Of a stretch of DNA of 64,000 nucleotides, positions 1 to 64,000 are shown piece after piece. The translations under genes were made by a program, and so were the position numbers. The stretch covers positions 1,302,001-1,366,000 of the forward strand of contig NZ_CP058348.1 in assembly GCF_013752535.1 (NCBI RefSeq), written 5' to 3'. The notes beneath the pieces were generated by a model, which made no database searches, was not told the origin of the DNA, and saw only the letters and a program-made list of their open reading frames with translations. How positions within the stretch are numbered: position 1 is the stretch's first letter; each line of letters starts with the position of its first letter. Source of the stretch: Bdellovibrio sp. KM01. Its GTDB lineage: Bacteria > Bdellovibrionota > Bdellovibrionia > Bdellovibrionales > Bdellovibrionaceae.

Positions 1-2
1 TG

Positions 3-1121
<1,119 letters not shown>

Positions 1122-1147
1122 GTTCTTTTTTATACAAAAGAATCAAA

Positions 1148-1175
1148 GCCTCGCTGGAAACAGCGGGGCTTTTTT
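1148..1175 (+). terminator. Rho-independent terminator of ahcY
   Basis: A 9-bp stem (1148-1156 with 1161-1169) carries a GAAA tetraloop and is followed by a run of T at 1170-1175. It lies just after the ahcY stop and before the stop of the opposing gene. Confidence 0.85.
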
Positions 1176-1178
1176 AAT

Positions 1179-1895
1179 TTAAGGGTTCGTATTCAAAGCG
1201 GGGCGGATGTTGGGATATTTGCTCAAATCACCGTGGAGGAGCACCTTAAGGGCCGCTTCAAATTTGGGAAGATCTTTTTCGAATTTCTTTTTCATAGAAA
1301 CGTAAACAGGCACTTTTACAAAGGGCTTTTCCATTGCCAGGATGGTGCCCCTTGCTTCGGGGTTGGCGTTGACGGTGGCTTTGCCGACCTCTCTGATGGT
1401 AATGCAATAGTCGGCCTTTTTTTCGATGACGGTTTGAATGCAGTGAAATGGATTTGATGTTTGAATGAACTTCAAACTCTGTTTTTTTGCCTCACGAATA
1501 ATGGCGGCATTGTTTTTAGAGATCGCACCACGATATTTACTGAGGTTTTTTTCTGTTATTGGGCGAACTTTGGAATAAAAGATGGCCCCTTCCGCTAACG
1601 CCACTGGAAATGACGTCGTAATGATGGCATCGCGACCATCTTGGTCGGCTAAGTCATCATAAGCGACCGTGTCCACACTTCCGGATTTCAGCATCTCGTA
1701 GGAGCTGTGAATCGGTATTGGAGTTATCACTACTTTATAACCGATATCGGAAAATGCCTGAATCAGAATGTCGTGATACTCCACCAAAGCTTGATTGCGC
1801 GTGTATTTGTATGGGGTGCCCATGGAGACCTCTTGCACAGGTTCCGCACTGGCAGCGAATGCCGTAGTCACAAATAGGGATAAGAGCCAATTCAA
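1179..1895 (-). CDS. Periplasmic solute-binding-like protein (SBP_bac_3 type), orphan
   Basis: A 238-residue exported protein. The N-terminus MNWLLSLFVTTAFAASA is a signal peptide. The remainder follows the two-lobed amino-acid-binding pattern: YKYTRN near the front, then a stretch reading MLKSGSVDTVAYDDLADQ that resembles the lobe-1 ligand strand of extracellular solute-binding family 3. No permease or ATPase gene is adjacent, so it may act as a sensor or accessory binding protein rather than as part of an ABC importer. Two similar orphans occur at 9291 and 13357. The ligand cannot be told from sequence. Fold assignment is fairly sure, role is not. Confidence 0.7.
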   Translation of the reverse strand: MNWLLSLFVTTAFAASAEPVQEVSMGTPYKYTRNQALVEYHDILIQAFSDIGYKVVITPIPIHSSYEMLKSGSVDTVAYDDLADQDGRDAIITTSFPVALAEGAIFYSKVRPITEKNLSKYRGAISKNNAAIIREAKKQSLKFIQTSNPFHCIQTVIEKKADYCITIREVGKATVNANPEARGTILAMEKPFVKVPVYVSMKKKFEKDLPKFEAALKVLLHGDLSKYPNIRPALNTNP

Positions 1896-2016
1896 AATAG
1901 GCGCGCCTCTGAGTATGAAGTTTTAAGATATTTGGAATTTACTAAAGGAAGAGGCGTTTACAAGATTTTTTTGAATCTTAACCGAATCGTCATGAAGTGG
2001 GGAGAGAAATAAGGAA

Positions 2017-2045
2017 CGGGCAGCCCGGCTCAACGAAGCTGCCCG
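2017..2045 (-). terminator. Hairpin downstream of the 2061-2720 gene
   Basis: An 8-bp perfect stem pairs 2017-2024 with 2038-2045 around a 13-nt loop. On the minus strand it is followed by a moderately T-rich stretch. It lies just past the stop of the outer-membrane protein gene, so it is probably its terminator. Confidence 0.5.
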
Positions 2046-2060
2046 CAGTGTGAAGGGAGT

Positions 2061-2720
2061 TTAGAGATTGACAGGGAAGGACAGGCTTACGATGTAGCTC
2101 TTGTTGTGTCCGTCGATGCCATCTAGGTTCCCAGAAAGGGGACCGGCTTTTTCAATTGTAGTTTTGTCATAAGTTGCGTCTTGATACTCAAGGTTGATGC
2201 TGACGCTTTTTACGTAAATACCAGCGCCAATGCGGTAACCTTTAAGATCAGAGAACTTCGCGTCAACGCTATTGATCTCTTCTGGATTCAAAGCGCCCGT
2301 CATGATGTAAGTACCCCAAACGCGGATACCAGCCAGTGGTGTTTGCACACCCAAAGTCAAACCAGCATCATAAGCATCTGAAGATCCATCTCCATTCAAT
2401 GCTGAAGAGTCATATGTCGGTTTTGAATAACGACCATCTACACCCAAGAAAAGTGATTCATAGACATGCACACCAAAGCGCAGACCTAAACCGAACCCTT
2501 TAAGGTCTTCTTTGGATTCATTTAGTGGTGATGGCCATTTTACTGTCACGTCTCCAGTTTGGTATGTCAGCATTGGTTCGATGAACATGCCACCTGGTTT
2601 GATATCGCTTGAAGATGAAGATTCAGTCGTTGTTTCAGTGGTCGTTTTATCTTGAGCATATACGGAAGGGGTTGCCAAGATAGCGATCGCTGCAATGCTA
2701 AGTGCTCTTTTGAAATTCAT
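2061..2720 (-). CDS. Outer-membrane beta-barrel protein (OMP_b-brl-like)
   Basis: A 219-residue protein with a signal peptide (MNFKRALSIAAIAILATPSVYAQ). A Thr/Ser-rich linker leads into alternating amphipathic strands such as GLGLRFGVHVYESLFLGVDGRY and YRIGAGIYVKSVSINLEYQ. The C-terminal strand reads SYIVSLSFPVNL. This is the pattern of a small 8-stranded barrel of the OmpW/OMP_b-brl kind. The start is supported by AGGAG about 8 nt upstream. It stands alone with its own hairpin downstream. No specific substrate can be inferred; it could be structural. Confidence 0.7.
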   Translation of the reverse strand: MNFKRALSIAAIAILATPSVYAQDKTTTETTTESSSSSDIKPGGMFIEPMLTYQTGDVTVKWPSPLNESKEDLKGFGLGLRFGVHVYESLFLGVDGRYSKPTYDSSALNGDGSSDAYDAGLTLGVQTPLAGIRVWGTYIMTGALNPEEINSVDAKFSDLKGYRIGAGIYVKSVSINLEYQDATYDKTTIEKAGPLSGNLDGIDGHNKSYIVSLSFPVNL

Positions 2721-2767
2721 GTTGTGCTCCTAAAAAAAGTCCTGAAAAAATTGAATCGGAAGCGAAA

Positions 2768-3013
2768 CTAGTTCGCCATGTCTTTTACTTCTTCTTTAAC
2801 TTCGCCGGCGCGATTTTTAAGCTTTTTGCCAGCGCATTCCATTTTTCCATTCACCATTTCGCAACCAGCTTCTTCAACGCGGTTGGCACCTTTTTTTATA
2901 TTTTTCTTGGTGTCTTGCGCTGCTTCTTTTGCGGTGTCTTTGATGTCGTTCGCGAAGCTGTAAGATGTGCCAAACAACAAGCCAGCCATTACAAGTGAAG
3001 TGAAAAATTTCAT
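2768..3013 (-). CDS. Small exported amphipathic helical protein (LEA-like)
   Basis: About 81 residues: a signal peptide (MKFFTSLVMAGLLFGTSYSFA) followed by a highly charged Lys/Glu/Ala-rich helical region (DTAKEAAQDTKKNIKKG and RAGEVKEEVKDMAN) that resembles LEA or apolipoprotein-like repeats. Two Cys residues sit in the middle. I chose the ATG at 3013 over the one at 3019 because AAAGGAG at 3021-3027 is only 1 nt from the upstream ATG but 7 nt from this one. Neighbouring small genes (DUF883, CsbD) suggest an envelope or osmotic stress role; this is inference. Confidence 0.6.
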   Translation of the reverse strand: MKFFTSLVMAGLLFGTSYSFANDIKDTAKEAAQDTKKNIKKGANRVEEAGCEMVNGKMECAGKKLKNRAGEVKEEVKDMAN

Positions 3014-3252
3014 AAACATTCTCCTTTATCTCAATTAAACGGGGATATTTTCCCGTGCATGTTTCATACAGAATGGATATTGCAACTGGGATGCCGAGTG
3101 TGAAATGCAAATTAAATCGATTTTAAACCCAGGATGCTAAATGACGGGGCAAGATTCCACAGTGCGAGGTAAAATTGTCGCTCCAAATAGGGCCTTGATG
3201 AATTCTGGGACTTTCATTTAGAATGTGTGCATATAAACATGTGGGGTGCATT

Positions 3253-3543
3253 GTGAGTGATGATGATTTCAAAGTTTCACCCGAAGACCAAATTCGTTAT
3301 TTGCTTCGTCGCATAGGCGAGTTGTCCCGTATCGAAGAGGGTGGAGTGATTGATTTTGAATTGGCAAAAAAGCTGGGACATCAAATTAAAGGGAATGCTG
3401 ATACGTTTGAATTTCCCAATTTGACGGCGACAGCGAAAGAGTTGGAAGCGATGGCTCTGAGCCAGAATGATTTAGGAGTTAAGAACGTAACTCGCACGCT
3501 TTTGAATTCTATGCGCGAACATTTGAAACAGCTTGCGCCTTAA
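3253..3543 (+). CDS. HPt-domain phosphotransfer protein
   Basis: A short helical protein of about 96 residues. The stretch KLGHQIKGNADTFEFPNL matches the histidine phosphotransfer signature (H-x-x-K-G-x-x), with the phospho-accepting His in GHQIKG. It would shuttle phosphate between a hybrid kinase and a response regulator in the cytosol; no partner gene is adjacent. I favour GTG at 3253, with a GGGG element 6 nt upstream, over ATG at 3223, which has no visible ribosome site. It is followed by a strong hairpin shared with the opposing gene. Confidence 0.72.
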   Translation: MSDDDFKVSPEDQIRYLLRRIGELSRIEEGGVIDFELAKKLGHQIKGNADTFEFPNLTATAKELEAMALSQNDLGVKNVTRTLLNSMREHLKQLAP

Positions 3544-3550
3544 AAAAGAA

Positions 3551-3590
3551 AAAGCCACGGTATCGAGTCTTCAGGTGACACCGTGGCTTT
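3551..3590. terminator. Bidirectional terminator between HPt and DUF883 genes
   Basis: An 11-bp inverted repeat (3551-3561 with 3580-3590) with A-rich left and T-rich right flanks lies between two convergent genes, so it can act on both strands. Confidence 0.8.
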
Positions 3591-3608
3591 AAAAGTTTTG
3601 ATCAATGA

Positions 3609-3869
3609 TTAGTTCTTGCGATTTCCGCGCATCAATAAACCACCAATAAGTAGACCCAAGCCAGCGGCGCCAGCGGCAACGTAAAGTGGATTTTTCTTGG
3701 CAATTTTCACGGCTTTATCAGCATATTCCATCGCGGAATCTTTCAAATCAGCTGCGTAATCACTTGCAGCTTGTTTCGCATCATTGAAATCAACGCTATT
3801 CACTGCATCTTTAGTTTTATTAAATGTCGATTTACCTGTTGATACCATTTGGTCTGTAGTTTGTGCCAT
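3609..3869 (-). CDS. DUF883 (ElaB/YqjD-like) membrane-anchored protein
   Basis: 86 residues. A helical charged N-terminal part with Lys/Ala/Asp repeats ends in a C-terminal transmembrane segment, NPLYVAAGAAGLGLLIGGLL, followed by MRGNRKN. This Pro-x-hydrophobic-Gly-rich-Arg tail is typical of DUF883 proteins, which in E. coli anchor at the inner membrane and associate with ribosomes in stationary phase. The ATG at 3869 is preceded by AAGGAGG with 4 nt spacing, which is better than the ATG at 3893. The gene is followed downstream by the shared hairpin and preceded by csbD-like and lipoprotein genes on the same strand. Confidence 0.75.
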   Translation of the reverse strand: MAQTTDQMVSTGKSTFNKTKDAVNSVDFNDAKQAASDYAADLKDSAMEYADKAVKIAKKNPLYVAAGAAGLGLLIGGLLMRGNRKN

Positions 3870-4000
3870 GTGGCCTCCTTGTTGAATCGTCATGGTTGAG
3901 AGAGAGACCGCCCCCTTGTTTTCTCGGCGGAGAAATCCAAAGGGGCGGCGGAGAACCCGTGACCGCTGAAGGATCCAGTCACGGCGAACAATAACTTTAC

Positions 4001-4261
4001 TTAGTGATTGCGTTTGCGTTCTGCTTCGTCACGTCCTTGACGAAGTGAATCCTTGGTGGATTCCGCATATCGGCTCATCAATGTCGATACTTTTTCAGAT
4101 GCATCTTCTTTCGCCAGGCCGTAACGTTGTTGTACGATACCAGCGATCGCTTGAGCATCACCTTTTGTTTTTTCAAATTCGTCGTCAGTGATATTGCCCC
4201 ACGTTTTGCGAAGCTCACCTTTGATTTCGTTCCATTTTCCTTGGATGACGTCTTTATTCAT
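4001..4261 (-). CDS. CsbD family stress-response protein
   Basis: 86 residues beginning MNKDVIQGKWNEIKGELRKTWG, with the core ITDDEFEKTKGDAQAIAGIVQQRYG; this is the standard CsbD layout. CsbD proteins are small cytosolic proteins induced by general stress in many bacteria; their molecular function is unknown. The start has a strong GGAGG nearby. It lies between the DUF883 and lipoprotein genes on the same strand, which suggests a stress-regulated cluster. Confidence 0.9.
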   Translation of the reverse strand: MNKDVIQGKWNEIKGELRKTWGNITDDEFEKTKGDAQAIAGIVQQRYGLAKEDASEKVSTLMSRYAESTKDSLRQGRDEAERKRNH

Positions 4262-4279
4262 AACTACCTCCTGGTTTGG

Positions 4280-4855
4280 TTATTCGTATTTTACTAGGAC
4301 TACAGCTTTAGAAGCTTTGTTTCCTACCAATGCTTGGCGGTTGCCAACGTCATTTGGTGCAGCCCCGATGTTTTCAAATGTCGATTTTGTTTTGTTGTCC
4401 TCTGAATTTACTAGCTCAGAGAAAAAGCCTGGGCGTTTAGCCATATTGTGACCGTCGATATCAGCGTCTGATTGAAGATCTTTTTTAAAGAAATCTTTCA
4501 CTGCCGCTACACGATCGTCTGCCAGCTTTTTGTCGTTGCTCGCAACTTTTTGCCCCTCAGCAGGGTATTCGCGGTCAGCCCAAGCCAAAACTTGGATCTC
4601 TTTCACTTCGCCGCGAGCATTTGCTACGCCAGCAAGCTGACGAAGTTTTTGCTTCTCAGTGTCTGTCACAGTGTTTTTGCCTTGCGGAAAATCGATCACT
4701 GTATAGTAAGTCGCGCCGACTTCAGCAGCTGCTTGAGAAACTTTAGATAGAGTTTCTTGTTTTGCTTCTTTAGGTTCCGATGTTGCGCAACCTACTGCGA
4801 ATGCTGCTGTAGCTGCCAACGCCGCCGTTCCGAAAAGCACTTTTTTATGCAACAT
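4280..4855 (-). CDS. Lipoprotein, OmpA-peptidoglycan-like C-terminal region (uncertain)
   Basis: About 191 residues. The signal sequence ends in AVGC with the lipidated Cys at 23, so this is an envelope lipoprotein. The mature part contains VTDTEKQKLRQLAG, a strand VKEIQVLAWADREYP and KKLADDRVAAVKDFF, which recalls the layout of OmpA-C domains (a beta strand followed by a helix of A/R/V residues), although the NxxLSxxRA motif is not intact. The start at 4855 has AAGGAG at 4865-4870, 9 nt away; the upstream ATG at 4930 has no site. It heads a same-strand run with CsbD and DUF883. Lipoprotein call is sure, domain call tentative. Confidence 0.65.
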   Translation of the reverse strand: MLHKKVLFGTAALAATAAFAVGCATSEPKEAKQETLSKVSQAAAEVGATYYTVIDFPQGKNTVTDTEKQKLRQLAGVANARGEVKEIQVLAWADREYPAEGQKVASNDKKLADDRVAAVKDFFKKDLQSDADIDGHNMAKRPGFFSELVNSEDNKTKSTFENIGAAPNDVGNRQALVGNKASKAVVLVKYE

Positions 4856-5068
4856 AATCGTTATCTCCTTCTTGTCATTTACAGGGCTTAACGCCCCGGA
4901 CAAAATATCAATATGCATTTCGAGGGCCACTCGACTTTTCTGCTCAAATCAAAATTATCGATAACAGAATCTGTACAACATTACGTTTGGGGCAGAAACG
5001 GACTTTTGAGTTGTAGCTAAATGCCTCATGGGTTTTTAATTGGCTCATCAACTGGGGGTACAAAAGTT

Positions 5069-6478
5069 ATGAATTCTCCAAAACATATTCTACTTATTGA
5101 AGACGATTTGGATCTTGCGGAACTGGCGGTTGCTTACTTTAGACAGAAAGATATTGCCGTTCATCATTGTTCTGAACCGCTTGAGGCACTTCAAAAAATT
5201 AAATCTGGCAAAGTCGCGCCCGATGCGATTATCACCGATTTAAATTTGCCACAAATGTCGGGTGTGGATTTCATTCGCCAGATGCGCAATGAAGGTTTGA
5301 TGGTGCCGATTATTTTGGTCACCGTTTCAAACGACGTCGACACAGCCGTGTCAGCAATCGAAGCGGGCGCTTACGACTTCGTGGTAAAACCAATTCATTT
5401 CCCGCAATTATTGATCTCTGCCCAGCGCGCATTTAAGTATAACTATTTAAATCGCGAAAATAAAAACTTGCGTGATGCCATTGACCAATCGAAAGGTTTA
5501 AGTCCTGACGGTATCATCGGAAAAAGCGAAGGCATTCGTCGCATCATCGAGCTTTCAAAACGTGTCGCAAAAAGTACTGCGACAGTTTCTATTACGGGTG
5601 AGTCAGGTACAGGGAAAGAGGTCTTCGCAAAAGCCATCCATAAATGGAGCAATCGCGCTGACAAACCTTTTGTTGCAATCAACTGTTCGGCTATTCCTGA
5701 AAACTTGCTGGAATCTGAACTTTTTGGTCATGCCAAAGGTTCGTTCACCGGAGCTCACGATAAAAAGTTGGGCTTATTCGAAGAAGCTGATGGTGGAACT
5801 TTGTTCCTGGATGAAATCGGTGACTTAAATCTTTCACTTCAAGCAAAGCTTTTACGCGTGCTTCAGGAAAAAGAAATTAAAAGAGTCGGTGAAAATCAAT
5901 CTCGTTCTATTGATGTGCGCGTAGTGACGGCCACTCACAAGGACTTACGGGCTGAAGTTCAAGCCAAACGTTTCCGCGAGGACTTGTTTTTCCGTTTGAA
6001 TGTCATTCCCATCACGATTCCACCTTTGCGCGAGCGCCGCGAAGACATTTTGCCATTGGCCGAGTTTTTCCTGAAAAAATTTGCAGATCTAAATAACTCC
6101 GGCATCACTGGCTTTAAAAAATCTGCGAAGGAATTCCTGCTAACACAAAATTGGCGCGGGAATGTCCGTGAGCTGGAAAATGCGGTTGAACGTGCTGTGG
6201 TCCTAAGCTCCGGTCCCGAGATCGACGTTTCTGCCTTCCTATTATTTGATGACGGTCCGATTCAACAGGAAGATGAAGTGGATGATCGTAAAAATGCGTT
6301 TGTCTTCCGTTACGGTGAGACGGTGGCACCTTTGCAGGAGCTTGAGAAAAAGTACATTCAGTTCGTCTATGAAAAATGCGACCGAGTCAAAGACTTGACG
6401 GCAAAGACCTTGGGGATTGACCGGAAGACCTTGTATCGCAAACTTCAAGATGAAGTTGGCGCCGAGTTATCGCACTAA
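5069..6478 (+). CDS. Sigma-54-dependent response regulator (NtrC/AtoC type)
   Basis: Three-domain cytosolic activator. The N-terminal receiver (ILLIEDDLDLAE, phospho-Asp in AIITDLNLPQMSG, Lys in VVKPIHF) is followed by a central AAA+ domain with Walker A GESGTGKE, the sigma-54 contact loop GSFTGA (Ser for the usual Ala) and Walker B TLFLDEIGDL. The C-terminal Fis-type helix-turn-helix reads LTAKTLGIDRKTLYRKL. It would remodel sigma-54 polymerase at -24/-12 promoters. No kinase gene is next to it. I prefer ATG at 5069 because the receiver starts there and a GGGGG element lies upstream; 5021 has no visible site. A strong bidirectional terminator follows. Confidence 0.95.
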   Translation: MNSPKHILLIEDDLDLAELAVAYFRQKDIAVHHCSEPLEALQKIKSGKVAPDAIITDLNLPQMSGVDFIRQMRNEGLMVPIILVTVSNDVDTAVSAIEAGAYDFVVKPIHFPQLLISAQRAFKYNYLNRENKNLRDAIDQSKGLSPDGIIGKSEGIRRIIELSKRVAKSTATVSITGESGTGKEVFAKAIHKWSNRADKPFVAINCSAIPENLLESELFGHAKGSFTGAHDKKLGLFEEADGGTLFLDEIGDLNLSLQAKLLRVLQEKEIKRVGENQSRSIDVRVVTATHKDLRAEVQAKRFREDLFFRLNVIPITIPPLRERREDILPLAEFFLKKFADLNNSGITGFKKSAKEFLLTQNWRGNVRELENAVERAVVLSSGPEIDVSAFLLFDDGPIQQEDEVDDRKNAFVFRYGETVAPLQELEKKYIQFVYEKCDRVKDLTAKTLGIDRKTLYRKLQDEVGAELSH

Positions 6479-6480
6479 AA

Positions 6481-6508
6481 AAAAAGCCGGGGAGACCCGG
6501 CTTTTTTT
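6481..6508. terminator. Bidirectional terminator after sigma-54 regulator
   Basis: The stem GCCGGG/CCCGGC (6486-6491 with 6496-6501) has a GAGA loop and is flanked by A5 on the left and T7 on the right. It lies between convergent genes. Confidence 0.9.
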
Positions 6509-6896
6509 ATTTCGTATTTGCTTCTGACACTTGGGAGTTCAGCGTCCAGAAATCCCAAAGGGAACCGATTCCAAAAAGGCCTACGGTCAGTAACCAGATG
6601 ATTCCAGTGACCCATTTGCCCAGGTAAAAGCGGTGAAGACCGAGATATCCCAAGAAGGTCAAAAGGATCCACGCAACGGTGTAATCATTTTTTCCGCTGC
6701 GATAATTTTTCGCCGCATCTTTGCTCATGCCGGGAATCAGAAAGATATCAATTAGCCAACCTATGCCTGCCAAACCTAACGTCAAAAACCAGATGGTTCC
6801 GGTGATCGGTCTGCCATAGTAAAAACGATGAGACCCGGTAAATCCAAAAATCCACAGAATATAACCGATGGTTTTAGAGTGAGTTGGGGTTGGCAC
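6507..6896 (-). CDS. TM2-domain membrane protein with two TM2 repeats
   Basis: 129 residues with two copies of the TM2 pattern. The first runs [18 protein letters not shown] to GIGWLIDIF and the second runs [19 protein letters not shown] to GIGSLWDFW. Each has a hydrophobic hairpin with the conserved G-x-H-R-F-Y motif. These small inner-membrane proteins occur widely in bacteria and have no settled function. Two tandem domains in one chain give about four membrane segments. It lies head-to-tail downstream of oligoribonuclease with 26 nt between them. Confidence 0.85.
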
Positions 6897-6922
6897 CAGA
6901 AGCTCCTATCAAATTGAAGAAA

Positions 6923-7450
6923 CTATTTTTTAAAACTTAAATTGTCGCAGTAATGACGAAGTTCTTGGATGCTTTCGCGGATATCATCCAAAGCGCGGTG
7001 GCTGTTCGTTTTTTGATAAACGTATTTGAACTTGTTATTGATGATCACTTTCCATGAAGACACATCGACCTGACGGTAGTGCAGGCGGCCCGCAAGATCT
7101 GGCATGTACTTATTAATAAACAGACGATCTTGCATGATCGAGTTACCGCCCATGACCGGGCGGTCTTTGGGATCTGGCCAATGTTTTTTCACTAAATCGA
7201 CAAGCTTGGCTTCGGCTTGGTCCTCAGGCATTCCATTTGGAACCTTGGCAGTCAGGCCGGATTTCTTATGGTGCTCTGTATTCCAGGCATCCATGCTATC
7301 CAAGAATTTTTGCGGTTGCTTCACAACGGTTTCAAAAACATCCAGCTCTTTAAAGTTTAAGTCTGTGACGATTGCTGCGACTTCGATGATGCGCTCTTTC
7401 TCAACATCAAGTCCCGTCATCTCCATATCAAGCCAAAAAATTTTGTCCAT
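6923..7450 (-). CDS. orn: Oligoribonuclease
   Basis: A 175-residue DEDDh 3'-5' exoribonuclease that degrades di- to pentanucleotide RNA, including pGpG from cyclic-di-GMP turnover. Exo I reads FWLDMEMTGLD (D8, E10). Exo III contains HRALDDIRESI with the catalytic His and Asp. Family hallmark blocks such as WNTEHHKKSGL are present, and the length fits the usual about 180 residues. It is transcribed with a small receiver protein gene just upstream and a TM2 gene downstream; there is no obvious functional link. Confidence 0.96.
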   Translation of the reverse strand: MDKIFWLDMEMTGLDVEKERIIEVAAIVTDLNFKELDVFETVVKQPQKFLDSMDAWNTEHHKKSGLTAKVPNGMPEDQAEAKLVDLVKKHWPDPKDRPVMGGNSIMQDRLFINKYMPDLAGRLHYRQVDVSSWKVIINNKFKYVYQKTNSHRALDDIRESIQELRHYCDNLSFKK

Positions 7451-7471
7451 TTGATTTCCCGTCGTTAAAAC

Positions 7472-7873
7472 TTATTTTGGCGTAGCCGTGCCAGTTTGCA
7501 AAGCTGTTTCAACCGTCTTGATCAGCTTTTTCTCGTCCCAGGGTTTATCGATCAGTGCGAAGACACCCAGCTTTTGTGCCTCTTGCATGATGTCCTTTTG
7601 GCCGTATCCTGTGTGCATAATGAACGGCGTGTTCATACCGTTCTCACGCATCCATTTAAGGACCTCAAGTCCGCTTTTCTTAGGCATTTTTTCGTCAGAT
7701 AAAACGGCATCGTAGTGGCCTGATTTCAGCTTTTCGATACCTTCAATGCCATTGGCTGCGGTATCGATGGATTGGGCTGAGTCTTCTAAAATAGCGGCCA
7801 GAACTTCGCGAAGATCTTCTTCGTCATCAATGATGAGGAGTTTGCCGGTACGTGCAGGTGCTTGAATAATCAT
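7472..7873 (-). CDS. Single-domain response regulator (receiver only)
   Basis: About 133 residues containing one CheY-like domain: acidic pair LLIIDDEEDLREV, phospho-acceptor Asp in YDAVLSDEKMPKKSG, Thr in IMHTGYG and Lys in ALIDKPWDEKKL. There is no output domain, so it would signal by protein contact or as a phosphate shuttle. The open frame extends to 7996, but the receiver begins right after the ATG at 7873, although no ribosome site is evident there. The partner kinase is unknown. Confidence 0.85.
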   Translation of the reverse strand: MIIQAPARTGKLLIIDDEEDLREVLAAILEDSAQSIDTAANGIEGIEKLKSGHYDAVLSDEKMPKKSGLEVLKWMRENGMNTPFIMHTGYGQKDIMQEAQKLGVFALIDKPWDEKKLIKTVETALQTGTATPK

Positions 7874-8074
7874 GGGACAAGTATGTCTGAAATAAACGGG
7901 GGAGTCATCGGATGAGCCCCGCAAAATCGTGGTTATCAGCTGTATAGTTGCACAGAAAAGCCTGAGATTTCCTATGTTTGCACAAAAATGCAGCATCCAG
8001 CCCCGAATCGGTGTCTATTGTGCATCAGTGAAAGGGCAGAACCAAAAGAATCATTAAAATATTTAAAATTAATG

Positions 8075-8103
8075 TTGATCTGCTGGGGCCGAGTAGCTAT
8101 AAC
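8075..8103 (+). promoter_or_regulatory. Sigma-70-type promoter of tRNA-Asp
   Basis: TTGATC (8075-8080), a 17-nt spacer and TATAAC (8098-8103), with an A/T-rich stretch just upstream that could act as an UP element. The tRNA begins about 20 nt further on. Confidence 0.6.
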
Positions 8104-8123
8104 AAGTCTTCCAAAACACCACT

Positions 8124-8200
8124 GGGGTGGTAGTTAAGTTGGTTATAACGTCCGCCTGTCACGCGGAAGGCCGCGGGTTCGAGTCCCGTCCACCCCGCCA
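8124..8200 (+). tRNA. tRNA-Asp (GTC)
   Basis: 77 nt with a full cloverleaf. The acceptor GGGGTGG (8124-8130) pairs with CCACCCC (8190-8196), followed by discriminator G and encoded CCA (8198-8200). The anticodon stem TCCGC/GCGGA encloses the loop CTGTCAC, giving anticodon GTC at 8158-8160, and the T-arm contains GGGTTCGAGTCCC. It reads Asp codons GAC/GAU. Confidence 0.98.
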
Positions 8201-8228
8201 TTTTTTCTCTGAAAACATGGCCAAAATC

Positions 8229-8254
8229 ACCGAAGCTGAGTCTTCGGTTTTTTT
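8229..8254 (+). terminator. Terminator of the tRNA-Asp transcript
   Basis: The stem ACCGAAG/CTTCGGT (8229-8235 with 8242-8248) has a 6-nt loop and is followed by a run of T, about 30 nt after the tRNA. Confidence 0.85.
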
Positions 8255-8285
8255 ATGCCTTTCGCCAGGATCAAATTTCAAAGTT

Positions 8286-9245
8286 TTAGTCAGAAAGAAT
8301 GAACTTACTAGTGGGGTCTTTTTTTGCTTCTGCAAATTTCACGTGCAGCAGCTTCATGGCAAGATCTAATTTTGCATATGCACCATGATCTCTGATACCC
8401 AAGTCGTTATTAAGAATGTGCCACGAGATAGATTCCCATTGTGTAAAATAGTATATTGAACATTCAGTTTGAGGGTCAATCTCTTGGAAATGCTGAATAG
8501 ATTTTTCGATAGTATCCAGTAGAGCTCTAGCCTCGGATGAAATCTCCATTTTTTTACTTAATGAGATTGTCTGCATTTGCTTTTGAATCGATTTAATTTC
8601 TTCATAATAGATTCCAGATTCACACTTGTTATTGAGTTTTCTGAAATTATCGTTACAGCTGTAATACTTGATAGTTTGATCTGCATTGCCTATGTAGAGC
8701 GAGGTTTTTAGATTTCTTATTGCGTAGTAAGTGTACGGCAGAGCAATCTGGCGATATTCCTCGGTGAACTTTTCAGTGGAGTAGAGGGCCGTGGGAGAGC
8801 CTTTTTCAAATATCGTTTCATTCTCAAGAAGTACTGCTGCATGCACAAATGATTGTTCGAAATTTGAATTGGAGTTGGCGATGATCAGTATATCTCCGGG
8901 TACTGGATTCCCTTTGTTTTCGTGACAGGAGAGACTGAGATAGTACTTTAATTCCATCGTACTTGTTTGATAAAGATAGTCTGTAAAGCCTGTCACAAAT
9001 GCCGTGGCGTTATAGCAGTTCGGCCCAGGATGAAATGTCTGATGCCCTTCTAGCGAATGAATCCTCCTGTTTTGCATATCACTCAGTGAAGCCGCAGAGT
9101 AATCAGGAGTTATGAAAACAAAGAACGAAATAGCCACTGTACAGGTTATAGACAGGGACGGAAATAGGGCTGCCATTATTGAAAATAACGCTCTCAAAAT
9201 CAACGTATTGAGTCCCTGAGGTAAGTTTTTAAATAAATGAGCCAT
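8286..9245 (-). CDS. Exported NlpC/P60-like (papain-fold) putative cysteine hydrolase
   Basis: A 319-residue protein with an N-terminal hydrophobic export segment (about residues 24-52). The pattern GPNCYNAT (Cys77), VPGDILII (116-122) and FVHAAVLLENETIFEKGS (His135) resembles the NlpC/P60 core: nucleophile Cys at a helix start, then PGD before a strand, then His-Ala-x-x-hydrophobic. If right, it would cleave peptides or amides in the cell wall or prey envelope. The C-terminal about 120 residues are helical and unassigned. By eye the gene is more A/T-rich than its neighbours and lies next to tRNA-Asp. The start is uncertain (9245 or 9176). The fold call is a motif inference. Confidence 0.5.
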   Translation of the reverse strand: MAHLFKNLPQGLNTLILRALFSIMAALFPSLSITCTVAISFFVFITPDYSAASLSDMQNRRIHSLEGHQTFHPGPNCYNATAFVTGFTDYLYQTSTMELKYYLSLSCHENKGNPVPGDILIIANSNSNFEQSFVHAAVLLENETIFEKGSPTALYSTEKFTEEYRQIALPYTYYAIRNLKTSLYIGNADQTIKYYSCNDNFRKLNNKCESGIYYEEIKSIQKQMQTISLSKKMEISSEARALLDTIEKSIQHFQEIDPQTECSIYYFTQWESISWHILNNDLGIRDHGAYAKLDLAMKLLHVKFAEAKKDPTSKFILSD

Positions 9246-9290
9246 CAGTTGAGGTGTTACAAATGTCGTTCCAAGAATTGCGAAATCAGG

Positions 9291-10034
9291 TTAGTCGATG
9301 TAGGAGCTGCCGTATTTTCGAAATATGGCCTTCAATTTGCCCGAAGTTTTGATTTCGTTGATGGCTTTGTCCAAATCTGCTTTTTTTACACGACCTTTTC
9401 GACTGACAGAGCAGACTATAGGGTAATCGCGCAGGAAAAGCTCTTCTCTGTCCTTAGTGATGTTGGGATTATCCATGCGGAAATAATCGATAAATATTTG
9501 ATCCGTAACGACGTACTGGATACGCCCACTCATAAGCTTCTTTAGATTGCCTTCTTCAGATACGTTGTCGTCACGTTTGATTTTACCGGATTCAAAATAA
9601 GGGTCCAGGGAGGGATAGACATATTGCAGGATCGTTCCGATGGTTTTGCCCTCTAAACCACTTACTTTTTTCGGCATTGGTGCGGGGCCTAAGATAATTT
9701 CTCTTTTAATAAAAAGCGTTTTTGAAAAATCATGCTTACCAACGGCATCATCCCACACTGTGCTTGTATAGCAGAGGATATCTAATTTGCCCTTGAGCAA
9801 ATAGCTATTAAGTCGATAGTGAGTCACCATACTAAAACTTGCTTTGCGGTCCATGGCCTCGGCCAAGGCGTTGACATAATCGACAACAAGACCTTCGTAC
9901 TTTCCTCTATTTGCAAATACCAAAGGAGGAGCAAGTCCCTCCGGAATTGCCGCACGAATTTCAGTCTTATCTTCCGCTAGCACTGTCTGTGAGTGCATCA
10001 GAAAGAAAAAAAACAACAGGAAAATATGTTTCAT
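9291..10034 (-). CDS. Periplasmic solute-binding-like protein (SBP_bac_3 type), orphan
   Basis: 247 residues with a clear signal peptide (MKHIFLLFFFFLMHSQTVLA). The mature part reads like an amino-acid binding lobe: PLVFANRGKYEGLVVDYVNALAEAMD and LLKGKLDILCYTSTVWDD in lobe one, GLEGKTIGTILQYVYPSLDPYF and LMSGRIQYVVTDQ in lobe two. It ends with a long C-terminal helix, KLKAIFRKYGSSYID. There are no transporter genes alongside. It may be a sensor or scavenging protein. It is one of three orphan proteins of this kind in the window. Confidence 0.82.
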   Translation of the reverse strand: MKHIFLLFFFFLMHSQTVLAEDKTEIRAAIPEGLAPPLVFANRGKYEGLVVDYVNALAEAMDRKASFSMVTHYRLNSYLLKGKLDILCYTSTVWDDAVGKHDFSKTLFIKREIILGPAPMPKKVSGLEGKTIGTILQYVYPSLDPYFESGKIKRDDNVSEEGNLKKLMSGRIQYVVTDQIFIDYFRMDNPNITKDREELFLRDYPIVCSVSRKGRVKKADLDKAINEIKTSGKLKAIFRKYGSSYID

Positions 10035-10243
10035 TTATGGTGTTCATTTTATGTGACTTCAAAATGAATCGCAACAAATGACAAAGTCGAGGCAAGTTTC
10101 CAAGCGCATTTGTAATTTTCGAGAAATGAAAGAGACAGTCTCAAGGCGATGGGGTCCTTATGAATTCAAGCAAGATATGTAATTTAAAATGTTAAGCCAG
10201 TAGTCGTATTACAAATGGGATTGATCTGATCGACTGTCTTTAG

Positions 10244-11035
10244 ATGGGAAAAATGCTGTTGGAACAAATTGAAATCTTATATTCTATACCTCTGGTGTTG
10301 GTTTCGGTTTATATCACCTTAATTTTTTGGATGGCAGCGGCGATTGGAAAGTGGATCGGAAATAAAAGAAAGTCCGTGAAGGCGCCGGCTGATGGCTCCA
10401 ATTTTGTTCCGACGACAATCCTGGGATTGATGGCGCTGGTCCTGGGGTTTACTTTTTCAATGGCAGTTTCTAGATTTGATCAAAGAAAAAACGCCTTGGT
10501 TCAAGAAGCGAATGCTATCGGCACCGCTTATTTGCGGGCGCAGCTTTTGCCACCACAGTTTGGAAACAATTTGCAAAGTCTGTTGAAAGAATACGTCGAC
10601 GTGCGGATTTCGTTTCATCAGACAAAGGCAGACCGATTGAAGCAGAACGAAGTGGACGAACGAACTTCCCGGTTACAAGATCAAATATGGAAGTCGTTAA
10701 TTCCCCTGACCAGCCAACATAAAGATCCTATTGTCGCTTTGACTGTGGCATCTGTAAATGACGTCTTCGATAGAACTTCTGAAAGGAAAAGTACATCACT
10801 CAACAGAATTCCGGAGTTGGTATACTTTATTTTGATATCCATCGGTGTGTTCGGTGTTTTCTCGATGGGTTATGTGGATGGCCGAAGCAAGAATGGGACA
10901 GTATTCAATATTATTGTTCTATCATTTCTTTTTTCATTGGTAATTAGTCTTGTCTTGGATATCGATCGACCTCAGCGAGGTCTTATCCAAAACGATCAAC
11001 GCCCTTTATTGGAACTGAAGGAAAGTTTTCGTTAA
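10244..11035 (+). CDS. DUF4239 (bestrophin-like) membrane protein
   Basis: 263 residues with four likely membrane segments: LVLVSVYITLIFWMAAAIG and TTILGLMALVLGFTFSMAV near the front, then LVYFILISIGVFGVFSMGYV and FNIIVLSFLFSLVISLVLDI near the end. A soluble helical middle domain separates the pairs. The motif ALVLGFTFSMAVSRFDQRKNALVQEANAIGTAYLRA-type layout is typical of DUF4239. Function of the family is unknown; it has been called bestrophin-like on weak grounds. The start could also be ATG 10253. It is monocistronic. Confidence 0.75.
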   Translation: MGKMLLEQIEILYSIPLVLVSVYITLIFWMAAAIGKWIGNKRKSVKAPADGSNFVPTTILGLMALVLGFTFSMAVSRFDQRKNALVQEANAIGTAYLRAQLLPPQFGNNLQSLLKEYVDVRISFHQTKADRLKQNEVDERTSRLQDQIWKSLIPLTSQHKDPIVALTVASVNDVFDRTSERKSTSLNRIPELVYFILISIGVFGVFSMGYVDGRSKNGTVFNIIVLSFLFSLVISLVLDIDRPQRGLIQNDQRPLLELKESFR

Positions 11036-11096
11036 GTCAATAGCCATAAGCAAAGGTTCAGGTAGTTGGTGCCAACGCCGCCAGAGCGTTCATTGC

Positions 11097-12023
11097 TTAG
11101 ATTAACCCGCCCTCAGTTAGCAGCGCGGCTCCAGAAATCCCGGGCAGCTCTTCCGTCAGATTTTTTACCAAGAATTCAAAGCGTTCGATGGCTTGCTCTT
11201 TGCGAGCGGTATCGGTGCCTTCTAAGCCGTCTGCGAGCTCACGCCATTCAGGAGAGCGCAACAATACCTCTTGCAGGGATTTAGTAAATACATCAGCCCA
11301 GGTCGGTTGGCTGAAAGTAAAATTCAAAGACAAAGAGTCCTCTTCGGTTGTGGTTTCGTGCCAGTAACCGCGCGGAACGAATAAAACGCAGCCGGGTTTC
11401 ATGACACAAGTCATGCTGTCATCCGGTAACTCTTCAATCAGATGGGCGTGACATTGCTTTTCAAGGGCCGCAGGCATTTCCAAGGAACCCGTGGTGAAGC
11501 GCTCGGTAGGGAAATCGACGGATTCATTCGGAGCCAAACGCCAAGTTTTTGTGCCCTGAATTTGAATCACGAAATTGGCATTGGCATCGAAATGCAGACG
11601 AGTTCCACAACCTGCTGGTGTTGCATAGGCGATCGAGCGCGCTTTGCACAGATCATTTTCCTCTCCGCCCGTGACCAATCCCAAATCCTGGCGGATTTGT
11701 TTTAACGAAGCGGCAATGGTCGCATCCTGACTTTGCATGGAATCAAAAACCAGGGTCATATTGTTGCGATAAGCCTTTAAAGCGTCGGAGGGCTCCAAGT
11801 GAATCGAACTGTATTCGTCATCAAAATCCGGCAGGCACGCACGAACTTTGCGTTGGCGGGCCGCGATTAACAGTTCCAGATCTTGCAATTGCGGCAGATC
11901 AAAGATGGTTTGAAGCTTGCCGGGAGTGGGTTGAAGGAACAAAGGCTCCAGGGGCCAGTTGGAGCTAAAGAATTCTTGAATACTAATAGGAGCTATAAGA
12001 TCTGCCAGGCCGATTTTTTTCAT
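11097..12023 (-). CDS. JmjC/cupin-4 Fe(II)/2-oxoglutarate oxygenase-like protein
   Basis: 308 residues. The double-stranded beta-helix has the metal triad His144-x-Asp146 in TRLHFDANANF and distal His222 in VPRGYWHETT; the latter block (FVPRGYWHET) is very characteristic of cupin_4/RoxA-type ribosomal oxygenases and related JmjC proteins. Lys160 in QGTKTWRLAP could bind 2-oxoglutarate. The substrate is unknown; ribosomal protein hydroxylation is one known role in the superfamily. I chose the ATG at 12023 because the upstream extension lacks a domain. A second such gene lies at 50289. Confidence 0.8.
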   Translation of the reverse strand: MKKIGLADLIAPISIQEFFSSNWPLEPLFLQPTPGKLQTIFDLPQLQDLELLIAARQRKVRACLPDFDDEYSSIHLEPSDALKAYRNNMTLVFDSMQSQDATIAASLKQIRQDLGLVTGGEENDLCKARSIAYATPAGCGTRLHFDANANFVIQIQGTKTWRLAPNESVDFPTERFTTGSLEMPAALEKQCHAHLIEELPDDSMTCVMKPGCVLFVPRGYWHETTTEEDSLSLNFTFSQPTWADVFTKSLQEVLLRSPEWRELADGLEGTDTARKEQAIERFEFLVKNLTEELPGISGAALLTEGGLI

Positions 12024-12114
12024 GGACTGACTGTAGCAAATTGCTGATGGGGCTTCAATAAAAAGCCCATCCATTATAAAATCTGGTATGAGCTAATAAC
12101 AAAGGACACCGACG

Positions 12115-12639
12115 ATGGACGCCCACTACGGCAAAGTGATGCAAGCAAGAGATCAAATTAAAGATAACGGTAGCAGACTGTATTTTGCCTATTCGGGAGT
12201 ATTGGATCGCGAAGCTTTTGAAGTTTGGCTGGAAGAACACAGCTATCAGTTTTTCAACCTACCTGAAGGCCAAGTGGCCGAAGCGAAGGGTGTCGATTTG
12301 ATTTTTGACTTTCCCTCGCGCTGGTGGGGAGGGCGAGTTGCTGGCTTGGTCGAAAAAGAAGGCTCTTCTGTTTTTGGAAGGCTTTTTGAAATTCCCGCGA
12401 AAGAATGGCCTATTGTTCAACACAAAGAAGGTGTTGTGACGGGGATGTCCGTGGAAACGACTTTGCGGGTTTCAGTTAATGGGCAAGAGTTTGAAGCAAC
12501 GGCCTTTGTCACTTCGCCAAATCGACGCAGTCTTGAGGGACCTGTTAGTGAACGCTATGTGGAAGCATTGGTGCGAGGCGCACGAGCTTCGGGATTGCCC
12601 GAAGAATACATAGCTTCATTACCTGGTAAAGCTCGATAA
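12115..12639 (+). CDS. Gamma-glutamylcyclotransferase-like protein
   Basis: 174 residues with the GGCT fold pattern: SRLYFAYSGVLDREAFEVWL near the front (family: YFAYGSNL), SVFGRLFEIPAKEW in the middle and GLPEEYIASL at the end. Family members release 5-oxoproline from gamma-glutamyl peptides. The family loop YGSNL is changed to YSGVL here, so activity is uncertain. It has AAAGGA about 8 nt before the ATG. It is divergent from the JmjC gene and convergent with glutathione peroxidase; a link to glutathione metabolism with that neighbour is possible but unproven. Confidence 0.75.
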   Translation: MDAHYGKVMQARDQIKDNGSRLYFAYSGVLDREAFEVWLEEHSYQFFNLPEGQVAEAKGVDLIFDFPSRWWGGRVAGLVEKEGSSVFGRLFEIPAKEWPIVQHKEGVVTGMSVETTLRVSVNGQEFEATAFVTSPNRRSLEGPVSERYVEALVRGARASGLPEEYIASLPGKAR

Positions 12640-12660
12640 CCCCTCCACGGCCGTCCGCAT

Positions 12661-13206
12661 TTATTTAAGTGCGTTTTCGATCGCTTCGATCAGCATCGGA
12701 TCATCAGGGGTTACATTGGGTGCAAAGCGGTCGATGATTTTGCCGTCACGACCGATCAAGAACTTTTCAAAATTCCACAGGATGTCGTTTTTGTTTTCCC
12801 GGTGAATGCCGTAACCTTTAAGAACTTCTTCAAAGTCTTCGCCAGCTTTCTTACGAGCATTGGGCTCGGTCTCCGTCAGAAATTTATAAAGCGGGTGCTG
12901 ACCTTCGCCTTTTACCACGATCTTTTCAAACATCGGAAATTTGACGCCGAAGTTGGCACGACAGAATTCTTGAATCTCGGTGTTTGTGCCGGGCTCTTGC
13001 CCTTCGAATTCGTTCGCTGGAAAACCCAGAACCACAAAGTTTTGTGATTGATATTTTTGAAAAACTTTTTCCATAGCCTCATACTGAGGTGTGAGGCCGC
13101 ATTGAGAAGCCACGTTTACCACTAACAAAACTTTGCCTTTGTATTCGCCCAGATTGGTATGGATACCGTTGATATTTTTTAACGAAAAATCATAGATAGA
13201 ATTCAT
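12661..13206 (-). CDS. Glutathione peroxidase family protein (Cys type)
   Basis: 181 residues of the thioredoxin-fold GPx family. The peroxidatic site reads VVNVASQCGLTPQYEAME with Cys in place of selenocysteine. The second signature, VVLGFPANEFEGQEPGTN, shows Gly-Phe-Pro-Ala-Asn, and the catalytic Trp and Asn are in ILWNFEKFLIGRDGKII. It reduces peroxides in the cytosol using thioredoxin or glutathione. Family length is 160-180. Start is clear from the conserved MNSIYDFSLKNINGI. Confidence 0.95.
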   Translation of the reverse strand: MNSIYDFSLKNINGIHTNLGEYKGKVLLVVNVASQCGLTPQYEAMEKVFQKYQSQNFVVLGFPANEFEGQEPGTNTEIQEFCRANFGVKFPMFEKIVVKGEGQHPLYKFLTETEPNARKKAGEDFEEVLKGYGIHRENKNDILWNFEKFLIGRDGKIIDRFAPNVTPDDPMLIEAIENALK

Positions 13207-13356
13207 GGCCTAGCTCCTTAGGTCAGCGATGCGCGGATTTTCTATGATTATGCAGTACGATTTATTCCGTACAAGAACATGCTATGTCGCAGGCAGTTAC
13301 CGAAGCGGAGAAGGACGCGTGCAAGAGTAGCCTCGTGTAATCTAATGTGCCGGGAT

Positions 13357-14127
13357 TTATAAAGTATTTTTAAAGTTAGCGTACTTGTCTTTGATCTTTT
13401 TCCAGGTGCCATCGGCAACGACTTCATTCACGGCCTGAGTGATGGCGGCAAGGTCTTCAGACCTTATGCTGGAACGGTAGTAAATGACGATGTCATAATT
13501 TTTTGATTGATCCGCAATGCGTATGAAGTCTGATTTCATATCCAACGTATTTTGAAAGTATTGATTTACGAAATCGGTATGTATCACCGCCAAGTTCTTT
13601 GTCCGTTTCAAAAGTTGGAAAGTGTTTTGAATGGTGGGGGCCGTTACAAATCGCTGCTCGCGTTGCAGTTTTTCAGTTTCTTCTGGCGTAAAGTAGATTG
13701 TCACGGCGGGAAGTACAAGAAAGCGGATAGAGGGATCATTGATGGCCCCTTCAATACTCTTAATTTTATTCTTAAGAGAAGAAGAGATCAGCATTTCTCT
13801 GGGTATTGACTCAATTTTTATGGACTTGGCTGCTCGATCAAAGGTGGGATTTTTTACGGTCATAACCACCAAATCCACACGATGTGCTTTTAGCTCTATC
13901 AGCAGTCGGGAGCGGTTTAACGGGCTTGACGTAAATTTGCAATGTGTTCGTTTAACCAGTTCATCAAGGAATTCGACACTGACCCCAGTGTCCCGTCGGT
14001 TCGCGCTATCGCGCATATACAGAGGTTCTGATTCATTTAACGCCACTTTATAGGATCCGATACAAGAAGTCGGGGAGCCTTGAGCAAAACAACAGGTCAA
14101 AAATGATAGAACGAAGGCAAACCTCAT
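13357..14127 (-). CDS. Periplasmic solute-binding-like protein (SBP_bac_3 type), orphan
   Basis: 256 residues with a signal peptide (MRFAFVLSFLTCCFAQGSP). The lobe pattern includes VSVEFLDELVKRTHCKF, RLLIELKAHRVDLVVMTVKNP and a C-terminal helix TWKKIKDKYANF. It is the third orphan of this type in the window; its transcription unit may lie upstream of nothing else, since the next gene downstream is glutathione peroxidase 150 nt away. Ligand unknown; confidence in the fold is moderate because similarity is loose. Confidence 0.65.
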   Translation of the reverse strand: MRFAFVLSFLTCCFAQGSPTSCIGSYKVALNESEPLYMRDSANRRDTGVSVEFLDELVKRTHCKFTSSPLNRSRLLIELKAHRVDLVVMTVKNPTFDRAAKSIKIESIPREMLISSSLKNKIKSIEGAINDPSIRFLVLPAVTIYFTPEETEKLQREQRFVTAPTIQNTFQLLKRTKNLAVIHTDFVNQYFQNTLDMKSDFIRIADQSKNYDIVIYYRSSIRSEDLAAITQAVNEVVADGTWKKIKDKYANFKNTL

Positions 14128-14158
14128 GAGATCAGTCTATCATCCGTCCAACTTGGTT

Positions 14159-15859
14159 CTAACTGTCTTTCAACAACTCTTTCTTTTCTGATTCGAGTAC
14201 TTTGGTCTTGGCAGGAATTTGGTCAGCAAAAAGCTCTGCCACTGCCGCAATCGTTAAGGAAGGATTCGTGCCCGTCGATGTGGGCAGAATACTTCCGTCG
14301 ACGACATAAAGCCCTTCATAACCAAAAACCTCACCACGAGTATTAACCAAGCCTGTTTCCTCGCTGTCACCCATAGGGCAACCACCTAAAGGGTGAACGG
14401 CAATAACTTTATCCAAATGAGTCAGGGGGTTGTCCAGGAAAGTTCCTCCCAGATTTTCTGCGACCTTTTTCATTTCCTCGCGCATGCGATTGAAATGTAA
14501 AGAACTGGTTTTTATGTCCCAGTTGATGACGGTCTGGCCATCCTCTTGAAGGGAAACCACGCCATCGGAACGATCGCGACCCATTCCCAAAAGAACCATC
14601 GCTTTACGCGTAAATGATCCGCGATCCAAGGCCGATGCAAAATCATCACCGACATTGATTTCAGTGTTTGTTTTTAGACCCAGAATTTTGCGGAAATATT
14701 TTTTCAAAGTGCTTCCCATAAGGCAAAGCGCGCCGATCATACCAGAGATTTGCGGGACCTTGCCGGAAATATACCAAGCGATAGCATTGGGAAAGCCGGC
14801 GTCTTCCAGATACATTCCATGCGGAAATCCGTCTGGATAGTTCTTTAAAGAGTATTTGATGGCACCCGTGATAACCGGTCCGTTTGTGGGATCCAAGTTT
14901 TCTTTCGTGTTTAAGACCATCCCCAACAAATCACCATTGCCACACCACTTTTGACCCAACCAACGATTGAGTTTTGGAAGACTGCCGCTCTTTTTCATTT
15001 TCAGTAACAGGGACGTCGAGCCCACCGAGCCTGCAGACAACACCACCTTTTTGGCCGTCAAAACGATTTCCTGGGCAGGAAACTGCGGCACATGAAAGGT
15101 GATTTTATAGTGATCATTGATGTATTCGATCTTGCTAACCTCCGCCTGAGTTCTGACGTCAAGGCTGCCGGCATTCGACTTTAGATTTCGTGCGCGGAAA
15201 ATATAGTTTAAGTCTAAAGTGTTTTTTGCGTGGATATTGCAACCCAGATCACATTCGCCACACTTGTTACATTTAGATTGAATAGCACCGTGGGAGTTCA
15301 AGGTCTGATGACCCGGGAATTCACCCTCAAAGCGCACAGCCAAAGGCGGCAATTGAAACTCTGCCGGAGTCAGCGCTGCGGGATTCTGCTGCATTTGCAG
15401 GGAGGCCTGTCGAAGGGCCGCGGTTTTTGGAGTGTCCTGATAATAGGGGTCACGGTTAAAAGGATAGGGGCGAGCTTCCATCATCGAAATGACTTTGTCG
15501 TAGTAGGGTTCTAGCTTCTGTCTGGTAAATCCACCAGGCCAGCCAGCGAAAAATTCTTCAGGCATGCGATACAGGACATTCGCGTAAATCAAACTGCCGC
15601 CGCCCAGGCCACTTGCCGTCAAGGTCATGACGTCACTGCCCGGAGTATCCCGAAACTCCATCAAACCGAATTTGCCGTCTTCGGGATCCCAAAACATATT
15701 TTCCTGAATTTCGTTCGGGCGACGTGGGAATTCGTGCATTTTCCATTGGCGACCACGTTCCAATAAGCAAACGTTGTATCCTTTTTCCACCAGACGACAT
15801 GACATCACCGAGCCGCCAAAACCAGAACCAATCACCACATAGTCGAAATCAAGCTTCAT
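14159..15859 (-). CDS. GMC-family FAD oxidoreductase (cholesterol-oxidase-like)
   Basis: 566 residues. The FAD-binding Rossmann motif is VVIGSGFGGSVMSCRL (GSGFGG at 11-16), GLGGGSLIYANVLYR is near 84-98, and the GMC C-terminal block HPLGGCPMGD precedes GTNPSLTIAAVAE. Family members oxidise alcohols; this subgroup includes cholesterol-oxidase-like and aromatic/aliphatic alcohol dehydrogenases. A four-Cys cluster (C197, C200, C203, C207; SKCNKCGECDLGCNIHAKN) resembles a ferredoxin-type binding site. It is third in a tight operon after the alpha/beta hydrolase and DUF6765 gene (12-nt gap). AAGGA precedes the start. No signal peptide is seen. Confidence 0.88.
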   Translation of the reverse strand: MKLDFDYVVIGSGFGGSVMSCRLVEKGYNVCLLERGRQWKMHEFPRRPNEIQENMFWDPEDGKFGLMEFRDTPGSDVMTLTASGLGGGSLIYANVLYRMPEEFFAGWPGGFTRQKLEPYYDKVISMMEARPYPFNRDPYYQDTPKTAALRQASLQMQQNPAALTPAEFQLPPLAVRFEGEFPGHQTLNSHGAIQSKCNKCGECDLGCNIHAKNTLDLNYIFRARNLKSNAGSLDVRTQAEVSKIEYINDHYKITFHVPQFPAQEIVLTAKKVVLSAGSVGSTSLLLKMKKSGSLPKLNRWLGQKWCGNGDLLGMVLNTKENLDPTNGPVITGAIKYSLKNYPDGFPHGMYLEDAGFPNAIAWYISGKVPQISGMIGALCLMGSTLKKYFRKILGLKTNTEINVGDDFASALDRGSFTRKAMVLLGMGRDRSDGVVSLQEDGQTVINWDIKTSSLHFNRMREEMKKVAENLGGTFLDNPLTHLDKVIAVHPLGGCPMGDSEETGLVNTRGEVFGYEGLYVVDGSILPTSTGTNPSLTIAAVAELFADQIPAKTKVLESEKKELLKDS

Positions 15860-15871
15860 ATAGATAAATCC

Positions 15872-16975
15872 TTACGCGACACAAATTTGATATTTAGGCA
15901 AAACGTCATGCAGAACCGTAAAGCGATAGAATAACAAAGCATCATGCATCAGCTTCCAGTTTGATTTTAAAAAATCCTCTTTGTAGGGAACATTGGTAAA
16001 TTCAAAATCGTCATTCAGCTCAAAGTCCTCAAAGGCTTCGGCGAGCCAACTTTCGGGACCTTCGGGAGAATACTTCCACGTGTCGGTGCCGAACTGAAAG
16101 CTTCCGCATTGAATATGCTCGCGCCATTTTTCCAGACGCTCATCACCTTCTTCGCTGTCGATGCTTTCAAGCAGTTCCTGCACTTTGCGAAGATCCTGAT
16201 CAAAAATTTTTACGATGGGGAGATTGTTGGCCTTGCGCACTTCCTGATAAAATTCCAGAACGTGTTTTACGGCGAGCATATAGTCAGCAGGATTATTGCG
16301 TTGTACTGTATGCCCTTGCCAGTCTTGATAGCTCCAGCGCAAATAGGGGAGATCCGGATAGGAAAGTACCGTTCCGTGACCGATGGGATTGTACTCGCCC
16401 ACAAAAAATGAACGAACCCAATCATAAAATCTGCGAAAAGGATTCCTGCGATAAAACTTTTTCCGATAGTTCATCATCCCTGTATCCAAAGCACCTTCAC
16501 CATCATAGATATCGCCCACTTTGTTGATCTTATGGGTGATGCCTGCAAAGCCCTGGTGAGCCCAGGTATCAACAAAGGCATGGGTGGTGACACCCAACAG
16601 GTGATAACCGAAAGTCTTATTAAAATTTTGAACACAGCTTTTAACGACGTCCTGAGCAATCGCGCTGTTGGGGCGGCAGACTAATTTTTGCGCCAGGGGA
16701 TCAACGCTGGAATCACGAACTTCATTGCCGGGTATAAAGTGAAAGGGAATCCACACGTGATGGTTGGCCAATTCTTTAAAATTTCGATAGTCCAGCATCT
16801 TGTGGGCACTGGCGCGAAATTCATAGGCGGAGCAGTTCTGAAATAAAATTGTGCCGGAATTGACGGCATCATCGACATACTGTGAACTGCTGGCGATGGT
16901 ATTGGCTTCAAAAGGGGTAAAGCCACTCATTCGAGCCAAGATGTAAGTAACTCCCAGATGAAAATCGATTTGCAT
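15872..16975 (-). CDS. DUF6765 family protein
   Basis: 367 residues. The N-terminus MQIDFHLGVTYILARMSGF and the block ASSSQYVDDAVNSG match the DUF6765 pattern, which I recognise from family members with MQIDMHYYGTY- and AQYVDDN-like starts. Several His/Asp clusters (HHVWIPFHFIPGN, YHLLGVTTHAFVDTWAHQGFAG) recall the helical metal-binding sites of the phospholipase C/P1 nuclease group, so a metal-dependent hydrolase is plausible. Function is not established. It starts 1 nt downstream of the hydrolase stop, so translational coupling is likely. Confidence 0.75.
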   Translation of the reverse strand: MQIDFHLGVTYILARMSGFTPFEANTIASSSQYVDDAVNSGTILFQNCSAYEFRASAHKMLDYRNFKELANHHVWIPFHFIPGNEVRDSSVDPLAQKLVCRPNSAIAQDVVKSCVQNFNKTFGYHLLGVTTHAFVDTWAHQGFAGITHKINKVGDIYDGEGALDTGMMNYRKKFYRRNPFRRFYDWVRSFFVGEYNPIGHGTVLSYPDLPYLRWSYQDWQGHTVQRNNPADYMLAVKHVLEFYQEVRKANNLPIVKIFDQDLRKVQELLESIDSEEGDERLEKWREHIQCGSFQFGTDTWKYSPEGPESWLAEAFEDFELNDDFEFTNVPYKEDFLKSNWKLMHDALLFYRFTVLHDVLPKYQICVA

Positions 16976-16976
16976 A

Positions 16977-18719
16977 TTAGACCTTTTGTTTTTTTAAGAA
17001 TGCCAGAATTTTTGGAAAGACTTCGATGTGGGCATACTGGCCCATGAAAGTATCTTGATGTCCATAACCTGGAACTTCGAAATACTCGACGGCGGCCTCG
17101 TTTCTGCCTTTCTTTAAAGCTTCATAGGTCATTTTGTTTGAGCCGGGAAAAATATTGTTCTCGGCTCCGCTGATAAATAGTGTCGGCGGCATGTCTCTTT
17201 TTTGACATTCTTGCAGATAGTTTTTCGACTTATCAAAAGAGACGGAAGCTTTCGCGAAAAGCATTTTTCGAATGTGTCGATAGTAGTGAAAGCTGGTACC
17301 ACCAAATAAGTCCACCAAGCGACGGTGAGTCGTTGGATGGATATTTCGATGAACGTAGGCCGCTGGATATCCCCAGCCCCACATGAAGCTGACCAAATGA
17401 CATGCGGGCTCTTTGCATTCATGACGAATCCCGCGCTCCATCCAGTAAAGCCATTTCCCAAATCCCGGTCCCGGGAAGTAAGCCATGCGCGGGCTGACGT
17501 AAGCATATCCAAAAACATACTCCAAAACTTCGGGCCCAAAGAGCATTTTGATAAATGCCTGCCAGCGAACTTTGGGGGTGAGGGACACGCTGTTTGAAAC
17601 GATACTGGAAATACCTGTGACGTGTCCACCGGCCAAGGAAGCCATGAATGAAATTGAACCGACGCAGTGACAGACCACGTGAATCTTTGTGTCTTCGCCG
17701 ACCTGTTTGCGGATAAATTCCACAGCAGTGGGGATGTCATTTTTAGCGATATCGTCGAGGTTATAGCGATGAGGGCCTAGATTATAAGTGAACCGACCGC
17801 TGCCTCGCCAATCCAGCGACCATACATCGGTAAAGCCATTGCTGTGGAGGTAGTTTACGAAGTTTTGATGCTCGGGCATGATGAACATATCTGTAGAGGT
17901 GGTCAGTCCATGCAGGAGGAGAACTATGTTTTTCGATTCTTTGACTTTAAAGCGCTGAACAGAAATCGTCAGGCCATCCGGAGTGTCTAACGGATAAAGA
18001 TTTTTCTCTCCCATAACCACACCTTGAGTGGTGTTCATAGGATAAATGTGTTCATTCCACCTTGCTGCGGTCGTGGTGAAAATAAATGGCGCATAGGACT
18101 GCCAAAGGTTTTTCGCAAAAACATTCAGAAACTTTACCATGGCCTCTTGCTCTGCGAGAGCTGAGGGAGCGTTACTTTTAAAGGTCGTCAATTGCTTGAT
18201 AAAGTCGCTGACTGAGATGCGCAGAATTCCCACGCCATTGACGTTCTTGGTTTCGCCTGGATTATAATCAGAGTGTCCTTCCCAGATATAATAATACAAT
18301 GTCGTTGTTTGCGACCACATCTCGAAGGAATCCTCTTTGATCACTTCCTTAAAACCAAAGAATGTCCAAGGTTTCCCCTGTTTGTCTTTCAGGAAAAGCG
18401 TGTAGTGCATTTCTTTTGCCGTGTCCCTGTCTGAACTTGCCTCGGGGCGTACGAAAAGATTGAACAGTCCTTTTTCAATGTTGAAATCAGTAATCGTACC
18501 CATGGCTCCGGCTTGCAGCTGGGGATCGGCAATAAAAGAATCCACATCTGAAACTTGAATTGTCAGGGTGAATTCAAACGGTACTCGAGGCGAGGACTCT
18601 TCCAGAGTTTCAAAGTCAGATTTTTTTAAAGGGTTTTGAGTTGAGAGAACGAATGGTTTGGCCATGAAATGGCCAGCCATTCTCTCGGTGAATTCGAGAG
18701 TGGTTTTTGAAAGAGTCAT
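16977..18719 (-). CDS. Alpha/beta hydrolase with Cys nucleophile and N-terminal extra domain
   Basis: 580 residues. The first about 220 residues form an unassigned domain (PFEFTLTIQVSDVDSF, MHYTLFLKDKQGKPWTFFG) seen in proteins linked to GMC oxidoreductases. The rest is an alpha/beta hydrolase: oxyanion block LLLHGLTTSTDMF at 267-279, nucleophile elbow CHCVGS at 350-355, where Cys352 stands in for Ser, and His in VPGYGHQDTFMG near the end. In bacteria such domains can be fused to GMC oxidoreductase; here they are separate. I chose ATG 18719 (AAAGGA 5 nt upstream) over GTG 18722. It is first in the three-gene operon. Confidence 0.8.
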   Translation of the reverse strand: MTLSKTTLEFTERMAGHFMAKPFVLSTQNPLKKSDFETLEESSPRVPFEFTLTIQVSDVDSFIADPQLQAGAMGTITDFNIEKGLFNLFVRPEASSDRDTAKEMHYTLFLKDKQGKPWTFFGFKEVIKEDSFEMWSQTTTLYYYIWEGHSDYNPGETKNVNGVGILRISVSDFIKQLTTFKSNAPSALAEQEAMVKFLNVFAKNLWQSYAPFIFTTTAARWNEHIYPMNTTQGVVMGEKNLYPLDTPDGLTISVQRFKVKESKNIVLLLHGLTTSTDMFIMPEHQNFVNYLHSNGFTDVWSLDWRGSGRFTYNLGPHRYNLDDIAKNDIPTAVEFIRKQVGEDTKIHVVCHCVGSISFMASLAGGHVTGISSIVSNSVSLTPKVRWQAFIKMLFGPEVLEYVFGYAYVSPRMAYFPGPGFGKWLYWMERGIRHECKEPACHLVSFMWGWGYPAAYVHRNIHPTTHRRLVDLFGGTSFHYYRHIRKMLFAKASVSFDKSKNYLQECQKRDMPPTLFISGAENNIFPGSNKMTYEALKKGRNEAAVEYFEVPGYGHQDTFMGQYAHIEVFPKILAFLKKQKV

Positions 18720-18878
18720 CACAATCCTTTGTTTATGTCAGAATAGGGGGATTGGAATTTTCAGTAAATCAACAAAAGCGAATGAGGACCAATGGGCGGT
18801 GGGCGAAAGTTGCAGGCAAAAGTACGCATCGGGGGCTAGAGAAAAGTCGGTGCTGTTTACCTACGGTTTTGTAAGAAA

Positions 18879-20150
18879 CTATACGGTGAGAGGAATTTTT
18901 ACGACGACCTTGGTGCCACGAGGGTGATGAGGCACAGCTTCTTCCTGCGAAGTGATTACAATGCTTCCACCCATCATCGTCAGATATTCTTTTACCAGCG
19001 GCATTCCGTAACCAGTGCCTTTTTCTCCGTGAGTTCCTTCACGTGTTGTGGCGGCATCCAAATGGAAAATCTTATTCAGTAGATTTTCGGGCATACCGAT
19101 TCCATAATCCTGAATCTCGATGACGGCCATTGATTCTGTGGAATACGCCCGTAAGTCAATGCGATCGCCTGGCAACGAAAACTTCACGGCGTTACTAAGG
19201 AGGTTCGCCAGGACGACGTTATTCAGAATCGTTTTTTCACTGTTGACGACCATTTTGTCGCGGCTTAAATCCAAAGCGATTTTGATTCCTTTTTGGGTCG
19301 CCAGAGCTTCTGATTTCTCCATGACTTCATTCAGCACAATCGCAATAGAGATTGGAGTTAGCGGCATGGATGCCTTGCCATCTTTAACCGATTTAAGGTG
19401 ACGAACTTGATGTAAGAGATTGTTGATGTCGCTGACCGCTCTCTCCATTTTATCCAGTTGTTGTGCCATAGGAGCTTCTTGTTCTTGGTCTTCGCGGGCT
19501 TTGATAAGGTTGTATGTCATTGACGACAAAGTGTTGGCGACATCATGTAAAAGCACGCGCAACAGGTTTTCCACGTCCCAATGCTTTTCCTGCAGTCTTT
19601 TGGTATATTTTTGCTCGCCTTTTAAATAGAGGTGAGTCGTGATGCCTGCGAACATCAAAAAGGTGCAGACGTTAAAACTTTTTTCAAAATCATAATCCCC
19701 ATAGGCTGCTATGATATTCACGCTGCCACCTTGAAGTTTTAAAATCCAGAACCACACCATGGTGGCAAAGACAATTGTGTACCCGATAAATGCGCCGGCG
19801 GTGCTTAACAGAACTCCAAAGCCGAAGGGAACGATTGCCAGCCAAAAGATCCCAGGTGCTGCGACTCCACCAGAGAGATAAAGCAGATATACCAAGACCG
19901 CTGTTGCGAGCAGACCGCAAGACAAAGCGGCGAGTCTATAGTTCTTGAAGCGATAAAGAATAATTGGGGGGACAAGGGCGGTTCCAATCCAAAATGAAAA
20001 TAAGCCAGGATTGTAGGTAGACACGCGATACTCGAAATTAAACTTGAAGAGGTAAATAGCGGACATAGCCAGGCTGACGAAATAAATCATCTTTAAATAA
20101 AACAGTCGCTTTTGCTGGGCTTCCTCAGCTGTCTCTTTAGGCTCGAACAT
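18879..20150 (-). CDS. Membrane histidine kinase
   Basis: 423 residues. The N-terminal part has about six transmembrane helices in the first 180 residues, with no large periplasmic domain, like 5TM/7TM-type sensors. The HisKA-type block LLRVLLHDVANTLSSM carries the phospho-His (H202). The HATPase_c domain shows N-box VVLANLLSNAVKFS, G1 box IQDYGIGMPENLL and G2 box GTGYGMPLVKEYL. No response regulator gene is next to it, so it is an orphan kinase. It is 156 nt upstream of the hydrolase operon on the same strand, so cotranscription is possible. Confidence 0.92.
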   Translation of the reverse strand: MFEPKETAEEAQQKRLFYLKMIYFVSLAMSAIYLFKFNFEYRVSTYNPGLFSFWIGTALVPPIILYRFKNYRLAALSCGLLATAVLVYLLYLSGGVAAPGIFWLAIVPFGFGVLLSTAGAFIGYTIVFATMVWFWILKLQGGSVNIIAAYGDYDFEKSFNVCTFLMFAGITTHLYLKGEQKYTKRLQEKHWDVENLLRVLLHDVANTLSSMTYNLIKAREDQEQEAPMAQQLDKMERAVSDINNLLHQVRHLKSVKDGKASMPLTPISIAIVLNEVMEKSEALATQKGIKIALDLSRDKMVVNSEKTILNNVVLANLLSNAVKFSLPGDRIDLRAYSTESMAVIEIQDYGIGMPENLLNKIFHLDAATTREGTHGEKGTGYGMPLVKEYLTMMGGSIVITSQEEAVPHHPRGTKVVVKIPLTV

Positions 20151-20467
20151 ACCGGATAGTTTCTACCTCTTGATTTGTTTACTTGTCGGCCTAAGTACAA
20201 ATGAACGGTAGGACACTACGCAAATGTAATAAACATACTAGACTTTACTACGGGGGCGCCTGTGTTCCCCTCTTACAATAGGCGTTAACATTATGAGAAT
20301 GTCTCCCGCCGCACAAATTTTACGAGATATTTTTAGCTTAATAAGCAACCTATGCGATCCTAGGCCGATTTCTTCGAATCTTGTCGATTGGTAAGTAAAC
20401 AAGGAGCTATTCTTCTTGCCCGGGAAAACCTTCCGTACTAAGCGTACCAAAAAAACAGGAGTATCCT
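20151..20467. other. Intergenic region between divergent genes
   Basis: 317 nt between the histidine kinase (minus) and a small exported protein (plus). I see no coding frame worth reporting. The decamer AAGTAAACAA occurs on the plus strand at 20393-20402 and in inverted orientation at 20176-20185, each close to one of the two divergent genes, which could be shared regulatory sites. Other weak GC-rich hairpins occur near 20250-20290. Confidence 0.4.
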
Positions 20468-20944
20468 ATGAAACTATTGATCGCATTGGCTTTGGCTTTT
20501 CCGATGTTTGCATTCGCATATGGCGAAAAATATCAAAATCGTTCTCAAAATCCATTCGTACCTGAAAAAGGTATCGTAACTGCAAAGCAAATTTGCGTTG
20601 ACGAAAAAAATGAAAAATTCCGCGTGTTCGTTCCTGCACACAAACAAGAGTTCTGCAAATCATACAAATGGGACCATTCAGACTCTCATTACCCGAAAAA
20701 AGTTTGCGTAGGTCGCACAGTTAAAGACATCCCAGCTCAAACTGTTTCTGTATCACCATTCTATCAACAACTTGTTTGCGTAAAATACGATCGCAAAGAT
20801 TCAACACGTCCAACGTGTGTAAAATCTGAAGTTCGCACTTTGCAATACCCAACAAGCTACATCCAATACACTTACGAAGCTGCTGACTGGCGCCAAGAGC
20901 GTCCGATTCGTGTTCAAGAAAAACAGATCGAAAGCTGCAAATAA
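20468..20944 (+). CDS. Small exported Cys-containing protein, unknown function
   Basis: 158 residues with a signal peptide (MKLLIALALAFPMFAFA). The mature part is basic and contains six Cys residues (ICVDEK, EFCKSY, KVCVG, LVCVK, TCVKSE, SCK), consistent with three disulfides in the periplasm or medium. I recognise no family. It has AGGAG shortly before the ATG and a strong terminator just after the stop, so it is monocistronic. Codon use looks typical of highly expressed genes here (frequent AAA, GTA, CCA). Confidence 0.75.
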   Translation: MKLLIALALAFPMFAFAYGEKYQNRSQNPFVPEKGIVTAKQICVDEKNEKFRVFVPAHKQEFCKSYKWDHSDSHYPKKVCVGRTVKDIPAQTVSVSPFYQQLVCVKYDRKDSTRPTCVKSEVRTLQYPTSYIQYTYEAADWRQERPIRVQEKQIESCK

Positions 20945-20949
20945 TAAGA

Positions 20950-20976
20950 AAGGGACCGACAAGGTCCCTTTTTTTT
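20950..20976. terminator. Terminator shared by convergent genes
   Basis: The stem AGGGACC/GGTCCCT (20951-20957 with 20963-20969) encloses GACAA and is followed by T8. It lies immediately after the exported-protein stop and next to the opposing SpoIIAA-like frame. Confidence 0.88.
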
Positions 20977-20977
20977 A

Positions 20978-21310
20978 TTAGTGAAGGACCCAGTCCCTGG
21001 CTTCTTCAAGTTGCGCAGGTTGAAAGACTTTGATTTCGGGTTTGAATAAAGGATCGATCGAGTCAGCAAGTACGCGAATCCATTTTTGATCAGCGACCAC
21101 CGCACATTTCTCCAGACGATTGAATAAGCTCCAATTTTTTAAACCGAACTGGATATCTTTCATCAGTGCGGAGATTTCCACGCCGTCAAGATTCTCGATG
21201 ACTTCAACTAAACGTATGCCTTTCCACTTTTCTAAGCGAGGTTGAATTTTTTCCGTGAAGGCCTCGAATTCTTCCCTGGTGACTTTTCCTGATACTTTAA
21301 ATTCGATGAA
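20978..21310 (-). pseudogene. SpoIIAA-like (STAS-fold) protein frame without a normal start codon
   Basis: The minus-strand open frame translates to a near-complete SpoIIAA-like domain: FIEFKVSGKVTREEFEAF, then KWKGIRLVEVIENL, FGLKNWSLFNRLEKCAVV, QKWIRVLADSIDP and a final LEEARDWVLH. Read upstream it stays open to 21391 but has no ATG, GTG or TTG before GTG 21181, which would remove the first half of the domain. So either the gene is degraded at its 5' end, uses a rare start (for example ATC), or a frameshift hides the start. It is head-to-head with the methyltransferase at 21459 and shares the terminator at 20950. Confidence 0.6.
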
Positions 21311-21458
21311 TTTCTGATTGTGGTCTTCGCGAGGGTGTTGAAATTTTCGAGCGGATTTGTTAAATTGGTAAGTGCAGTGGCGCTGCGGGCTTTAAAGTTC
21401 TTTTAGCTCTCCAAATTTATGCTCCTAACAGGTCAGGTAGACCTAACAAGGAGTATCT

Positions 21459-22142
21459 ATGTCTGAAAATCGAAAAAATGCGCATAACGTTCAAGATGGT
21501 TACGACATCTGGGCCGCTCATTACGATCATTATCCCAATCCAACGGTGGCCACTGACGAAATGGGATTTCCAAACTTTTGGTGTCATCACTCTGGTAAGA
21601 AGGTGCTTGAGATTGGATGTGGAACAGGCCGACATACCAAGAAATGGTTAGAGGCTGGCAACTCAGTCACAGCGATCGATATCTCTCCAAAAATGCTTGC
21701 TGTCGCTCGCGGTAAAATACCATCTTCCCAGGTTAATTTTGTTGAGGGAGACTTCTTGCTTCAAAAAGATCTGCCTCATGATTTTGATATCTTGGTGGAA
21801 AGCCTGATGCTGGAACATATACAGGACCTCAGTGCATTTTTTAAGCAGTGTGTGTCTGTTTTAAAAACCGGTGGCGATCTTTATTTATCTGAGATTCATC
21901 CAGAACGAACGCAGGCTGGAATCGGAGCTCATTTTAAAGTTCAAGATTCCGAAATGGAAATTCATTTGGTGAGTTTCGCACATACTGAAAACGAAATTGT
22001 AAGTTGGGGAGATAAGACAGGATTCAAATTAGTAAACAGCAAAGATCTATTGGGTGATAAGAAACTCTCCGAATTAAATCCTAAATGGGAAAGACACATG
22101 AATCGTCCCATGGTGAGGATATGGCACTTTGTTAAGCGATAG
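21459..22142 (+). CDS. Class I SAM-dependent methyltransferase
   Basis: 227 residues. SAM motif I is KVLEIGCGTGRHTKKWLEAG, followed by the acidic loop VTAIDISPKMLAVARGK and motif IV DILVESLMLEHIQDLSAFF. The Methyltransf_11-type fold is clear. The N-terminal YDIWAAHYDHYPNP is typical of a UbiE/SmtA-like small-molecule or lipid methyltransferase, but the substrate cannot be named. AAGGAG lies about 9 nt before the ATG. A short direct repeat CCTAACA (21424 and 21442) and an inverted pentamer AGGTC/GACCT occur just upstream of the start. Confidence 0.9.
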   Translation: MSENRKNAHNVQDGYDIWAAHYDHYPNPTVATDEMGFPNFWCHHSGKKVLEIGCGTGRHTKKWLEAGNSVTAIDISPKMLAVARGKIPSSQVNFVEGDFLLQKDLPHDFDILVESLMLEHIQDLSAFFKQCVSVLKTGGDLYLSEIHPERTQAGIGAHFKVQDSEMEIHLVSFAHTENEIVSWGDKTGFKLVNSKDLLGDKKLSELNPKWERHMNRPMVRIWHFVKR

Positions 22143-22253
22143 TTTAATAGGACATTCTCTAATCATCGTTTAAAGCGAATATCTTGATTAAAATTATCGA
22201 TTATTTCGATCAGTGCACTGCTGATAGTCTTTTTCCAGTGAAAGGAAGAGATT

Positions 22254-22511
22254 ATGAAATGCCCACATTGCAAAGATAAAGATCTCGTCATGAGTGAACG
22301 CAAAGGTGTTGAAATTGATTATTGTCCCGAATGCCGTGGCATCTGGTTGGATAAAGGGGAGCTGGATAAAATTTTAGAAAGATCGCAGAAAGAAGAAATG
22401 AGCTCTGCAAATCCTCCACAGGATTTTTATTCCAATCCCTCGCACGGTGGAAATTACAGTCACAAACCCTATAAGAAAAGAAAATCTTTTTTCGAAGAGT
22501 TGTTTGATTAG
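22254..22511 (+). CDS. TFIIB-type zinc-ribbon protein
   Basis: 85 residues: MKCPHCKDKDLVM and DYCPECRGIWLDKGELDKIL form the zf-TFIIB pair of CxxC knuckles with the typical GIWLDxGEL helix. These small proteins are common in bacteria and have no defined role. The C-terminal tail is basic and Ser/Asn-rich. AAGGAAGAG lies before the ATG. A modest hairpin (22522-22540) follows. Confidence 0.92.
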   Translation: MKCPHCKDKDLVMSERKGVEIDYCPECRGIWLDKGELDKILERSQKEEMSSANPPQDFYSNPSHGGNYSHKPYKKRKSFFEELFD

Positions 22512-22521
22512 CTTTCAAAAG

Positions 22522-22540
22522 AGCGCTCCTGAGGGGCGCT
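22522..22540 (+). terminator. Possible weak terminator after zinc-ribbon gene
   Basis: An 8-bp stem (22522-22529 with 22533-22540) has a 3-nt loop; the T tract behind it is short, so strength is doubtful. Confidence 0.4.
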
Positions 22541-22711
22541 TTGAACTGTTCCCATAAGAGTTTTCAGAGTGAGTTACTGATTGCTGGTTCGTAGACCAAA
22601 TCGACTGTTTCCTAAGTGTTAATGGGGAAACTACTGAGCAAGAGGTCTCGTTTTGACCATCGTTAAATGTCGGATGCTGAGTTCCTTTTTGTATCTGATA
22701 TTCTGAATCAG

Positions 22712-24820
22712 ATGAAATTCAGAACGTTTGCGATTCCATTTTTTTTGTTATCTGTGTTTACAGCTGTAAACGCTCGCGCCGATGAAAGTTGGACGGGTGT
22801 CACTAAAACACCGGGCGACTATACCTCGGCGGGAGTCGTCACTATCACGGGTGCCGTGACTCTGAATCCCGGCACCTATATCTTTACCTCATTGATCGTC
22901 AATTCCACTCTTACAATCAATGGCGACACGACCAACAACTCCGGCGTTATCATTACTTCACCGACCCTAACTGTGGGCGCCAGTGGAAGTATCAATGCCA
23001 ATGCCAAGGGCTATGCCGGGAATGCTGGCATCGGCAAAGGTTCCGAATCGATGGGTGGTTGTCACGGTGGCTTCGGCGGCTGGGGCGGGACTCTGGGGGA
23101 GTTTTGCACTCCTTATGCGGCAACTCTCACGCCGACAACTTTAGGTTCCGGTGGAGGTATTGGTGGTTCCAATACTCCGGGTGCGGGCGGGGGAGCGATC
23201 AAGCTTGAAGTTTCAGGGACGTTGACTGTGACTGGAAGTATCACCGCCAATGGTGGTGCATCTTCTGGCTCGTCGGGCGCTACGAAGGCCGGAGGTGGTG
23301 CTGGTGGAAGTATTTGGATTGTGGCCGGCACCATCACTGGAGCAGGTCCGATCAGGGCCAACGGGGGAAATGGAACTTCTGGTTATTCTGGAGGCGGTGG
23401 TGGAGGCGCAATCTTAGTCTCATACGTCACAAGCACATATTCCGGAACCATTTCCGCGGTGGGTGGAACTGGAGGTGGCAGTTATAACGGTTACTCTGGA
23501 TCGGCCTTATTAGTCGACTCATTGAACAACGATCTTTATGTAAATAGCATGGCGATGGTTGCAAACGGAACCTACTCCTTTCATGACATTACAATTGCCT
23601 CCACTGGAGGAATTACAGCTCAAGGCCTGGGCTCCAAAGCCAATAATGGAACTGGTAAAGGACTTTGTAACACCACTGTATGTGCGGGGGGAAGTTACGG
23701 GGGGCGCGGTGGGGGAGCTGGATCTGGTTTAACTCAGATAAATAGTTCTGCAGTCTATGGTTCAACGATTGAGCCCACGGACACGGGATCTGGTGCGGGA
23801 GTTTCCGGAAGCTATTCTGTCGGCGGTGAGGGCGGTGGTGCCATTAAACTTGTCGCTACTGGAACGATTACCATCAATGGACCGATTGATGCTGATGGTA
23901 TGCCTGGGCAAATCAGTGCTGGTACAGCAGACCCGGGCGGAGGTTCCGGAGGCAGTGTTTGGATTGTGGCCGGCAACGTCGCCGGTAATTCAACTGTGCA
24001 AGCTGTCGGCGGAACGGGCGAGGGCGGAGCTGGTGGTGGTGGAAGAATCGCAATCCATTATTCTGGCACACTAAGTTCGTCGCTGACTTACGATGTGTCT
24101 GTCGGGGGCGGAACCTTCACTCAGAATTCGACGGTGGGTTCAGTGGCGATTGTCGATACCACAAATAACAATCTTTATTTCCCGGTGACGTCCTCAATAA
24201 CCAGTGGAACGTATACCTACAACAATATAACCATCGCTGCTTCAGTCAAAGTGTCTGCGAATGATGGACCTTTAACCGGAGCCGGTGACAGGCCTGGCGG
24301 CAGTGCTGCGACAACAAGTGGTGGTGGCGGTGGTGGTCACGGTGGCGCCGGAGCTGCGGGTACTGGCGGAGCGGGTGGAGCCACGATCGGAACCAACCTT
24401 GAGCCGATCACCTCTGGATCTGGTGGTGGTACTAATACCGCTGGGCGTGGCTTTGGAGGTAATGGTGGTGGAGTTTTACGTCTGATCATCGCGAATAACC
24501 TGACTATTGGTACGGGCGGAAATCTAAATGCGGATGGCGGTCCCTTCGTCGTGCAATATGGTGGTGGCGGTTCGGGTGGAAGTATTTGGATCACAGCAAA
24601 AAACATTTCTTCAGTCACAACCGGTATTACTGCAAAAGGTGGTAATGGAGATTCCAGCGTCGGTGGTGGAGGCGGTGGTGGTCGTATTGCCGTTTACTGT
24701 TCTGGGTCTTACTCGGGTACACTGAGTGTGGCAGGCGGCACAGGAAAAAATCCCGCAGGTTCAGCCGGAACAACCTATGTCAAATGCACCGGTTCCCCTT
24801 GGTTTTTCCGCGGCTACTAA
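22712..24820 (+). CDS. Large exported Gly-rich repeat protein (adhesin-like)
   Basis: About 702 residues. The signal peptide MKFRTFAIPFFLLSVFTAVNARA sets the start at 22712; ATG 22667 would bury it. The mature chain is Gly/Ser/Thr/Asn-rich and built of three divergent repeats of about 200-230 residues. Each contains a GGGAIKL or GGGVLRL strand, then a GTLTVTGSITANGG-type stretch, then GGSGGSIWIVAG or close, then GGGGGGRIAI or close. This recalls beta-helical, adhesin-like or polymorphic membrane proteins. No cell-wall anchor or autotransporter domain is seen. Family is not recognised. It is monocistronic. Confidence 0.72.
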   Translation: MKFRTFAIPFFLLSVFTAVNARADESWTGVTKTPGDYTSAGVVTITGAVTLNPGTYIFTSLIVNSTLTINGDTTNNSGVIITSPTLTVGASGSINANAKGYAGNAGIGKGSESMGGCHGGFGGWGGTLGEFCTPYAATLTPTTLGSGGGIGGSNTPGAGGGAIKLEVSGTLTVTGSITANGGASSGSSGATKAGGGAGGSIWIVAGTITGAGPIRANGGNGTSGYSGGGGGGAILVSYVTSTYSGTISAVGGTGGGSYNGYSGSALLVDSLNNDLYVNSMAMVANGTYSFHDITIASTGGITAQGLGSKANNGTGKGLCNTTVCAGGSYGGRGGGAGSGLTQINSSAVYGSTIEPTDTGSGAGVSGSYSVGGEGGGAIKLVATGTITINGPIDADGMPGQISAGTADPGGGSGGSVWIVAGNVAGNSTVQAVGGTGEGGAGGGGRIAIHYSGTLSSSLTYDVSVGGGTFTQNSTVGSVAIVDTTNNNLYFPVTSSITSGTYTYNNITIAASVKVSANDGPLTGAGDRPGGSAATTSGGGGGGHGGAGAAGTGGAGGATIGTNLEPITSGSGGGTNTAGRGFGGNGGGVLRLIIANNLTIGTGGNLNADGGPFVVQYGGGGSGGSIWITAKNISSVTTGITAKGGNGDSSVGGGGGGGRIAVYCSGSYSGTLSVAGGTGKNPAGSAGTTYVKCTGSPWFFRGY

Positions 24821-24903
24821 AAACTTAGTTTTTTTGCAGTCCTTATCAGGAAGTTTTGATTTGCATTCTAAATCCTCCTTCAATGAGTTCATAAGGGGGA
24901 AAG

Positions 24904-25374
24904 ATGCTTAAATTATTTATTGCTCTTGGCTTGATGATTCCAGTTTATTCTTTTGCCGCTGATGAGGCGGATCATGTGATGATGACACCGGACCAGATGA
25001 AGTGGGTAGAGGCGCCACCGTCATTACCTAAAGGTGCCAAAGTGGCGATCATGTATGGTGATCCCTCGGTGGCCGGCCCATTCGGCATGCGTTTAAAGAT
25101 GCCGGCAAAGTATATGATTCCACCGCATTTCCATCCGCAGGATGAGAATGTCACGGTTATCTCTGGGAAATTTTGGATGGGGACTGGTGATGATGCGAAG
25201 GCCAAGATGATGAAGCTTCCGCCAGGAAGTTTTGCGCGCATGAATGCGGGCACACATCACTTTGCTCGGGGTGATGGTGCCGTGGTGCAGATCAACGGCA
25301 TTGGGCCTTGGGGGATTACTTATATCAACCCCGCAGACGATCCACGTAAAACAAAGGATCTGACTCAACGTTAA
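24904..25374 (+). CDS. Exported cupin-domain protein
   Basis: 156 residues with a signal peptide (MLKLFIALGLMIPVYSFA). The mature part is a single cupin: motif 1 PPHFHPQDENVTVISGKFWMG (His/His/Glu-type metal ligands) and motif 2 MNAGTHHFARGDGAVVQING. The type occurs in secreted small cupins of unknown substrate; it could bind a metal in the periplasm. AAGGGGG lies before the ATG, and a strong hairpin ends the transcript. Confidence 0.85.
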   Translation: MLKLFIALGLMIPVYSFAADEADHVMMTPDQMKWVEAPPSLPKGAKVAIMYGDPSVAGPFGMRLKMPAKYMIPPHFHPQDENVTVISGKFWMGTGDDAKAKMMKLPPGSFARMNAGTHHFARGDGAVVQINGIGPWGITYINPADDPRKTKDLTQR

Positions 25375-25380
25375 AGCAAA

Positions 25381-25410
25381 AAAAAGGGTCTCGTGAAGAG
25401 ACCCTTTTTA
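25381..25410. terminator. Bidirectional terminator between cupin gene and mdh
   Basis: The stem GGGTCTC/GAGACCC (25386-25392 with 25398-25404) has a GTGAA loop and is flanked by A5 and T5. Confidence 0.9.
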
Positions 25411-25431
25411 ATTCAAAATGTGAATTTAGAA

Positions 25432-26439
25432 TTACAGCATTGAAGCGACTGCGTCTTTTTCTTCAGTCAATTCTTTCAATGTGTTGTTCATTTTCTCGCG
25501 AGAGAAAGCGTCGATTTCAAGACCTTTTACGATCTCGTACTCGCCGTTTTTGCAAGTAACTGGGAAGCCGTACATGATACCTTCTGGGATGTCGTAAGAA
25601 CCGTCAGAAGGGATACCCATTGTAACCCACTCACCATTCGTTCCCAACCACCAGTCGTGCATGTGATCAACTGCTGCAGAGGCTGCAGAAGCTGCAGAAG
25701 ACAAACCGCGTGCTTCGATGATCGCTGCACCACGTTTACCTACTGTAGGGATGAAAGTGTCTTTGTTCCAAGTGTCACCTTCAGCAGTTCCAAGTTTTAG
25801 CAACTCAGGAACTTTTGCGCCGTCAGCTGTTGCGAAGCGAACATCTGGGTACATCGTCGGGCTGTGGTTACCCCAAACCGCTACTTTCTTGAAAGAAGCA
25901 ACCGGTTTGCCAGTTTTAGTAGCTAGTTGAGACAACGCACGGTTGTGGTCCAAACGAAGCATTGCTGTGAAGTTTTTCGCTTTTACGCGACCGTGCTTCA
26001 TTGCCGATTTCATTGCGATGTAAGCGTTGGTGTTTGCGGGGTTACCAACAACCAAAACTTTTACATTTGGATTTGCGTATTTACCGATCGCTTCACCTTG
26101 AACAGTGAAGATTTGACCGTTTGCAGTTAGAAGATCTTTACGTTCCATACCCGGGCCACGAGGACGTGCGCCAACCAAAAGAGCCACGTCAGCATCTTTG
26201 AATGCCACAGCTGGATCGCCAGTCGCGATCATGGAGTGCAATAGAGGGAACGCACAGTCATCAAGCTCCATCATCACGCCTTTCAGCGCTTTTTGAGCTT
26301 TTTCGTCTGGGATCTCTAGAAGTTGAAGAATAACTGGTTGGTCTGCACCAAGCATCGCGCCACTTGCGATACGGAATAGAAGTGCGTAACCGATTTGTCC
26401 TGCAGCGCCTGTGACTGCAACACGTACTGGAGCTTTCAT
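25432..26439 (-). CDS. mdh: Malate dehydrogenase
   Basis: 335 residues. The NAD-binding glycine loop is [12 protein letters not shown] (11-20), the substrate loop is [14 protein letters not shown] and the catalytic block contains [10 protein letters not shown]. The lactate/malate dehydrogenase family, cytosolic (NAD-linked, type 2) form, is clear. It interconverts malate and oxaloacetate in the TCA cycle. I chose ATG 26439 (AAAGGA 9 nt before) because it begins at the first strand; the longer frame to 26502 adds unrelated residues. Monocistronic. Confidence 0.96.
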
Positions 26440-26656
26440 AGTTGGAATCCTTTCGAGTTGAGCTAACTCAAAGAATTTAGACCTCTCCGCAGACGTCGTC
26501 ACGATTCAGTTCGATTTATTTGACTTTTGACTGGTGGCGAAAAATAGACAGGGGCTGCTTTGATATTGTTAAGTAATTGAAAATACTTGTGTTTAAAGGA
26601 TTTTGAAAACTTTTTGAAAGAGAGGGCGGCGGTGCTGACATAAGCAAGCCCCTTCG

Positions 26657-28342
26657 TTATTCGTTGCCCTCAGAACTAATTTTAATTGGACAGTTCGTTA
26701 CGCATTTCGTGCCAGAAGGATAAGGAACGCCATTTTGAAAGTGAGAAAGATCCAGCTCTCCGTTTTTGCCTTTTCTGATTTTCGCAAACTGAGGAACTGT
26801 TTTAACAGGCTTTGCTGAAGCGATCGTGCGAACTTTTGGCAAAGTTTTGCGACTTGCGACTGCCGCAGATTTTTTGCCAGTCGCGGAAGACGCGGCCGTG
26901 CCAGCGGGTGCAGCTGCGGGTTGTTGGAAGCTCATACGAAGCTTTTGAATCTGTTCTGATGTTAGTTGAGGTACATCAGCGTCGACTATCAGAGCAGGTC
27001 TTTTTTCTCCAAATCTGATTTTTCCAAAAGTGATAGCACCAATTAGCAAAACCACAAATGAAACCGAGAATATCTTTACAAAACTTGTGGCTGTCGATGG
27101 CTTCGGTTGTGGTGCGTGACGCATTTTCGGAAATTGATAAAAAGGCATCACGGCGATAGCCTCAGCTGGAGGCTTCGGCTTTGCTCCTAAACCCCACATG
27201 TCTGGCGCTGGTTTCATTACCGTTGACGGAACAGGGCAGGTGATATCAGTCAGTTTTTCCAGGGTAATCCCTGAATGGTAAGAGCCTTCCGCAATTTTAA
27301 TTTCGAATTCATCAAGCTCGCCATATTGATCAGTGGTCGTAATGTCTGTGGCTGCAACAGCCATGGTTTTTTCATCTTCAGCTACCGAGGCGCGAATCTG
27401 TTCCATGTTGGCGTTATACTCTGCTGAAAAAACATCTCTTAAATAATCCGCCAAAGCGAGGGCCGAGAAATCGGGGTGAAGTGTCGACAACACGGTCCCA
27501 AGTAAGCGTGCTAGCTCGTTGGCATCACCGGCACGTTTAGCAAGATCCTGGTGCAGCATGATAGGTAAAATTCCTATCAATTCCTCAGAGCGATCTTCCA
27601 TGTTGGCGTGGCTTAATTTGTCGATATCAAAATTTGAAACTGCTTGTTTAACGTCTTGGACTGTCGTTTGGGAATAGAAGCGGCGATTCGCCATCAACTC
27701 CCAAAGAATGACTCCCAAAGCAAAAATATCAGAAGCACTGTTAACGTCTTTACCCTGAACTTGCTCGGGACTCATATAGGCGACTTTGCCTTTTACTTGT
27801 CCGTTCTCCAAGTCCTTGTCTTTTGTCGCCGTCGCGATTCCGAAGTCGATGATTTTTACTTCACCTTCAAAGGAGATCAAAATGTTGTGGGGACTGATAT
27901 CGCGATGAATGAGTTTTAACTGACGCCCTGTTTGCGGATCGACGGATTGATAGGCGTATGCCAGGCCCAAAGAGACCTGGTGAATTATATAAAGAATAAA
28001 TGAGGAGCTTAGGCGCACTTGTTTTTCGTGCAGGTAAGTCATCAATTGGCGAAGTGTGACACCATTGATGTATTCCATCGCCATATAACCGCGATTGTTG
28101 AACTCACCAAAGTCATAGATCTTAACGATGTTCTGATGACTTAAATTCGCACTCATGCGGATTTCATTAAAGAACATCTCTTTAAGTTGTTCGGGATTTC
28201 CTGTTTGCAGAGTCGTCTTGATGGCAACAAGTTTGCTTACGCCAAAGCGGGCCTCAGTTTTTCCCAAAAAGACTTCTGCCATACCGCCTTCAGCGATACG
28301 TTTAATAATTTGATAAGGTCCAATTTTCTTTAGCGTGTCCAT
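26657..28342 (-). CDS. Membrane-anchored Ser/Thr protein kinase (Hanks type)
   Basis: 561 residues. The kinase domain occupies about 1-290: Gly-loop IAEGGMAEVFLG, Lys42 in VAIK, catalytic loop HRDISPHN (146-153), DFG at 166-168 and SPE (191-193) in place of the usual APE. A linker leads to one transmembrane helix (about 430-450, FVKIFSVSFVVLLIGAITF) and a C-terminal Lys/Ala-rich extracytoplasmic region. This is a PknB-like single-pass kinase, common in Myxococcota and Bdellovibrionota. It would phosphorylate proteins on Ser/Thr. No cognate phosphatase is beside it. Confidence 0.94.
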   Translation of the reverse strand: MDTLKKIGPYQIIKRIAEGGMAEVFLGKTEARFGVSKLVAIKTTLQTGNPEQLKEMFFNEIRMSANLSHQNIVKIYDFGEFNNRGYMAMEYINGVTLRQLMTYLHEKQVRLSSSFILYIIHQVSLGLAYAYQSVDPQTGRQLKLIHRDISPHNILISFEGEVKIIDFGIATATKDKDLENGQVKGKVAYMSPEQVQGKDVNSASDIFALGVILWELMANRRFYSQTTVQDVKQAVSNFDIDKLSHANMEDRSEELIGILPIMLHQDLAKRAGDANELARLLGTVLSTLHPDFSALALADYLRDVFSAEYNANMEQIRASVAEDEKTMAVAATDITTTDQYGELDEFEIKIAEGSYHSGITLEKLTDITCPVPSTVMKPAPDMWGLGAKPKPPAEAIAVMPFYQFPKMRHAPQPKPSTATSFVKIFSVSFVVLLIGAITFGKIRFGEKRPALIVDADVPQLTSEQIQKLRMSFQQPAAAPAGTAASSATGKKSAAVASRKTLPKVRTIASAKPVKTVPQFAKIRKGKNGELDLSHFQNGVPYPSGTKCVTNCPIKISSEGNE

Positions 28343-28693
28343 CTCGGTATTACTATTCGGCCTATTTCCCTAGACACATGATGGGCATTTTGTGTTTCAT
28401 AATGAGTTTTCTAGAGGCAAATTCCTCGTATGCAAAGAGGGAGCAAGCATAACTTCGCGGCATTCAAGGGGAAAAACAACCCATTGTTGGTTTTTGAGGT
28501 AACCAGAGCGTTGATAATTAAAAAAATGCGGATTCTGAACTTCAAAAACTTTGAAAAACATTTCGACGAAATTCCCTCGGAAACTGTCATCAGAAAATTC
28601 AAAATTTCATTCTTTGGGAGCATCCCATTTGCGCGGGAAACTCCCAGTCTTTTTCTTTTTATAAATGGGGAACATCATCTGCCTGTTTTGTCA
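28343..28693. other. 351-nt intergenic region with orphan hairpin terminator
   Basis: No convincing protein gene. An open frame on the plus strand reads straight through the hairpin at 28615-28646 and into the opposing DUF2231 gene, so it is probably noise. The hairpin is followed on the plus strand by a T-rich tract, indicating a plus-strand transcript that ends here although no plus-strand gene is annotated upstream. Confidence 0.4.
28615..28660 (+). terminator. Orphan intrinsic terminator on plus strand
   Basis: The outer stem TGGGAG/CTCCCA (28615-28620 with 28641-28646) and inner stem TCCC/GGGA (28623-28626 with 28635-28638) are followed by GTCTTTTTCTTTTT. The tail is T-rich only on the plus strand. 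It may also slow minus-strand transcripts from the DUF2231 gene. Confidence 0.55.
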
Positions 28694-29221
28694 TCAGTGA
28701 TACATAACTGGTGGCTCTTCGTGGCGATCTTTTCGCTCGATGCGCTGCTGGATTTCTGCTTGTTCGTGGTCCATGGTCACGCCGACTTTGTGAATGCCGA
28801 TCATCACCCAACCATAAAAGCCCGCTCCTAAAAGTGTCAGACAACCGACACCAGTGAGTACCAAAGAAGTTACGGATGCATAGGCCGGTGGTGCCTCCCA
28901 AGTGCCGTTAATGATCGTACCGTTGATAGCAAAAAATCCTAACGTCACCAGATTCAGCACCATGTGAATCAGGCCGTCGCGCTTTGCCGCAGTTTTGGTC
29001 GGAATGGCAAAGGCCCAGTCAATGAATCCCGGAATCGCGGCGATTAAAGCGGTTCCCACCGCAGCCACATTCGAAAAAAATCCCAGTCGATACCAAAAAG
29101 TATCGGCATTGCCATAGTTGTAAACCGCAAAAGCGATAAAGGTCACAAGATAAAAGGTGATAGGGAAGGCAACCAGCATCGGATGAAGGGGATGATTCTT
29201 GATACTTGCTTTACTGTACAT
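28694..29221 (-). CDS. DUF2231 membrane protein
   Basis: 175 residues. The front block KNHPLHPMLVAFPITFYLVTF is the DUF2231 signature (HPLHPxLVxFPI). Four membrane helices follow, with WYRLGFFSNVAAVGTALIAAIPGFIDW typical of the family. The C-terminus is a basic cytosolic tail. Function unknown, possibly linked to respiratory or cytochrome-related membrane biology. GAGGAGG lies before the ATG at 29221; the longer frame to 29299 is not needed. Confidence 0.88.
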   Translation of the reverse strand: MYSKASIKNHPLHPMLVAFPITFYLVTFIAFAVYNYGNADTFWYRLGFFSNVAAVGTALIAAIPGFIDWAFAIPTKTAAKRDGLIHMVLNLVTLGFFAINGTIINGTWEAPPAYASVTSLVLTGVGCLTLLGAGFYGWVMIGIHKVGVTMDHEQAEIQQRIERKDRHEEPPVMYH

Positions 29222-29422
29222 GTTTCCTCCTCTGAACAGTTCAATTATAGAGCCTAATCCAGAGGCGGAAACCCTAATGAGCGAAACTTGTGCGCTCACA
29301 TGAATTTAGTGATCAGTTTGGCTAAAGGTAGAGGGTATTTTTTAACAATGCTCTTTTGATACTCTCCGATTCTTTGTTGAGGATTGATAAAATAAAGCAA
29401 AACAATGCAGGGGAGATTTTCT

Positions 29423-30307
29423 ATGAGCTCGCTGCTTATATATTTTGTCTTGTTTTTTTCTACGCCCTTATTCGCTGCGAAGTGGGGCCCCACGATGGGG
29501 ACTAATGGCAAGACATTAGCAAAACCCGTGGTCTGTTCGGCACCCCAAGGCCAGGTTTGGGTCTTTGCAGTTCGAAGTAACAATTCACTTTATGATTCTG
29601 TCGTCTTTAGGTCGTTATCTGATACGTCAGAAAATCCTTGGGCCTTTGTGACTCGTATACGCAAGGGGACAGCTCCTGCTGCCGCATGCTGGAGTTCTTT
29701 TGATCTTCACGTGTTCTATTTGGAATTGGATGGCAGTGTTTGGCAGAAAAGCTGGGTGCCATATCAGGGATGGGGAGACTCCCACTCTGTGGCGGGTTAT
29801 CGAATTCAAAGCATCGCGACGGCTGTTCGACCGGGCGGGCGTATCGACCTGTTTGCCCGAGGCAATGATAATTCTTTATGGTGGCGGGCCTACCATAGTG
29901 GACATTGGGACAGTTGGAAGACATTGGGAGGTCTAATGGATTCAGAACCTGCAGCGACGGGCCGAAAAAATTCCTCAACCGTCGATGTGTTTTACCGCGG
30001 ACTCAACAATGGATTGTGGCAGTTGACGAATCGATTGGATCACTGGGGAGTCTGGCAGGGATTGTTAGGTTCCTTCGATACAGGTCCGGGAGCGTGCTCG
30101 TGGGGGGATAATCGGGTCGATCTTTTTTCAAGAACCTGGAATAAGACCATACAACACTCGTATTTCAATGGTGTGAGCTGGTCTGCTTGGGAAACTCTTA
30201 CGCAGATGGTTTTTTCTGCACCCGCCGCAACAGCCATCGGCCCTGATCATATGTACTTATTTTTTAACGATGACCAGGGTGTTATTTTATACAAGGAATA
30301 TCGTTGA
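29423..30307 (+). CDS. Exported PLL/DUF346-type beta-propeller (lectin-like)
   Basis: About 294 residues. A signal peptide (MSSLLIYFVLFFSTPLFA) is followed by repeated units such as RIDLFARGNDNSLWWRAYHSGHWDSWKTLGG, shown here in parts: DLFARGNDNSLWWR, then HWDSWKTLGG, VDVFYRGLNNGLWQ, VDLFSRTWNKTIQHS and MYLFFNDDQGVILY. These are the DUF346 or PLL-like lectin repeats of a beta-propeller, with Trp-rich blades that can bind sugars. It likely acts outside the cell. AGGGGAG is 8 nt before ATG 29423. The gene is convergent with pepT. Confidence 0.78.
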   Translation: MSSLLIYFVLFFSTPLFAAKWGPTMGTNGKTLAKPVVCSAPQGQVWVFAVRSNNSLYDSVVFRSLSDTSENPWAFVTRIRKGTAPAAACWSSFDLHVFYLELDGSVWQKSWVPYQGWGDSHSVAGYRIQSIATAVRPGGRIDLFARGNDNSLWWRAYHSGHWDSWKTLGGLMDSEPAATGRKNSSTVDVFYRGLNNGLWQLTNRLDHWGVWQGLLGSFDTGPGACSWGDNRVDLFSRTWNKTIQHSYFNGVSWSAWETLTQMVFSAPAATAIGPDHMYLFFNDDQGVILYKEYR

Positions 30308-30311
30308 GGCT

Positions 30312-31544
30312 TTACTTGGATTTTGCCGCCAGCAGGCAAATCTGCTCTGTCAGTTCGTAGGATTTTACGAATGAGTTGACAGGCAAAAATTCATATTTTG
30401 AATGAAAATTCAAAGCGCCGGTGAAATAATTTGGTGTCAAAATTCCCTTGGCGGAAAGAGCAGCACCGTCAGTTCCTCCGCGCATGGGGATGACCTTGGG
30501 CTCGACGCCGATTTTTTCTAGGCCTGCGAAAATCAAATCAATGGCGCGGCGATCTTTACCGATGGCGCTGCTGATATTGCTATAAGTGTCAGTGATTTTC
30601 AAAGAAACTTTCGCTGTTGGATACTTGGCGGTGATTGCTTGGGCCGCCGCTTCGATTCTCTTTTTTCGAGCCTCAAAACTTGTTAGATCAAAATCACGAA
30701 TGGAGGCGGTAAGCTTTGCCTCCTGTTGAGTTGCCGTCATTCCATTAAACCAGATATAGCCTTCGCGACCCGCGGTGTTTTCGGGAGTTTCTGAGCGATC
30801 AAAAAGACTGATAAAATCTTGTGCCATCAAAATGGGATTTACTAAAACCCCTTTGGCAGACATCGGGTGAGCGGTAACTCCCGTGAACGTTAAATCAGCC
30901 GTCGCGGCATTGAAGTTTTCATAAACGACTTCACCGAGCTCGCAACAGTCAATGGTGTAGGCAAAATCCACATCAAAGCGCGAAAGGTCCAGGGCCTTTG
31001 CACCTAAAAGTCCGATTTCTTCGTCTGGCACAAAGGCCACGACGATATCGCCGTACTCTTGATCGGCGCGAAGATTTGCCAGCAAAGTCATAACGACCGT
31101 AACTGCGGATTTATTGTCGGCCCCTAAAACACTGGTGCCATCACTAAAGATAATCTCTTGTCCTTTGTAAGGCAGAATTTCAGGATGTTCGGATACTCGC
31201 AGCCAGATGTTTTCTTTTTTATTCAAGCATACGTCTTCGCCAGTGAAGGTAATAATTTGCGGATGAATGTGGGGGCTTAATCCCACGTCGACTGTGTCGA
31301 TATGAGTGATAAAGCCAATGCGCGGTCCACCTTTTTTAGTTCCAGGTTTTACGGCAGTGACAGTGGCGTGTTGATCGAGCTGAATATTGTGAAGACCCAA
31401 CGCTTTTAATTCTTCAGCTAACAACTCGGCCAGTTTTTGTTGGCCCGGCGTGCTGGGTAGCGCAGCAACCTCGTCATTGCTTTGCGAGCTTACGGACAAA
31501 TATTTAAAGAAACGTTCTATCAGTTGTTTTTCAATTGCCTTCAT
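30312..31544 (-). CDS. pepT: Peptidase T (tripeptide aminopeptidase)
   Basis: 410 residues, matching the usual peptidase T length. It begins MKAIEKQLIERFFKYLSVSSQS and carries the M20 metallopeptidase motifs: FITHIDTVDVGLSPHIHP, GTSVLGADNKSAV, VPDEEIGLLGA with the catalytic Glu, and MRGGTDGAALSAKG. It cleaves tripeptides in the cytosol using two zinc ions and recycles peptides. I chose ATG 31544 over the extended frame to 31607. It stands beside plus-strand genes on both sides. Confidence 0.96.
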   Translation of the reverse strand: MKAIEKQLIERFFKYLSVSSQSNDEVAALPSTPGQQKLAELLAEELKALGLHNIQLDQHATVTAVKPGTKKGGPRIGFITHIDTVDVGLSPHIHPQIITFTGEDVCLNKKENIWLRVSEHPEILPYKGQEIIFSDGTSVLGADNKSAVTVVMTLLANLRADQEYGDIVVAFVPDEEIGLLGAKALDLSRFDVDFAYTIDCCELGEVVYENFNAATADLTFTGVTAHPMSAKGVLVNPILMAQDFISLFDRSETPENTAGREGYIWFNGMTATQQEAKLTASIRDFDLTSFEARKKRIEAAAQAITAKYPTAKVSLKITDTYSNISSAIGKDRRAIDLIFAGLEKIGVEPKVIPMRGGTDGAALSAKGILTPNYFTGALNFHSKYEFLPVNSFVKSYELTEQICLLAAKSK

Positions 31545-31649
31545 GGAGTCAGCATACATGAAGGCAATTGAAAACGCATTGATAAGTTTTGCCGTCTTGT
31601 TTGTCATTTCCGTGGGTCTGTGACATTCAAACTTCCTCTTGGAGGACTT

Positions 31650-32492
31650 ATGCGTTCATTTCAATTTGGAATTTTGTTTCTGTTTGTAGCTTTTTTCAGC
31701 TCTCAAGCTTTTGCGTCTTACAATGTTCAAGATGTCGGCGTGATTGGTTTGATGTCTCATGACGTGTTCTCCTGGGATCATAAAAAAGAAGTGAATGTGG
31801 AAAATGGACGTTTGGATCTAAGCACTATCTTTGATTATGAGGGCGGACACAGATGGTATTTGGGTGGTAATCCCAAGAACTCCGAAAACGCAGCTGTATA
31901 CACAGTGGCGATGAAACTTGTGAATCACTACACGCAATTGATGTCAGAGGGGCTTTCGTCGCTGGAAGCAAGACAGCAGACTGTGGCCGAGTTTCATTCT
32001 ATGATTCGTGAATTTTATGAACGTGCCTTGCAAGAAAGGTTTCCTGAAAGAGCTCTAAAAGCTCTTCCAACGAATATGGAGCAAGCAGCGATCCGTGGGT
32101 TTCATGATCTTCTTCCTGGCCGTATCAAACTATACGGTCGCGTTCGCAGTGAGCTAAAATTAACAAGTATCTTTACCGCAAAAACGGTTTTGAACGAGCG
32201 CGAGTTGGCTCAGCCCCTAAAACCATTCGATGGTGATTATGATCCTGAATACAAAGCGATCAAAATTCCATTCACGAAAGTTGTTTTGAATCTGAAAGAA
32301 ATCGACAGAAAGTTTATCGAAAAATACAGCGACTTTAAACAAGCGGACATGCTGGCGCAGTTAGCGAAAGTTGGCAAAGGCGAGATGACAGTTCATGAGC
32401 TTTCCTTTGCAGCTCCGGTTCGTGAGCTTTTCAGAAAAGCAATGTGCGGTGAGGGCAATCGTTACATGTCACAAGAGATGGTCTGCGAATAG
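31650..32492 (+). CDS. Exported protein of unknown function
   Basis: 280 residues with a signal peptide (MRSFQFGILFLFVAFFSSQAFA). The mature part is mainly helical, with blocks VYTVAMKLVNHYTQLM, REFYERALQERFPERAL and IKLYGRVRSELKLTSIF. I do not recognise the family. Two Cys sit near the C-terminus (MCGEGN, MVCE). GGAGG precedes ATG 31650. Between it and the next gene there is a 108-nt gap, so it may be its own unit. Confidence 0.6.
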   Translation: MRSFQFGILFLFVAFFSSQAFASYNVQDVGVIGLMSHDVFSWDHKKEVNVENGRLDLSTIFDYEGGHRWYLGGNPKNSENAAVYTVAMKLVNHYTQLMSEGLSSLEARQQTVAEFHSMIREFYERALQERFPERALKALPTNMEQAAIRGFHDLLPGRIKLYGRVRSELKLTSIFTAKTVLNERELAQPLKPFDGDYDPEYKAIKIPFTKVVLNLKEIDRKFIEKYSDFKQADMLAQLAKVGKGEMTVHELSFAAPVRELFRKAMCGEGNRYMSQEMVCE

Positions 32493-32600
32493 ATAATAAC
32501 GCGGGGCGCGACTGCATTGCGAGGCATCTTTTCGTTGCGCTTAGCGCGCCATCACTGGGCACTTATTGACAACACTTTAGCAAAGAATTAACCCGTGCGG

Positions 32601-33044
32601 ATGCATAAAATACTACTGAATCTGTTTATTATTTCTCTTTCGATTCCTGCCTTTGCCTGCCCTGAATTAGCGGGTAATTTTGACTGCGTTTCTGACTCAG
32701 GCCCGGTGAATTCATTCATCATTAGTAAGGGTGTTGAGGCGAATCAGGTCATTTATCAAATCAACGGAACTAAGCTTGTTGCCAATGGAATTCCTGAAAC
32801 TCGCTCGAAAGGCGATGGTTTCCCGACGACTTATACAACCAGCTGCGAAGGCGAAAGTTTGCGCGCCAGAATGCAGACCCATGTGTCTTCTGCGATCTGT
32901 CCTTCTTTGCCGTTGGATGTGGACTCCATCACTTTGTTCAGCAAATCTGGCAGCGATATCATCATGGATGACCAGACGATTTTGAATTGCCCGGATAAAG
33001 CTCCGATGAACATTCGTCACAAATACATTTGCAAAAAGAAATAA
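32601..33044 (+). CDS. Small exported disulfide-type protein, linked to subtilase
   Basis: 148 residues with a signal peptide (MHKILLNLFIISLSIPAFA). The mature protein begins at a Cys and has six Cys in all (CPELAG, FDCVS, SCEG, ICPS, LNCP, YICK), suggesting three disulfides. I see no known domain. It ends 9 nt before the subtilase start, so the two are probably cotranscribed; it might be a chaperone, inhibitor or substrate partner (inference). ATG 32601 is preferred to the GTG 6 nt upstream. Confidence 0.6.
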   Translation: MHKILLNLFIISLSIPAFACPELAGNFDCVSDSGPVNSFIISKGVEANQVIYQINGTKLVANGIPETRSKGDGFPTTYTTSCEGESLRARMQTHVSSAICPSLPLDVDSITLFSKSGSDIIMDDQTILNCPDKAPMNIRHKYICKKK

Positions 33045-33053
33045 GGTATTGAA

Positions 33054-34664
33054 ATGAAACTTCAAAGATTTTCGACTCTGATCGCAGTAGGTACTTTGTC
33101 TTTGTTTGCTACATCTGCAAACGCTGCAAAGTTTTTGATTTCTTTTAAAGATCAAAACCAGGCTCATGCTTTTAAAACTCAGGTGCAAACTCACCCAGCC
33201 CCAGGACTTCGTATTGCTGATGACTTGGCTGAAGTTAAAGTGATGATCATCGAAGCACAAAGCCAGGATCAAATTTTAAGCATGGTGGACGTCAAAGATT
33301 TGAACTTTATCGAAACGCAAAAGACGTATCCAACTCCGCGAGCGCAAGTCATGCCGACATTGACTTCAAATATGCCGCGCATGTCTTTGTTCAATGGCCA
33401 GCTTCCAGTGTCCCAAGGACTAAAAATGATCAGTGTTCCACAGGCGTGGACGATGACCAAAGGGGCCGGCGCCCGTGTGATGGTGATTGATTCTGGTATT
33501 GATAAAAATCATCCGGTATTTGCGGGTCGTATCGAAAAGGTACAAAACTTTACTGAAGATGGCGGTCCCCAGGACGTAACGGATACAGAAGGACATGGAA
33601 CCCACGTAGCCGGCATTATCGCAGCTCAGGCAGCTTTGGAAGAGGTGGGTGTTGCACCCGAAGCCAAGCTTTTAATCGCCAAGGTGTGCGGCTCTAAGGG
33701 CTGCAATAATGATGCTGTTGCGAAAGCCTTGCTATGGGCTTTGCGTGAAAAAGTCGACGTCGTAAACATGTCATTGGGTGGTGGCGGAAGTGTCCCAGAG
33801 CAATTCATGATCAAGCAACTGGACGGGGAGCAAATCCCAGTGGTGGCCGCGATGGGTAACAACGGAATGGAAGCCACTCCCATGCCGGCAGGTTATATTT
33901 CTGTAACTGCTGTGGGTGCCGTGGATATGAATGGCAAACGCGCAGCCTTTTCTAACTGGAGTCCCGCACTGGACTTGATGGCACCGGGTGTAAGCATCCG
34001 TTCCTCTGTTCCTCGTGGTACGGGTCGAATCGCAGTTGCCAGTTTCCAAAATGCGGCGGGCGAGTTTAAAGCTTTGCCGGCAGTGACTTATGCAAATGTA
34101 CCTGTGAAGTCATTAAATGAATCCGCGGTGTTTGGTGAATTCGGTGCGGTGGGTGACCTTGCAAACCTGGCAGTGACTGGAAAAGTTCTGGTGGTTAAGC
34201 GTGGCAACCTGCCACTTCTTGAAAAGATTAAAAATGCTCAGACGGCAGGGGCTGCGGCTTTGGTTATTTGTAATAACGACGGTGCCTTGGTGAGCGGTTC
34301 TTTAAGCGAAGACCCTAACGATATCAAAATCCCAGTGATCATGGTGGAAACAACTTCAGGTGAGGATTTGATTCTGAACCTGCTTAAGACAGAAACTTTG
34401 GTTGTTCGTATGGAAATCCAAGGTGCGGACTATGCTGAGTTCAGCGGAACTTCGATGTCATCTCCTTACGTAGCAGGCGTGGTGGCTTTAATGAGATCTG
34501 TGGTGCCGGGAATCACTGCGTGGAAGATTCGTGAAATCATGAATGGTTCAGCAACTCCAATCAAGACAGAGATTGCAAACCAAACGGGCAAAGGTCTGGT
34601 GAATGCTAAAGCGTCGGTTGACGGAGCTTATGCAGTTCGTAAGAAATATAAGAAGATCAAATAA
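33054..34664 (+). CDS. Secreted subtilisin-like serine protease with PA domain
   Basis: 536 residues. Layout: signal peptide (1-24), an inhibitor-I9-like propeptide (about 25-90, KFLISFKDQNQAHAF), then the S8 catalytic domain with Asp146 (VMVIDSGID), His181 (GHGTHVAG) and Ser467 (SGTSMSSPYVAG). A PA domain is inserted at about 345-455 (VLVVKRGNLPLLEKIKNAQTAGAAALVIC). The oxyanion Asn is in AAMGNNG. It would digest proteins outside the cell, fitting a predatory lifestyle. A small Cys-rich gene precedes it by 9 nt. Its stop overlaps a perfect palindrome. Confidence 0.96.
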   Translation: MKLQRFSTLIAVGTLSLFATSANAAKFLISFKDQNQAHAFKTQVQTHPAPGLRIADDLAEVKVMIIEAQSQDQILSMVDVKDLNFIETQKTYPTPRAQVMPTLTSNMPRMSLFNGQLPVSQGLKMISVPQAWTMTKGAGARVMVIDSGIDKNHPVFAGRIEKVQNFTEDGGPQDVTDTEGHGTHVAGIIAAQAALEEVGVAPEAKLLIAKVCGSKGCNNDAVAKALLWALREKVDVVNMSLGGGGSVPEQFMIKQLDGEQIPVVAAMGNNGMEATPMPAGYISVTAVGAVDMNGKRAAFSNWSPALDLMAPGVSIRSSVPRGTGRIAVASFQNAAGEFKALPAVTYANVPVKSLNESAVFGEFGAVGDLANLAVTGKVLVVKRGNLPLLEKIKNAQTAGAAALVICNNDGALVSGSLSEDPNDIKIPVIMVETTSGEDLILNLLKTETLVVRMEIQGADYAEFSGTSMSSPYVAGVVALMRSVVPGITAWKIREIMNGSATPIKTEIANQTGKGLVNAKASVDGAYAVRKKYKKIK

Positions 34665-34702
34665 AGTAAAAAGCCACTGAGAAGTCAGTGGCTTTTTACT
34701 TT
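34663..34702. terminator. Long perfect-palindrome bidirectional terminator
   Basis: An 18-bp uninterrupted stem (34663-34680 with 34685-34702) carries a GAAG tetraloop and overlaps the subtilase TAA stop. It serves both the subtilase (plus) and the TPR gene (minus, ends 34720). Confidence 0.92.
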
Positions 34703-34719
34703 GTATTTGCGATCTAAGT

Positions 34720-36459
34720 TTAAGAAGGATTTTGAATTTTGCTGCGAATTTTGTTCGCGCGAATTTCATCCTTAGTTAAGCCAGCTGCTTTTTTGTAAAG
34801 CTGCTGGGCTTTTTCAGTTTGTGATTGCATCGAGTAGGCATCAGCCAAATGCTCAGCAATGATGCTCGCGGAAGGTTGATATTCATAAGCTTTCTCCAGA
34901 ACTTTGATGGCTTCAGAGAACTTCTTTTGTTTAAACAAGACCCAGCCAAATGTATCTAGGACGTAACCGTCTTTCGGGGATAACTCCGAAGCCCGACGAG
35001 CCATGTCTTCTGCTTCCGTCAGCTGTTGATTCATCTCTGCCAGGGAAAATGCCAGATAGCTCAGGCTTTGAACGTGAAAAGGTTCCTGCGCCAAAACTTT
35101 TTTCAGCTGAGTGATCATGGGTTCTTTTTTACCCATACGGTCCAACATGATCGCCTGTTGAAAGCGCATTTCTGTGTTTTCGGAATATTTAGTAAGACCT
35201 TTTTCAAGGACGTCAGCAGCCGTGGCATAGTCTTTCTTAGCTTCCAGCAGGGAAGCATGCATGATGTAGACTTGCGGATCTGAATTCTCATTCAGAACTT
35301 TAGTGGTCAAACTCAGGGCTTGTTTGATTTTTCCTTGGCCTTTTAAAAGGAAAGCCGCATGCACCATCGCTTCACCATAGTGTTCGCTCTTAGCTGGAAT
35401 TTGCAGGTAATTTTGGATAGCATTTTTCGCATCACCCGATTCTTCGTTTACTGCCGCCAAATAATAGCGGGCAGAATCCTCTGTTGGGAATTTAGTGACA
35501 AGGTCATTTAGTTTTTCCGCAGCCAAAGAAAGCTTTTTGTTTTTGATCAGAATAAGAGCCATTTTAAGCTCAGCATCAAATGTGCTTTCAGCGTTGCTAG
35601 AGATATAGTCAAGCTGGCCATAGGCTTTATTCAAATCGCCATCATCGATGTAAATTTGCGCGATCATCTCGGACACTTTGGTGCTGAAGCGTTGATTCTT
35701 TTGGAAGTCCTCGCACACGGCCAGTGCTTTGCGGGTGTTGTTTTGTTGTAAATAAAGGTTTGCCAGGGAAATCAAAGCGTCTTCGAAATCAGGTTTAACT
35801 TTCAAAGATTTTTTGAATGCAGTTTCTGCCGCGAGTTCATACTTAGATGCTTTTTGATCAATACGCATCAAGCCCACATAGTAGTGAACCAGGTAAGGGA
35901 TTTCGAACTTTGGATTTTTCAAAAGGGTGTCGAAGTACTGCTCCGCTTTTCTAAAGTCCTTTTGAATCGCATATAAAGATCCTACGTTAATGGCTGCATC
36001 ACTGTTTGTAGGTTGCAGTCGAAGGACGGAATTGTATTGAGCGATCGCCTTATCGTAAGACTTTTCTGCTGAATACAGATCACCCAAAACGAAATGCGCT
36101 TCGATGTTTTTTGGATCTTTCTCGATGGCTTTCTCCGCGTTCAGCATCGCCTCTTTGGTTTTCTTTAGCTTTTTGTATTCCGCAGACAAGCGCATATAGA
36201 CTGTCACTGCATTGGGATCAAGCTTTGCCACTTTTTCAAAGTGCTCAATCGCGCGCGCAGGTTTTCCTTCGCGGCTAAAGACGTCGCCTTGGATAAAATG
36301 GAAGTCAGCCTCGGCGCGCATATTCAATGGGTCGGAGACGGCGGAGGGAACGACGATGCTTTGCAATTGCTCAGGATTTGTTTTCTCTTTTGTTGCCTGA
36401 CTTGCGCAGGCTGAGAGGGCTAGCAAAAGGCCAATACTTGTCGTTGTCTTTAGAAGCAT
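34720..36459 (-). CDS. TPR-repeat lipoprotein
   Basis: 579 residues. The signal peptide ends in LSAC, giving lipidated Cys18, so it sits in the envelope. The rest consists of many tetratricopeptide repeats (for example AIEHFEKVAKLDPNAV, AIAQYNSVLRLQPTNSDA, AIKVLEKAYEYQPSAS), with A-x-x-x-Y/F-x-x-A-L-x-x-x-P spacing. It probably scaffolds a protein complex such as an assembly or secretion machine. AAGGAG lies 6 nt before ATG 36459, which I prefer to 36501. Its 3' end shares the palindromic terminator. Confidence 0.9.
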   Translation of the reverse strand: MLLKTTTSIGLLLALSACASQATKEKTNPEQLQSIVVPSAVSDPLNMRAEADFHFIQGDVFSREGKPARAIEHFEKVAKLDPNAVTVYMRLSAEYKKLKKTKEAMLNAEKAIEKDPKNIEAHFVLGDLYSAEKSYDKAIAQYNSVLRLQPTNSDAAINVGSLYAIQKDFRKAEQYFDTLLKNPKFEIPYLVHYYVGLMRIDQKASKYELAAETAFKKSLKVKPDFEDALISLANLYLQQNNTRKALAVCEDFQKNQRFSTKVSEMIAQIYIDDGDLNKAYGQLDYISSNAESTFDAELKMALILIKNKKLSLAAEKLNDLVTKFPTEDSARYYLAAVNEESGDAKNAIQNYLQIPAKSEHYGEAMVHAAFLLKGQGKIKQALSLTTKVLNENSDPQVYIMHASLLEAKKDYATAADVLEKGLTKYSENTEMRFQQAIMLDRMGKKEPMITQLKKVLAQEPFHVQSLSYLAFSLAEMNQQLTEAEDMARRASELSPKDGYVLDTFGWVLFKQKKFSEAIKVLEKAYEYQPSASIIAEHLADAYSMQSQTEKAQQLYKKAAGLTKDEIRANKIRSKIQNPS

Positions 36460-36680
36460 CGAGTTCTCCTTGTCAGTCTGCATTGTAGAGAACTTTGCCA
36501 AGTTTTAATGAAATACTTGATGAATCCTAAAAGGACTCGTCCTTGATCTTAATTTCTTCAGGTCTTAGATGGAGTTCAAATCCTTTGCTGTCATGTGTTT
36601 GGGAGATTTGTTCAGATTTACTTTCACAAAGCTGAGAATACTTTGTTTGCAATTTGATGGCCTTGAGAGATTCTAAATAC

Positions 36681-37634
36681 ATGAGCAAGTGGCACGTTCG
36701 CGTTTGGACTTATTTTCTCTGCGTCATTTGCGCACACGGGACGGCCCAAGCTGCTTTTCAGTTACGAGACGTCGATGTGCAAAAAATGGCGAACTCCGTT
36801 GTCGCCCTGATGTCTTACTCGGCTATTCCTGATCTTGCTTCCAGTTCACTTTCGATTAATAACGCGCAAACTGGAAATCCCTCGATTGCGATGACTCAAT
36901 TTGGTGGGGGATTTACGATTAGCAAATCCACACCTGTCTATCTCGAAGGCGCCGCTGCTTACAGCCGCTATGATCCCAAATTTATTGCCAGTGATGGAGC
37001 TCAAGAAAGATCGGTGCCTTTAAAGTGGAATGCAGGCACGGTGCAAGGTGGAGTGGGGTGGGATTTTGAAATCTACCGTCGCTGGGTGATCCGGCCTATT
37101 TTCAATTTCTCATTCAGCATGCTCTTTAGTGATACTGAAATCGGTGCCGCTCTTATAGCAGATTACAAGGATTTGGAAAATATTGATTTCCTGGATAACG
37201 GCAATATCAGTATCGGTGGATTGGGCAGCGCTTTGATGCTGGCTTATGAGTTTCATGACGACGTGATCGGAACAGATGTGGACTTGCAGTTGCGCTATTC
37301 CTTCATACATTTGCAAAGCATGGGCGGCAGTCGTTCCATCAGTGGCTATTCGGATTCAAGCACCGCGAATGTGTATTACCGATTCCGTGCGCCGATGGGG
37401 GATTTGCGAGCGTTGGGGGAGCCGTTTCGTTACGTGCTGGAGGGCTCGGCCTCCCAATACTTTGGTGATCAGGTGGGTGTTTTGGGATTTCATTATCTGG
37501 CGACAGCAGGCTTAGGAATTGAATTGGACTCATCGGACTATAACGTATGGGTCACACGCACCCGTCTTGTGGGACGCTACATGTTTGGGGATAACGTCAG
37601 TGGTTACTCTGTCGGTCTGGCTTGTTCTTTCTAA
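36681..37634 (+). CDS. Outer-membrane beta-barrel protein (solitary autotransporter-barrel-like)
   Basis: 317 residues with a signal sequence (MSKWHVRVWTYFLCVICAHGTAQA). The remainder alternates strands, for example FGGGFTISKSTPVYLEGAAAYSRYDP and LGSALMLAYEFHDD, and ends YSVGLACSF with a C-terminal Phe, as outer-membrane barrels do. The front half resembles the so-called solitary autotransporter barrel domain described in Vibrio, though I cannot confirm this. It has no passenger domain. Start at 36681 is chosen for the signal peptide. Monocistronic. Confidence 0.65.
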   Translation: MSKWHVRVWTYFLCVICAHGTAQAAFQLRDVDVQKMANSVVALMSYSAIPDLASSSLSINNAQTGNPSIAMTQFGGGFTISKSTPVYLEGAAAYSRYDPKFIASDGAQERSVPLKWNAGTVQGGVGWDFEIYRRWVIRPIFNFSFSMLFSDTEIGAALIADYKDLENIDFLDNGNISIGGLGSALMLAYEFHDDVIGTDVDLQLRYSFIHLQSMGGSRSISGYSDSSTANVYYRFRAPMGDLRALGEPFRYVLEGSASQYFGDQVGVLGFHYLATAGLGIELDSSDYNVWVTRTRLVGRYMFGDNVSGYSVGLACSF

Positions 37635-37708
37635 TGTATCGTTGCACGGCCTTACCAATATTCTTTTGAATCGTCCACACAGAGCTAAAATGGCCTAAGG
37701 AGGACCCT

Positions 37709-38428
37709 ATGGCTCAAAAGAATTCAATCAAGATACTATCCGTTTTAATTCTGAGTATGTTTGTCAGTTCGGCCCATGCGGGACGGCAGACGAAGGCACC
37801 ACAGACGCCCCAAGAGGAGCTGATGGCCCTGAAGGAAGGCAATGAGAGATTTATGAGTGGCGAAAAAGCCGGGCACGATTTTCACTATCAAATAAATAAA
37901 ACCAAAGACGGTCAGAAGCCCTATGCGGTGATCTTAAGCTGTCTTGATTCACGGGTGCCGCCGGAAATTGTTTTTGACCAAGGTATCGGTGAACTGTTTG
38001 TGGCTCGTGTCGCGGGAAATGTTGAAAACGATGATATTCTTGGCAGCATGGAGTTTGGTACCGCGGTGATGGGTGCAAAACTCGTGGTGGTGATGGGACA
38101 TACCAAATGCGGCGCGATCAAGGGAGCCTGTCAGAATGTGAAGCTGGGTCATTTGACGGGAGTGCTGGATAAAATTCAACCAGCCGTGGCTCAAGTTAAA
38201 AAGTCTAATCCCAAATTCAATACTGAATCCTATGATGACCTTGATCATGTTTCGCAGGCGCACGTGATGCTGACTGTAGAAGAAATCAGAAAGAAAAGTA
38301 AAATCATTCGTGATCTGGAAGCTCAGAATAAAATTCGCCTGGTGGGAGCCATGTATGACATCTCTACTGGTAAAGTGACTTTCTTGGACGATGTGGCCTC
38401 TAAATCCGGAGTCGCTAAAAATTGGTAA
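37709..38428 (+). CDS. Exported beta-class carbonic anhydrase
   Basis: 239 residues. A signal peptide (MAQKNSIKILSVLILSMFVSSAHA) precedes the beta-CA fold. Zinc ligands are Cys78 (SCLDSR), His131 and Cys134 (GHTKCG), with the Asp80/Arg82 dyad. It interconverts CO2 and bicarbonate, here in the periplasm. The ATG has AAGGAGG in front of it. Periplasmic beta-CAs exist in several bacteria; the role here could be pH or bicarbonate supply at the envelope. Confidence 0.93.
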   Translation: MAQKNSIKILSVLILSMFVSSAHAGRQTKAPQTPQEELMALKEGNERFMSGEKAGHDFHYQINKTKDGQKPYAVILSCLDSRVPPEIVFDQGIGELFVARVAGNVENDDILGSMEFGTAVMGAKLVVVMGHTKCGAIKGACQNVKLGHLTGVLDKIQPAVAQVKKSNPKFNTESYDDLDHVSQAHVMLTVEEIRKKSKIIRDLEAQNKIRLVGAMYDISTGKVTFLDDVASKSGVAKNW

Positions 38429-38457
38429 ACTGTTTTATCAGGCCCTGTCACCAGAAG

Positions 38458-39843
38458 TTATTGATGGGGCCATTGAGTTTCTGTTTTTAAATGAATCTCT
38501 TTTAAAACGGGTCCGGTCTTCATGGTAAATCCAATGGAATAACTTCCTTTTTCGGAAGTGGCGACGTTGGCCAGCTCTTCGATGATGCTTTGAATGTCAG
38601 GCCGTGTTTCGCCAATTCGGACTTGAGTTTTGCCGTCAAGCTCCCAACAAAATCGAATCAGCATGGCTTCTTCCAAAATCTTATCGGGGTTGATTCTGTG
38701 AGGGAAACCTTTTTGATCCATACGTTCATGACTTTGCAGAATCATCATTTTCATAGGTTCACTTAATGGAATTTTACGGGCCAGGCACTGATTCAAGCTA
38801 TAGATGGGATGCTTTTGGTATTCCATAAGTTCTTCGCCGTGCATGGCTTCGATTTCATGGTTACGTAATTTTGCAGATGTTGAAGGCGAGAGTTCAAGAT
38901 AACCAATATCAGAAAGAAGGGCTGCGATCATTACTTCTAAGGGCGTTCCAATCTTAGCTTCCTGGCTCAGCACCGCGGCATAGGCGGCGATAGCGGGAGC
39001 TCGTTCCAAAGACCCGAAGTCACCCACGGAGGAACTGTTGATTACATCAAAAGGATTTTTGACTTCGCCTAAAGAAGTGAGGAGTGATTTAGCAAAACTC
39101 TCGCATGTTCCATAGAGCTCTTTTCCCAAGGCAAACGATGCTGCTGAACTTTGATCACTGATCATAAGGGCCAGAGCTAAAAAGGACTGACTCATTTGTA
39201 AAAATTGAAGACGGCAGCGGCGCAGGGCACTCGCCTCATCGTTTGAATTAAAACTGCGACTGTACTCCACCCAGTTCTTTAAATCCTGCCTTCGCAAATA
39301 AAGCTCACCCATTTCGGAAAACTTTTTTAAGAAGGTGGAATTGAGCTTGGTTGCAGGTTTGGCGACCTTTAGGAATTTCTTGTTTGCAGGCATCATGTAA
39401 AATAACGGAAAGGCGGTTTCCGTATCAGGCATCAAATCATAGACTTTGATGGGTATAAATGCGGAACGAATCACCTGAGTGGTTACGAACTCTAGTTTGC
39501 TGGTGGAATAGAATTCATTTTCCATCAGGACCAAAGATGCTCCAGATGTTTTTACGATGCGGGCGTCTTCTGGTTTAAGTTTAGAGTTCACCGCCGCGAT
39601 TATATAACTTTCAGCAGCCACCTGACAGGCGACTTGCACCATTCCGGCAGCTTCATTGGGTTTTTCAATTTTTGAACAATCCAATAAAATACAAGTGATG
39701 GATTTATAGGATTCGGTTTTTTCAAAGAAGGTGTCAGGACTATCGAAGCTTTCAAATTCAAACGAGAAAAGCTGCGCAAGCTCTGTGGCTCTTTTGGTGA
39801 ATCTTGGATCTTGAGAGACCGCTGCTAAGTCGAGACTTCTCAT
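38458..39843 (-). CDS. Degenerate HD-GYP-like signalling protein
   Basis: 461 residues. The N-terminal 140 residues resemble a receiver fold without a clear phospho-Asp. The C-terminal half is HD-GYP-like: AALLSDIGYLELS (the metal His of the usual HDIGK is Ser), EYQKHPIYSLNQCL with a retained His, and SHERMDQKGFPHR in place of HHExxDGxGYP. Loss of the first metal ligand suggests it binds cyclic-di-GMP or protein but may not hydrolyse it. GGGAGG lies before ATG 39843. It follows a zinc-ribbon gene on the same strand. Confidence 0.72.
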   Translation of the reverse strand: MRSLDLAAVSQDPRFTKRATELAQLFSFEFESFDSPDTFFEKTESYKSITCILLDCSKIEKPNEAAGMVQVACQVAAESYIIAAVNSKLKPEDARIVKTSGASLVLMENEFYSTSKLEFVTTQVIRSAFIPIKVYDLMPDTETAFPLFYMMPANKKFLKVAKPATKLNSTFLKKFSEMGELYLRRQDLKNWVEYSRSFNSNDEASALRRCRLQFLQMSQSFLALALMISDQSSAASFALGKELYGTCESFAKSLLTSLGEVKNPFDVINSSSVGDFGSLERAPAIAAYAAVLSQEAKIGTPLEVMIAALLSDIGYLELSPSTSAKLRNHEIEAMHGEELMEYQKHPIYSLNQCLARKIPLSEPMKMMILQSHERMDQKGFPHRINPDKILEEAMLIRFCWELDGKTQVRIGETRPDIQSIIEELANVATSEKGSYSIGFTMKTGPVLKEIHLKTETQWPHQ

Positions 39844-39901
39844 TGTGAAGCCTCCCTCTGCTATAAGGGTCACTCTAACTTAAAGTCATTTCAATATGTC
39901 A

Positions 39902-40150
39902 TTAGAAAGCGTCGGTATCGGCGTCCCAGTCGGCTGTTAGTCCAACTACGGCGACTTCTTTGGAGTAGGGATTCAGTTCAGAATCCTTCATAGCATTAGC
40001 AAAGTACTTTTGTGCTAAACGTACGTGTTGGCTGTAATAAAGGGGTACGAGTTCTTTCCCGCAGTTATCACAATCAATTAGCAACTCGTCTTCTTGTTTA
40101 TGAGTCGTGCCGCAATGTTGGCAACGACGATAGTGTGTTTTTTGGCTCAT
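39902..40150 (-). CDS. Small zinc-ribbon protein
   Basis: 82 residues. The first half has two CxxC pairs (RCQHCGTTH and IDCDNCGKEL) 15 residues apart, making one zinc ribbon. The C-terminal half is acidic (LTADWDADTDAF) and of unknown use. No family name is recognised. It lies 58 nt upstream of the HD-GYP-like gene on the same strand and could be cotranscribed with it. Confidence 0.75.
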   Translation of the reverse strand: MSQKTHYRRCQHCGTTHKQEDELLIDCDNCGKELVPLYYSQHVRLAQKYFANAMKDSELNPYSKEVAVVGLTADWDADTDAF

Positions 40151-40210
40151 GAACGTACCTACCTCTAAGTATGATACATCTATGATAATGCGAGCAAAGC
40201 TGACTCACAA

Positions 40211-40239
40211 TTGACAGTCTCATTTAAAGCTAGCTAAAT
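40211..40239 (+). promoter_or_regulatory. Possible plus-strand promoter in gene-free region
   Basis: TTGACA (40211-40216), a 17-nt spacer and CTAAAT (40234-40239). No plus-strand gene starts downstream before 42.4 kb; it may serve the candidate small RNA at 40245-40380. Confidence 0.35.
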
Positions 40240-40244
40240 CGCTC

Positions 40245-40380
40245 AAGATTTCTTAAGAAGTGAGTTCCGAGAAATTCTTATGTGGTCATATTGGTGACCA
40301 TCTCATATCTATTTTTAACTTTTCGTCGCTTATGGAGTGATCCCGACACATTATCAATTACTAATGAATCGGGACCTTTT
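40245..40380 (+). ncRNA. Candidate small RNA (structured intergenic)
   Basis: After the putative promoter, two hairpins follow on the plus strand. TGGTCA/TGACCA (40283-40288 with 40295-40300) is the first. The second combines TCCCGA/TCGGGA (40341-40346 with 40369-40374) with an inner CATTA/TAATG stem, and is followed by CCTTTT. No protein frame is seen. The pair could instead be minus-strand 3' structure of the GH44 gene, so this is a weak candidate. Confidence 0.25.
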
Positions 40381-40389
40381 ACGATTGTT

Positions 40390-42180
40390 CTATTTTGAGA
40401 GAACCAGTGTCGTCACACTCATAGCTGGCATAGTGTAGTAAACATCAGAGCCCGAGACGGCGATGCTGCCTAATGATTTCGGCGTGGGGCTCCCGTCAGC
40501 AATCTGGTATGCGGCTCCTTGGGTATAACCACTACTGTTGGCAATGGCGATTTTAGTGGAAAGGGCCGTGGACGTTTTGTTTAAGATAACCAGATAAATC
40601 TTAGAAGAATCCTTCGAGGATTGCATCGCATACACAGACGTTTTTTCGTTATTCGTTGAAACAGCGCGAACCGAAATATCACCCACGCGGCCACCAGCGC
40701 CATCGTAATTCACGAAAAGCTTCATTGCGCCATATATGTAAGGGGAGTCTTCCCGGTCCCAATGAGTCGCAAAGAACACGTCCTCGCGACCAAAGATTCC
40801 CAAAACATCGGCTTCGGCGATACCCCCAGAAATTGTTTGGCCGCCGCCGTGATTGTATTCCGAGAACGAAATTTTAGTTCCTGGATAATACTTATTAATT
40901 CGATCTTTCAAGCGTGGGATCCATTGGATAGGTGCATTTAAATAGTCATCCGCAATCCAGCTGGTTTCTTTATAAGTCGGGTCCCACAAAGAGCGAGGCG
41001 CTTGCAAGCGAGCCGCAATCACCGCTGGTGTTTGCGGAGCTGTCTCGTCAAGCACGCGATAACCATCACCACGGGCTTCAGATCCCCAGTGCATGTCTAT
41101 CACATCCACCAGACGCTTGCCGTATGATTTTTCAGCGGCCGCCATTTGTTGCAAGAACCACGACATGTATTCACCATTCGAGCGGTCCGGAGCATCCTGC
41201 AAGCTCATCATTTCATTAAAGCCGTATGCCACTGCACCAAACACCATAGAATCTGGCGCTTGCTCTTTGATCATACTCGCAAAGCGAATGGTTTTTTCTT
41301 TCATTTCCGCATAGGTCGTTTTTGCAGGATGGATCAAAGGGTGAGTCGATTTCCAAATGCCGGGTTCATTGTCCAAGCTATAGAAAATCTTGCGACCCGA
41401 AGACAAATCTGTTTTGAAAGTATCCTGGAAAAATTTAAGAGCTTCGTCTTGATAAACGTAATTGTCGGACAGGCTCGCAACGGCAGAGCTCACGCTGCTT
41501 GGTTTACGGTCCAAATTTTGACGGAAGCGGGTGTTCGTCGCACTAGCCGCCTGTGAGATCGTACCGTTTTTGTCGGCAGCGATGTAATCTACAATTGGAA
41601 TTGTCACAAGTGGTGTCGCTTCGTATGAGTAAGCTAATTTGACACCCAGGCGAACGGCCTCTCCTGCAACCTCGCTGCGACTGCCGCAATTTACGAGGTC
41701 GCAAACACGGTTACCGCTTGTATTGTTATAGTCGGTACCACTATTCGTGGCGTTGTTTTCCCAGTTATAAGTCGTCCAGCGATTTCCGCCCATACGGAAA
41801 GATCCAATACCCTTCATCATGCTGGTCTCATAGTTCGTACCATAGATATAAGGCGAGATCGCATGACGATCCAAATTCACGTCAACATTGAATGTGACAT
41901 CTGTCGCAGAAGGTGTGGGTGAAGGAGAAGGCGATGGCGATGGCGTCACCGTTGGCGACGGGTTCACTGTTGGTGATGGTGACACTGTCGGAGAAGGCGA
42001 AACTGTAGGTCTTGGTTTTGGACGGCGTTTGCCGCCGGCGAGATTGCTTTGAATTTCCAGATCACCACTGGTGGCCTGTGAAGAAAGGTCTGCCTGAGAG
42101 CAGTTTTGGAATAGCAGCATCATTAAAAGCGCAGATAGAACCGTCGCGATCTTTTTACGCTTACGCCAAAGTGTTTTCAT
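40390..42180 (-). CDS. Lipoprotein glycoside hydrolase family 44 (endoglucanase-like)
   Basis: 597 residues. An N-terminal membrane segment ends in LFQNC (Cys27), a likely lipoprotein site. Then comes a Pro/Ser/Thr linker of repeated PSPTV units (about 58-90), and the catalytic domain follows. The block GGNRWTTYNWENN near 131-143 and YSLDNEPGIWKSTHPLIHP match GH44; the proton donor is Glu272 (DNEPGIW) and the nucleophile Glu441 (SFSEYNHGGG). GH44 enzymes cut beta-1,4-glucans or xyloglucan. The start at 42180 has GGGGGA before it. Unusual for a predator genome. Confidence 0.88.
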   Translation of the reverse strand: MKTLWRKRKKIATVLSALLMMLLFQNCSQADLSSQATSGDLEIQSNLAGGKRRPKPRPTVSPSPTVSPSPTVNPSPTVTPSPSPSPSPTPSATDVTFNVDVNLDRHAISPYIYGTNYETSMMKGIGSFRMGGNRWTTYNWENNATNSGTDYNNTSGNRVCDLVNCGSRSEVAGEAVRLGVKLAYSYEATPLVTIPIVDYIAADKNGTISQAASATNTRFRQNLDRKPSSVSSAVASLSDNYVYQDEALKFFQDTFKTDLSSGRKIFYSLDNEPGIWKSTHPLIHPAKTTYAEMKEKTIRFASMIKEQAPDSMVFGAVAYGFNEMMSLQDAPDRSNGEYMSWFLQQMAAAEKSYGKRLVDVIDMHWGSEARGDGYRVLDETAPQTPAVIAARLQAPRSLWDPTYKETSWIADDYLNAPIQWIPRLKDRINKYYPGTKISFSEYNHGGGQTISGGIAEADVLGIFGREDVFFATHWDREDSPYIYGAMKLFVNYDGAGGRVGDISVRAVSTNNEKTSVYAMQSSKDSSKIYLVILNKTSTALSTKIAIANSSGYTQGAAYQIADGSPTPKSLGSIAVSGSDVYYTMPAMSVTTLVLSK

Positions 42181-42407
42181 ATATCCCCCATCAACAATGA
42201 TGCTAGCATTCTTGTTTTCAAGCACTGAATCCTAGGGAAACGGCTCACTTTTGTTCAAATTTCATTCGCGAAATCTGAACGAGCGGGCGGAATCGTCAAA
42301 CTTTTTTTCGTCTGAATAATCGTCAAACAGTGATGAATTGCCAATGTGTCATAAAGCTGGACCTGTTCCCCGGAGAGTGATGAGATAGAATGATGGAAGG
42401 GGGTCGT

Positions 42408-42929
42408 ATGGTGAAAATTCTTGGACTGATCTTAACAACGCTTATGTTTGCGGGCTCTTTATCGGCTAAAGAAGGCGACTATAAAAAACCCTCGGATGCT
42501 GAGTTAAAGAAAAGGCTGACTCCCATGCAGTATCAGTGCACGCAACAAGCTGCGACCGAAAGACCGTTTAATAATGCCTATTGGGATAATAAAAAAGAAG
42601 GGATCTATGTCGATATCGTCAGTGGTGAACCTCTTTTTAGTTCGACAGATAAGTATGATTCGGGCACCGGTTGGCCCAGCTTCACCAAAGCCATTGATGA
42701 TAATGCGGTGGTGACTAAGCCCGATCATGAAATGTCTGTGGAAAGAACAGAGCTTCGTTCCAAAGGCGCAGACTCTCACTTAGGACATCTATTTGACGAC
42801 GGCCCTGCGGATAAAGGCGGCAAACGCTATTGCATTAATTCTGCCGCCCTAAAATTTATCCCGAAAGAGGAAATGGAAGCTAAAGGATATGGCCGCTATC
42901 TAAAACTCTTTCCTAAAAAGTCCAAATAG
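42408..42929 (+). CDS. msrB: Exported peptide-methionine (R)-S-oxide reductase
   Basis: 173 residues. A signal peptide ([20 protein letters not shown]) is followed by the MsrB fold: [32 protein letters not shown] and the catalytic Cys142 in RYCINSAAL. The zinc CxxC pairs of many MsrBs are missing; Cys44 (QYQC) may be the resolving Cys. It repairs oxidised methionine in envelope proteins. AAGGGGG lies 4 nt before ATG 42408. No msrA gene is adjacent. Confidence 0.95.
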
Positions 42930-42941
42930 ATCAAAAAAACG

Positions 42942-43487
42942 TCAGTGAACTTTTGCTGTCTTTGTGGCAACACTGGTGAGAGTCGCTGACGTGCTTGCCT
43001 CAATCAATTTCACATCGAAATGTTTTTCCACCAAAATTTGTCGCAACTCTGCTTCGGAATAGAAGTGTGTTGTACCGGCACTGGTTGTCACTTCGCCGGC
43101 CCCCAGGGGAAGACTTAAAAATAAGGCTCCTTCTTCCGGCAGCATCAAGTGAATCAGTTCCAGATTGTGTTCTAATTGATCCTCGGGCATGTGTTCAAAG
43201 GCGGCTCCGCCCCAAATTCCTTGCAGGTTTTTTGGGACTTTGAGGGATGCGAGGTTTTTGACTGTGCCCTCGATCATTTCAATGCCTTCTTGTTTCCACT
43301 TTTTAACAAGGTCCGCATTTTCTTCGATGCAAACGACATTGAATCCATTCGTCTTAAATTTGCTTAAAAGCTCGGTTGCACCAGCTCCCAGAATCAATAC
43401 TGTCGAGGCCGGTTCAAGTAGCGATAAAAATGTGGTCACGCTGTTTAGATACTCCGGCGGAATGATCGCGTTACTTACGAGTTCCAT
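42942..43487 (-). CDS. Class I SAM-dependent methyltransferase-like protein
   Basis: 181 residues. The front block STVLILGAGATELLSKFKTNGFNVVCIEENADLVKKW is a SAM-binding motif I followed by the ribose-binding acidic residue. A later IWGGAAFEHMPEDQLEHNLELIHLMLPEEGALFLSLP matches motifs IV-VI. The motif I glycines are partly replaced (GAGATE), so activity is uncertain. Its start lies 13 nt inside the PPK2 gene, so it is translationally coupled. Confidence 0.72.
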   Translation of the reverse strand: MELVSNAIIPPEYLNSVTTFLSLLEPASTVLILGAGATELLSKFKTNGFNVVCIEENADLVKKWKQEGIEMIEGTVKNLASLKVPKNLQGIWGGAAFEHMPEDQLEHNLELIHLMLPEEGALFLSLPLGAGEVTTSAGTTHFYSEAELRQILVEKHFDVKLIEASTSATLTSVATKTAKVH

Positions 43488-44299
43488 AGGTCCTCCGGCA
43501 CCAGACGAACTTTTCCGTGATAGTTGCTTTCATATTTGATTTTTCTTTTCGGAAGTTCGATGGGCTTTTCTTTAATGTTTTTATAATCAATCTGACTCAG
43601 AATATGTTTGATGATATTCAGCCGAACGCTTTTTTTGTCCTCGGAAATCGCAAAATACCAAGGGGCCCAGGTGGAGTTGGTCTTTTTAAACATTTCATCG
43701 CGGGCTTTGGTATAATCATCCCACCGATCATAGGATTTCAAATCCATTTCGGAAAGCTTCCAGGTTTTTCGGCCGTCTTTAATTCGGTCCTTTAAACGGC
43801 GCTCTTGTTCCTTGGGGCTTACCTCCAACCAGTATTTCAGTAAAATGATCCCCGAATCCACCATGGTTTTTTCTAGTAGGGGAGCATTCTGTAAAAACAC
43901 TTCCACTTGTTCCTCGGGGCACCAACCCATGACTCGTTCCACGCCGGCGCGGTTGTACCAGCTTCGGTCAAAGATCACGATCTCGCCAGCCGCCGGGAAG
44001 TGCGGAACATAGCGCTGCAGGTACATCTGACTTTTTTCCCTCTCCGTCGGAGCGGGCAGGGCAACGACGCGAAAGACTCGCGGGTTGACTCTCTCCGTAA
44101 GAGCTTTAATGGTACCTCCCTTTCCTGCGCCATCGCGGCCTTCAAAGACGATGCAGATCCGGAGGCCCTTGTGCACCACCCAACGTTGCAGTTTTACAAG
44201 CTCGACGTGTAATTTCCTAATTTCGGCCTTAAAGACTTTAGAGGTGAGAGGTTCTGAAGGGTGTTTGTTCAGAGCGGTCACATTTCGTTTTTTAGTCAT
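43475..44299 (-). CDS. ppk2: Polyphosphate kinase 2
   Basis: 274 residues of the PPK2 family. Walker A reads GRDGAGKGG (54-62), the lid/substrate motif includes FDRSWYNRAGVERVMGW (110-126), and the C-terminal half contains the conserved WAPWYFAISEDKKSVRLNII. It uses polyphosphate to phosphorylate nucleoside di- or monophosphates. The first part of a two-gene operon with the methyltransferase. It is divergent from the metzincin-like gene. Cytosolic. Confidence 0.95.
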   Translation of the reverse strand: MTKKRNVTALNKHPSEPLTSKVFKAEIRKLHVELVKLQRWVVHKGLRICIVFEGRDGAGKGGTIKALTERVNPRVFRVVALPAPTEREKSQMYLQRYVPHFPAAGEIVIFDRSWYNRAGVERVMGWCPEEQVEVFLQNAPLLEKTMVDSGIILLKYWLEVSPKEQERRLKDRIKDGRKTWKLSEMDLKSYDRWDDYTKARDEMFKKTNSTWAPWYFAISEDKKSVRLNIIKHILSQIDYKNIKEKPIELPKRKIKYESNYHGKVRLVPEDLWNS

Positions 44300-44495
44300 T
44301 TACTTCTCCGAAGGTCAGTATTTTTAAGTTTAGGAATGATCCCGTTTGATGAAAACAAGGGAAGACCTTTTCTGCCAAGAATCGTCACTCGTCTGAAACT
44401 TACACTGGACTCCGCCTGTGAAGAGACACTTGATTTGAGTTCAGTCCGGTATGAAACTCGCATTTTTCCGAAGAAACTCTTCAGGAGAAATTCCA

Positions 44496-45890
44496 GTGTC
44501 TAATAATCATTCAGCACGTTTGTTGATTGGTGCCGCGCTTGTGGCCGGGGCAAGCCTTCTCGGCAACCCAGCCCGGGCGGCTCGCCGCTCTTGCATTGAA
44601 AGCCAGGCATTGGATAAAGTTTTGACGAATTTCATGTTTGTCCAAAATGATGACGAGCAAACGCCAATAAAGCGTTATTCCGCAAAAGATGCCTGTGATA
44701 CGCGTGACTTTCGTGGTGTTGTCGATGCGATTCTTTTCATGAAGAATCTGCCTGCCTTTAAAAGTATTCCTGAAAAATTCAAAACTGTCCTCAGTGAACA
44801 AGGCCCCACAAGATTTTTGAAAACGCGAATTGAAAATATCGTTCTCGAGACCGAAAACAATCAAGTCTGTGCGGGTGGGGCTGGGGCCTATGTTAATCAA
44901 AGTGAACATGATACTAAAATTATGCACGTGTGCCCGGTGCTGGTTTCGGATCGATCGACACCTTTGATGGCGGCGGCTGGTCTTTTACATGAAGCTCGTC
45001 ATATTGATGGATTTGAACATGTGGACTGTGACCACGGCGAATTTTTGGGCACGGCCTATCCCGCTTGCGACACCACCTTCGAAGAGCAGGGGTCCTATGG
45101 AATCGGTACGGCCTTTCATTTGTATGTCTATCTTGGCACTAAGAACGAGGCCCTACGAGATGAGGCTCGCGCCAATGTGGCGATCGAGTTGGTTAGACGC
45201 TTTAATAAGGCTCCGCTTGGAATCAAACAAGGTGCCCTGATTCAGTCGAATGATAATAAAATTTCATTTTATGATGGGACAAAAGTTTCCTTGCTGGTGG
45301 AGTTGCGCTTAGACGTCGCAGCTTCCACGGTGAAAAGGGGATTTCCCTATTTTTTCTTTAAAAATGGGCAAGTTGCGAAATACGATTTCACTTCCGACTG
45401 GCCGATGGTGGAAGGTCCCTTAGTGGATACCTATAATAAACTGAGTGAAGACGAAATAGCCGACGTTCGTGATATCACCGTGGGCTCGGTCTATTGTATT
45501 TTGCTTTCCAAAAGAGTCACCTGCTATGAAAAGGGTGGCATGTTTGGATTTAGGTTGTATCAAGTGAATCCCGTGAATTTTTATCTAAGGCCCGAGTGGG
45601 GGCCTGACTGGATCGCTGTTCGTGGCAGTGATGGAAAGATCAGTCGCTTGCCGGATGACCCATCGGAGTTTGCAAATACCAGTGAGGCAGATTTGGAAAC
45701 CATTGAAAATCCTTATCCTGCTGTCAGTTCCTTCGCAAAGCTTGCAGGGAAGGTTGTAGGAGTCTCTCCGAAGGGCAACATCGTGGAATCCACGGACGGG
45801 ACCAACTGGAGTCAAGTGAAACCGTACACTGGATTTAAGTTCAAAAAACTTTATCCATTCTATTGGTCAAAAAAACTGGAAGATTTATAG
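44496..45890 (+). CDS. Exported metzincin-motif protein (putative metalloprotease)
   Basis: 464 residues starting at GTG 44496, with AGGAG 8 nt upstream; the longer frame from 44451 would bury the signal peptide (LLIGAALVAGASLLGNPARA). The motif HEARHIDGFEH (165-175) follows HExxHxxGxxH exactly, the metzincin zinc signature, although no Met-turn is obvious nearby. Several Cys (about 33, 68, 125, 146, 178, 191) suggest disulfides. The rest, about 200 residues, reads like a beta-rich domain with a WSQVKPYTG end. Function unknown; possible secreted protease. No neighbour of related role. Confidence 0.65.
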   Translation: MSNNHSARLLIGAALVAGASLLGNPARAARRSCIESQALDKVLTNFMFVQNDDEQTPIKRYSAKDACDTRDFRGVVDAILFMKNLPAFKSIPEKFKTVLSEQGPTRFLKTRIENIVLETENNQVCAGGAGAYVNQSEHDTKIMHVCPVLVSDRSTPLMAAAGLLHEARHIDGFEHVDCDHGEFLGTAYPACDTTFEEQGSYGIGTAFHLYVYLGTKNEALRDEARANVAIELVRRFNKAPLGIKQGALIQSNDNKISFYDGTKVSLLVELRLDVAASTVKRGFPYFFFKNGQVAKYDFTSDWPMVEGPLVDTYNKLSEDEIADVRDITVGSVYCILLSKRVTCYEKGGMFGFRLYQVNPVNFYLRPEWGPDWIAVRGSDGKISRLPDDPSEFANTSEADLETIENPYPAVSSFAKLAGKVVGVSPKGNIVESTDGTNWSQVKPYTGFKFKKLYPFYWSKKLEDL

Positions 45891-45927
45891 ACTAAAAAAG
45901 CGCAGTCAGAAAACTGCGCTTTTTAGT
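45891..45927. terminator. Bidirectional terminator
   Basis: A near-perfect stem from ACTAAAAAAGCGCAGT (45891-45906) to 45913-45927 has a CAGAAA loop and one bulged base. It lies between convergent genes. Confidence 0.88.
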
Positions 45928-45928
45928 T

Positions 45929-47224
45929 TTAGGCGGCCTTGTTCGATCCCGCTGAATCCTTCATCGAGCTTACCAGCTCTGTCAAAATCTGAGCATCTGA
46001 CAAAAGCTGCGCGGAAGTTTCATTTAGGTTTTGGGCATAACCAGTGTTCTGTGCAGTCAGTGCTTCCACAGAATGAATCGTCTGAGTTACATTGCCGAGC
46101 TCTTGACCTTGGGCCACGCTGGAAGTCGCGATCTCTTTATTCAAAGTTTGCACTCGCTCAATGGAACTTAGGATTTCGCTTAAAGACTTATTGCTAAGGT
46201 CCGCGCTCTTTTCTCCGGCCTTAATCGTATCGACATTTCCTTTAACCAAAATCGAAATATCTTTGGCAGAGCTGGAACAACGTTGTGCCAGTGTACGCAC
46301 TGCTTCTGCAACCACGCCGAAACCACGACCGTGCTCGCCAGCACGTGCCGCTTCTACGGAAGCATTCAAAGCCAGTAAGTTTGTTTGAAAAGCAATGTCT
46401 TCAATTACCGTCACGATGTTATTAATCTCGTTGGCACTTGAAGAGATCTTTTTAATTGAGTCGATAAGTTCCCGGATGTGTTTTGCACCATCGGTCGCAA
46501 CTTCACGAGAAGTCGTGGAAAGCGACTCAGCTTCCTTCGCAGATGTCGTATTTAATGTCACCTGTGACGTCAGGTCTTGAAGCATTTTCAGAGAGTTTTC
46601 CAGACCACGACTGACACTGCCAGCGGACTCATCCAATTTTTTACCGGTGTCTTCAATGGTCGTACAGCCTTCAAAGTTTTTTCCGGAAATATTGGTTAAC
46701 TGGGCGATCGTTGTATCTTGCAAAGAAATGAAGGCGCCGTAACGGCGAGCAATCAACATCAACGGAATTGCTTCCAGAATCACGAAAGTCGCATGCAAAA
46801 GCACGATGCCGAAGCCGGCTTCGTAATTAAAGACACTCTTAGGCAACCACATAAAGAAGGCCAAATGGTGAACTGCAATTGTTGCTGCCGCTGTTAGAAT
46901 CGCACTCATCATACCAAAACTTAAACAGAAGGCCAGGGCGACAAATACGTGAAAGTGCATTTCAATCATGCCATTACCCAGATGGATCAACATTCCCGAA
47001 AAACACATGATCGTCATCGCCAGCAAATTTGGCAGAAGGGCAGAGGCATTACCCATTAAGTAAAGCGCCGTCGGCACAGATAAAATAAAAAGACTGCCAC
47101 CCCAAGCAAGCCACTGACTGTGTCCATTGGTTGCAGCTAAGTACGAAAACACCGGAAGGTGCAAGTACAAGCTTATTAAAAACATCCATGAGCGACTGCG
47201 GGTAAATGATTGTCTAAAGTTCAT
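45929..47224 (-). CDS. Methyl-accepting chemotaxis protein with multi-helix membrane sensor
   Basis: 431 residues. The first about 165 residues form six or so membrane helices, with the polar stretch [15 protein letters not shown]. There is no extracytoplasmic domain. The C-terminal half is a receptor signalling hairpin, with tip [40 protein letters not shown]. It would sense within the membrane or through a partner and control flagellar motor bias via CheA/CheW. Its first 11 nt overlap the end of the thioredoxin-like gene, so they are coupled. Confidence 0.92.
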
Positions 47225-47795
47225 CTTTAACCTGACCTGTGTATTTCATCGAAAAAGGATCAACAATTTTTTGAAGTTTACGGCTGACAGCGCATCCAAA
47301 AATTGGAAAGTTTGCAACGGTTCCCGTGCCTTGCAAACTGCGCAGAATTTCCAAGTCCCTGATGGGGCTGCCATCTTGAACTGATTTTTCGGAGTAACCA
47401 CCGGCATAGACGGTGTCTCCTTTGGGAGTCGTAATTAATAAGAAGGGCACTCCCAATTTAGAAATGTCTTCTTTTAAATCATCGGGTTCCAGCGTACGGG
47501 TTTTAAAACCTTTTTGATGCAGCTCCGTGATTTGCGGAGGATGACCGATCACCAGAATTTCTTCGTTCACGTCTTTTTCGGGTCCACGCGCTACCAAATA
47601 TTCCACAACTTTTGCGGAGCATTTGCAGGACTCACTTACGACGTGAGTCAGTGTCCACTGGCCGCCCTGACTCTGGGCCAAGGACGGGAGCGCAGAGAAG
47701 CTCATCAAGTGCCAGCCATAAAACTGCGACACCATGAAGAGGCTTCCTGTAGCCCAGAACATTAAAATGGAGGTCAAAAAAAACTTTTTGATCAT
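47214..47795 (-). CDS. Membrane-anchored thioredoxin-like protein coupled to chemoreceptor
   Basis: 193 residues. A hydrophobic N-terminal helix ([20 protein letters not shown]) anchors or exports it. The mature part includes [18 protein letters not shown] (Cys57-x-Cys59, at the end of the first strand as in thioredoxin-like folds), [12 protein letters not shown] and [19 protein letters not shown], which reads like the TlpA/thioredoxin beta-alpha pattern. A third Cys is in FPIFGCAV. It overlaps the chemoreceptor gene by 11 nt. It may present a redox or ligand signal to that receptor; this is inference. Confidence 0.6.
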
Positions 47796-47944
47796 TAAGG
47801 AGTGCTTCGGGTTTTCTTCACCATATTTTGATAAGTGCGAGGTCACGTTTTCATGAATTCTCAGCGAATTAGACAATGATCCTGCCGCGAAAGACCGGAA
47901 AACTGCGATAATAAGATAGCAATTCATTTATTAAAGGAGTTTTT

Positions 47945-48481
47945 ATGCAAATCTCCCAACAGAAAAGCAACTCTCCCTCAGTTCATAAGCATTCCACCCC
48001 ACAATCCAGACTCTTGATGCTGGATCGTGCGTTTGATGTTCCCGTCGCAGAACTATTTAAGGCTTTTAGCACCTCTGAAGCTTTAAAAGCCTGGTGGTGG
48101 CCTCAAGGCTTGTATGCAGATCGTGTTGATATTGATTTCCGCGTCGGCGGCCGGGTTTTCATTAACATGAAAGGGTACGAGAAAGGCGGCGGAGGAATGA
48201 CCAGCACCTACGAAGAAATCGTCGAAAACAAACGCATCGTTATGACGGACCAGTTCGCAGATGAAACTGGGAAAGCCATTACTCCTCAAGAAGCGCAAAT
48301 GCCGGGGGAATGGCCAGAAATGGGTTACATCACGCTGGAATTTTTAGCGGAAGGCGCAGATGACAGTCGCTTGGCCCTTTATCAAGAAGGTATGCCAAAC
48401 GAACTACAAGAGGACTGCGTGCAGGGCTGGATGCAATCCTTCGATAAGCTCGAAAAATTCCTGCACGAGAAAAAACATTAG
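47945..48481 (+). CDS. SRPBCC/AHSA1-domain protein
   Basis: 178 residues. The START-like domain shows VPVAELFKAFSTSEALKAWWWP near the front, FRVGGRVFINMKG in the middle and a final amphipathic helix GWMQSFDKLEKFLHEKK. This is the AHSA1/Activator of Hsp90-homolog pattern, binding small hydrophobic ligands. AAAGGAG lies before the start. The stop overlaps the end of the opposing gene by 4 nt. Function not established. Confidence 0.9.
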   Translation: MQISQQKSNSPSVHKHSTPQSRLLMLDRAFDVPVAELFKAFSTSEALKAWWWPQGLYADRVDIDFRVGGRVFINMKGYEKGGGGMTSTYEEIVENKRIVMTDQFADETGKAITPQEAQMPGEWPEMGYITLEFLAEGADDSRLALYQEGMPNELQEDCVQGWMQSFDKLEKFLHEKKH

Positions 48482-48822
48482 TGAAGGTTGCAGTATAAAT
48501 CTGCAGTGGACTTACCGCCCTCGGCATCAGTCAGAACCAATTTGCTGTTGCCGTAGGATTGGTTCACCACCAGATAAAACTCATGATCAGCGCTTTCATA
48601 AGCCGTGTATCCATTGGCGTAAACGGAATGAACTTCTTTATCAGATTCGATGCGGTTGCCGCGACTGTCTGTGATGATGGTGTGCGCTGTTCGGGTGCCA
48701 TCGTCAGTAATTGAAACTTGTAACCTTTTACTGCCATTTTGTGGGGAGCAGGTCACAAGAGTCGTGTCGGCGAAGGCGGGCAAAGTCATAGATACCAAAG
48801 CGATGGATAATAGGAATTTCAT
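48478..48822 (-). CDS. Small exported protein of unknown function
   Basis: 114 residues with a signal peptide (MKFLLSIALVSMTLPAFA). The mature part contains two Cys (VTCSPQ and LYCNLH) that could form one disulfide linking the ends, and regular beta-like strands (LQVSITDDGTRTAHTIITDSRGN). No family recognised. GGGAG lies 8 nt before ATG 48822. It overlaps the 3' end of the SRPBCC gene by 4 nt. Confidence 0.65.
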   Translation of the reverse strand: MKFLLSIALVSMTLPAFADTTLVTCSPQNGSKRLQVSITDDGTRTAHTIITDSRGNRIESDKEVHSVYANGYTAYESADHEFYLVVNQSYGNSKLVLTDAEGGKSTADLYCNLH

Positions 48823-49122
48823 AAATTCTCCCGAAGAAGTTTCTGGATTTGCAGACGGGTATAGCAAAAACTCCGTCTTTTGTGAATGTCTTGAGCTTTA
48901 ATAATCCGTAATGCATAACTTTTCAAAGTGATGATGCGGGCTGCATATCATCGGCTGGAACATAATGCGGCATCGTGCCTATATATAGAATTCAGGGGCT
49001 AGACTTGAATTATTTGAATGTGGAGCTTTGAAACACGACCTTGTACTTAAATTTTCTCCTTTTCTTGAGTCTGAATGCCATCGATTACAAAATGACGACT
49101 CAAGCAACTAAGGAGAAACACC
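48823..49122. other. Intergenic region upstream of OmpA-like lipoprotein
   Basis: 300 nt with no credible protein gene. It contains the inverted repeat CTTGAGTC/GACTCAAG (49064-49071 with 49097-49104), spanning a possible -10-like TACAAAAT and ending just before the ribosome site of the lipoprotein, so it could be an operator or a 5' leader stem. Confidence 0.4.
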
Positions 49123-49929
49123 ATGCAAAAATATATCGTGGGCCTTTCAGCGGCTCTATTGGTTACAGGTTGTGTAACAAAATCTAAATACACAGCAGAC
49201 ATCAACGCGCGCGATGGCGCTTTGGCTCAAGAAAAAGCTGCGGTGACAGCTTTAACAACAGAAAAGCAACAACTGACAGGCGAAAAGCAACAGCTTGAAC
49301 AAAAATTGATCGTGGTCACAAAAGACCGTGGTCAGTTGAAAACTTCTTTGGACGAAATGAAGCAGGCGATGGCTGAAATGAGAGCTCGCCAGGCTGAAGA
49401 AAGAAAACGTCTTAAAGAATTCGAAGACCTGACAAAGCGTTTCCAAAAGTTGGTCGACACAGGAAATATCTCGGTTAAAGTTATCGATGGCAAAATGGTT
49501 GTGAGCTTGGGCTCTGACGTTTTGTTCGGTTCTGGCTCTGCGAAACTTTCACCAGCAGGTTTGGAAGCGATCAAAGAAGTTACCAACCAACTTAAAACGA
49601 TCCCAGGCAAGTCTTACCAAGTTGAAGGTCACACAGACAACTTGAAAATCGCGACAGCCGTTTTCCCTTCTAACTGGGAATTGGCTTCGGCTCGTGCCTT
49701 GAACGTAACTCGTGCGATGATCGACGCGGGAATGCCTGCTGCGAACGTCAGTGCGGCAAGCTTCGGTGATACTCACCCGGTGCAATCGAATGACACTCCA
49801 GAAGGTAAAGCAGCGAATCGTCGTATTGCGATCGTGGTCGTACCGGATCTTTCGACAATGCCAGGTTATGAAGAGCTTAATAAAATGAGCTCTAAACAAG
49901 AAGCGGCAGCAGCTGCTCCGGCGAAATAA
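49123..49929 (+). CDS. OmpA-family lipoprotein with coiled coil
   Basis: 268 residues. A lipoprotein signal peptide ends LVTGC (Cys17). A coiled coil of Lys/Glu/Gln (about 30-105) is followed by an OmpA-C domain: VLFGSGSAKLSPAGLEAIKEV, YQVEGHTDNLKI and the helix WELASARALNVTRAMIDAG, ending with NRRIAIVVVP. It tethers the outer membrane or a partner to peptidoglycan. AAGGAG lies 7 nt before the ATG. A strong terminator follows. Confidence 0.95.
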   Translation: MQKYIVGLSAALLVTGCVTKSKYTADINARDGALAQEKAAVTALTTEKQQLTGEKQQLEQKLIVVTKDRGQLKTSLDEMKQAMAEMRARQAEERKRLKEFEDLTKRFQKLVDTGNISVKVIDGKMVVSLGSDVLFGSGSAKLSPAGLEAIKEVTNQLKTIPGKSYQVEGHTDNLKIATAVFPSNWELASARALNVTRAMIDAGMPAANVSAASFGDTHPVQSNDTPEGKAANRRIAIVVVPDLSTMPGYEELNKMSSKQEAAAAAPAK

Positions 49930-49950
49930 TCTGATCTGATTCAGAATCTA

Positions 49951-49979
49951 AAAAGGGAGCCCCTAGGCTCCCTTTTTTT
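49951..49979. terminator. Terminator between OmpA-like gene and convergent gene
   Basis: The stem GGGAGCC/GGCTCCC (49955-49961 with 49966-49972) has a 4-nt loop, preceded by A4 and followed by T7. Confidence 0.9.
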
Positions 49980-50259
49980 AAGCTTCTTCTTGATTCAAAG
50001 CTTCCAGTAAGTTTGCGAAGCAACCACGAAGTTCGTCTTCAGAGTGCTGTTGACGGATCAATTCACTCAATATCACGTCGCTGTTCAGAGCTTCTTGCAG
50101 GGCGCTTTTAAATTTTTCAACGGAATGATTGCCTGGATTCAAAAGTTGTTTATCCATGACTTTGACTAGAACCGCCGTGCTTTTAGGGCTGGAGGGTTTT
50201 TTATGTTGTTTCACGAGTTCGATCAGACGAAGCACCAGGGGATTAGCAGTTGTACTCAC
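49978..50259 (-). CDS. Small helical protein next to JmjC gene, unknown function
   Basis: 93 residues, predicted all-helical: LRLIELVKQHKKPS, FKSALQEALNSDVILSELIRQQ and FANLLEALNQEEA. No export signal, no Cys pair and no recognised family. It lies 29 nt downstream of the JmjC/cupin gene on the same strand and is likely in the same operon, so it might be a partner or substrate adaptor of that enzyme. Confidence 0.55.
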   Translation of the reverse strand: MSTTANPLVLRLIELVKQHKKPSSPKSTAVLVKVMDKQLLNPGNHSVEKFKSALQEALNSDVILSELIRQQHSEDELRGCFANLLEALNQEEA

Positions 50260-50288
50260 AGGGTTCCTTTACGGGTTAAATAAAAAAA

Positions 50289-51524
50289 TTAAGCAAATGC
50301 TCCGGCATCAGCTAAGGTTTGCAAGGACTTCAGATCCTGCTTCAGCGTTGCGCCTTTTAAGTAGCTGCTCACTGTACATGTCTTTCCATCATTGATTGCC
50401 TTGACCAATTTTAAAAGGCCGGCAGGCTTTGAAGTTTCAACTAAAGCGCCACCAAAGCTAAAATAGTATTTATCTTTGGCAGTCTGACTTTGTTGCCACA
50501 GGATGAGTGCGTTTGGATTGCGTAATTGAATACGAGACTTTGCAGACAATTTGAAATCAATCTGCGGAATGGATTTAAAGCCCTGCAATGAAATATGCTG
50601 CATCCAGGATTTCAAGAATGTCTCTTGAATTTCCGCAGCCGAAAGTTTCTGCAAAGATGCAATCGATTGCTGGTATGCTTCGGGAAGCTCACTCACTTCA
50701 CCAGTCTTGCTGTGCAAAGTTTTAAACTTTGTCGTTGGCGCAGAAGCCAAGGCTCCACCCTTAGAATCCAAAAGATCTTTCAAAGAGTCCGAGAAAAGCT
50801 GTTTGTGGGGTTGATCTACCCACACACCCAAGCTCCAGGTGGCACTAAAGGATCCATCAGACTCCGCGATATGCCAATCGGCCGAGGGCCAATAAGTCAT
50901 GTCGCCGGGACCCGCCTCAAGCAGGACAGAGGCTTTTTTGTGCTTATCGTATTTGAAAGCTCGATCCAAAGAGGGGTTCTTACGAACATAGTCCTGACTC
51001 CACAGGCGGAATTTTTTTATGCCCGCCACGGGAAAGCTAAAGACACCACAGGAATCCACGTGAACGCCAAATGGCGTCTTACGGTAGTTCCCAAGATAAA
51101 GTCCCATTTCAGAAAAGCGATTGGGGAAGCCCACGTGACGATACAGTTCGTCCGTAAAGTCGGTCAGCAGATGCTGCTTTTTAAGGTTCACTTTCAAAAG
51201 TTCATCGCAAACCAGGCAGTAATCGGGGAAGAGCTTTTTCATACGCTCATGATACCCCAGCAAAGACTGGTCCCTTTTTTCAGGTAAAACCTGCAGAACG
51301 TCTTCGGCATCCGCTTTAAAGCCATCGATATAGAATTTAAACCCGTCAGGATTGTTCAATTGTCGGCAGCGATCGCTATAAAGCACCAAAAGATCAAAGA
51401 TCTCAGCAGCGCTGATTTCCTGTAAAGATGATTGGACGTTTTTCAGGGACAGGGCCTTTTTTTCCCAATGGTTTTTGGCGAAGTTTTTCCAAAACTTTTG
51501 ATCGAGTTTTACGGGTGTCGCCAA
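50289..51524 (-). CDS. JmjC/cupin-like Fe(II)/2-oxoglutarate oxygenase
   Basis: 411 residues. The metal-binding motif is VHVDSCGVFSFPVAG (His155-x-Asp157), the distal His218 is in MTYWPSADWHIAES and a possible 2-oxoglutarate contact lies in GIKKFRLW. This is a cupin-like JmjC fold, related to but longer than the 11097 protein. The C-terminal about 120 residues include a winged or cysteine-free helical extension. Substrate unknown. First gene of a small operon with the 93-residue helical protein. Confidence 0.75.
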   Translation of the reverse strand: MATPVKLDQKFWKNFAKNHWEKKALSLKNVQSSLQEISAAEIFDLLVLYSDRCRQLNNPDGFKFYIDGFKADAEDVLQVLPEKRDQSLLGYHERMKKLFPDYCLVCDELLKVNLKKQHLLTDFTDELYRHVGFPNRFSEMGLYLGNYRKTPFGVHVDSCGVFSFPVAGIKKFRLWSQDYVRKNPSLDRAFKYDKHKKASVLLEAGPGDMTYWPSADWHIAESDGSFSATWSLGVWVDQPHKQLFSDSLKDLLDSKGGALASAPTTKFKTLHSKTGEVSELPEAYQQSIASLQKLSAAEIQETFLKSWMQHISLQGFKSIPQIDFKLSAKSRIQLRNPNALILWQQSQTAKDKYYFSFGGALVETSKPAGLLKLVKAINDGKTCTVSSYLKGATLKQDLKSLQTLADAGAFA

Positions 51525-51726
51525 GGAAGCTCCAATATTAGTAGATGCAGGAAATCAGGTTCCCGCAAGATTCGTTTAGAAACCATTTTGAGTCAAATAA
51601 ACCACTCTAAAAACTGTCTGGGATCCGAGGGGCTTGTAAATTTATCAACGAGATCTGAAGGGGTGCATAAGGCCTTGTGGGCTATCGGGAATTAGCTTAA
51701 AAAAGACCATCTCTGGAGACCCTTAA

Positions 51727-52944
51727 ATGAACCTAGCCGCCGTCACATTTCAAGATGAAATCAAAACTATTGAGCTTAAACGTGACGTGACCAAGCACAT
51801 GAAGCAGGGGCACCGCTGGCTCTTTGCCAACTGCTTTGACGACGCCAAATCCATCAAATCAGGCATTCATCTTTTGAACTTTAAGGGCGAAACTTTGGCC
51901 CTGGGTATCTGGCAGGCTGATACTCAGCTGCGCTTCCGCGTGTTGGTTTTAGCAGACGAGCCTATTTTTCGTCGCAATAACATGAAACGCACATTAGAGC
52001 TTTATTTTGAAAGCCAGTGGCGTAAGGCCGTTGAAATCCGCAGAACCTTCGATTTGTCAGTTACGAACTCCTTTCGTTTGATCAACGGGGAGGGCGATGG
52101 TTTGCCAGGTTTGATCGTGGATATTTACAACGACACGGCGGTTATTAAGCATGACCACGCGATCATGGAAAAGACTTGGAATGCTCCTGTGATCGCTCAA
52201 AAAATCCAGGAGGCATTTCCGCAAATTAAATGCGTGTATCTAAAGCGCCGTAATGATGCTGAAGAGAAGGGGACCAACATCGTTGGAACATTGGCGCCTG
52301 AGACTCAGTTCTTGGAAAATGGCGTTCTTTTTGCCTCGAACATCCGTGATGCTGCAAAGACCGGGTTCTTTCTGGATCAACGTGATAACCGTAAGATGAT
52401 CCAAAACTTTGCCGAAGGAAAAACAGTCCTCAATCTTTTTAGTTACACGGGTGGTTTTTCTATTTTCGCCGCTAAAGGTGGTGCGACAGAAGTGACCAGC
52501 GTAGATATCGCCAAAGTCGCTATTCAAGCCGTTGCTCGTAATTTCGAGATCAATGACCTAGCGACGATCCACCACGATGTGGCCACGGATGCCTTTGCCT
52601 ATCTTGAGCAACTGAATGCTGAAAAGAAAAAATACGACATCGTGATCACCGATCCTCCAAGCTTTGCACCGAATGAAAAGTCCGTGGAGCAGGCGAAAGC
52701 GGCATATACCAAGGTCTTTTCGAATTCGATTAAACTGGTAAACCCTGAAGGACTTTTTGCTGCGAGCTCGTGTTCAAGCCATATTTCCACGAAAGAATTC
52801 ATGGATATTTGCCAGGAGGCTTTTTCTCGCGCACGTAAAAAGGCGACATTGGTTTACATCGGTGGACAGCCGGTTGACCATCCTTATCCCTTGGCAATGG
52901 AAGAGCTTCGTTATCTGAAGTTCGCCCTGTTCCGTTTGGATTAG
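51727..52944 (+). CDS. RlmI-like 23S rRNA m5C methyltransferase
   Basis: 405 residues. A PUA-type front domain (GHRWLFANCFDD and NFKGETLALGIWQ) and an RMT middle are followed by the catalytic domain: TGFFLDQRDNRKMI, NLFSYTGGFSIFAAKGG (SAM motif), ITDPPSFA and SSCSSHIS. This matches RlmI and relatives, which methylate C1962 of 23S rRNA. The exact target here cannot be proved. 18 nt before an AroQ-like gene, so probably cotranscribed. Confidence 0.92.
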   Translation: MNLAAVTFQDEIKTIELKRDVTKHMKQGHRWLFANCFDDAKSIKSGIHLLNFKGETLALGIWQADTQLRFRVLVLADEPIFRRNNMKRTLELYFESQWRKAVEIRRTFDLSVTNSFRLINGEGDGLPGLIVDIYNDTAVIKHDHAIMEKTWNAPVIAQKIQEAFPQIKCVYLKRRNDAEEKGTNIVGTLAPETQFLENGVLFASNIRDAAKTGFFLDQRDNRKMIQNFAEGKTVLNLFSYTGGFSIFAAKGGATEVTSVDIAKVAIQAVARNFEINDLATIHHDVATDAFAYLEQLNAEKKKYDIVITDPPSFAPNEKSVEQAKAAYTKVFSNSIKLVNPEGLFAASSCSSHISTKEFMDICQEAFSRARKKATLVYIGGQPVDHPYPLAMEELRYLKFALFRLD

Positions 52945-52962
52945 TCTTTAAAAGGATCAGAA

Positions 52963-53247
52963 ATGAAAACAATTGCCAGCCTTCGCCAGGAAATTGATCA
53001 GGTTCATAAAGAGCTCCATGCACTGTTATTGCGTCGTCGTGAGTTGACCATGGCAGTTTGGGAGATCAAAAAGCAAGAAGGGCAGCCATTTTTTAATGCC
53101 GCTCGTGAAGAACAAATTCTCCATGACTTCTTAAACATGGATGGCAAGCAAGGACAAGATCCCCAATTTGATGAGCTTTTAAAAGGGGTGATGAGTTCGG
53201 TCTTGCGAGAGTACGAGAAATATTTGAAATTTCATTACGATAAATAA
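52963..53247 (+). CDS. AroQ-type chorismate mutase domain protein
   Basis: 94 residues, all helical. The pattern LRQEIDQVHKELHALLLRRRELTMAVWEIKKQEG, here seen in pieces, is that of AroQ chorismate mutase: helix 1 with IDxxxxxLLxxR and LTMAVWEIKK, then AAREEQIL with the usual active-site Arg. It would turn chorismate into prephenate, as first step to Phe and Tyr. AAAAGGA lies before the ATG. It follows the RlmI-like gene by 18 nt and ends in a strong hairpin. Confidence 0.85.
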   Translation: MKTIASLRQEIDQVHKELHALLLRRRELTMAVWEIKKQEGQPFFNAAREEQILHDFLNMDGKQGQDPQFDELLKGVMSSVLREYEKYLKFHYDK

Positions 53248-53276
53248 ATAAAAACCGGCTCCAGGCCGGTTTTTAT
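53248..53276 (+). terminator. Terminator after AroQ gene
   Basis: A perfect 12-bp stem ATAAAAACCGGC/GCCGGTTTTTAT (53248-53259 with 53265-53276) encloses TCCAG. Confidence 0.9.
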
Positions 53277-53420
53277 GACTTCCCCTCAACTCCGTCCAGT
53301 TAGCCAATTAAGAGTCGGTAAGGTAAGCAACAATTCAAAGTTTAGCCCTATAAGGAAACGCTGAGGCACCCGTTACATATGGTGTATCCAGAGATTAGTG
53401 TTTTAAATTTAGAGGTAACT

Positions 53421-54881
53421 ATGACTATTGGGCGTAAATTGGTGAGTCTAGGAATCGGGATGAGTTTGGTGTCTGTCTGCGTGGCTGCTTTTGCATATTG
53501 GGGACAGGCCCGCACCCAGGACAAATATGAGAATGTGGCCCGGGGAGTTTTAGATGATGTCATTACCACGGACTCAGTCTTTTTGGGCTTTAAACAAGTT
53601 CGAATTTCGATCAGGACTTTAGGCCTTGAAGGCATTACCCCAGCTCAGGAAGAGCAAGCCATTAAAGAAACGATGGCCGCCATTAAAGATGTCGACACCG
53701 AATTAGCAAAGTTTGAAAGATCTAATCTTCTTCCGGGAGAGAAAGAACTTGTCACTCCGCTGTTGGCAAGATGGAAGGAATTCAAAGCCATTGGTGGTAA
53801 CATTTTAAATTTCCAAAAGATAGGAACCGCAGAAGGTCGCAAGAATATGACGGCGATCTTCTATAAAGAGTGTCCCGAAAGTGCACAAGCGTTTATGAGC
53901 GCGGCGATTGAACTCAGGGCATTTCTAACTCATCAACAAAAGGTATGGGTGGATGACGCGCGCGAAACGGCCAAGGCAAACAACGTTATGCTGATGGTTA
54001 TTTCGGCTGTGGGAATTTTTCTGGGTCTTGCGGTAAGTATTGGTTTCTCATCTAAACTTTCTAAAGATCTTTTGAGTGTCAGCGATGACCTGGCACAGGG
54101 ATCTTCGCAAGTTTCTTCCGCGTCTCAACAAATCGCACAAACCGCAGCAACTTTATCCGAGGCTTCCAGTAAGCAAGCCGCCTCTTTAGAGGAGACCGTT
54201 GCGACAGTTGAGGAATTGACCTCGATGGTTCGTTTAAACATGGACAATGCGAAGCAAGCCGCAGCACTGGCCGGTTCAACTCGAGATATTGCCATCAAAG
54301 GCGAGCAAGAAATTAAGACTCTGATTTCCTCTATTCAAAGTATTACCGCGGATTCCAAAAAGATCGCAGAAATTACAACAGTCATTGATGATATCGCATT
54401 TCAGACGAATCTTTTGGCTTTGAACGCTGCGGTCGAAGCCGCCCGCGCGGGAGAGCAAGGTAAGGGATTCGCTGTTGTTGCAGAGGCAGTTCGTAACTTG
54501 GCACAACGAAGTTCGGAATCTGCCAAAGGAATTACGACACTTATTAGTGAAAGTGTTGAAAAAATAGAGCGCAGTTCTAAACAGGCTTCAATCGGAGGCA
54601 GTGTGCTGGCTGAAATCGTCTTGTCGGTGCGTAAGGTCTCGGAAATTAATGATGAGATCGCGCACGCAAGCGAAGAGCAGTCTTCTGGTATCGTGCAAAT
54701 AGGTCAAGTGATGAACCAGTTGGATCAAGTGACTCAACAGAATGCGGCCTCTTCGGAAGAAGCAGCCGCTTCCGCCGAAGAGCTGTCTGCTCAATCAAAA
54801 TCGCTGATGAGTGGAGTCGGCAATTTGACGGGGATGGTGTCGGGTAAACAGCAGGGTGACAGCGTTAAAGTTGCAGCCTAA
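53421..54881 (+). CDS. Methyl-accepting chemotaxis protein (4HB-type sensor)
   Basis: 486 residues. The first transmembrane helix is near residues 8-28, a helical extracytoplasmic sensor runs to about 190, a second transmembrane helix reads [20 protein letters not shown], then comes a cytoplasmic signalling region with tip [41 protein letters not shown]. No clear HAMP domain. Start 53421 is chosen because AGAGGT lies ahead and the first helix begins there. It is similar in build to the receptor at 58844. It would guide swimming towards or away from ligand. Confidence 0.92.
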
Positions 54882-54897
54882 AACGGATTAAATTTCG

Positions 54898-54935
54898 AAT
54901 GGCTGTCCCGTGTTTCGGGGGACAGCTATTTTTTA
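54898..54935. terminator. Terminator between MCP and U32 genes
   Basis: The stem GCTGTCCC/GGGACAGC (54902-54909 with 54919-54926) extends outward with A/T pairs and is followed by T6. It overlaps the U32 stop codon and lies between convergent genes. Confidence 0.88.
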
Positions 54936-57484
54936 CGACTTTGATATTCTTTTTCTCTGCCGAAATGGCTTTCAGAAAGACCATAGCTTTCGACATTACC
55001 CAGGTCTTTAATCAAAGAGTCCAGATCTGTTTTCCCCTGGATGAAATCAAGATGTGCTTTGATCTTGGTGATCAATTCAGAACCGCGTTCTTTTAAAGCC
55101 TCGTAACGAATAAAGCCCAGACCGTGAGATTCCCATTCTTTGACGTAACGAGCAGCTGATTGAGATTTACCATTGTACATCGTATTACGGCACTCTTGAT
55201 CTGGCTTGATTTGGTGCCAGTTGCCAAATTGGTCTTTCAATTTCACATCGTGCTTCTCACAAGGCTTGCCGCAGTCTTTAAAGCTCGTACCCTTACTTAG
55301 GAACGCAGCGAACACGCAGTGCTCCATGTGGAAACTTGGCATGTATTGATAAGCGGTTACTTCAAAGCGCTCTGCTTGACCAGCTTGAATCAATTCGCTG
55401 ACCTGAACGTGGTTTAGGTCGTAACCCAAGCACACGCTAGAAAGGCCCTTGTCGAGCAAGTATTGCGCTGTCAAATGATTGGCAACGTTCAAGCTGAAAT
55501 CACCCAGGATTTGACCTTGGAAGTTATTGGCTTGCAAGTATTGAACAGCCCCCAGGTTGCGAGCCAGGATGGCGTCAGGGTTTAGGTTCAACAAGTGTTT
55601 GATGTTACGTTGTTCGTTTGGCTTTAAAATACGAGTTGTGGCAACGCCGACTCTGACATTTTGAGCTCTTAAAACATTCAAGCTGGGTTCGAAATCCAAA
55701 CCGAATTCAAAATCCAAGATCGCAAGGTTGATATCCGAGGCTTGCAGTTCTCCGTTTTTAACAGCATTCGCAACGTCCTCAACCTGACCCTTGTCACGAA
55801 GAAGCAAGTTTAGTTTAAGGCCTTCCACAGTGCGAGATGTGATTTTTTTGCTGGAAATCCATTCCATGACTTGAGCGTCAGGCGTGACAGCCGGAGCTGC
55901 GCCATTTTGAATGCGCAAGTCGGTTAATTCTTTGATTAGTTTTTGGCGAAGTTCTTTTACTTGTTTGTTTGGCAAGAACAGGGGAGTTGTTGAATCCAAT
56001 TCAGATTCAAAACCCTCACCACGGAAAGGGCTTCCCATCAAAGCGAAAAGCTCTTCACGCAAATCAAGAGAGTTAAGTCCCTTGTTTTTTGCGGGCTCAC
56101 AGATGTTTTCGGAAGTTCCGACCACGGTATACTTGCCATCAGAATATTGAACTTTCAAAGGCTGGCCTAAAGAGGCTTCCGCACGCACAGTCACGGGCAG
56201 GCGTTTTTTTCTTTGTTTGTCTTCAACACTCAAGGAGACATCTTTTTTAAGATCTTTATCGTGGTTATAGAAAACACGAGCGCCGTTATAGAAACTTTCC
56301 ATCGCGATGTCTCTTGAAAACTCCAGCGCAAAACGGCGAGGGGAAAGCGATTTAACCGCGAATACAAAGCCGCCTTTTTCAGCGTCTTGACCATTGCGAT
56401 CTTTATAAACCCACAAGATTCCGTCACCGGCTTGGATGAAGTCAGCTTTAAGACCCTGTTGAGCATTGTCTTCAGTGATTTCAACTTCCAAAGAGGTCGG
56501 GTTCACTTTTATGATTTTACCGAATTCAAAACCGCGATGGGCGCTGAATGTACCTTCAACCAGTTCCTGGTGATTCACACCATGGAACCAGCCGCTGTAA
56601 AAACCGCGGGAGAAAGCCGTCGCCATTTGTTTTTTAAGCAGAATCGGATTTTGAAGGGATTGGCCATTTTGTGCCGAAGTGATCGCTTCATCGAAGCTGC
56701 GGGCAGCGGTTGCCACGTATTCAGGAGTTTTTAGACGGCCTTCAACTTTGAAACAATCTACACCCGCTTCAAGCAAACTTGGAACTTCGTTGATACCGCA
56801 AAGATCTTGTGGAGAAACCAGGAAGGACTTGCCACCCAGGTCACGCTTTTCTCCATCGACATGCATTTCGTAAGTAAAGCGGCAGCTTTGCGCGCACTGA
56901 CCACGATTGGCAGAACGACCACCGATACCTTCAGAAGTAAAGCATTGGCCCGAATAGCTTACGCACAAAGCACCATGCACGAAGACCTCAATTTCTTTCT
57001 TCGTGTTTTGTTTGATGGCGTGAATTTCTTTAAGAGAGTTTTCGCGGGCTAGAACAAAACGTTGAATGCCCAAGTCATCAAGCCAGGTGATAGCTTCAGC
57101 GTTGGTGACACTCATTTGCGTCGAACCATGTATGCGTTGCTCGGGAGCCATTTGACGAATCAAACGTATCAAACCCAAGTCTTGAACGATGAAAGCATCT
57201 GGTTTTAGGGGAAGGATTTTTTGCAGAACTTCAACGGCTCCGCGAAGCTCGTTTTGAAAAATCAGGATGTTGAAAGCCAGGTTTACCTTCACGCCATGAA
57301 GGTGGCAAGTATCGATGATGTCTTTGACCTCTTCGATTTGAAAGTCGTGACTTCTGCCGCGGGCATTAAAGCCGGGCACGCCCATAAAAATAGCGTCGGC
57401 ACCGTTATGGATAGCGGCCAAAGCCATATCCTTTGTACCAACCGGAAGAAGCAGTTCGGGGCGTTTCAAATCTGTTATTTGCAT
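54926..57484 (-). CDS. Peptidase U32 family protein (RlhA/TrhP-type, DUF3656)
   Basis: 852 residues if the start is ATG 57484, where the family opening RPELLLPVGTKDMALAAIHNGADAIFMG begins; the frame to 57712 lacks a ribosome site and overlaps other features. The U32 block VFVHGALCVSYSGQCFTSEGIGGRSANRGQCAQSCRF has several Cys, and a second Cys cluster lies near the C-terminus (CGKPCEKH, CRNTMYNG). In bacteria such proteins take part in hydroxylating 23S rRNA or tRNA, rather than proteolysis. About 200 residues longer than E. coli RlhA. Cytosolic. Confidence 0.88.
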   Translation of the reverse strand: MQITDLKRPELLLPVGTKDMALAAIHNGADAIFMGVPGFNARGRSHDFQIEEVKDIIDTCHLHGVKVNLAFNILIFQNELRGAVEVLQKILPLKPDAFIVQDLGLIRLIRQMAPEQRIHGSTQMSVTNAEAITWLDDLGIQRFVLARENSLKEIHAIKQNTKKEIEVFVHGALCVSYSGQCFTSEGIGGRSANRGQCAQSCRFTYEMHVDGEKRDLGGKSFLVSPQDLCGINEVPSLLEAGVDCFKVEGRLKTPEYVATAARSFDEAITSAQNGQSLQNPILLKKQMATAFSRGFYSGWFHGVNHQELVEGTFSAHRGFEFGKIIKVNPTSLEVEITEDNAQQGLKADFIQAGDGILWVYKDRNGQDAEKGGFVFAVKSLSPRRFALEFSRDIAMESFYNGARVFYNHDKDLKKDVSLSVEDKQRKKRLPVTVRAEASLGQPLKVQYSDGKYTVVGTSENICEPAKNKGLNSLDLREELFALMGSPFRGEGFESELDSTTPLFLPNKQVKELRQKLIKELTDLRIQNGAAPAVTPDAQVMEWISSKKITSRTVEGLKLNLLLRDKGQVEDVANAVKNGELQASDINLAILDFEFGLDFEPSLNVLRAQNVRVGVATTRILKPNEQRNIKHLLNLNPDAILARNLGAVQYLQANNFQGQILGDFSLNVANHLTAQYLLDKGLSSVCLGYDLNHVQVSELIQAGQAERFEVTAYQYMPSFHMEHCVFAAFLSKGTSFKDCGKPCEKHDVKLKDQFGNWHQIKPDQECRNTMYNGKSQSAARYVKEWESHGLGFIRYEALKERGSELITKIKAHLDFIQGKTDLDSLIKDLGNVESYGLSESHFGREKEYQSRKK

Positions 57485-57564
57485 GGGGGCGTTTTTACCA
57501 GATTTGGCCTTTTTAGCATAGGGGGGAAGTGCCTTTTGCGCAAAAAAGTACTGCTTCCAGCCCC

Positions 57565-57800
57565 TTAGAATGTATAGCCAATATGCAGTCGTAGGCCCAT
57601 TGCCGTCGTATTGGTTACCAGAGGAATATTTACATCCCCCCACCCAGTCACCACCGAGCCCAGGTGAGATTCCCTGGGGCGATGCTTGTGGAATTTGCAG
57701 AGGATGTGACAATTTTCTTTAGTCCGACTTGATTTCCATTTGGGGAGCCCAAATTTGTCAGAGCTTCAAAACAATTACAGCACTCTGTTTTCACACTCAT
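57565..57800 (-). pseudogene. Remnant of an outer-membrane beta-barrel gene, frameshifted
   Basis: Between the U32 start and the divergent nuclease gene, the minus strand has two overlapping frames. One begins at ATG 57800, runs through LGSPNGNQVGLKKIVTSS and stops at 57648. The next, starting about 57670, reads WGDVNIPLVTNTTAMGLR and ends in LHIGYTF* at 57565, which is typical of the last strand of an outer-membrane barrel. Joined, they look like the 3' end of a barrel gene with a frameshift. The upstream part of the gene is missing. It may also be a coincidence of frame, so confidence is modest. Confidence 0.4.
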
Positions 57801-57846
57801 CTTTTTTGGTTTCCTGAAATAGGGTCGGCGAAGAAGGAGTTTCAAG

Positions 57847-58704
57847 ATGAAGACGCTGAAGTTTCAATTGCCGACGATTTTCTTTTTATTGATCACATTT
57901 GCTTTTCAAACGCGAAGCCTTGCCGTTGTCGAGGGTGTGATTGGAAATGTACCGCTCGAGAAAAACGTCAATCTTGCTCTGCAATTGCCCGCGACCAATG
58001 CACCGGAGATTATCATTTCCAGAAAACAATATGTCATTTCATATAACAAACAGAATCGCTCGCTCAATTGGGCCGCTTGGGAATTGGATCCTTCGCGCTT
58101 GGGAAATGCCGATCGCACCAATGGCTTTTCTCAAGATTCAGAACTTGAAGCTTTTCTGGAAAAACAAGGCGGCAATTATCGGGCGGTGACTTCGACCGAA
58201 TATCGCGGCACTTGTTTTGATCGGGGCCACCAGGTGCCCTCTGCCGACAGAACGGATAGTGCCCGGGACAATGAAGCGACATTTGCGATGAGTAATATGA
58301 TTCCACAAACGGCGTTTTTAAATCGTGTGCTGTGGGAAAATTTGGAGCGCTATACCCGCGATCTTGTTTCCCTCAAAAAGAAAAAGGCCTACATCATGGC
58401 GGGTCCTATTTATGATCAAAATTTTGGCTCGATCGGACCGAATAATGACATTCCCGTGCCGTCTAAAAATTTTAAAATCATATTTTTATTGGAGCCTCAC
58501 GAGACGGCGAAAGATATCACGAAAAACACACCGGCTTTGGCGGTAATTTTACCCAACACTCTTCCAGATGGAAGTGCCGCCCCTGTCGGGGAGTCGACTG
58601 ATTGTGCAAAGGCCTCTGACATTTCTTCAGACAACGCGGATTGGAATCAGTACCGCTCGACTATTGATCAGGTAGAACACCTCACTGGACTTCGTATTCT
58701 TTAA
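57847..58704 (+). CDS. Exported DNA/RNA non-specific endonuclease (NUC1 family)
   Basis: 285 residues. A signal peptide (residues 1-26) precedes the beta-beta-alpha-metal nuclease fold: FDRGHQVPSADR (DRGH 125-128, His128 general base) and SNMIPQTAFLNRVLWENLE with the Mg ligand Asn. A C-terminal block KASDISSDNADWNQYRSTIDQ completes the family. It degrades DNA and RNA outside the cell or in the periplasm, fitting prey digestion. AAGGAG lies before the start. It is divergent from the U32 gene and its barrel remnant. Confidence 0.93.
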   Translation: MKTLKFQLPTIFFLLITFAFQTRSLAVVEGVIGNVPLEKNVNLALQLPATNAPEIIISRKQYVISYNKQNRSLNWAAWELDPSRLGNADRTNGFSQDSELEAFLEKQGGNYRAVTSTEYRGTCFDRGHQVPSADRTDSARDNEATFAMSNMIPQTAFLNRVLWENLERYTRDLVSLKKKKAYIMAGPIYDQNFGSIGPNNDIPVPSKNFKIIFLLEPHETAKDITKNTPALAVILPNTLPDGSAAPVGESTDCAKASDISSDNADWNQYRSTIDQVEHLTGLRIL

Positions 58705-58843
58705 ATCACAAAGATGGAAACTACGGGTTTATGTGAGAATACTCTGAAATTTTATGAGTTAATTCATACTGTTAAATTGTGCTTAAGAATCTGTGGAAGA
58801 ATCACGATACTCTATTACTCAAGAAATTTTGATGGAGATCTAG

Positions 58844-60466
58844 ATGAATATTGCAATTTGGTTTAAAGGCATACGCGGACGCCTCTTATTTTCAACGATG
58901 CTGCCGGTATTGGCAGTAGGTATAATGACTTGGATCGGTTTTTCAGTGACGGACAATCTGGGTAAGAGATTGGATTCTGCGTATGAAAACACGATTCCAA
59001 ATATGGATGCACTGAGTATCGCAATGGAAGCTCGCGCGAGCATGGGTTACCGAATCTGGATGGTCCTTGGGGTCGATTTGGCAGACACTGAATTCAGAAA
59101 TACAAATATTCAGAACTTGGAAGGCCACTTAAAAGAATTCCGCGAAGGTCTAAAAAGATACGAAGCGGCTCCATTCTCTCCTGGTGAAATGGAACTTTAT
59201 GCTCCGTTTAAAGAGAAAAGCGAAGCCTACTTTTCAATCAACGAGCAAATTATCAAAGACCTCAAGTTGGGGACGAAGGAAGGCAATGAACGCGTCATGA
59301 AGCAAATGCGTGGAGGCGAATGGCAAACCATAGGTGCTATCGCTAGAAAGTCTTTTGATAAAATCACAGATTTTTACTCAGAAAATAGCGCCAAGTTCAA
59401 TGCTCAGCAAAAGCAGGAGCGCGCGGATGCTCGCATGTGGACTGGTATTGTGGGGGCGTCATCTTGCGGACTTTTATTCTTCGTGTTGATGTTTATTGCT
59501 CATAAGCTTGCTAGCTCCGTTGGTAGTATCTCAGGCAAAATCAGCGAAGCAGGTGCTCAAGTGACTGCGGCTATTGAACAGCTTTCAGCAGCGGGTCAAT
59601 CTTTGTCTCAATCTTCAACTGAAGCTGCGGCAAGTTTAGAAGAAACAGTGGCAAGTCTTGAAGAAATGACTTCGATGGTGAATTTGAATGCTGATAACGC
59701 GAAACAAGCCGCAGGTCTTTCTACGGTTTCTCGCGAATCGGCAGAACGTGGCCAATCAGAAATTCATGTTCTGGTCAGCTCAATGTCTGATATCTCTGCG
59801 TCTTCCCGCAAGATCGAAGAAATTATTAACGTTATTGACGATATTGCATTCCAAACAAATCTTTTGGCCCTGAATGCGGCAGTTGAAGCTGCTCGTGCGG
59901 GTGAACAAGGTAAGGGATTTGCGGTTGTGGCCGAGGCAGTTCGTACTCTGGCACAAAGATCTGCTGAAGCGGCGAAAGATATCACAGGTCTGATCAAAGA
60001 CTCTGTGGATAAAATTGAACGCGGAACTCAAGTTGCCGATAAATCTGGTGCCGTAATGGCGGATATCGTCACCTCGGTTAAAAAGGTTTCTGATCTGGCG
60101 GCAGAAATTTCTTCTGGTTCCGGTGAACAATCGACAGGTATTCAGCAGATTTCCAAAGCCATGAATCAACTGGATTCAAGTTCCCAGTCGAATGCGGCTT
60201 CATCTGAAGAAATCGCATCCACGGCAGAGGAAATTTCCGCTCAATCAACACAAATGCAAAGAATGATGGAAGACTTAAGCTTCTTGATTTCAGGTGAGCG
60301 TGCGGTGCCGGTTGCGGCCCCTGCAGCAACAGCAGTGGTTAAAAAAATCCACAGTTTGAAGCGCGGCCCATCAAAGTCCAAAGCCCAGGCTTCTGCAGAA
60401 TTTCTGCCACTGGATGAAAATGAAGAAAGCGGACGCGGTACCCTGGGTAAAGCGTCAAGTTTCTAA
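58844..60466 (+). CDS. Methyl-accepting chemotaxis protein (4HB-type sensor)
   Basis: 540 residues. Transmembrane helix 1 ([20 protein letters not shown]) and transmembrane helix 2 (near 205-225, [19 protein letters not shown]) enclose a helical sensor of about 165 residues ([16 protein letters not shown]). The signalling tip is [41 protein letters not shown]. The C-terminus is Ala/Lys-rich and ends in GTLGKASSF. Closely similar in the cytoplasmic part to the 53421 receptor, so the two may be paralogues. GATGGAG precedes ATG. A weak hairpin follows. Confidence 0.93.
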
Positions 60467-60486
60467 CAGTCAGGTAGCACATTGAA

Positions 60487-60522
60487 TAGAACCCTGATCA
60501 CTGAAAGTGACCGGGTTTTTTT
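60487..60522. terminator. Weak terminator between MCP and helicase genes
   Basis: An imperfect stem (AACCC/GGGTT with TCACT/AGTGA inside) has a GAA loop and is followed by T7. It lies between convergent genes. Confidence 0.6.
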
Positions 60523-61792
60523 ATTTTCTCGCCGAGCGAGATTTTGGTTTTGGTGCTGATTTGGTCATCGGCTTTCCAGGTCGACTGCCTGGTTTGCTGA
60601 GCTTGTTGCCACCCGTTTTTTTCACAGAAGCTTTCACCGGCGGTTTCGCACGGGAATTGAATTTAGTTTTATCCCGGTCTTCCGGAAGTTTTCTGCCTTC
60701 AAGATCTGCGATAAAGCGTTCGTCACGTTCCGTCACAAAGTTAATCACCACACCTTTACGACCGGCACGGGCGGTGCGGCCTGCGCGGTGCAGATAATTT
60801 TCTTTTTGCTTCGGCAGATGATAGTTGATCACGCGATCCACATTTGGAATATCCAAACCCCGACCGGCTAGATCTGTTGCCACCAACAGCTTCACTTTGC
60901 CGTCAGTGAATTTTTTTAGATTCGAACGGCGTTCGGCCTTTTCCATTTCCCCGCGATAAATCACAGCGGCATAACCGTTATCAGAAAGCTCTTGGGCCAG
61001 TTTGTCGCATTGCTCACGAGTGTTGGCGAACAGAATCGTTCCGCCTTCAGCAGGTTCTTTCAAAATCTTTTCTAATAGAGGCCAGCGACGGCCGTCTTTC
61101 ACAATACGATTTTGTGTCACTAAAGTTTTGACCGTTTTTCCGGCGCCCGCACTGCGGTAAAGTTCAGCTTTCGCGAACATCCCGTTAATCAGTTCTTGGA
61201 CGGCGGGGGAGACAGTCGCTGAAAACAGAGCTAATTGAACCTCGGTCGGGCAGGCATAATAGATATTATTTGAGTCAGAAATAAATCCTTTATCCAGCAT
61301 TTGATCGGCTTCGTCAAACACCAGCATGCGTACATCCGTCAAATCAATGTATTTAAGATTCATCATTTGAATCAGACGACCGGGAGTTGCAAGCAAGATC
61401 TCAAAGGGGCCGGAGGTGTTACGACGAGCTTGCTCCATCGCCATACCACCCAAAGCAGGGCGGACGCGCAAGCGAGTATCATGGGTCAAAGTTTTAAAAA
61501 CTTTGGAAACCTGCTCCCCCAGTTCGCGCGTTGGGACCATTACTACGGCGCGCGGACGGGAGTTTTCTGTCACCTCTTGGCCTGCGTCCTCAAGGGACTT
61601 CAATGCGTGTAGCAAAGGCAGTGCATAAGCCAAGGTTTTACCGCTTCCAGTTTCGGCAACACCCACCACAGATTGTCCCCCCATCAAGGTGGGAATCGCG
61701 TTGCTTTGAATTTCCGTGGGATTCGTAATTTGATTCGATTTTAATGTCTTAACCAATGAGCCTAAGAGGCCATAATCAGAGAATTTCGCCAT
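60521..61792 (-). CDS. DEAD-box RNA helicase
   Basis: 423 residues. Q motif (NPTEIQSNAIP), Walker A AETGSGKT (46-53), DEAD at 160-163, SAT at 191-193, and the C-terminal motif HRAGRTARAG. The tail from about 375 is basic (KPPVKASVKKTGGNK and KSAPKPKSRSARK), suited to RNA binding. Such helicases act in ribosome biogenesis or RNA decay. It starts 11 nt after the App1-like gene and is likely in one operon with it. Confidence 0.96.
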   Translation of the reverse strand: MAKFSDYGLLGSLVKTLKSNQITNPTEIQSNAIPTLMGGQSVVGVAETGSGKTLAYALPLLHALKSLEDAGQEVTENSRPRAVVMVPTRELGEQVSKVFKTLTHDTRLRVRPALGGMAMEQARRNTSGPFEILLATPGRLIQMMNLKYIDLTDVRMLVFDEADQMLDKGFISDSNNIYYACPTEVQLALFSATVSPAVQELINGMFAKAELYRSAGAGKTVKTLVTQNRIVKDGRRWPLLEKILKEPAEGGTILFANTREQCDKLAQELSDNGYAAVIYRGEMEKAERRSNLKKFTDGKVKLLVATDLAGRGLDIPNVDRVINYHLPKQKENYLHRAGRTARAGRKGVVINFVTERDERFIADLEGRKLPEDRDKTKFNSRAKPPVKASVKKTGGNKLSKPGSRPGKPMTKSAPKPKSRSARK

Positions 61793-61803
61793 GGTGTTTG
61801 TCC

Positions 61804-62589
61804 TTATTGACAGCGTTGTTGAATGATAGATTTGATCACACGAAGTTTTTCAGTTGGATTTTTGACGTCCCAGATCCACTTGAAATCGCGACAGTCTTGC
61901 CAGCCTGGGAAAACCATCTTACCAAAAGTTTCGTCGCCATCATCCTTCATTAATCTCTTATAGACAATGTCTTGAATCTGCAAATATGAACTTTTTGGCA
62001 AGATATTGCGCGAGATCAAATCAATAACAACTTCAACACTCGTCACAAAACCGATTTGCCCTGGCATCGTAGGATGTTTGGATTCGCCACGACTGGAGTA
62101 AGCCTCACGAATGTAAGTAAGTGCAGGAATACGACTGAATTCTTTCGCCATCTGATCATAGACGATGGCGTCGAATTGACCGTTGTCGCCGAAGTATAAA
62201 ACCAGCTCCGGCTTTTTATCCAATAAGAGCCGACGAATTACTTTTTGTTTTAATTCGGGGTCTTGCTTGATGCCCTTATTCATATGAAGTTCAGTGACCG
62301 GAAAGTGGTTTTCCTCGAGGAAATCTTCGTGCTGCTCGCCCATCAAAACCTGGGGAGCCAGGCTTACATAATGAAATTCTATATCACTATGTGAGGACTC
62401 AAGATCCTGAAAGATCTCGGCCATACCCACGAACTTACTGTCATCGTCAAAAGCGGAAGTTGCGGAGCCTAATTTAGACAGAATGTGGGAGACCTTTAAG
62501 GTGTCATCGATATCGGAAATAACCAGGATTTTGGCCTCTGACGTCGCTGTCAAAAACAGTACTAGGATCATTCCCATCAGATTTTTCAT
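61804..62589 (-). CDS. Exported App1-type (DUF2183) phosphatase-like protein
   Basis: 261 residues. A signal peptide (MKNLMGMILVLFLTATSEA) precedes the HAD-like core: VISDIDDTLKVSH (DxDxT, Asp26/28 and Thr30), FHYVSLAPQVLMGEQ and VLYFGDNGQFDAIVYDQMA. This is the catalytic domain of App1-like phosphatidate phosphatases, which in fungi act on membrane lipids at actin patches. In bacteria the substrate is unknown. Being exported makes it a candidate phospholipid-related phosphatase of the envelope or prey. Upstream of the helicase by 11 nt. Confidence 0.8.
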   Translation of the reverse strand: MKNLMGMILVLFLTATSEAKILVISDIDDTLKVSHILSKLGSATSAFDDDSKFVGMAEIFQDLESSHSDIEFHYVSLAPQVLMGEQHEDFLEENHFPVTELHMNKGIKQDPELKQKVIRRLLLDKKPELVLYFGDNGQFDAIVYDQMAKEFSRIPALTYIREAYSSRGESKHPTMPGQIGFVTSVEVVIDLISRNILPKSSYLQIQDIVYKRLMKDDGDETFGKMVFPGWQDCRDFKWIWDVKNPTEKLRVIKSIIQQRCQ

Positions 62590-62806
62590 ACATCACTCCT
62601 CGAAAGACACCACCGTCTAAAACATAAACAAGGCTGTAAAATTGCCCTGAAGTCCGAATTCAGCACTCATATGTTTAGTGTCAGTAAGTTCCTTCAGGAA
62701 ATAGCAACATAGATGCCATGGTCTTGCCTGAGATATAACAAACCCGTCGCAAATCGCTTCACCCAATCCGTTCTCCAGAAAAGAATATTTTCTACAAGGA
62801 GAACTT

Positions 62807-63463
62807 ATGAGCAGAAACCGAGCAACCTGGGACGCCAGCGAGTGTGCCCTTATATTGATTGATTATCAACCTGAGATGTTTAAAGGTATTGGTTCCAGCG
62901 ATCCACATATGGTTGAAACTAATGTCTGTGCTCTTACAAAGGCCGCTGTGGCGTTTGATATTCCGGTGATACTAAGCACAGTGGGCGTAAAAATGGGAGT
63001 CAATCAACCGACTATCAAATCATTGCGCGCAGAACTTCCTGAGTTGCAAGAGATCGATCGCTCCAGCATGAATGCCTGGGAAGACGAATCTTTTCTGAAA
63101 GCAGTGAAAACCACGGGTCGCAAAAGACTGGTGTTTTGTGCCCTGTGGACTGAAATCTGTCTGGCTTACCCAGTTCTTGAAGCTTTGCGAGACGAGTATG
63201 AGGTGACTTTTGTTGCAGATGCTGTCGCTGGACAATCCAAAGAAGAACATGAAATGGCCATTGAGCGCATGATTCAAGCCGGAGCCATTCCAAATACTAC
63301 GATTGCCATGGTCGCAGAGTGGTTCCGTGACTGGAAGTCACCGCTGGCAGCAAAAGGCCGCGAAGTGTTTTCGTCCCTGATTCGCGAGCATCGCGCGACT
63401 CACGCAAATTCTCGCTATCAGCCGGCACCAGATTCCTATTCCAGTCAGTCCGAAATGATGTAG
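62807..63463 (+). CDS. Isochorismatase-like cysteine hydrolase (YcaC type)
   Basis: 218 residues. The fold is that of cysteine hydrolases: LILIDYQPEMFKGIG (Asp19), PVILSTVGVKMGVNQP, and the nucleophile Cys118 in ALWTEICLAYPVLEAL, followed by VTFVADAVAGQSKEEHEMAI. Closest in pattern to E. coli YcaC, an octameric hydrolase of unknown substrate. The C-terminus is a basic helix and tail. AAGGAG precedes the ATG. An inverted repeat after the stop may terminate. Confidence 0.92.
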   Translation: MSRNRATWDASECALILIDYQPEMFKGIGSSDPHMVETNVCALTKAAVAFDIPVILSTVGVKMGVNQPTIKSLRAELPELQEIDRSSMNAWEDESFLKAVKTTGRKRLVFCALWTEICLAYPVLEALRDEYEVTFVADAVAGQSKEEHEMAIERMIQAGAIPNTTIAMVAEWFRDWKSPLAAKGREVFSSLIREHRATHANSRYQPAPDSYSSQSEMM

Positions 63464-63472
63464 TTCGAAAGC

Positions 63473-63520
63473 GAAAGTTGTCCAATATCGTGATTGAGGT
63501 CGCCGCGTGGGACAACTTTC
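63473..63520 (+). terminator. Possible terminator after YcaC-like gene
   Basis: An 11-bp inverted repeat (GAAAGTTGTCC at 63473-63483 with 63510-63520) has a 26-nt loop, followed by a T-rich stretch (TTATTTTA). The long loop makes it less certain. Confidence 0.5.
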
Positions 63521-63776
63521 TTATTTTAGTCACGGATATTCGCGGAATTATTTGCGCGAGAGTTGTCATTGCAGTTTGTGGAATTTGCAAAGCAGCCTCT
63601 GTACTCGAATCTGGTACCAGTACAGAATGAAAACGACAATTCACGCTGCGTTTTAAAAATAAATTTAGTGCCGCAGGAAAAAATCCCCACTCAAAAAAAA
63701 CGGCGCTATAAAGCCACCACCAAAGCGAGTTTGGTAAAACAAATTCGAAAAACTAAATTTGGAAAAGGTGGTAATT
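63521..63776. other. Intergenic region before the last lipoprotein
   Basis: No convincing gene. A plus-strand frame from 63563 to 63838 is Lys-rich (QKKRRYKATTKASL) and runs into the next gene in another frame, so I treat it as noise. Confidence 0.35.
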
Positions 63777-64000
63777 ATGAATTCCGTAAAATCTTTATCA
63801 GTGATCGCAGCAATCTCTTTCGCACTCGCTGCTTGTAGCTCTAGCAAAAGTGAAGATAAAAACAGTGAAGCCGTTGCCCAGGCAGAATCTTTGAACGGTG
63901 AAAACATTCACTGTGAAAACGTGGAGGTTATTTCCATTCCGGAAACCAAAGAGACTCCAGCAGTGAAGATGAAATATGAAACAATCATCGACTCTGTTCG
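63777..64000 (+). CDS. Lipoprotein, 3'-truncated by window edge
   Basis: The first 74 residues are visible. MNSVKSLSVIAAISFALAAC is a lipoprotein signal with Cys20, followed by Ser/Lys/Glu-rich mature sequence (SSSKSEDKNSEAVAQ) and a part with Cys in NIHCENVEV. AAGGTGG lies 7 nt before the ATG. No family can be named from the visible portion. Confidence 0.75.
   Translation, partial: MNSVKSLSVIAAISFALAACSSSKSEDKNSEAVAQAESLNGENIHCENVEVISIPETKETPAVKMKYETIIDSV

Follow-up and report, generated by a model that had tools for sequence, protein, structure and literature searches.

The genome of Bdellovibrio sp. KM01 carries, within the 64,000 nt stretch analysed here (the window), three ORFs arranged head to tail on the minus strand and specifying an alpha/beta hydrolase, a DUF6765 protein and a GMC oxidoreductase. 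The locus raises the question of whether these genes form a unit and, if so, what kind of compound their products would act upon. The hydrolase and DUF6765 genes are separated by 1 nt (position 16976), and the DUF6765 and GMC genes by 12 nt (15860-15871). Pfam matches were found to Abhydrolase_1 (2e-10), DUF6765 (4.8e-95), GMC_oxred_C (1.3e-19) and GMC_oxred_N (3.2e-11), and together with the ORF coordinates they bear out the trio and spacing given in the initial annotation. The features are:

16977..18719, minus strand: alpha/beta hydrolase, 580 aa from the ATG at 18719 (a GTG start at 18722 is also possible), with an N-terminal domain and an acid-lipase-type catalytic domain
18084..18719, minus strand: ABHN domain (hydrolase residues 1-212), without a Pfam match, recurring in other architectures
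17664..17666, minus strand: Cys352 of the hydrolase, predicted nucleophile, in HCVGS where the lipase has GHSQG
17157..17159, minus strand: Asn521 of the hydrolase, at the catalytic-Asp position as judged by motif
17058..17060, minus strand: His554 of the hydrolase, predicted catalytic base from conservation and profile alignment
15872..16975, minus strand: DUF6765 protein, 367 aa, with a predicted metal-dependent phosphoesterase-like fold
14159..15859, minus strand: GMC oxidoreductase, 566 aa, cholesterol-oxidase-like, without a visible signal peptide
15239..15271, minus strand: CxxCxxCxxxC motif of the GMC protein (residues 197-207), possible Fe-S site
14264..14395, minus strand: GMC catalytic motifs HPLGG (His489) and GTNP (Asn532), by motif match
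18879..20150, minus strand: membrane sensor histidine kinase, about 156 nt upstream of the operon, a possible (weak) regulator

Conservation and spread of the gene cassette

The KM01 genome (3.96 Mb, one contig) has a single DUF6765 gene, and the distribution of DUF6765 is patchy: a sample of 291 genomes from the phylum listed 21 of the same genus, and 7 of these carry it. Nine further full-length Bdellovibrionota loci were read, and in every one the hydrolase, DUF6765 and GMC genes occur together, in the order hydrolase-DUF6765-GMC in eight and hydrolase-GMC-DUF6765 in the ninth (L024). When neighbourhoods were compared, some of them on draft contigs and possibly cut off at contig ends, the cassette trio, sometimes with the histidine kinase, made up the sole common genes for most locus pairs; one common neighbourhood was seen among L025, L026 and L029, and another was shared by the window and L030. 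The presence of the same cassette in otherwise differing neighbourhoods indicates that it has moved as a unit.

When 84,980 bacterial and archaeal species genomes were scanned, 536 DUF6765 relatives were retrieved, of which the best 80 (not a random sample) were analysed. Among these, 22 loci adjoin GMC and/or hydrolase-family genes, and all 42 of the neighbouring genes concerned lie on the same strand as DUF6765. The associated loci belong to Bdellovibrionota, cyanobacteria (Nostocales, Hapalosiphonaceae and Xenococcus), Amphritea and other gammaproteobacteria. The cassette is therefore conserved and its genes are linked, as the initial annotation had supposed in treating them as one unit, and chance clustering is ruled out by the recurrence across loci and the invariable same-strand placement. 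From the gene spacing and co-inheritance we infer that the three genes are co-transcribed. A promoter and terminator scan was uninformative, with promoter-like sites fewer than the shuffle mean and none directly upstream of the operon. A role in defence was considered and rejected, as PADLOC gave no match to any of the three proteins, and a search for phage carriage was likewise without a match.

In the remaining 58 of the best 80 loci, DUF6765 has neither GMC nor hydrolase neighbours. Some solo copies lie beside glycyl radical enzymes, a setting with no evident link to lipids, and others are found in a plasmid context, the plasmid copies being near restriction genes. The hydrolase family was entirely absent from all 24 genomes examined that carry an unassociated DUF6765, and in four associated control genomes it adjoins DUF6765. 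Its background frequency is low: with seeds counted, it is present in just 3 of 194 genomes from cyanobacteria and 8 of 398 from Pseudomonadota (1.5-2%). The initial annotation had asked whether DUF6765 genes are only rarely found near the other two, and the answer is mixed, since association at 22 of 80 loci stands far above the 1.5-2% of random genomes that carry the hydrolase family, but most DUF6765 genes lie elsewhere.

Viewed from the other partners, DUF6765 is near the GMC-hydrolase unit in only two of seven non-seed genomes carrying that unit. GMC and hydrolase thus form the core pair, which DUF6765 joins recurrently. In two further Amphritea genomes (L108 and L114) the gene in which GMC and hydrolase are fused (described below) is absent, and its flanking genes and DUF6765 are retained. 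In a quick DUF6765 tree the associated copies are scattered, with at least five changes between associated and unassociated states on well-supported branches, some of which may be losses.

Homologues of the upstream histidine kinase adjoin the cassette in several distant loci, making the kinase a weak candidate for its regulator. It is not an obligate part of the cassette, as there is a paralogue (53%) in the same genome and homologues remain in cassette-free genomes.

The hydrolase and its N-terminal domain

The predicted structure of the hydrolase (pLDDT 84.7) was used in a whole-model structure search that covered residues 228-580. It matched human lysosomal acid lipase (6v7n) with a Z score of 33.5 over 329 residues at 2.9 A, gastric lipase with Z 32.3, and PHA synthase with Z about 25. 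Profile searches gave a concordant result, with gastric lipase at 1.4e-15 and acid lipase at 4.8e-11. The model thus has an acid-lipase fold, but the Ser-Asp-His triad with its GxSxG motif is absent, and Cys352, Asn521 and His554 are present instead. The profile alignment pairs Cys352 with the catalytic Ser and His554 with the catalytic His of the lipases; for Asn521 the pairing with the catalytic Asp comes from its G-x-x-N motif and not from coordinates. Among 39 relatives spread over several phyla, 38 have Cys352 and all 39 have Asn521 and His554; the triad-bearing relatives include those of Rhizobium, Leptospira, Bernardetia, Pseudonocardia and Rhodococcus. These data strongly suggest an acid-lipase fold with Cys-His-Asn catalytic residues. 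The protein shares its fold and sequence profile with the lysosomal acid and gastric lipases, which are cholesteryl ester hydrolases, and differs from them in the Cys for Ser replacement, the Asn at the acid position, an added N-terminal domain and the lack of a visible signal peptide. A literature search, incomplete in coverage, returned no paper on a Cys-His-Asn triad in an acid-lipase fold, and none on a fusion of GMC and hydrolase.

Such fusions do exist, as stated in the initial annotation, and were found in Amphritea (1140 aa, L093 and L104), Rhizobium (1152 aa, L174), Leptospira (1134 aa, L178) and Bernardetia. In the two Amphritea loci DUF6765 directly follows the fusion gene, and most of the fusions sampled are without DUF6765. 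They have the same GMC family, ABHN domain and Cys-His-Asn triad as the KM01 proteins, whereas in the window the two enzymes are encoded by separate genes with DUF6765 in between.

The ABHN domain has no match in Pfam, and none below E 1 among PDB sequences. A profile search located it on the N-terminal side of the lipase, on the C-terminal side of GMC (in Nostocales) and between these two enzymes; in cassettes from Xenococcus (L077) and Trichormus (L090) it follows a patatin phospholipase at the C-terminal end, a layout also seen in L148. A free-standing version of about 197 aa lies beside GMC and hydrolase genes in Pseudonocardia, and another, a weak match, beside the hydrolase in Rhodococcus. 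The architectures found are GMC-ABHN-ABH, GMC-ABHN, ABHN-ABH and patatin-ABHN. This shuffling suggests that ABHN may couple the cassette enzymes or present a shared substrate to them.

The DUF6765 protein and the GMC oxidoreductase

The DUF6765 protein matches Pfam PF20551 with 319 bits (cut-off 26.6) over positions 1-324 of 325. Residues invariant over 67 sequences include M1, D4, H6, D35, H58, D62, H79, H132, D136, H140, H200 and D208, a pattern that had pointed to zinc phospholipase C and P1 nuclease before any fold search. When the predicted structure (pLDDT 86.3) was searched with VIA-align, the top 15 rows were all phospholipases C of the alpha-toxin type or S1/P1-type nucleases (139-156 residues; Z 7.5-4.8, all below 8), and unrelated folds scored Z 2.6 or less. 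Foldseek matches to the model were weak (E>1). Profile-profile comparison with S1-P1 nucleases gave an hhalign probability of 0.2%, and phmmer found no match among sequences of solved structures.

The metal ligands of P1 nuclease are W1, H6, D45, H60, H116, D120, H126, H149 and D153, and the ligand-type residues of DUF6765 follow this order (N-terminal residue, H6, D, H, H, D, H, H, acid). The first residue of both lies five positions ahead of the first His, and in the VIA-align superposition residue 1 of the DUF6765 model is the first aligned residue, opposite the first mature residue of superfamily members. An N-terminus of MQ[IVL]D[FGM]H was present at all 83 loci compared, and at 67 of them an earlier start is impossible. 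In secreted DUF6765 relatives from another genus of the family, Y-D-x-D-T-H directly follows the apparent signal peptide cleavage site; these proteins keep H6, D35, H132, D136, H140, H200 and D208, while H58 is unaligned, with a His a few residues further on. S1-P1 nucleases from the same phylum begin with W-[GAS]-x-x-G-H after their signal peptides. The same spacing from position 1 to His6 is thus seen in three groups that reach their N-terminus by different routes.

There are also differences from the zinc phospholipase C and S1-P1 nuclease families (PF00882, PF02265). DUF6765 has Met for Trp at position 1, Hx3Dx3H in place of Hx3Dx5H, a longer stretch ahead of H200, a C-terminal extension, no visible signal peptide and no sequence-profile similarity. 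Given the absent profile link and the differing motif spacing, what we propose is a superfamily resemblance and not membership of the S1-P1 or PF00882 families. The structural model suggests, less strongly than for the hydrolase, a fold like that of these enzymes. No paper on DUF6765 was found in the literature search, which was incomplete in coverage.

The GMC protein has GMC_oxred_N and GMC_oxred_C domains, an FAD motif and the catalytic His and Asn motifs, in common with cholesterol oxidase and other GMC oxidoreductases. Its closest solved relatives are cholesterol oxidases, but it scores far under the cut-off of the NCBIfam cholesterol oxidase family NF058674 (208 bits against 850), carries a CxxCxxCxxxC motif and has no visible signal peptide. 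The motif is kept in all the cassette GMC proteins checked that have the region, and is a possible Fe-S site. The KM01 genome has one other relative (37% identity).

Proposed function

No signal peptide was visible on the hydrolase, DUF6765 or GMC protein, with cellular location judged by eye. We put at an even chance that the trio is a cytoplasmic lipid-processing module, in which the three enzymes would act in one pathway on a hydrophobic, lipid-like substrate. DUF6765, as a metal-dependent phosphoesterase-like enzyme, would release or trim a phospho group, with its start Met taking the role of Trp1 as a metal ligand. A Met before Gln is normally retained, and Met1 would be kept here because residue 2 is Gln. 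The hydrolase would use its Cys nucleophile to form a thioester acyl-enzyme, leading to deacylation or transacylation, and the GMC enzyme would carry out FAD-dependent oxidation of a hydroxyl on the same or the resulting compound. The lipid theme draws on the acid lipase match, the cholesterol oxidase relatives and the patatin phospholipase of sister cassettes, which fits a lipid substrate. Against a joint module, DUF6765 does not need the other two, as it occurs without them in most of the best 80 loci.

A biosynthetic function is rather unlikely. The Cys hydrolase would be an acyltransferase working with the GMC oxidase to build or modify a lipid, and DUF6765 would prepare or trim a phosphorylated precursor. 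PHA synthase uses a Cys nucleophile, and the thiol nucleophile together with the structural resemblance to that enzyme is what keeps this reading in play. The Rhodococcus relative of the hydrolase adjoins a polyketide synthase and a thioester reductase, and upstream in Nostoc lies an SDR whose best NCBIfam match (below cut-off) is mycolate reductase. These contexts are few, and the top sequence and structure match of the hydrolase is acid lipase, a hydrolase.

The initial annotation had guessed at a hydrophobic alcohol or ester, such as a sterol or prey lipid. The general class fits the folds, with the hydrolase resembling lysosomal acid lipase and the oxidase cholesterol oxidase, while the specific substrates are not supported, given that signal peptides are not visible and that the cassette also occurs in cyanobacteria, Amphritea and other non-predators. 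Catabolism of steryl esters, with the hydrolase freeing a sterol, the GMC enzyme oxidising it and DUF6765 handling the surrounding phospholipid, would match the nearest solved relatives of the two enzymes, but is improbable in view of the low cholesterol oxidase score, the absence of visible signal peptides and the occurrence of the unit in lineages, cyanobacteria among them, for which sterols are not an expected food. Very improbable is a functionally independent DUF6765 merely travelling with the GMC-hydrolase pair, for which the many solo loci (including glycyl-radical-enzyme and plasmid contexts) and the two Amphritea genomes without the fusion gene speak, and against which stand the invariable same-strand placement, the short gaps in the window and the repeated changes in the tree (some maybe losses), by which the pairing seems to have been repeatedly gained or kept.

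New here are the fold resemblance of DUF6765, the Cys-His-Asn triad of the hydrolase and a shuffled ABHN domain absent from Pfam. Returning to the lipid-processing module, it is a tentative and somewhat doubtful further step to see the cassette as an undescribed lipid system that combines a thiol-triad acid lipase, a GMC oxidase possibly carrying an Fe-S site, a cytoplasmic tri-metal phosphoesterase with a Met1 ligand, and ABHN as a mobile link. DUF6765 now has a testable identity, and the hydrolase points to a lipase family, spread across several phyla, with a papain-like Cys-His-Asn triad in an acid-lipase fold. ABHN is an unannotated domain linking lipases, patatin phospholipase and GMC oxidases. 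If Met1 of DUF6765 proves to coordinate metal, a cytoplasmic enzyme would have one of its active-site residues set by the start codon itself.

The histidine kinase beside the cassette

18879-20150 of the window: sensor histidine kinase

Homologues of this kinase adjoin the cassette (alpha/beta hydrolase, DUF6765 and GMC oxidoreductase) in other genomes (loci L023, L024, L028, L031 and L038), and a paralogue with 53% identity lies about 22 kb away in the same genome (G000:C1:1298139-1299368).

The hydrolase and its N-terminal domain in other layouts

After the hydrolase, Nostoc-type cassettes encode a protein of about 489 aa that has no annotation and a RoxA-like cytochrome c; L045, L060, L086 and L103 share this layout with the following loci:

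L048, 13018-14487
L056, 14690-16261

In Amphritea, the gene for the GMC-hydrolase fusion is present in L104 and L093 but absent from L108 and L114, and its site is between a PhoD-like gene and DUF6765. One hydrolase relative (L147, 8303-9475) lacks the cysteine predicted to be the nucleophile and has glycine there in the alignment; it is perhaps inactive, or misaligned at this position. The unannotated N-terminal domain of the hydrolase (ABHN) is also fused to patatin phospholipase:

L077, 13176-14723: patatin-ABHN fusion, patatin detected
L090, 13410-14960: patatin-ABHN fusion, patatin detected
L148, 9803-11341: probable patatin-ABHN fusion, read as such because its length and layout match those of L077 and L090

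DUF6765 in other settings

Secreted proteins of 540-580 aa from another genus of the same family (L011, L012, L014, L015 and L016) have a DUF6765-like start, the mature sequence opening with YDxDTHF. Plasmids of Aeromonas, Vibrio and Photobacterium carry a different three-gene cassette, adjoining restriction, ThiF/CobQ/Mov34 or Fic genes, in which a lipoprotein-like protein (about 220 aa) and a protein of about 90 aa precede DUF6765, the last gene:

L020, 5031-7074
L021, 4297-7065
L022, 5060-7065

In L052, L054, L070, L082, L087, L095, L101, L106 and L111, which come from several proteobacteria among other organisms, genes upstream of DUF6765 encode a glycyl radical enzyme, its activase and a protein of about 212 aa that has no annotation.
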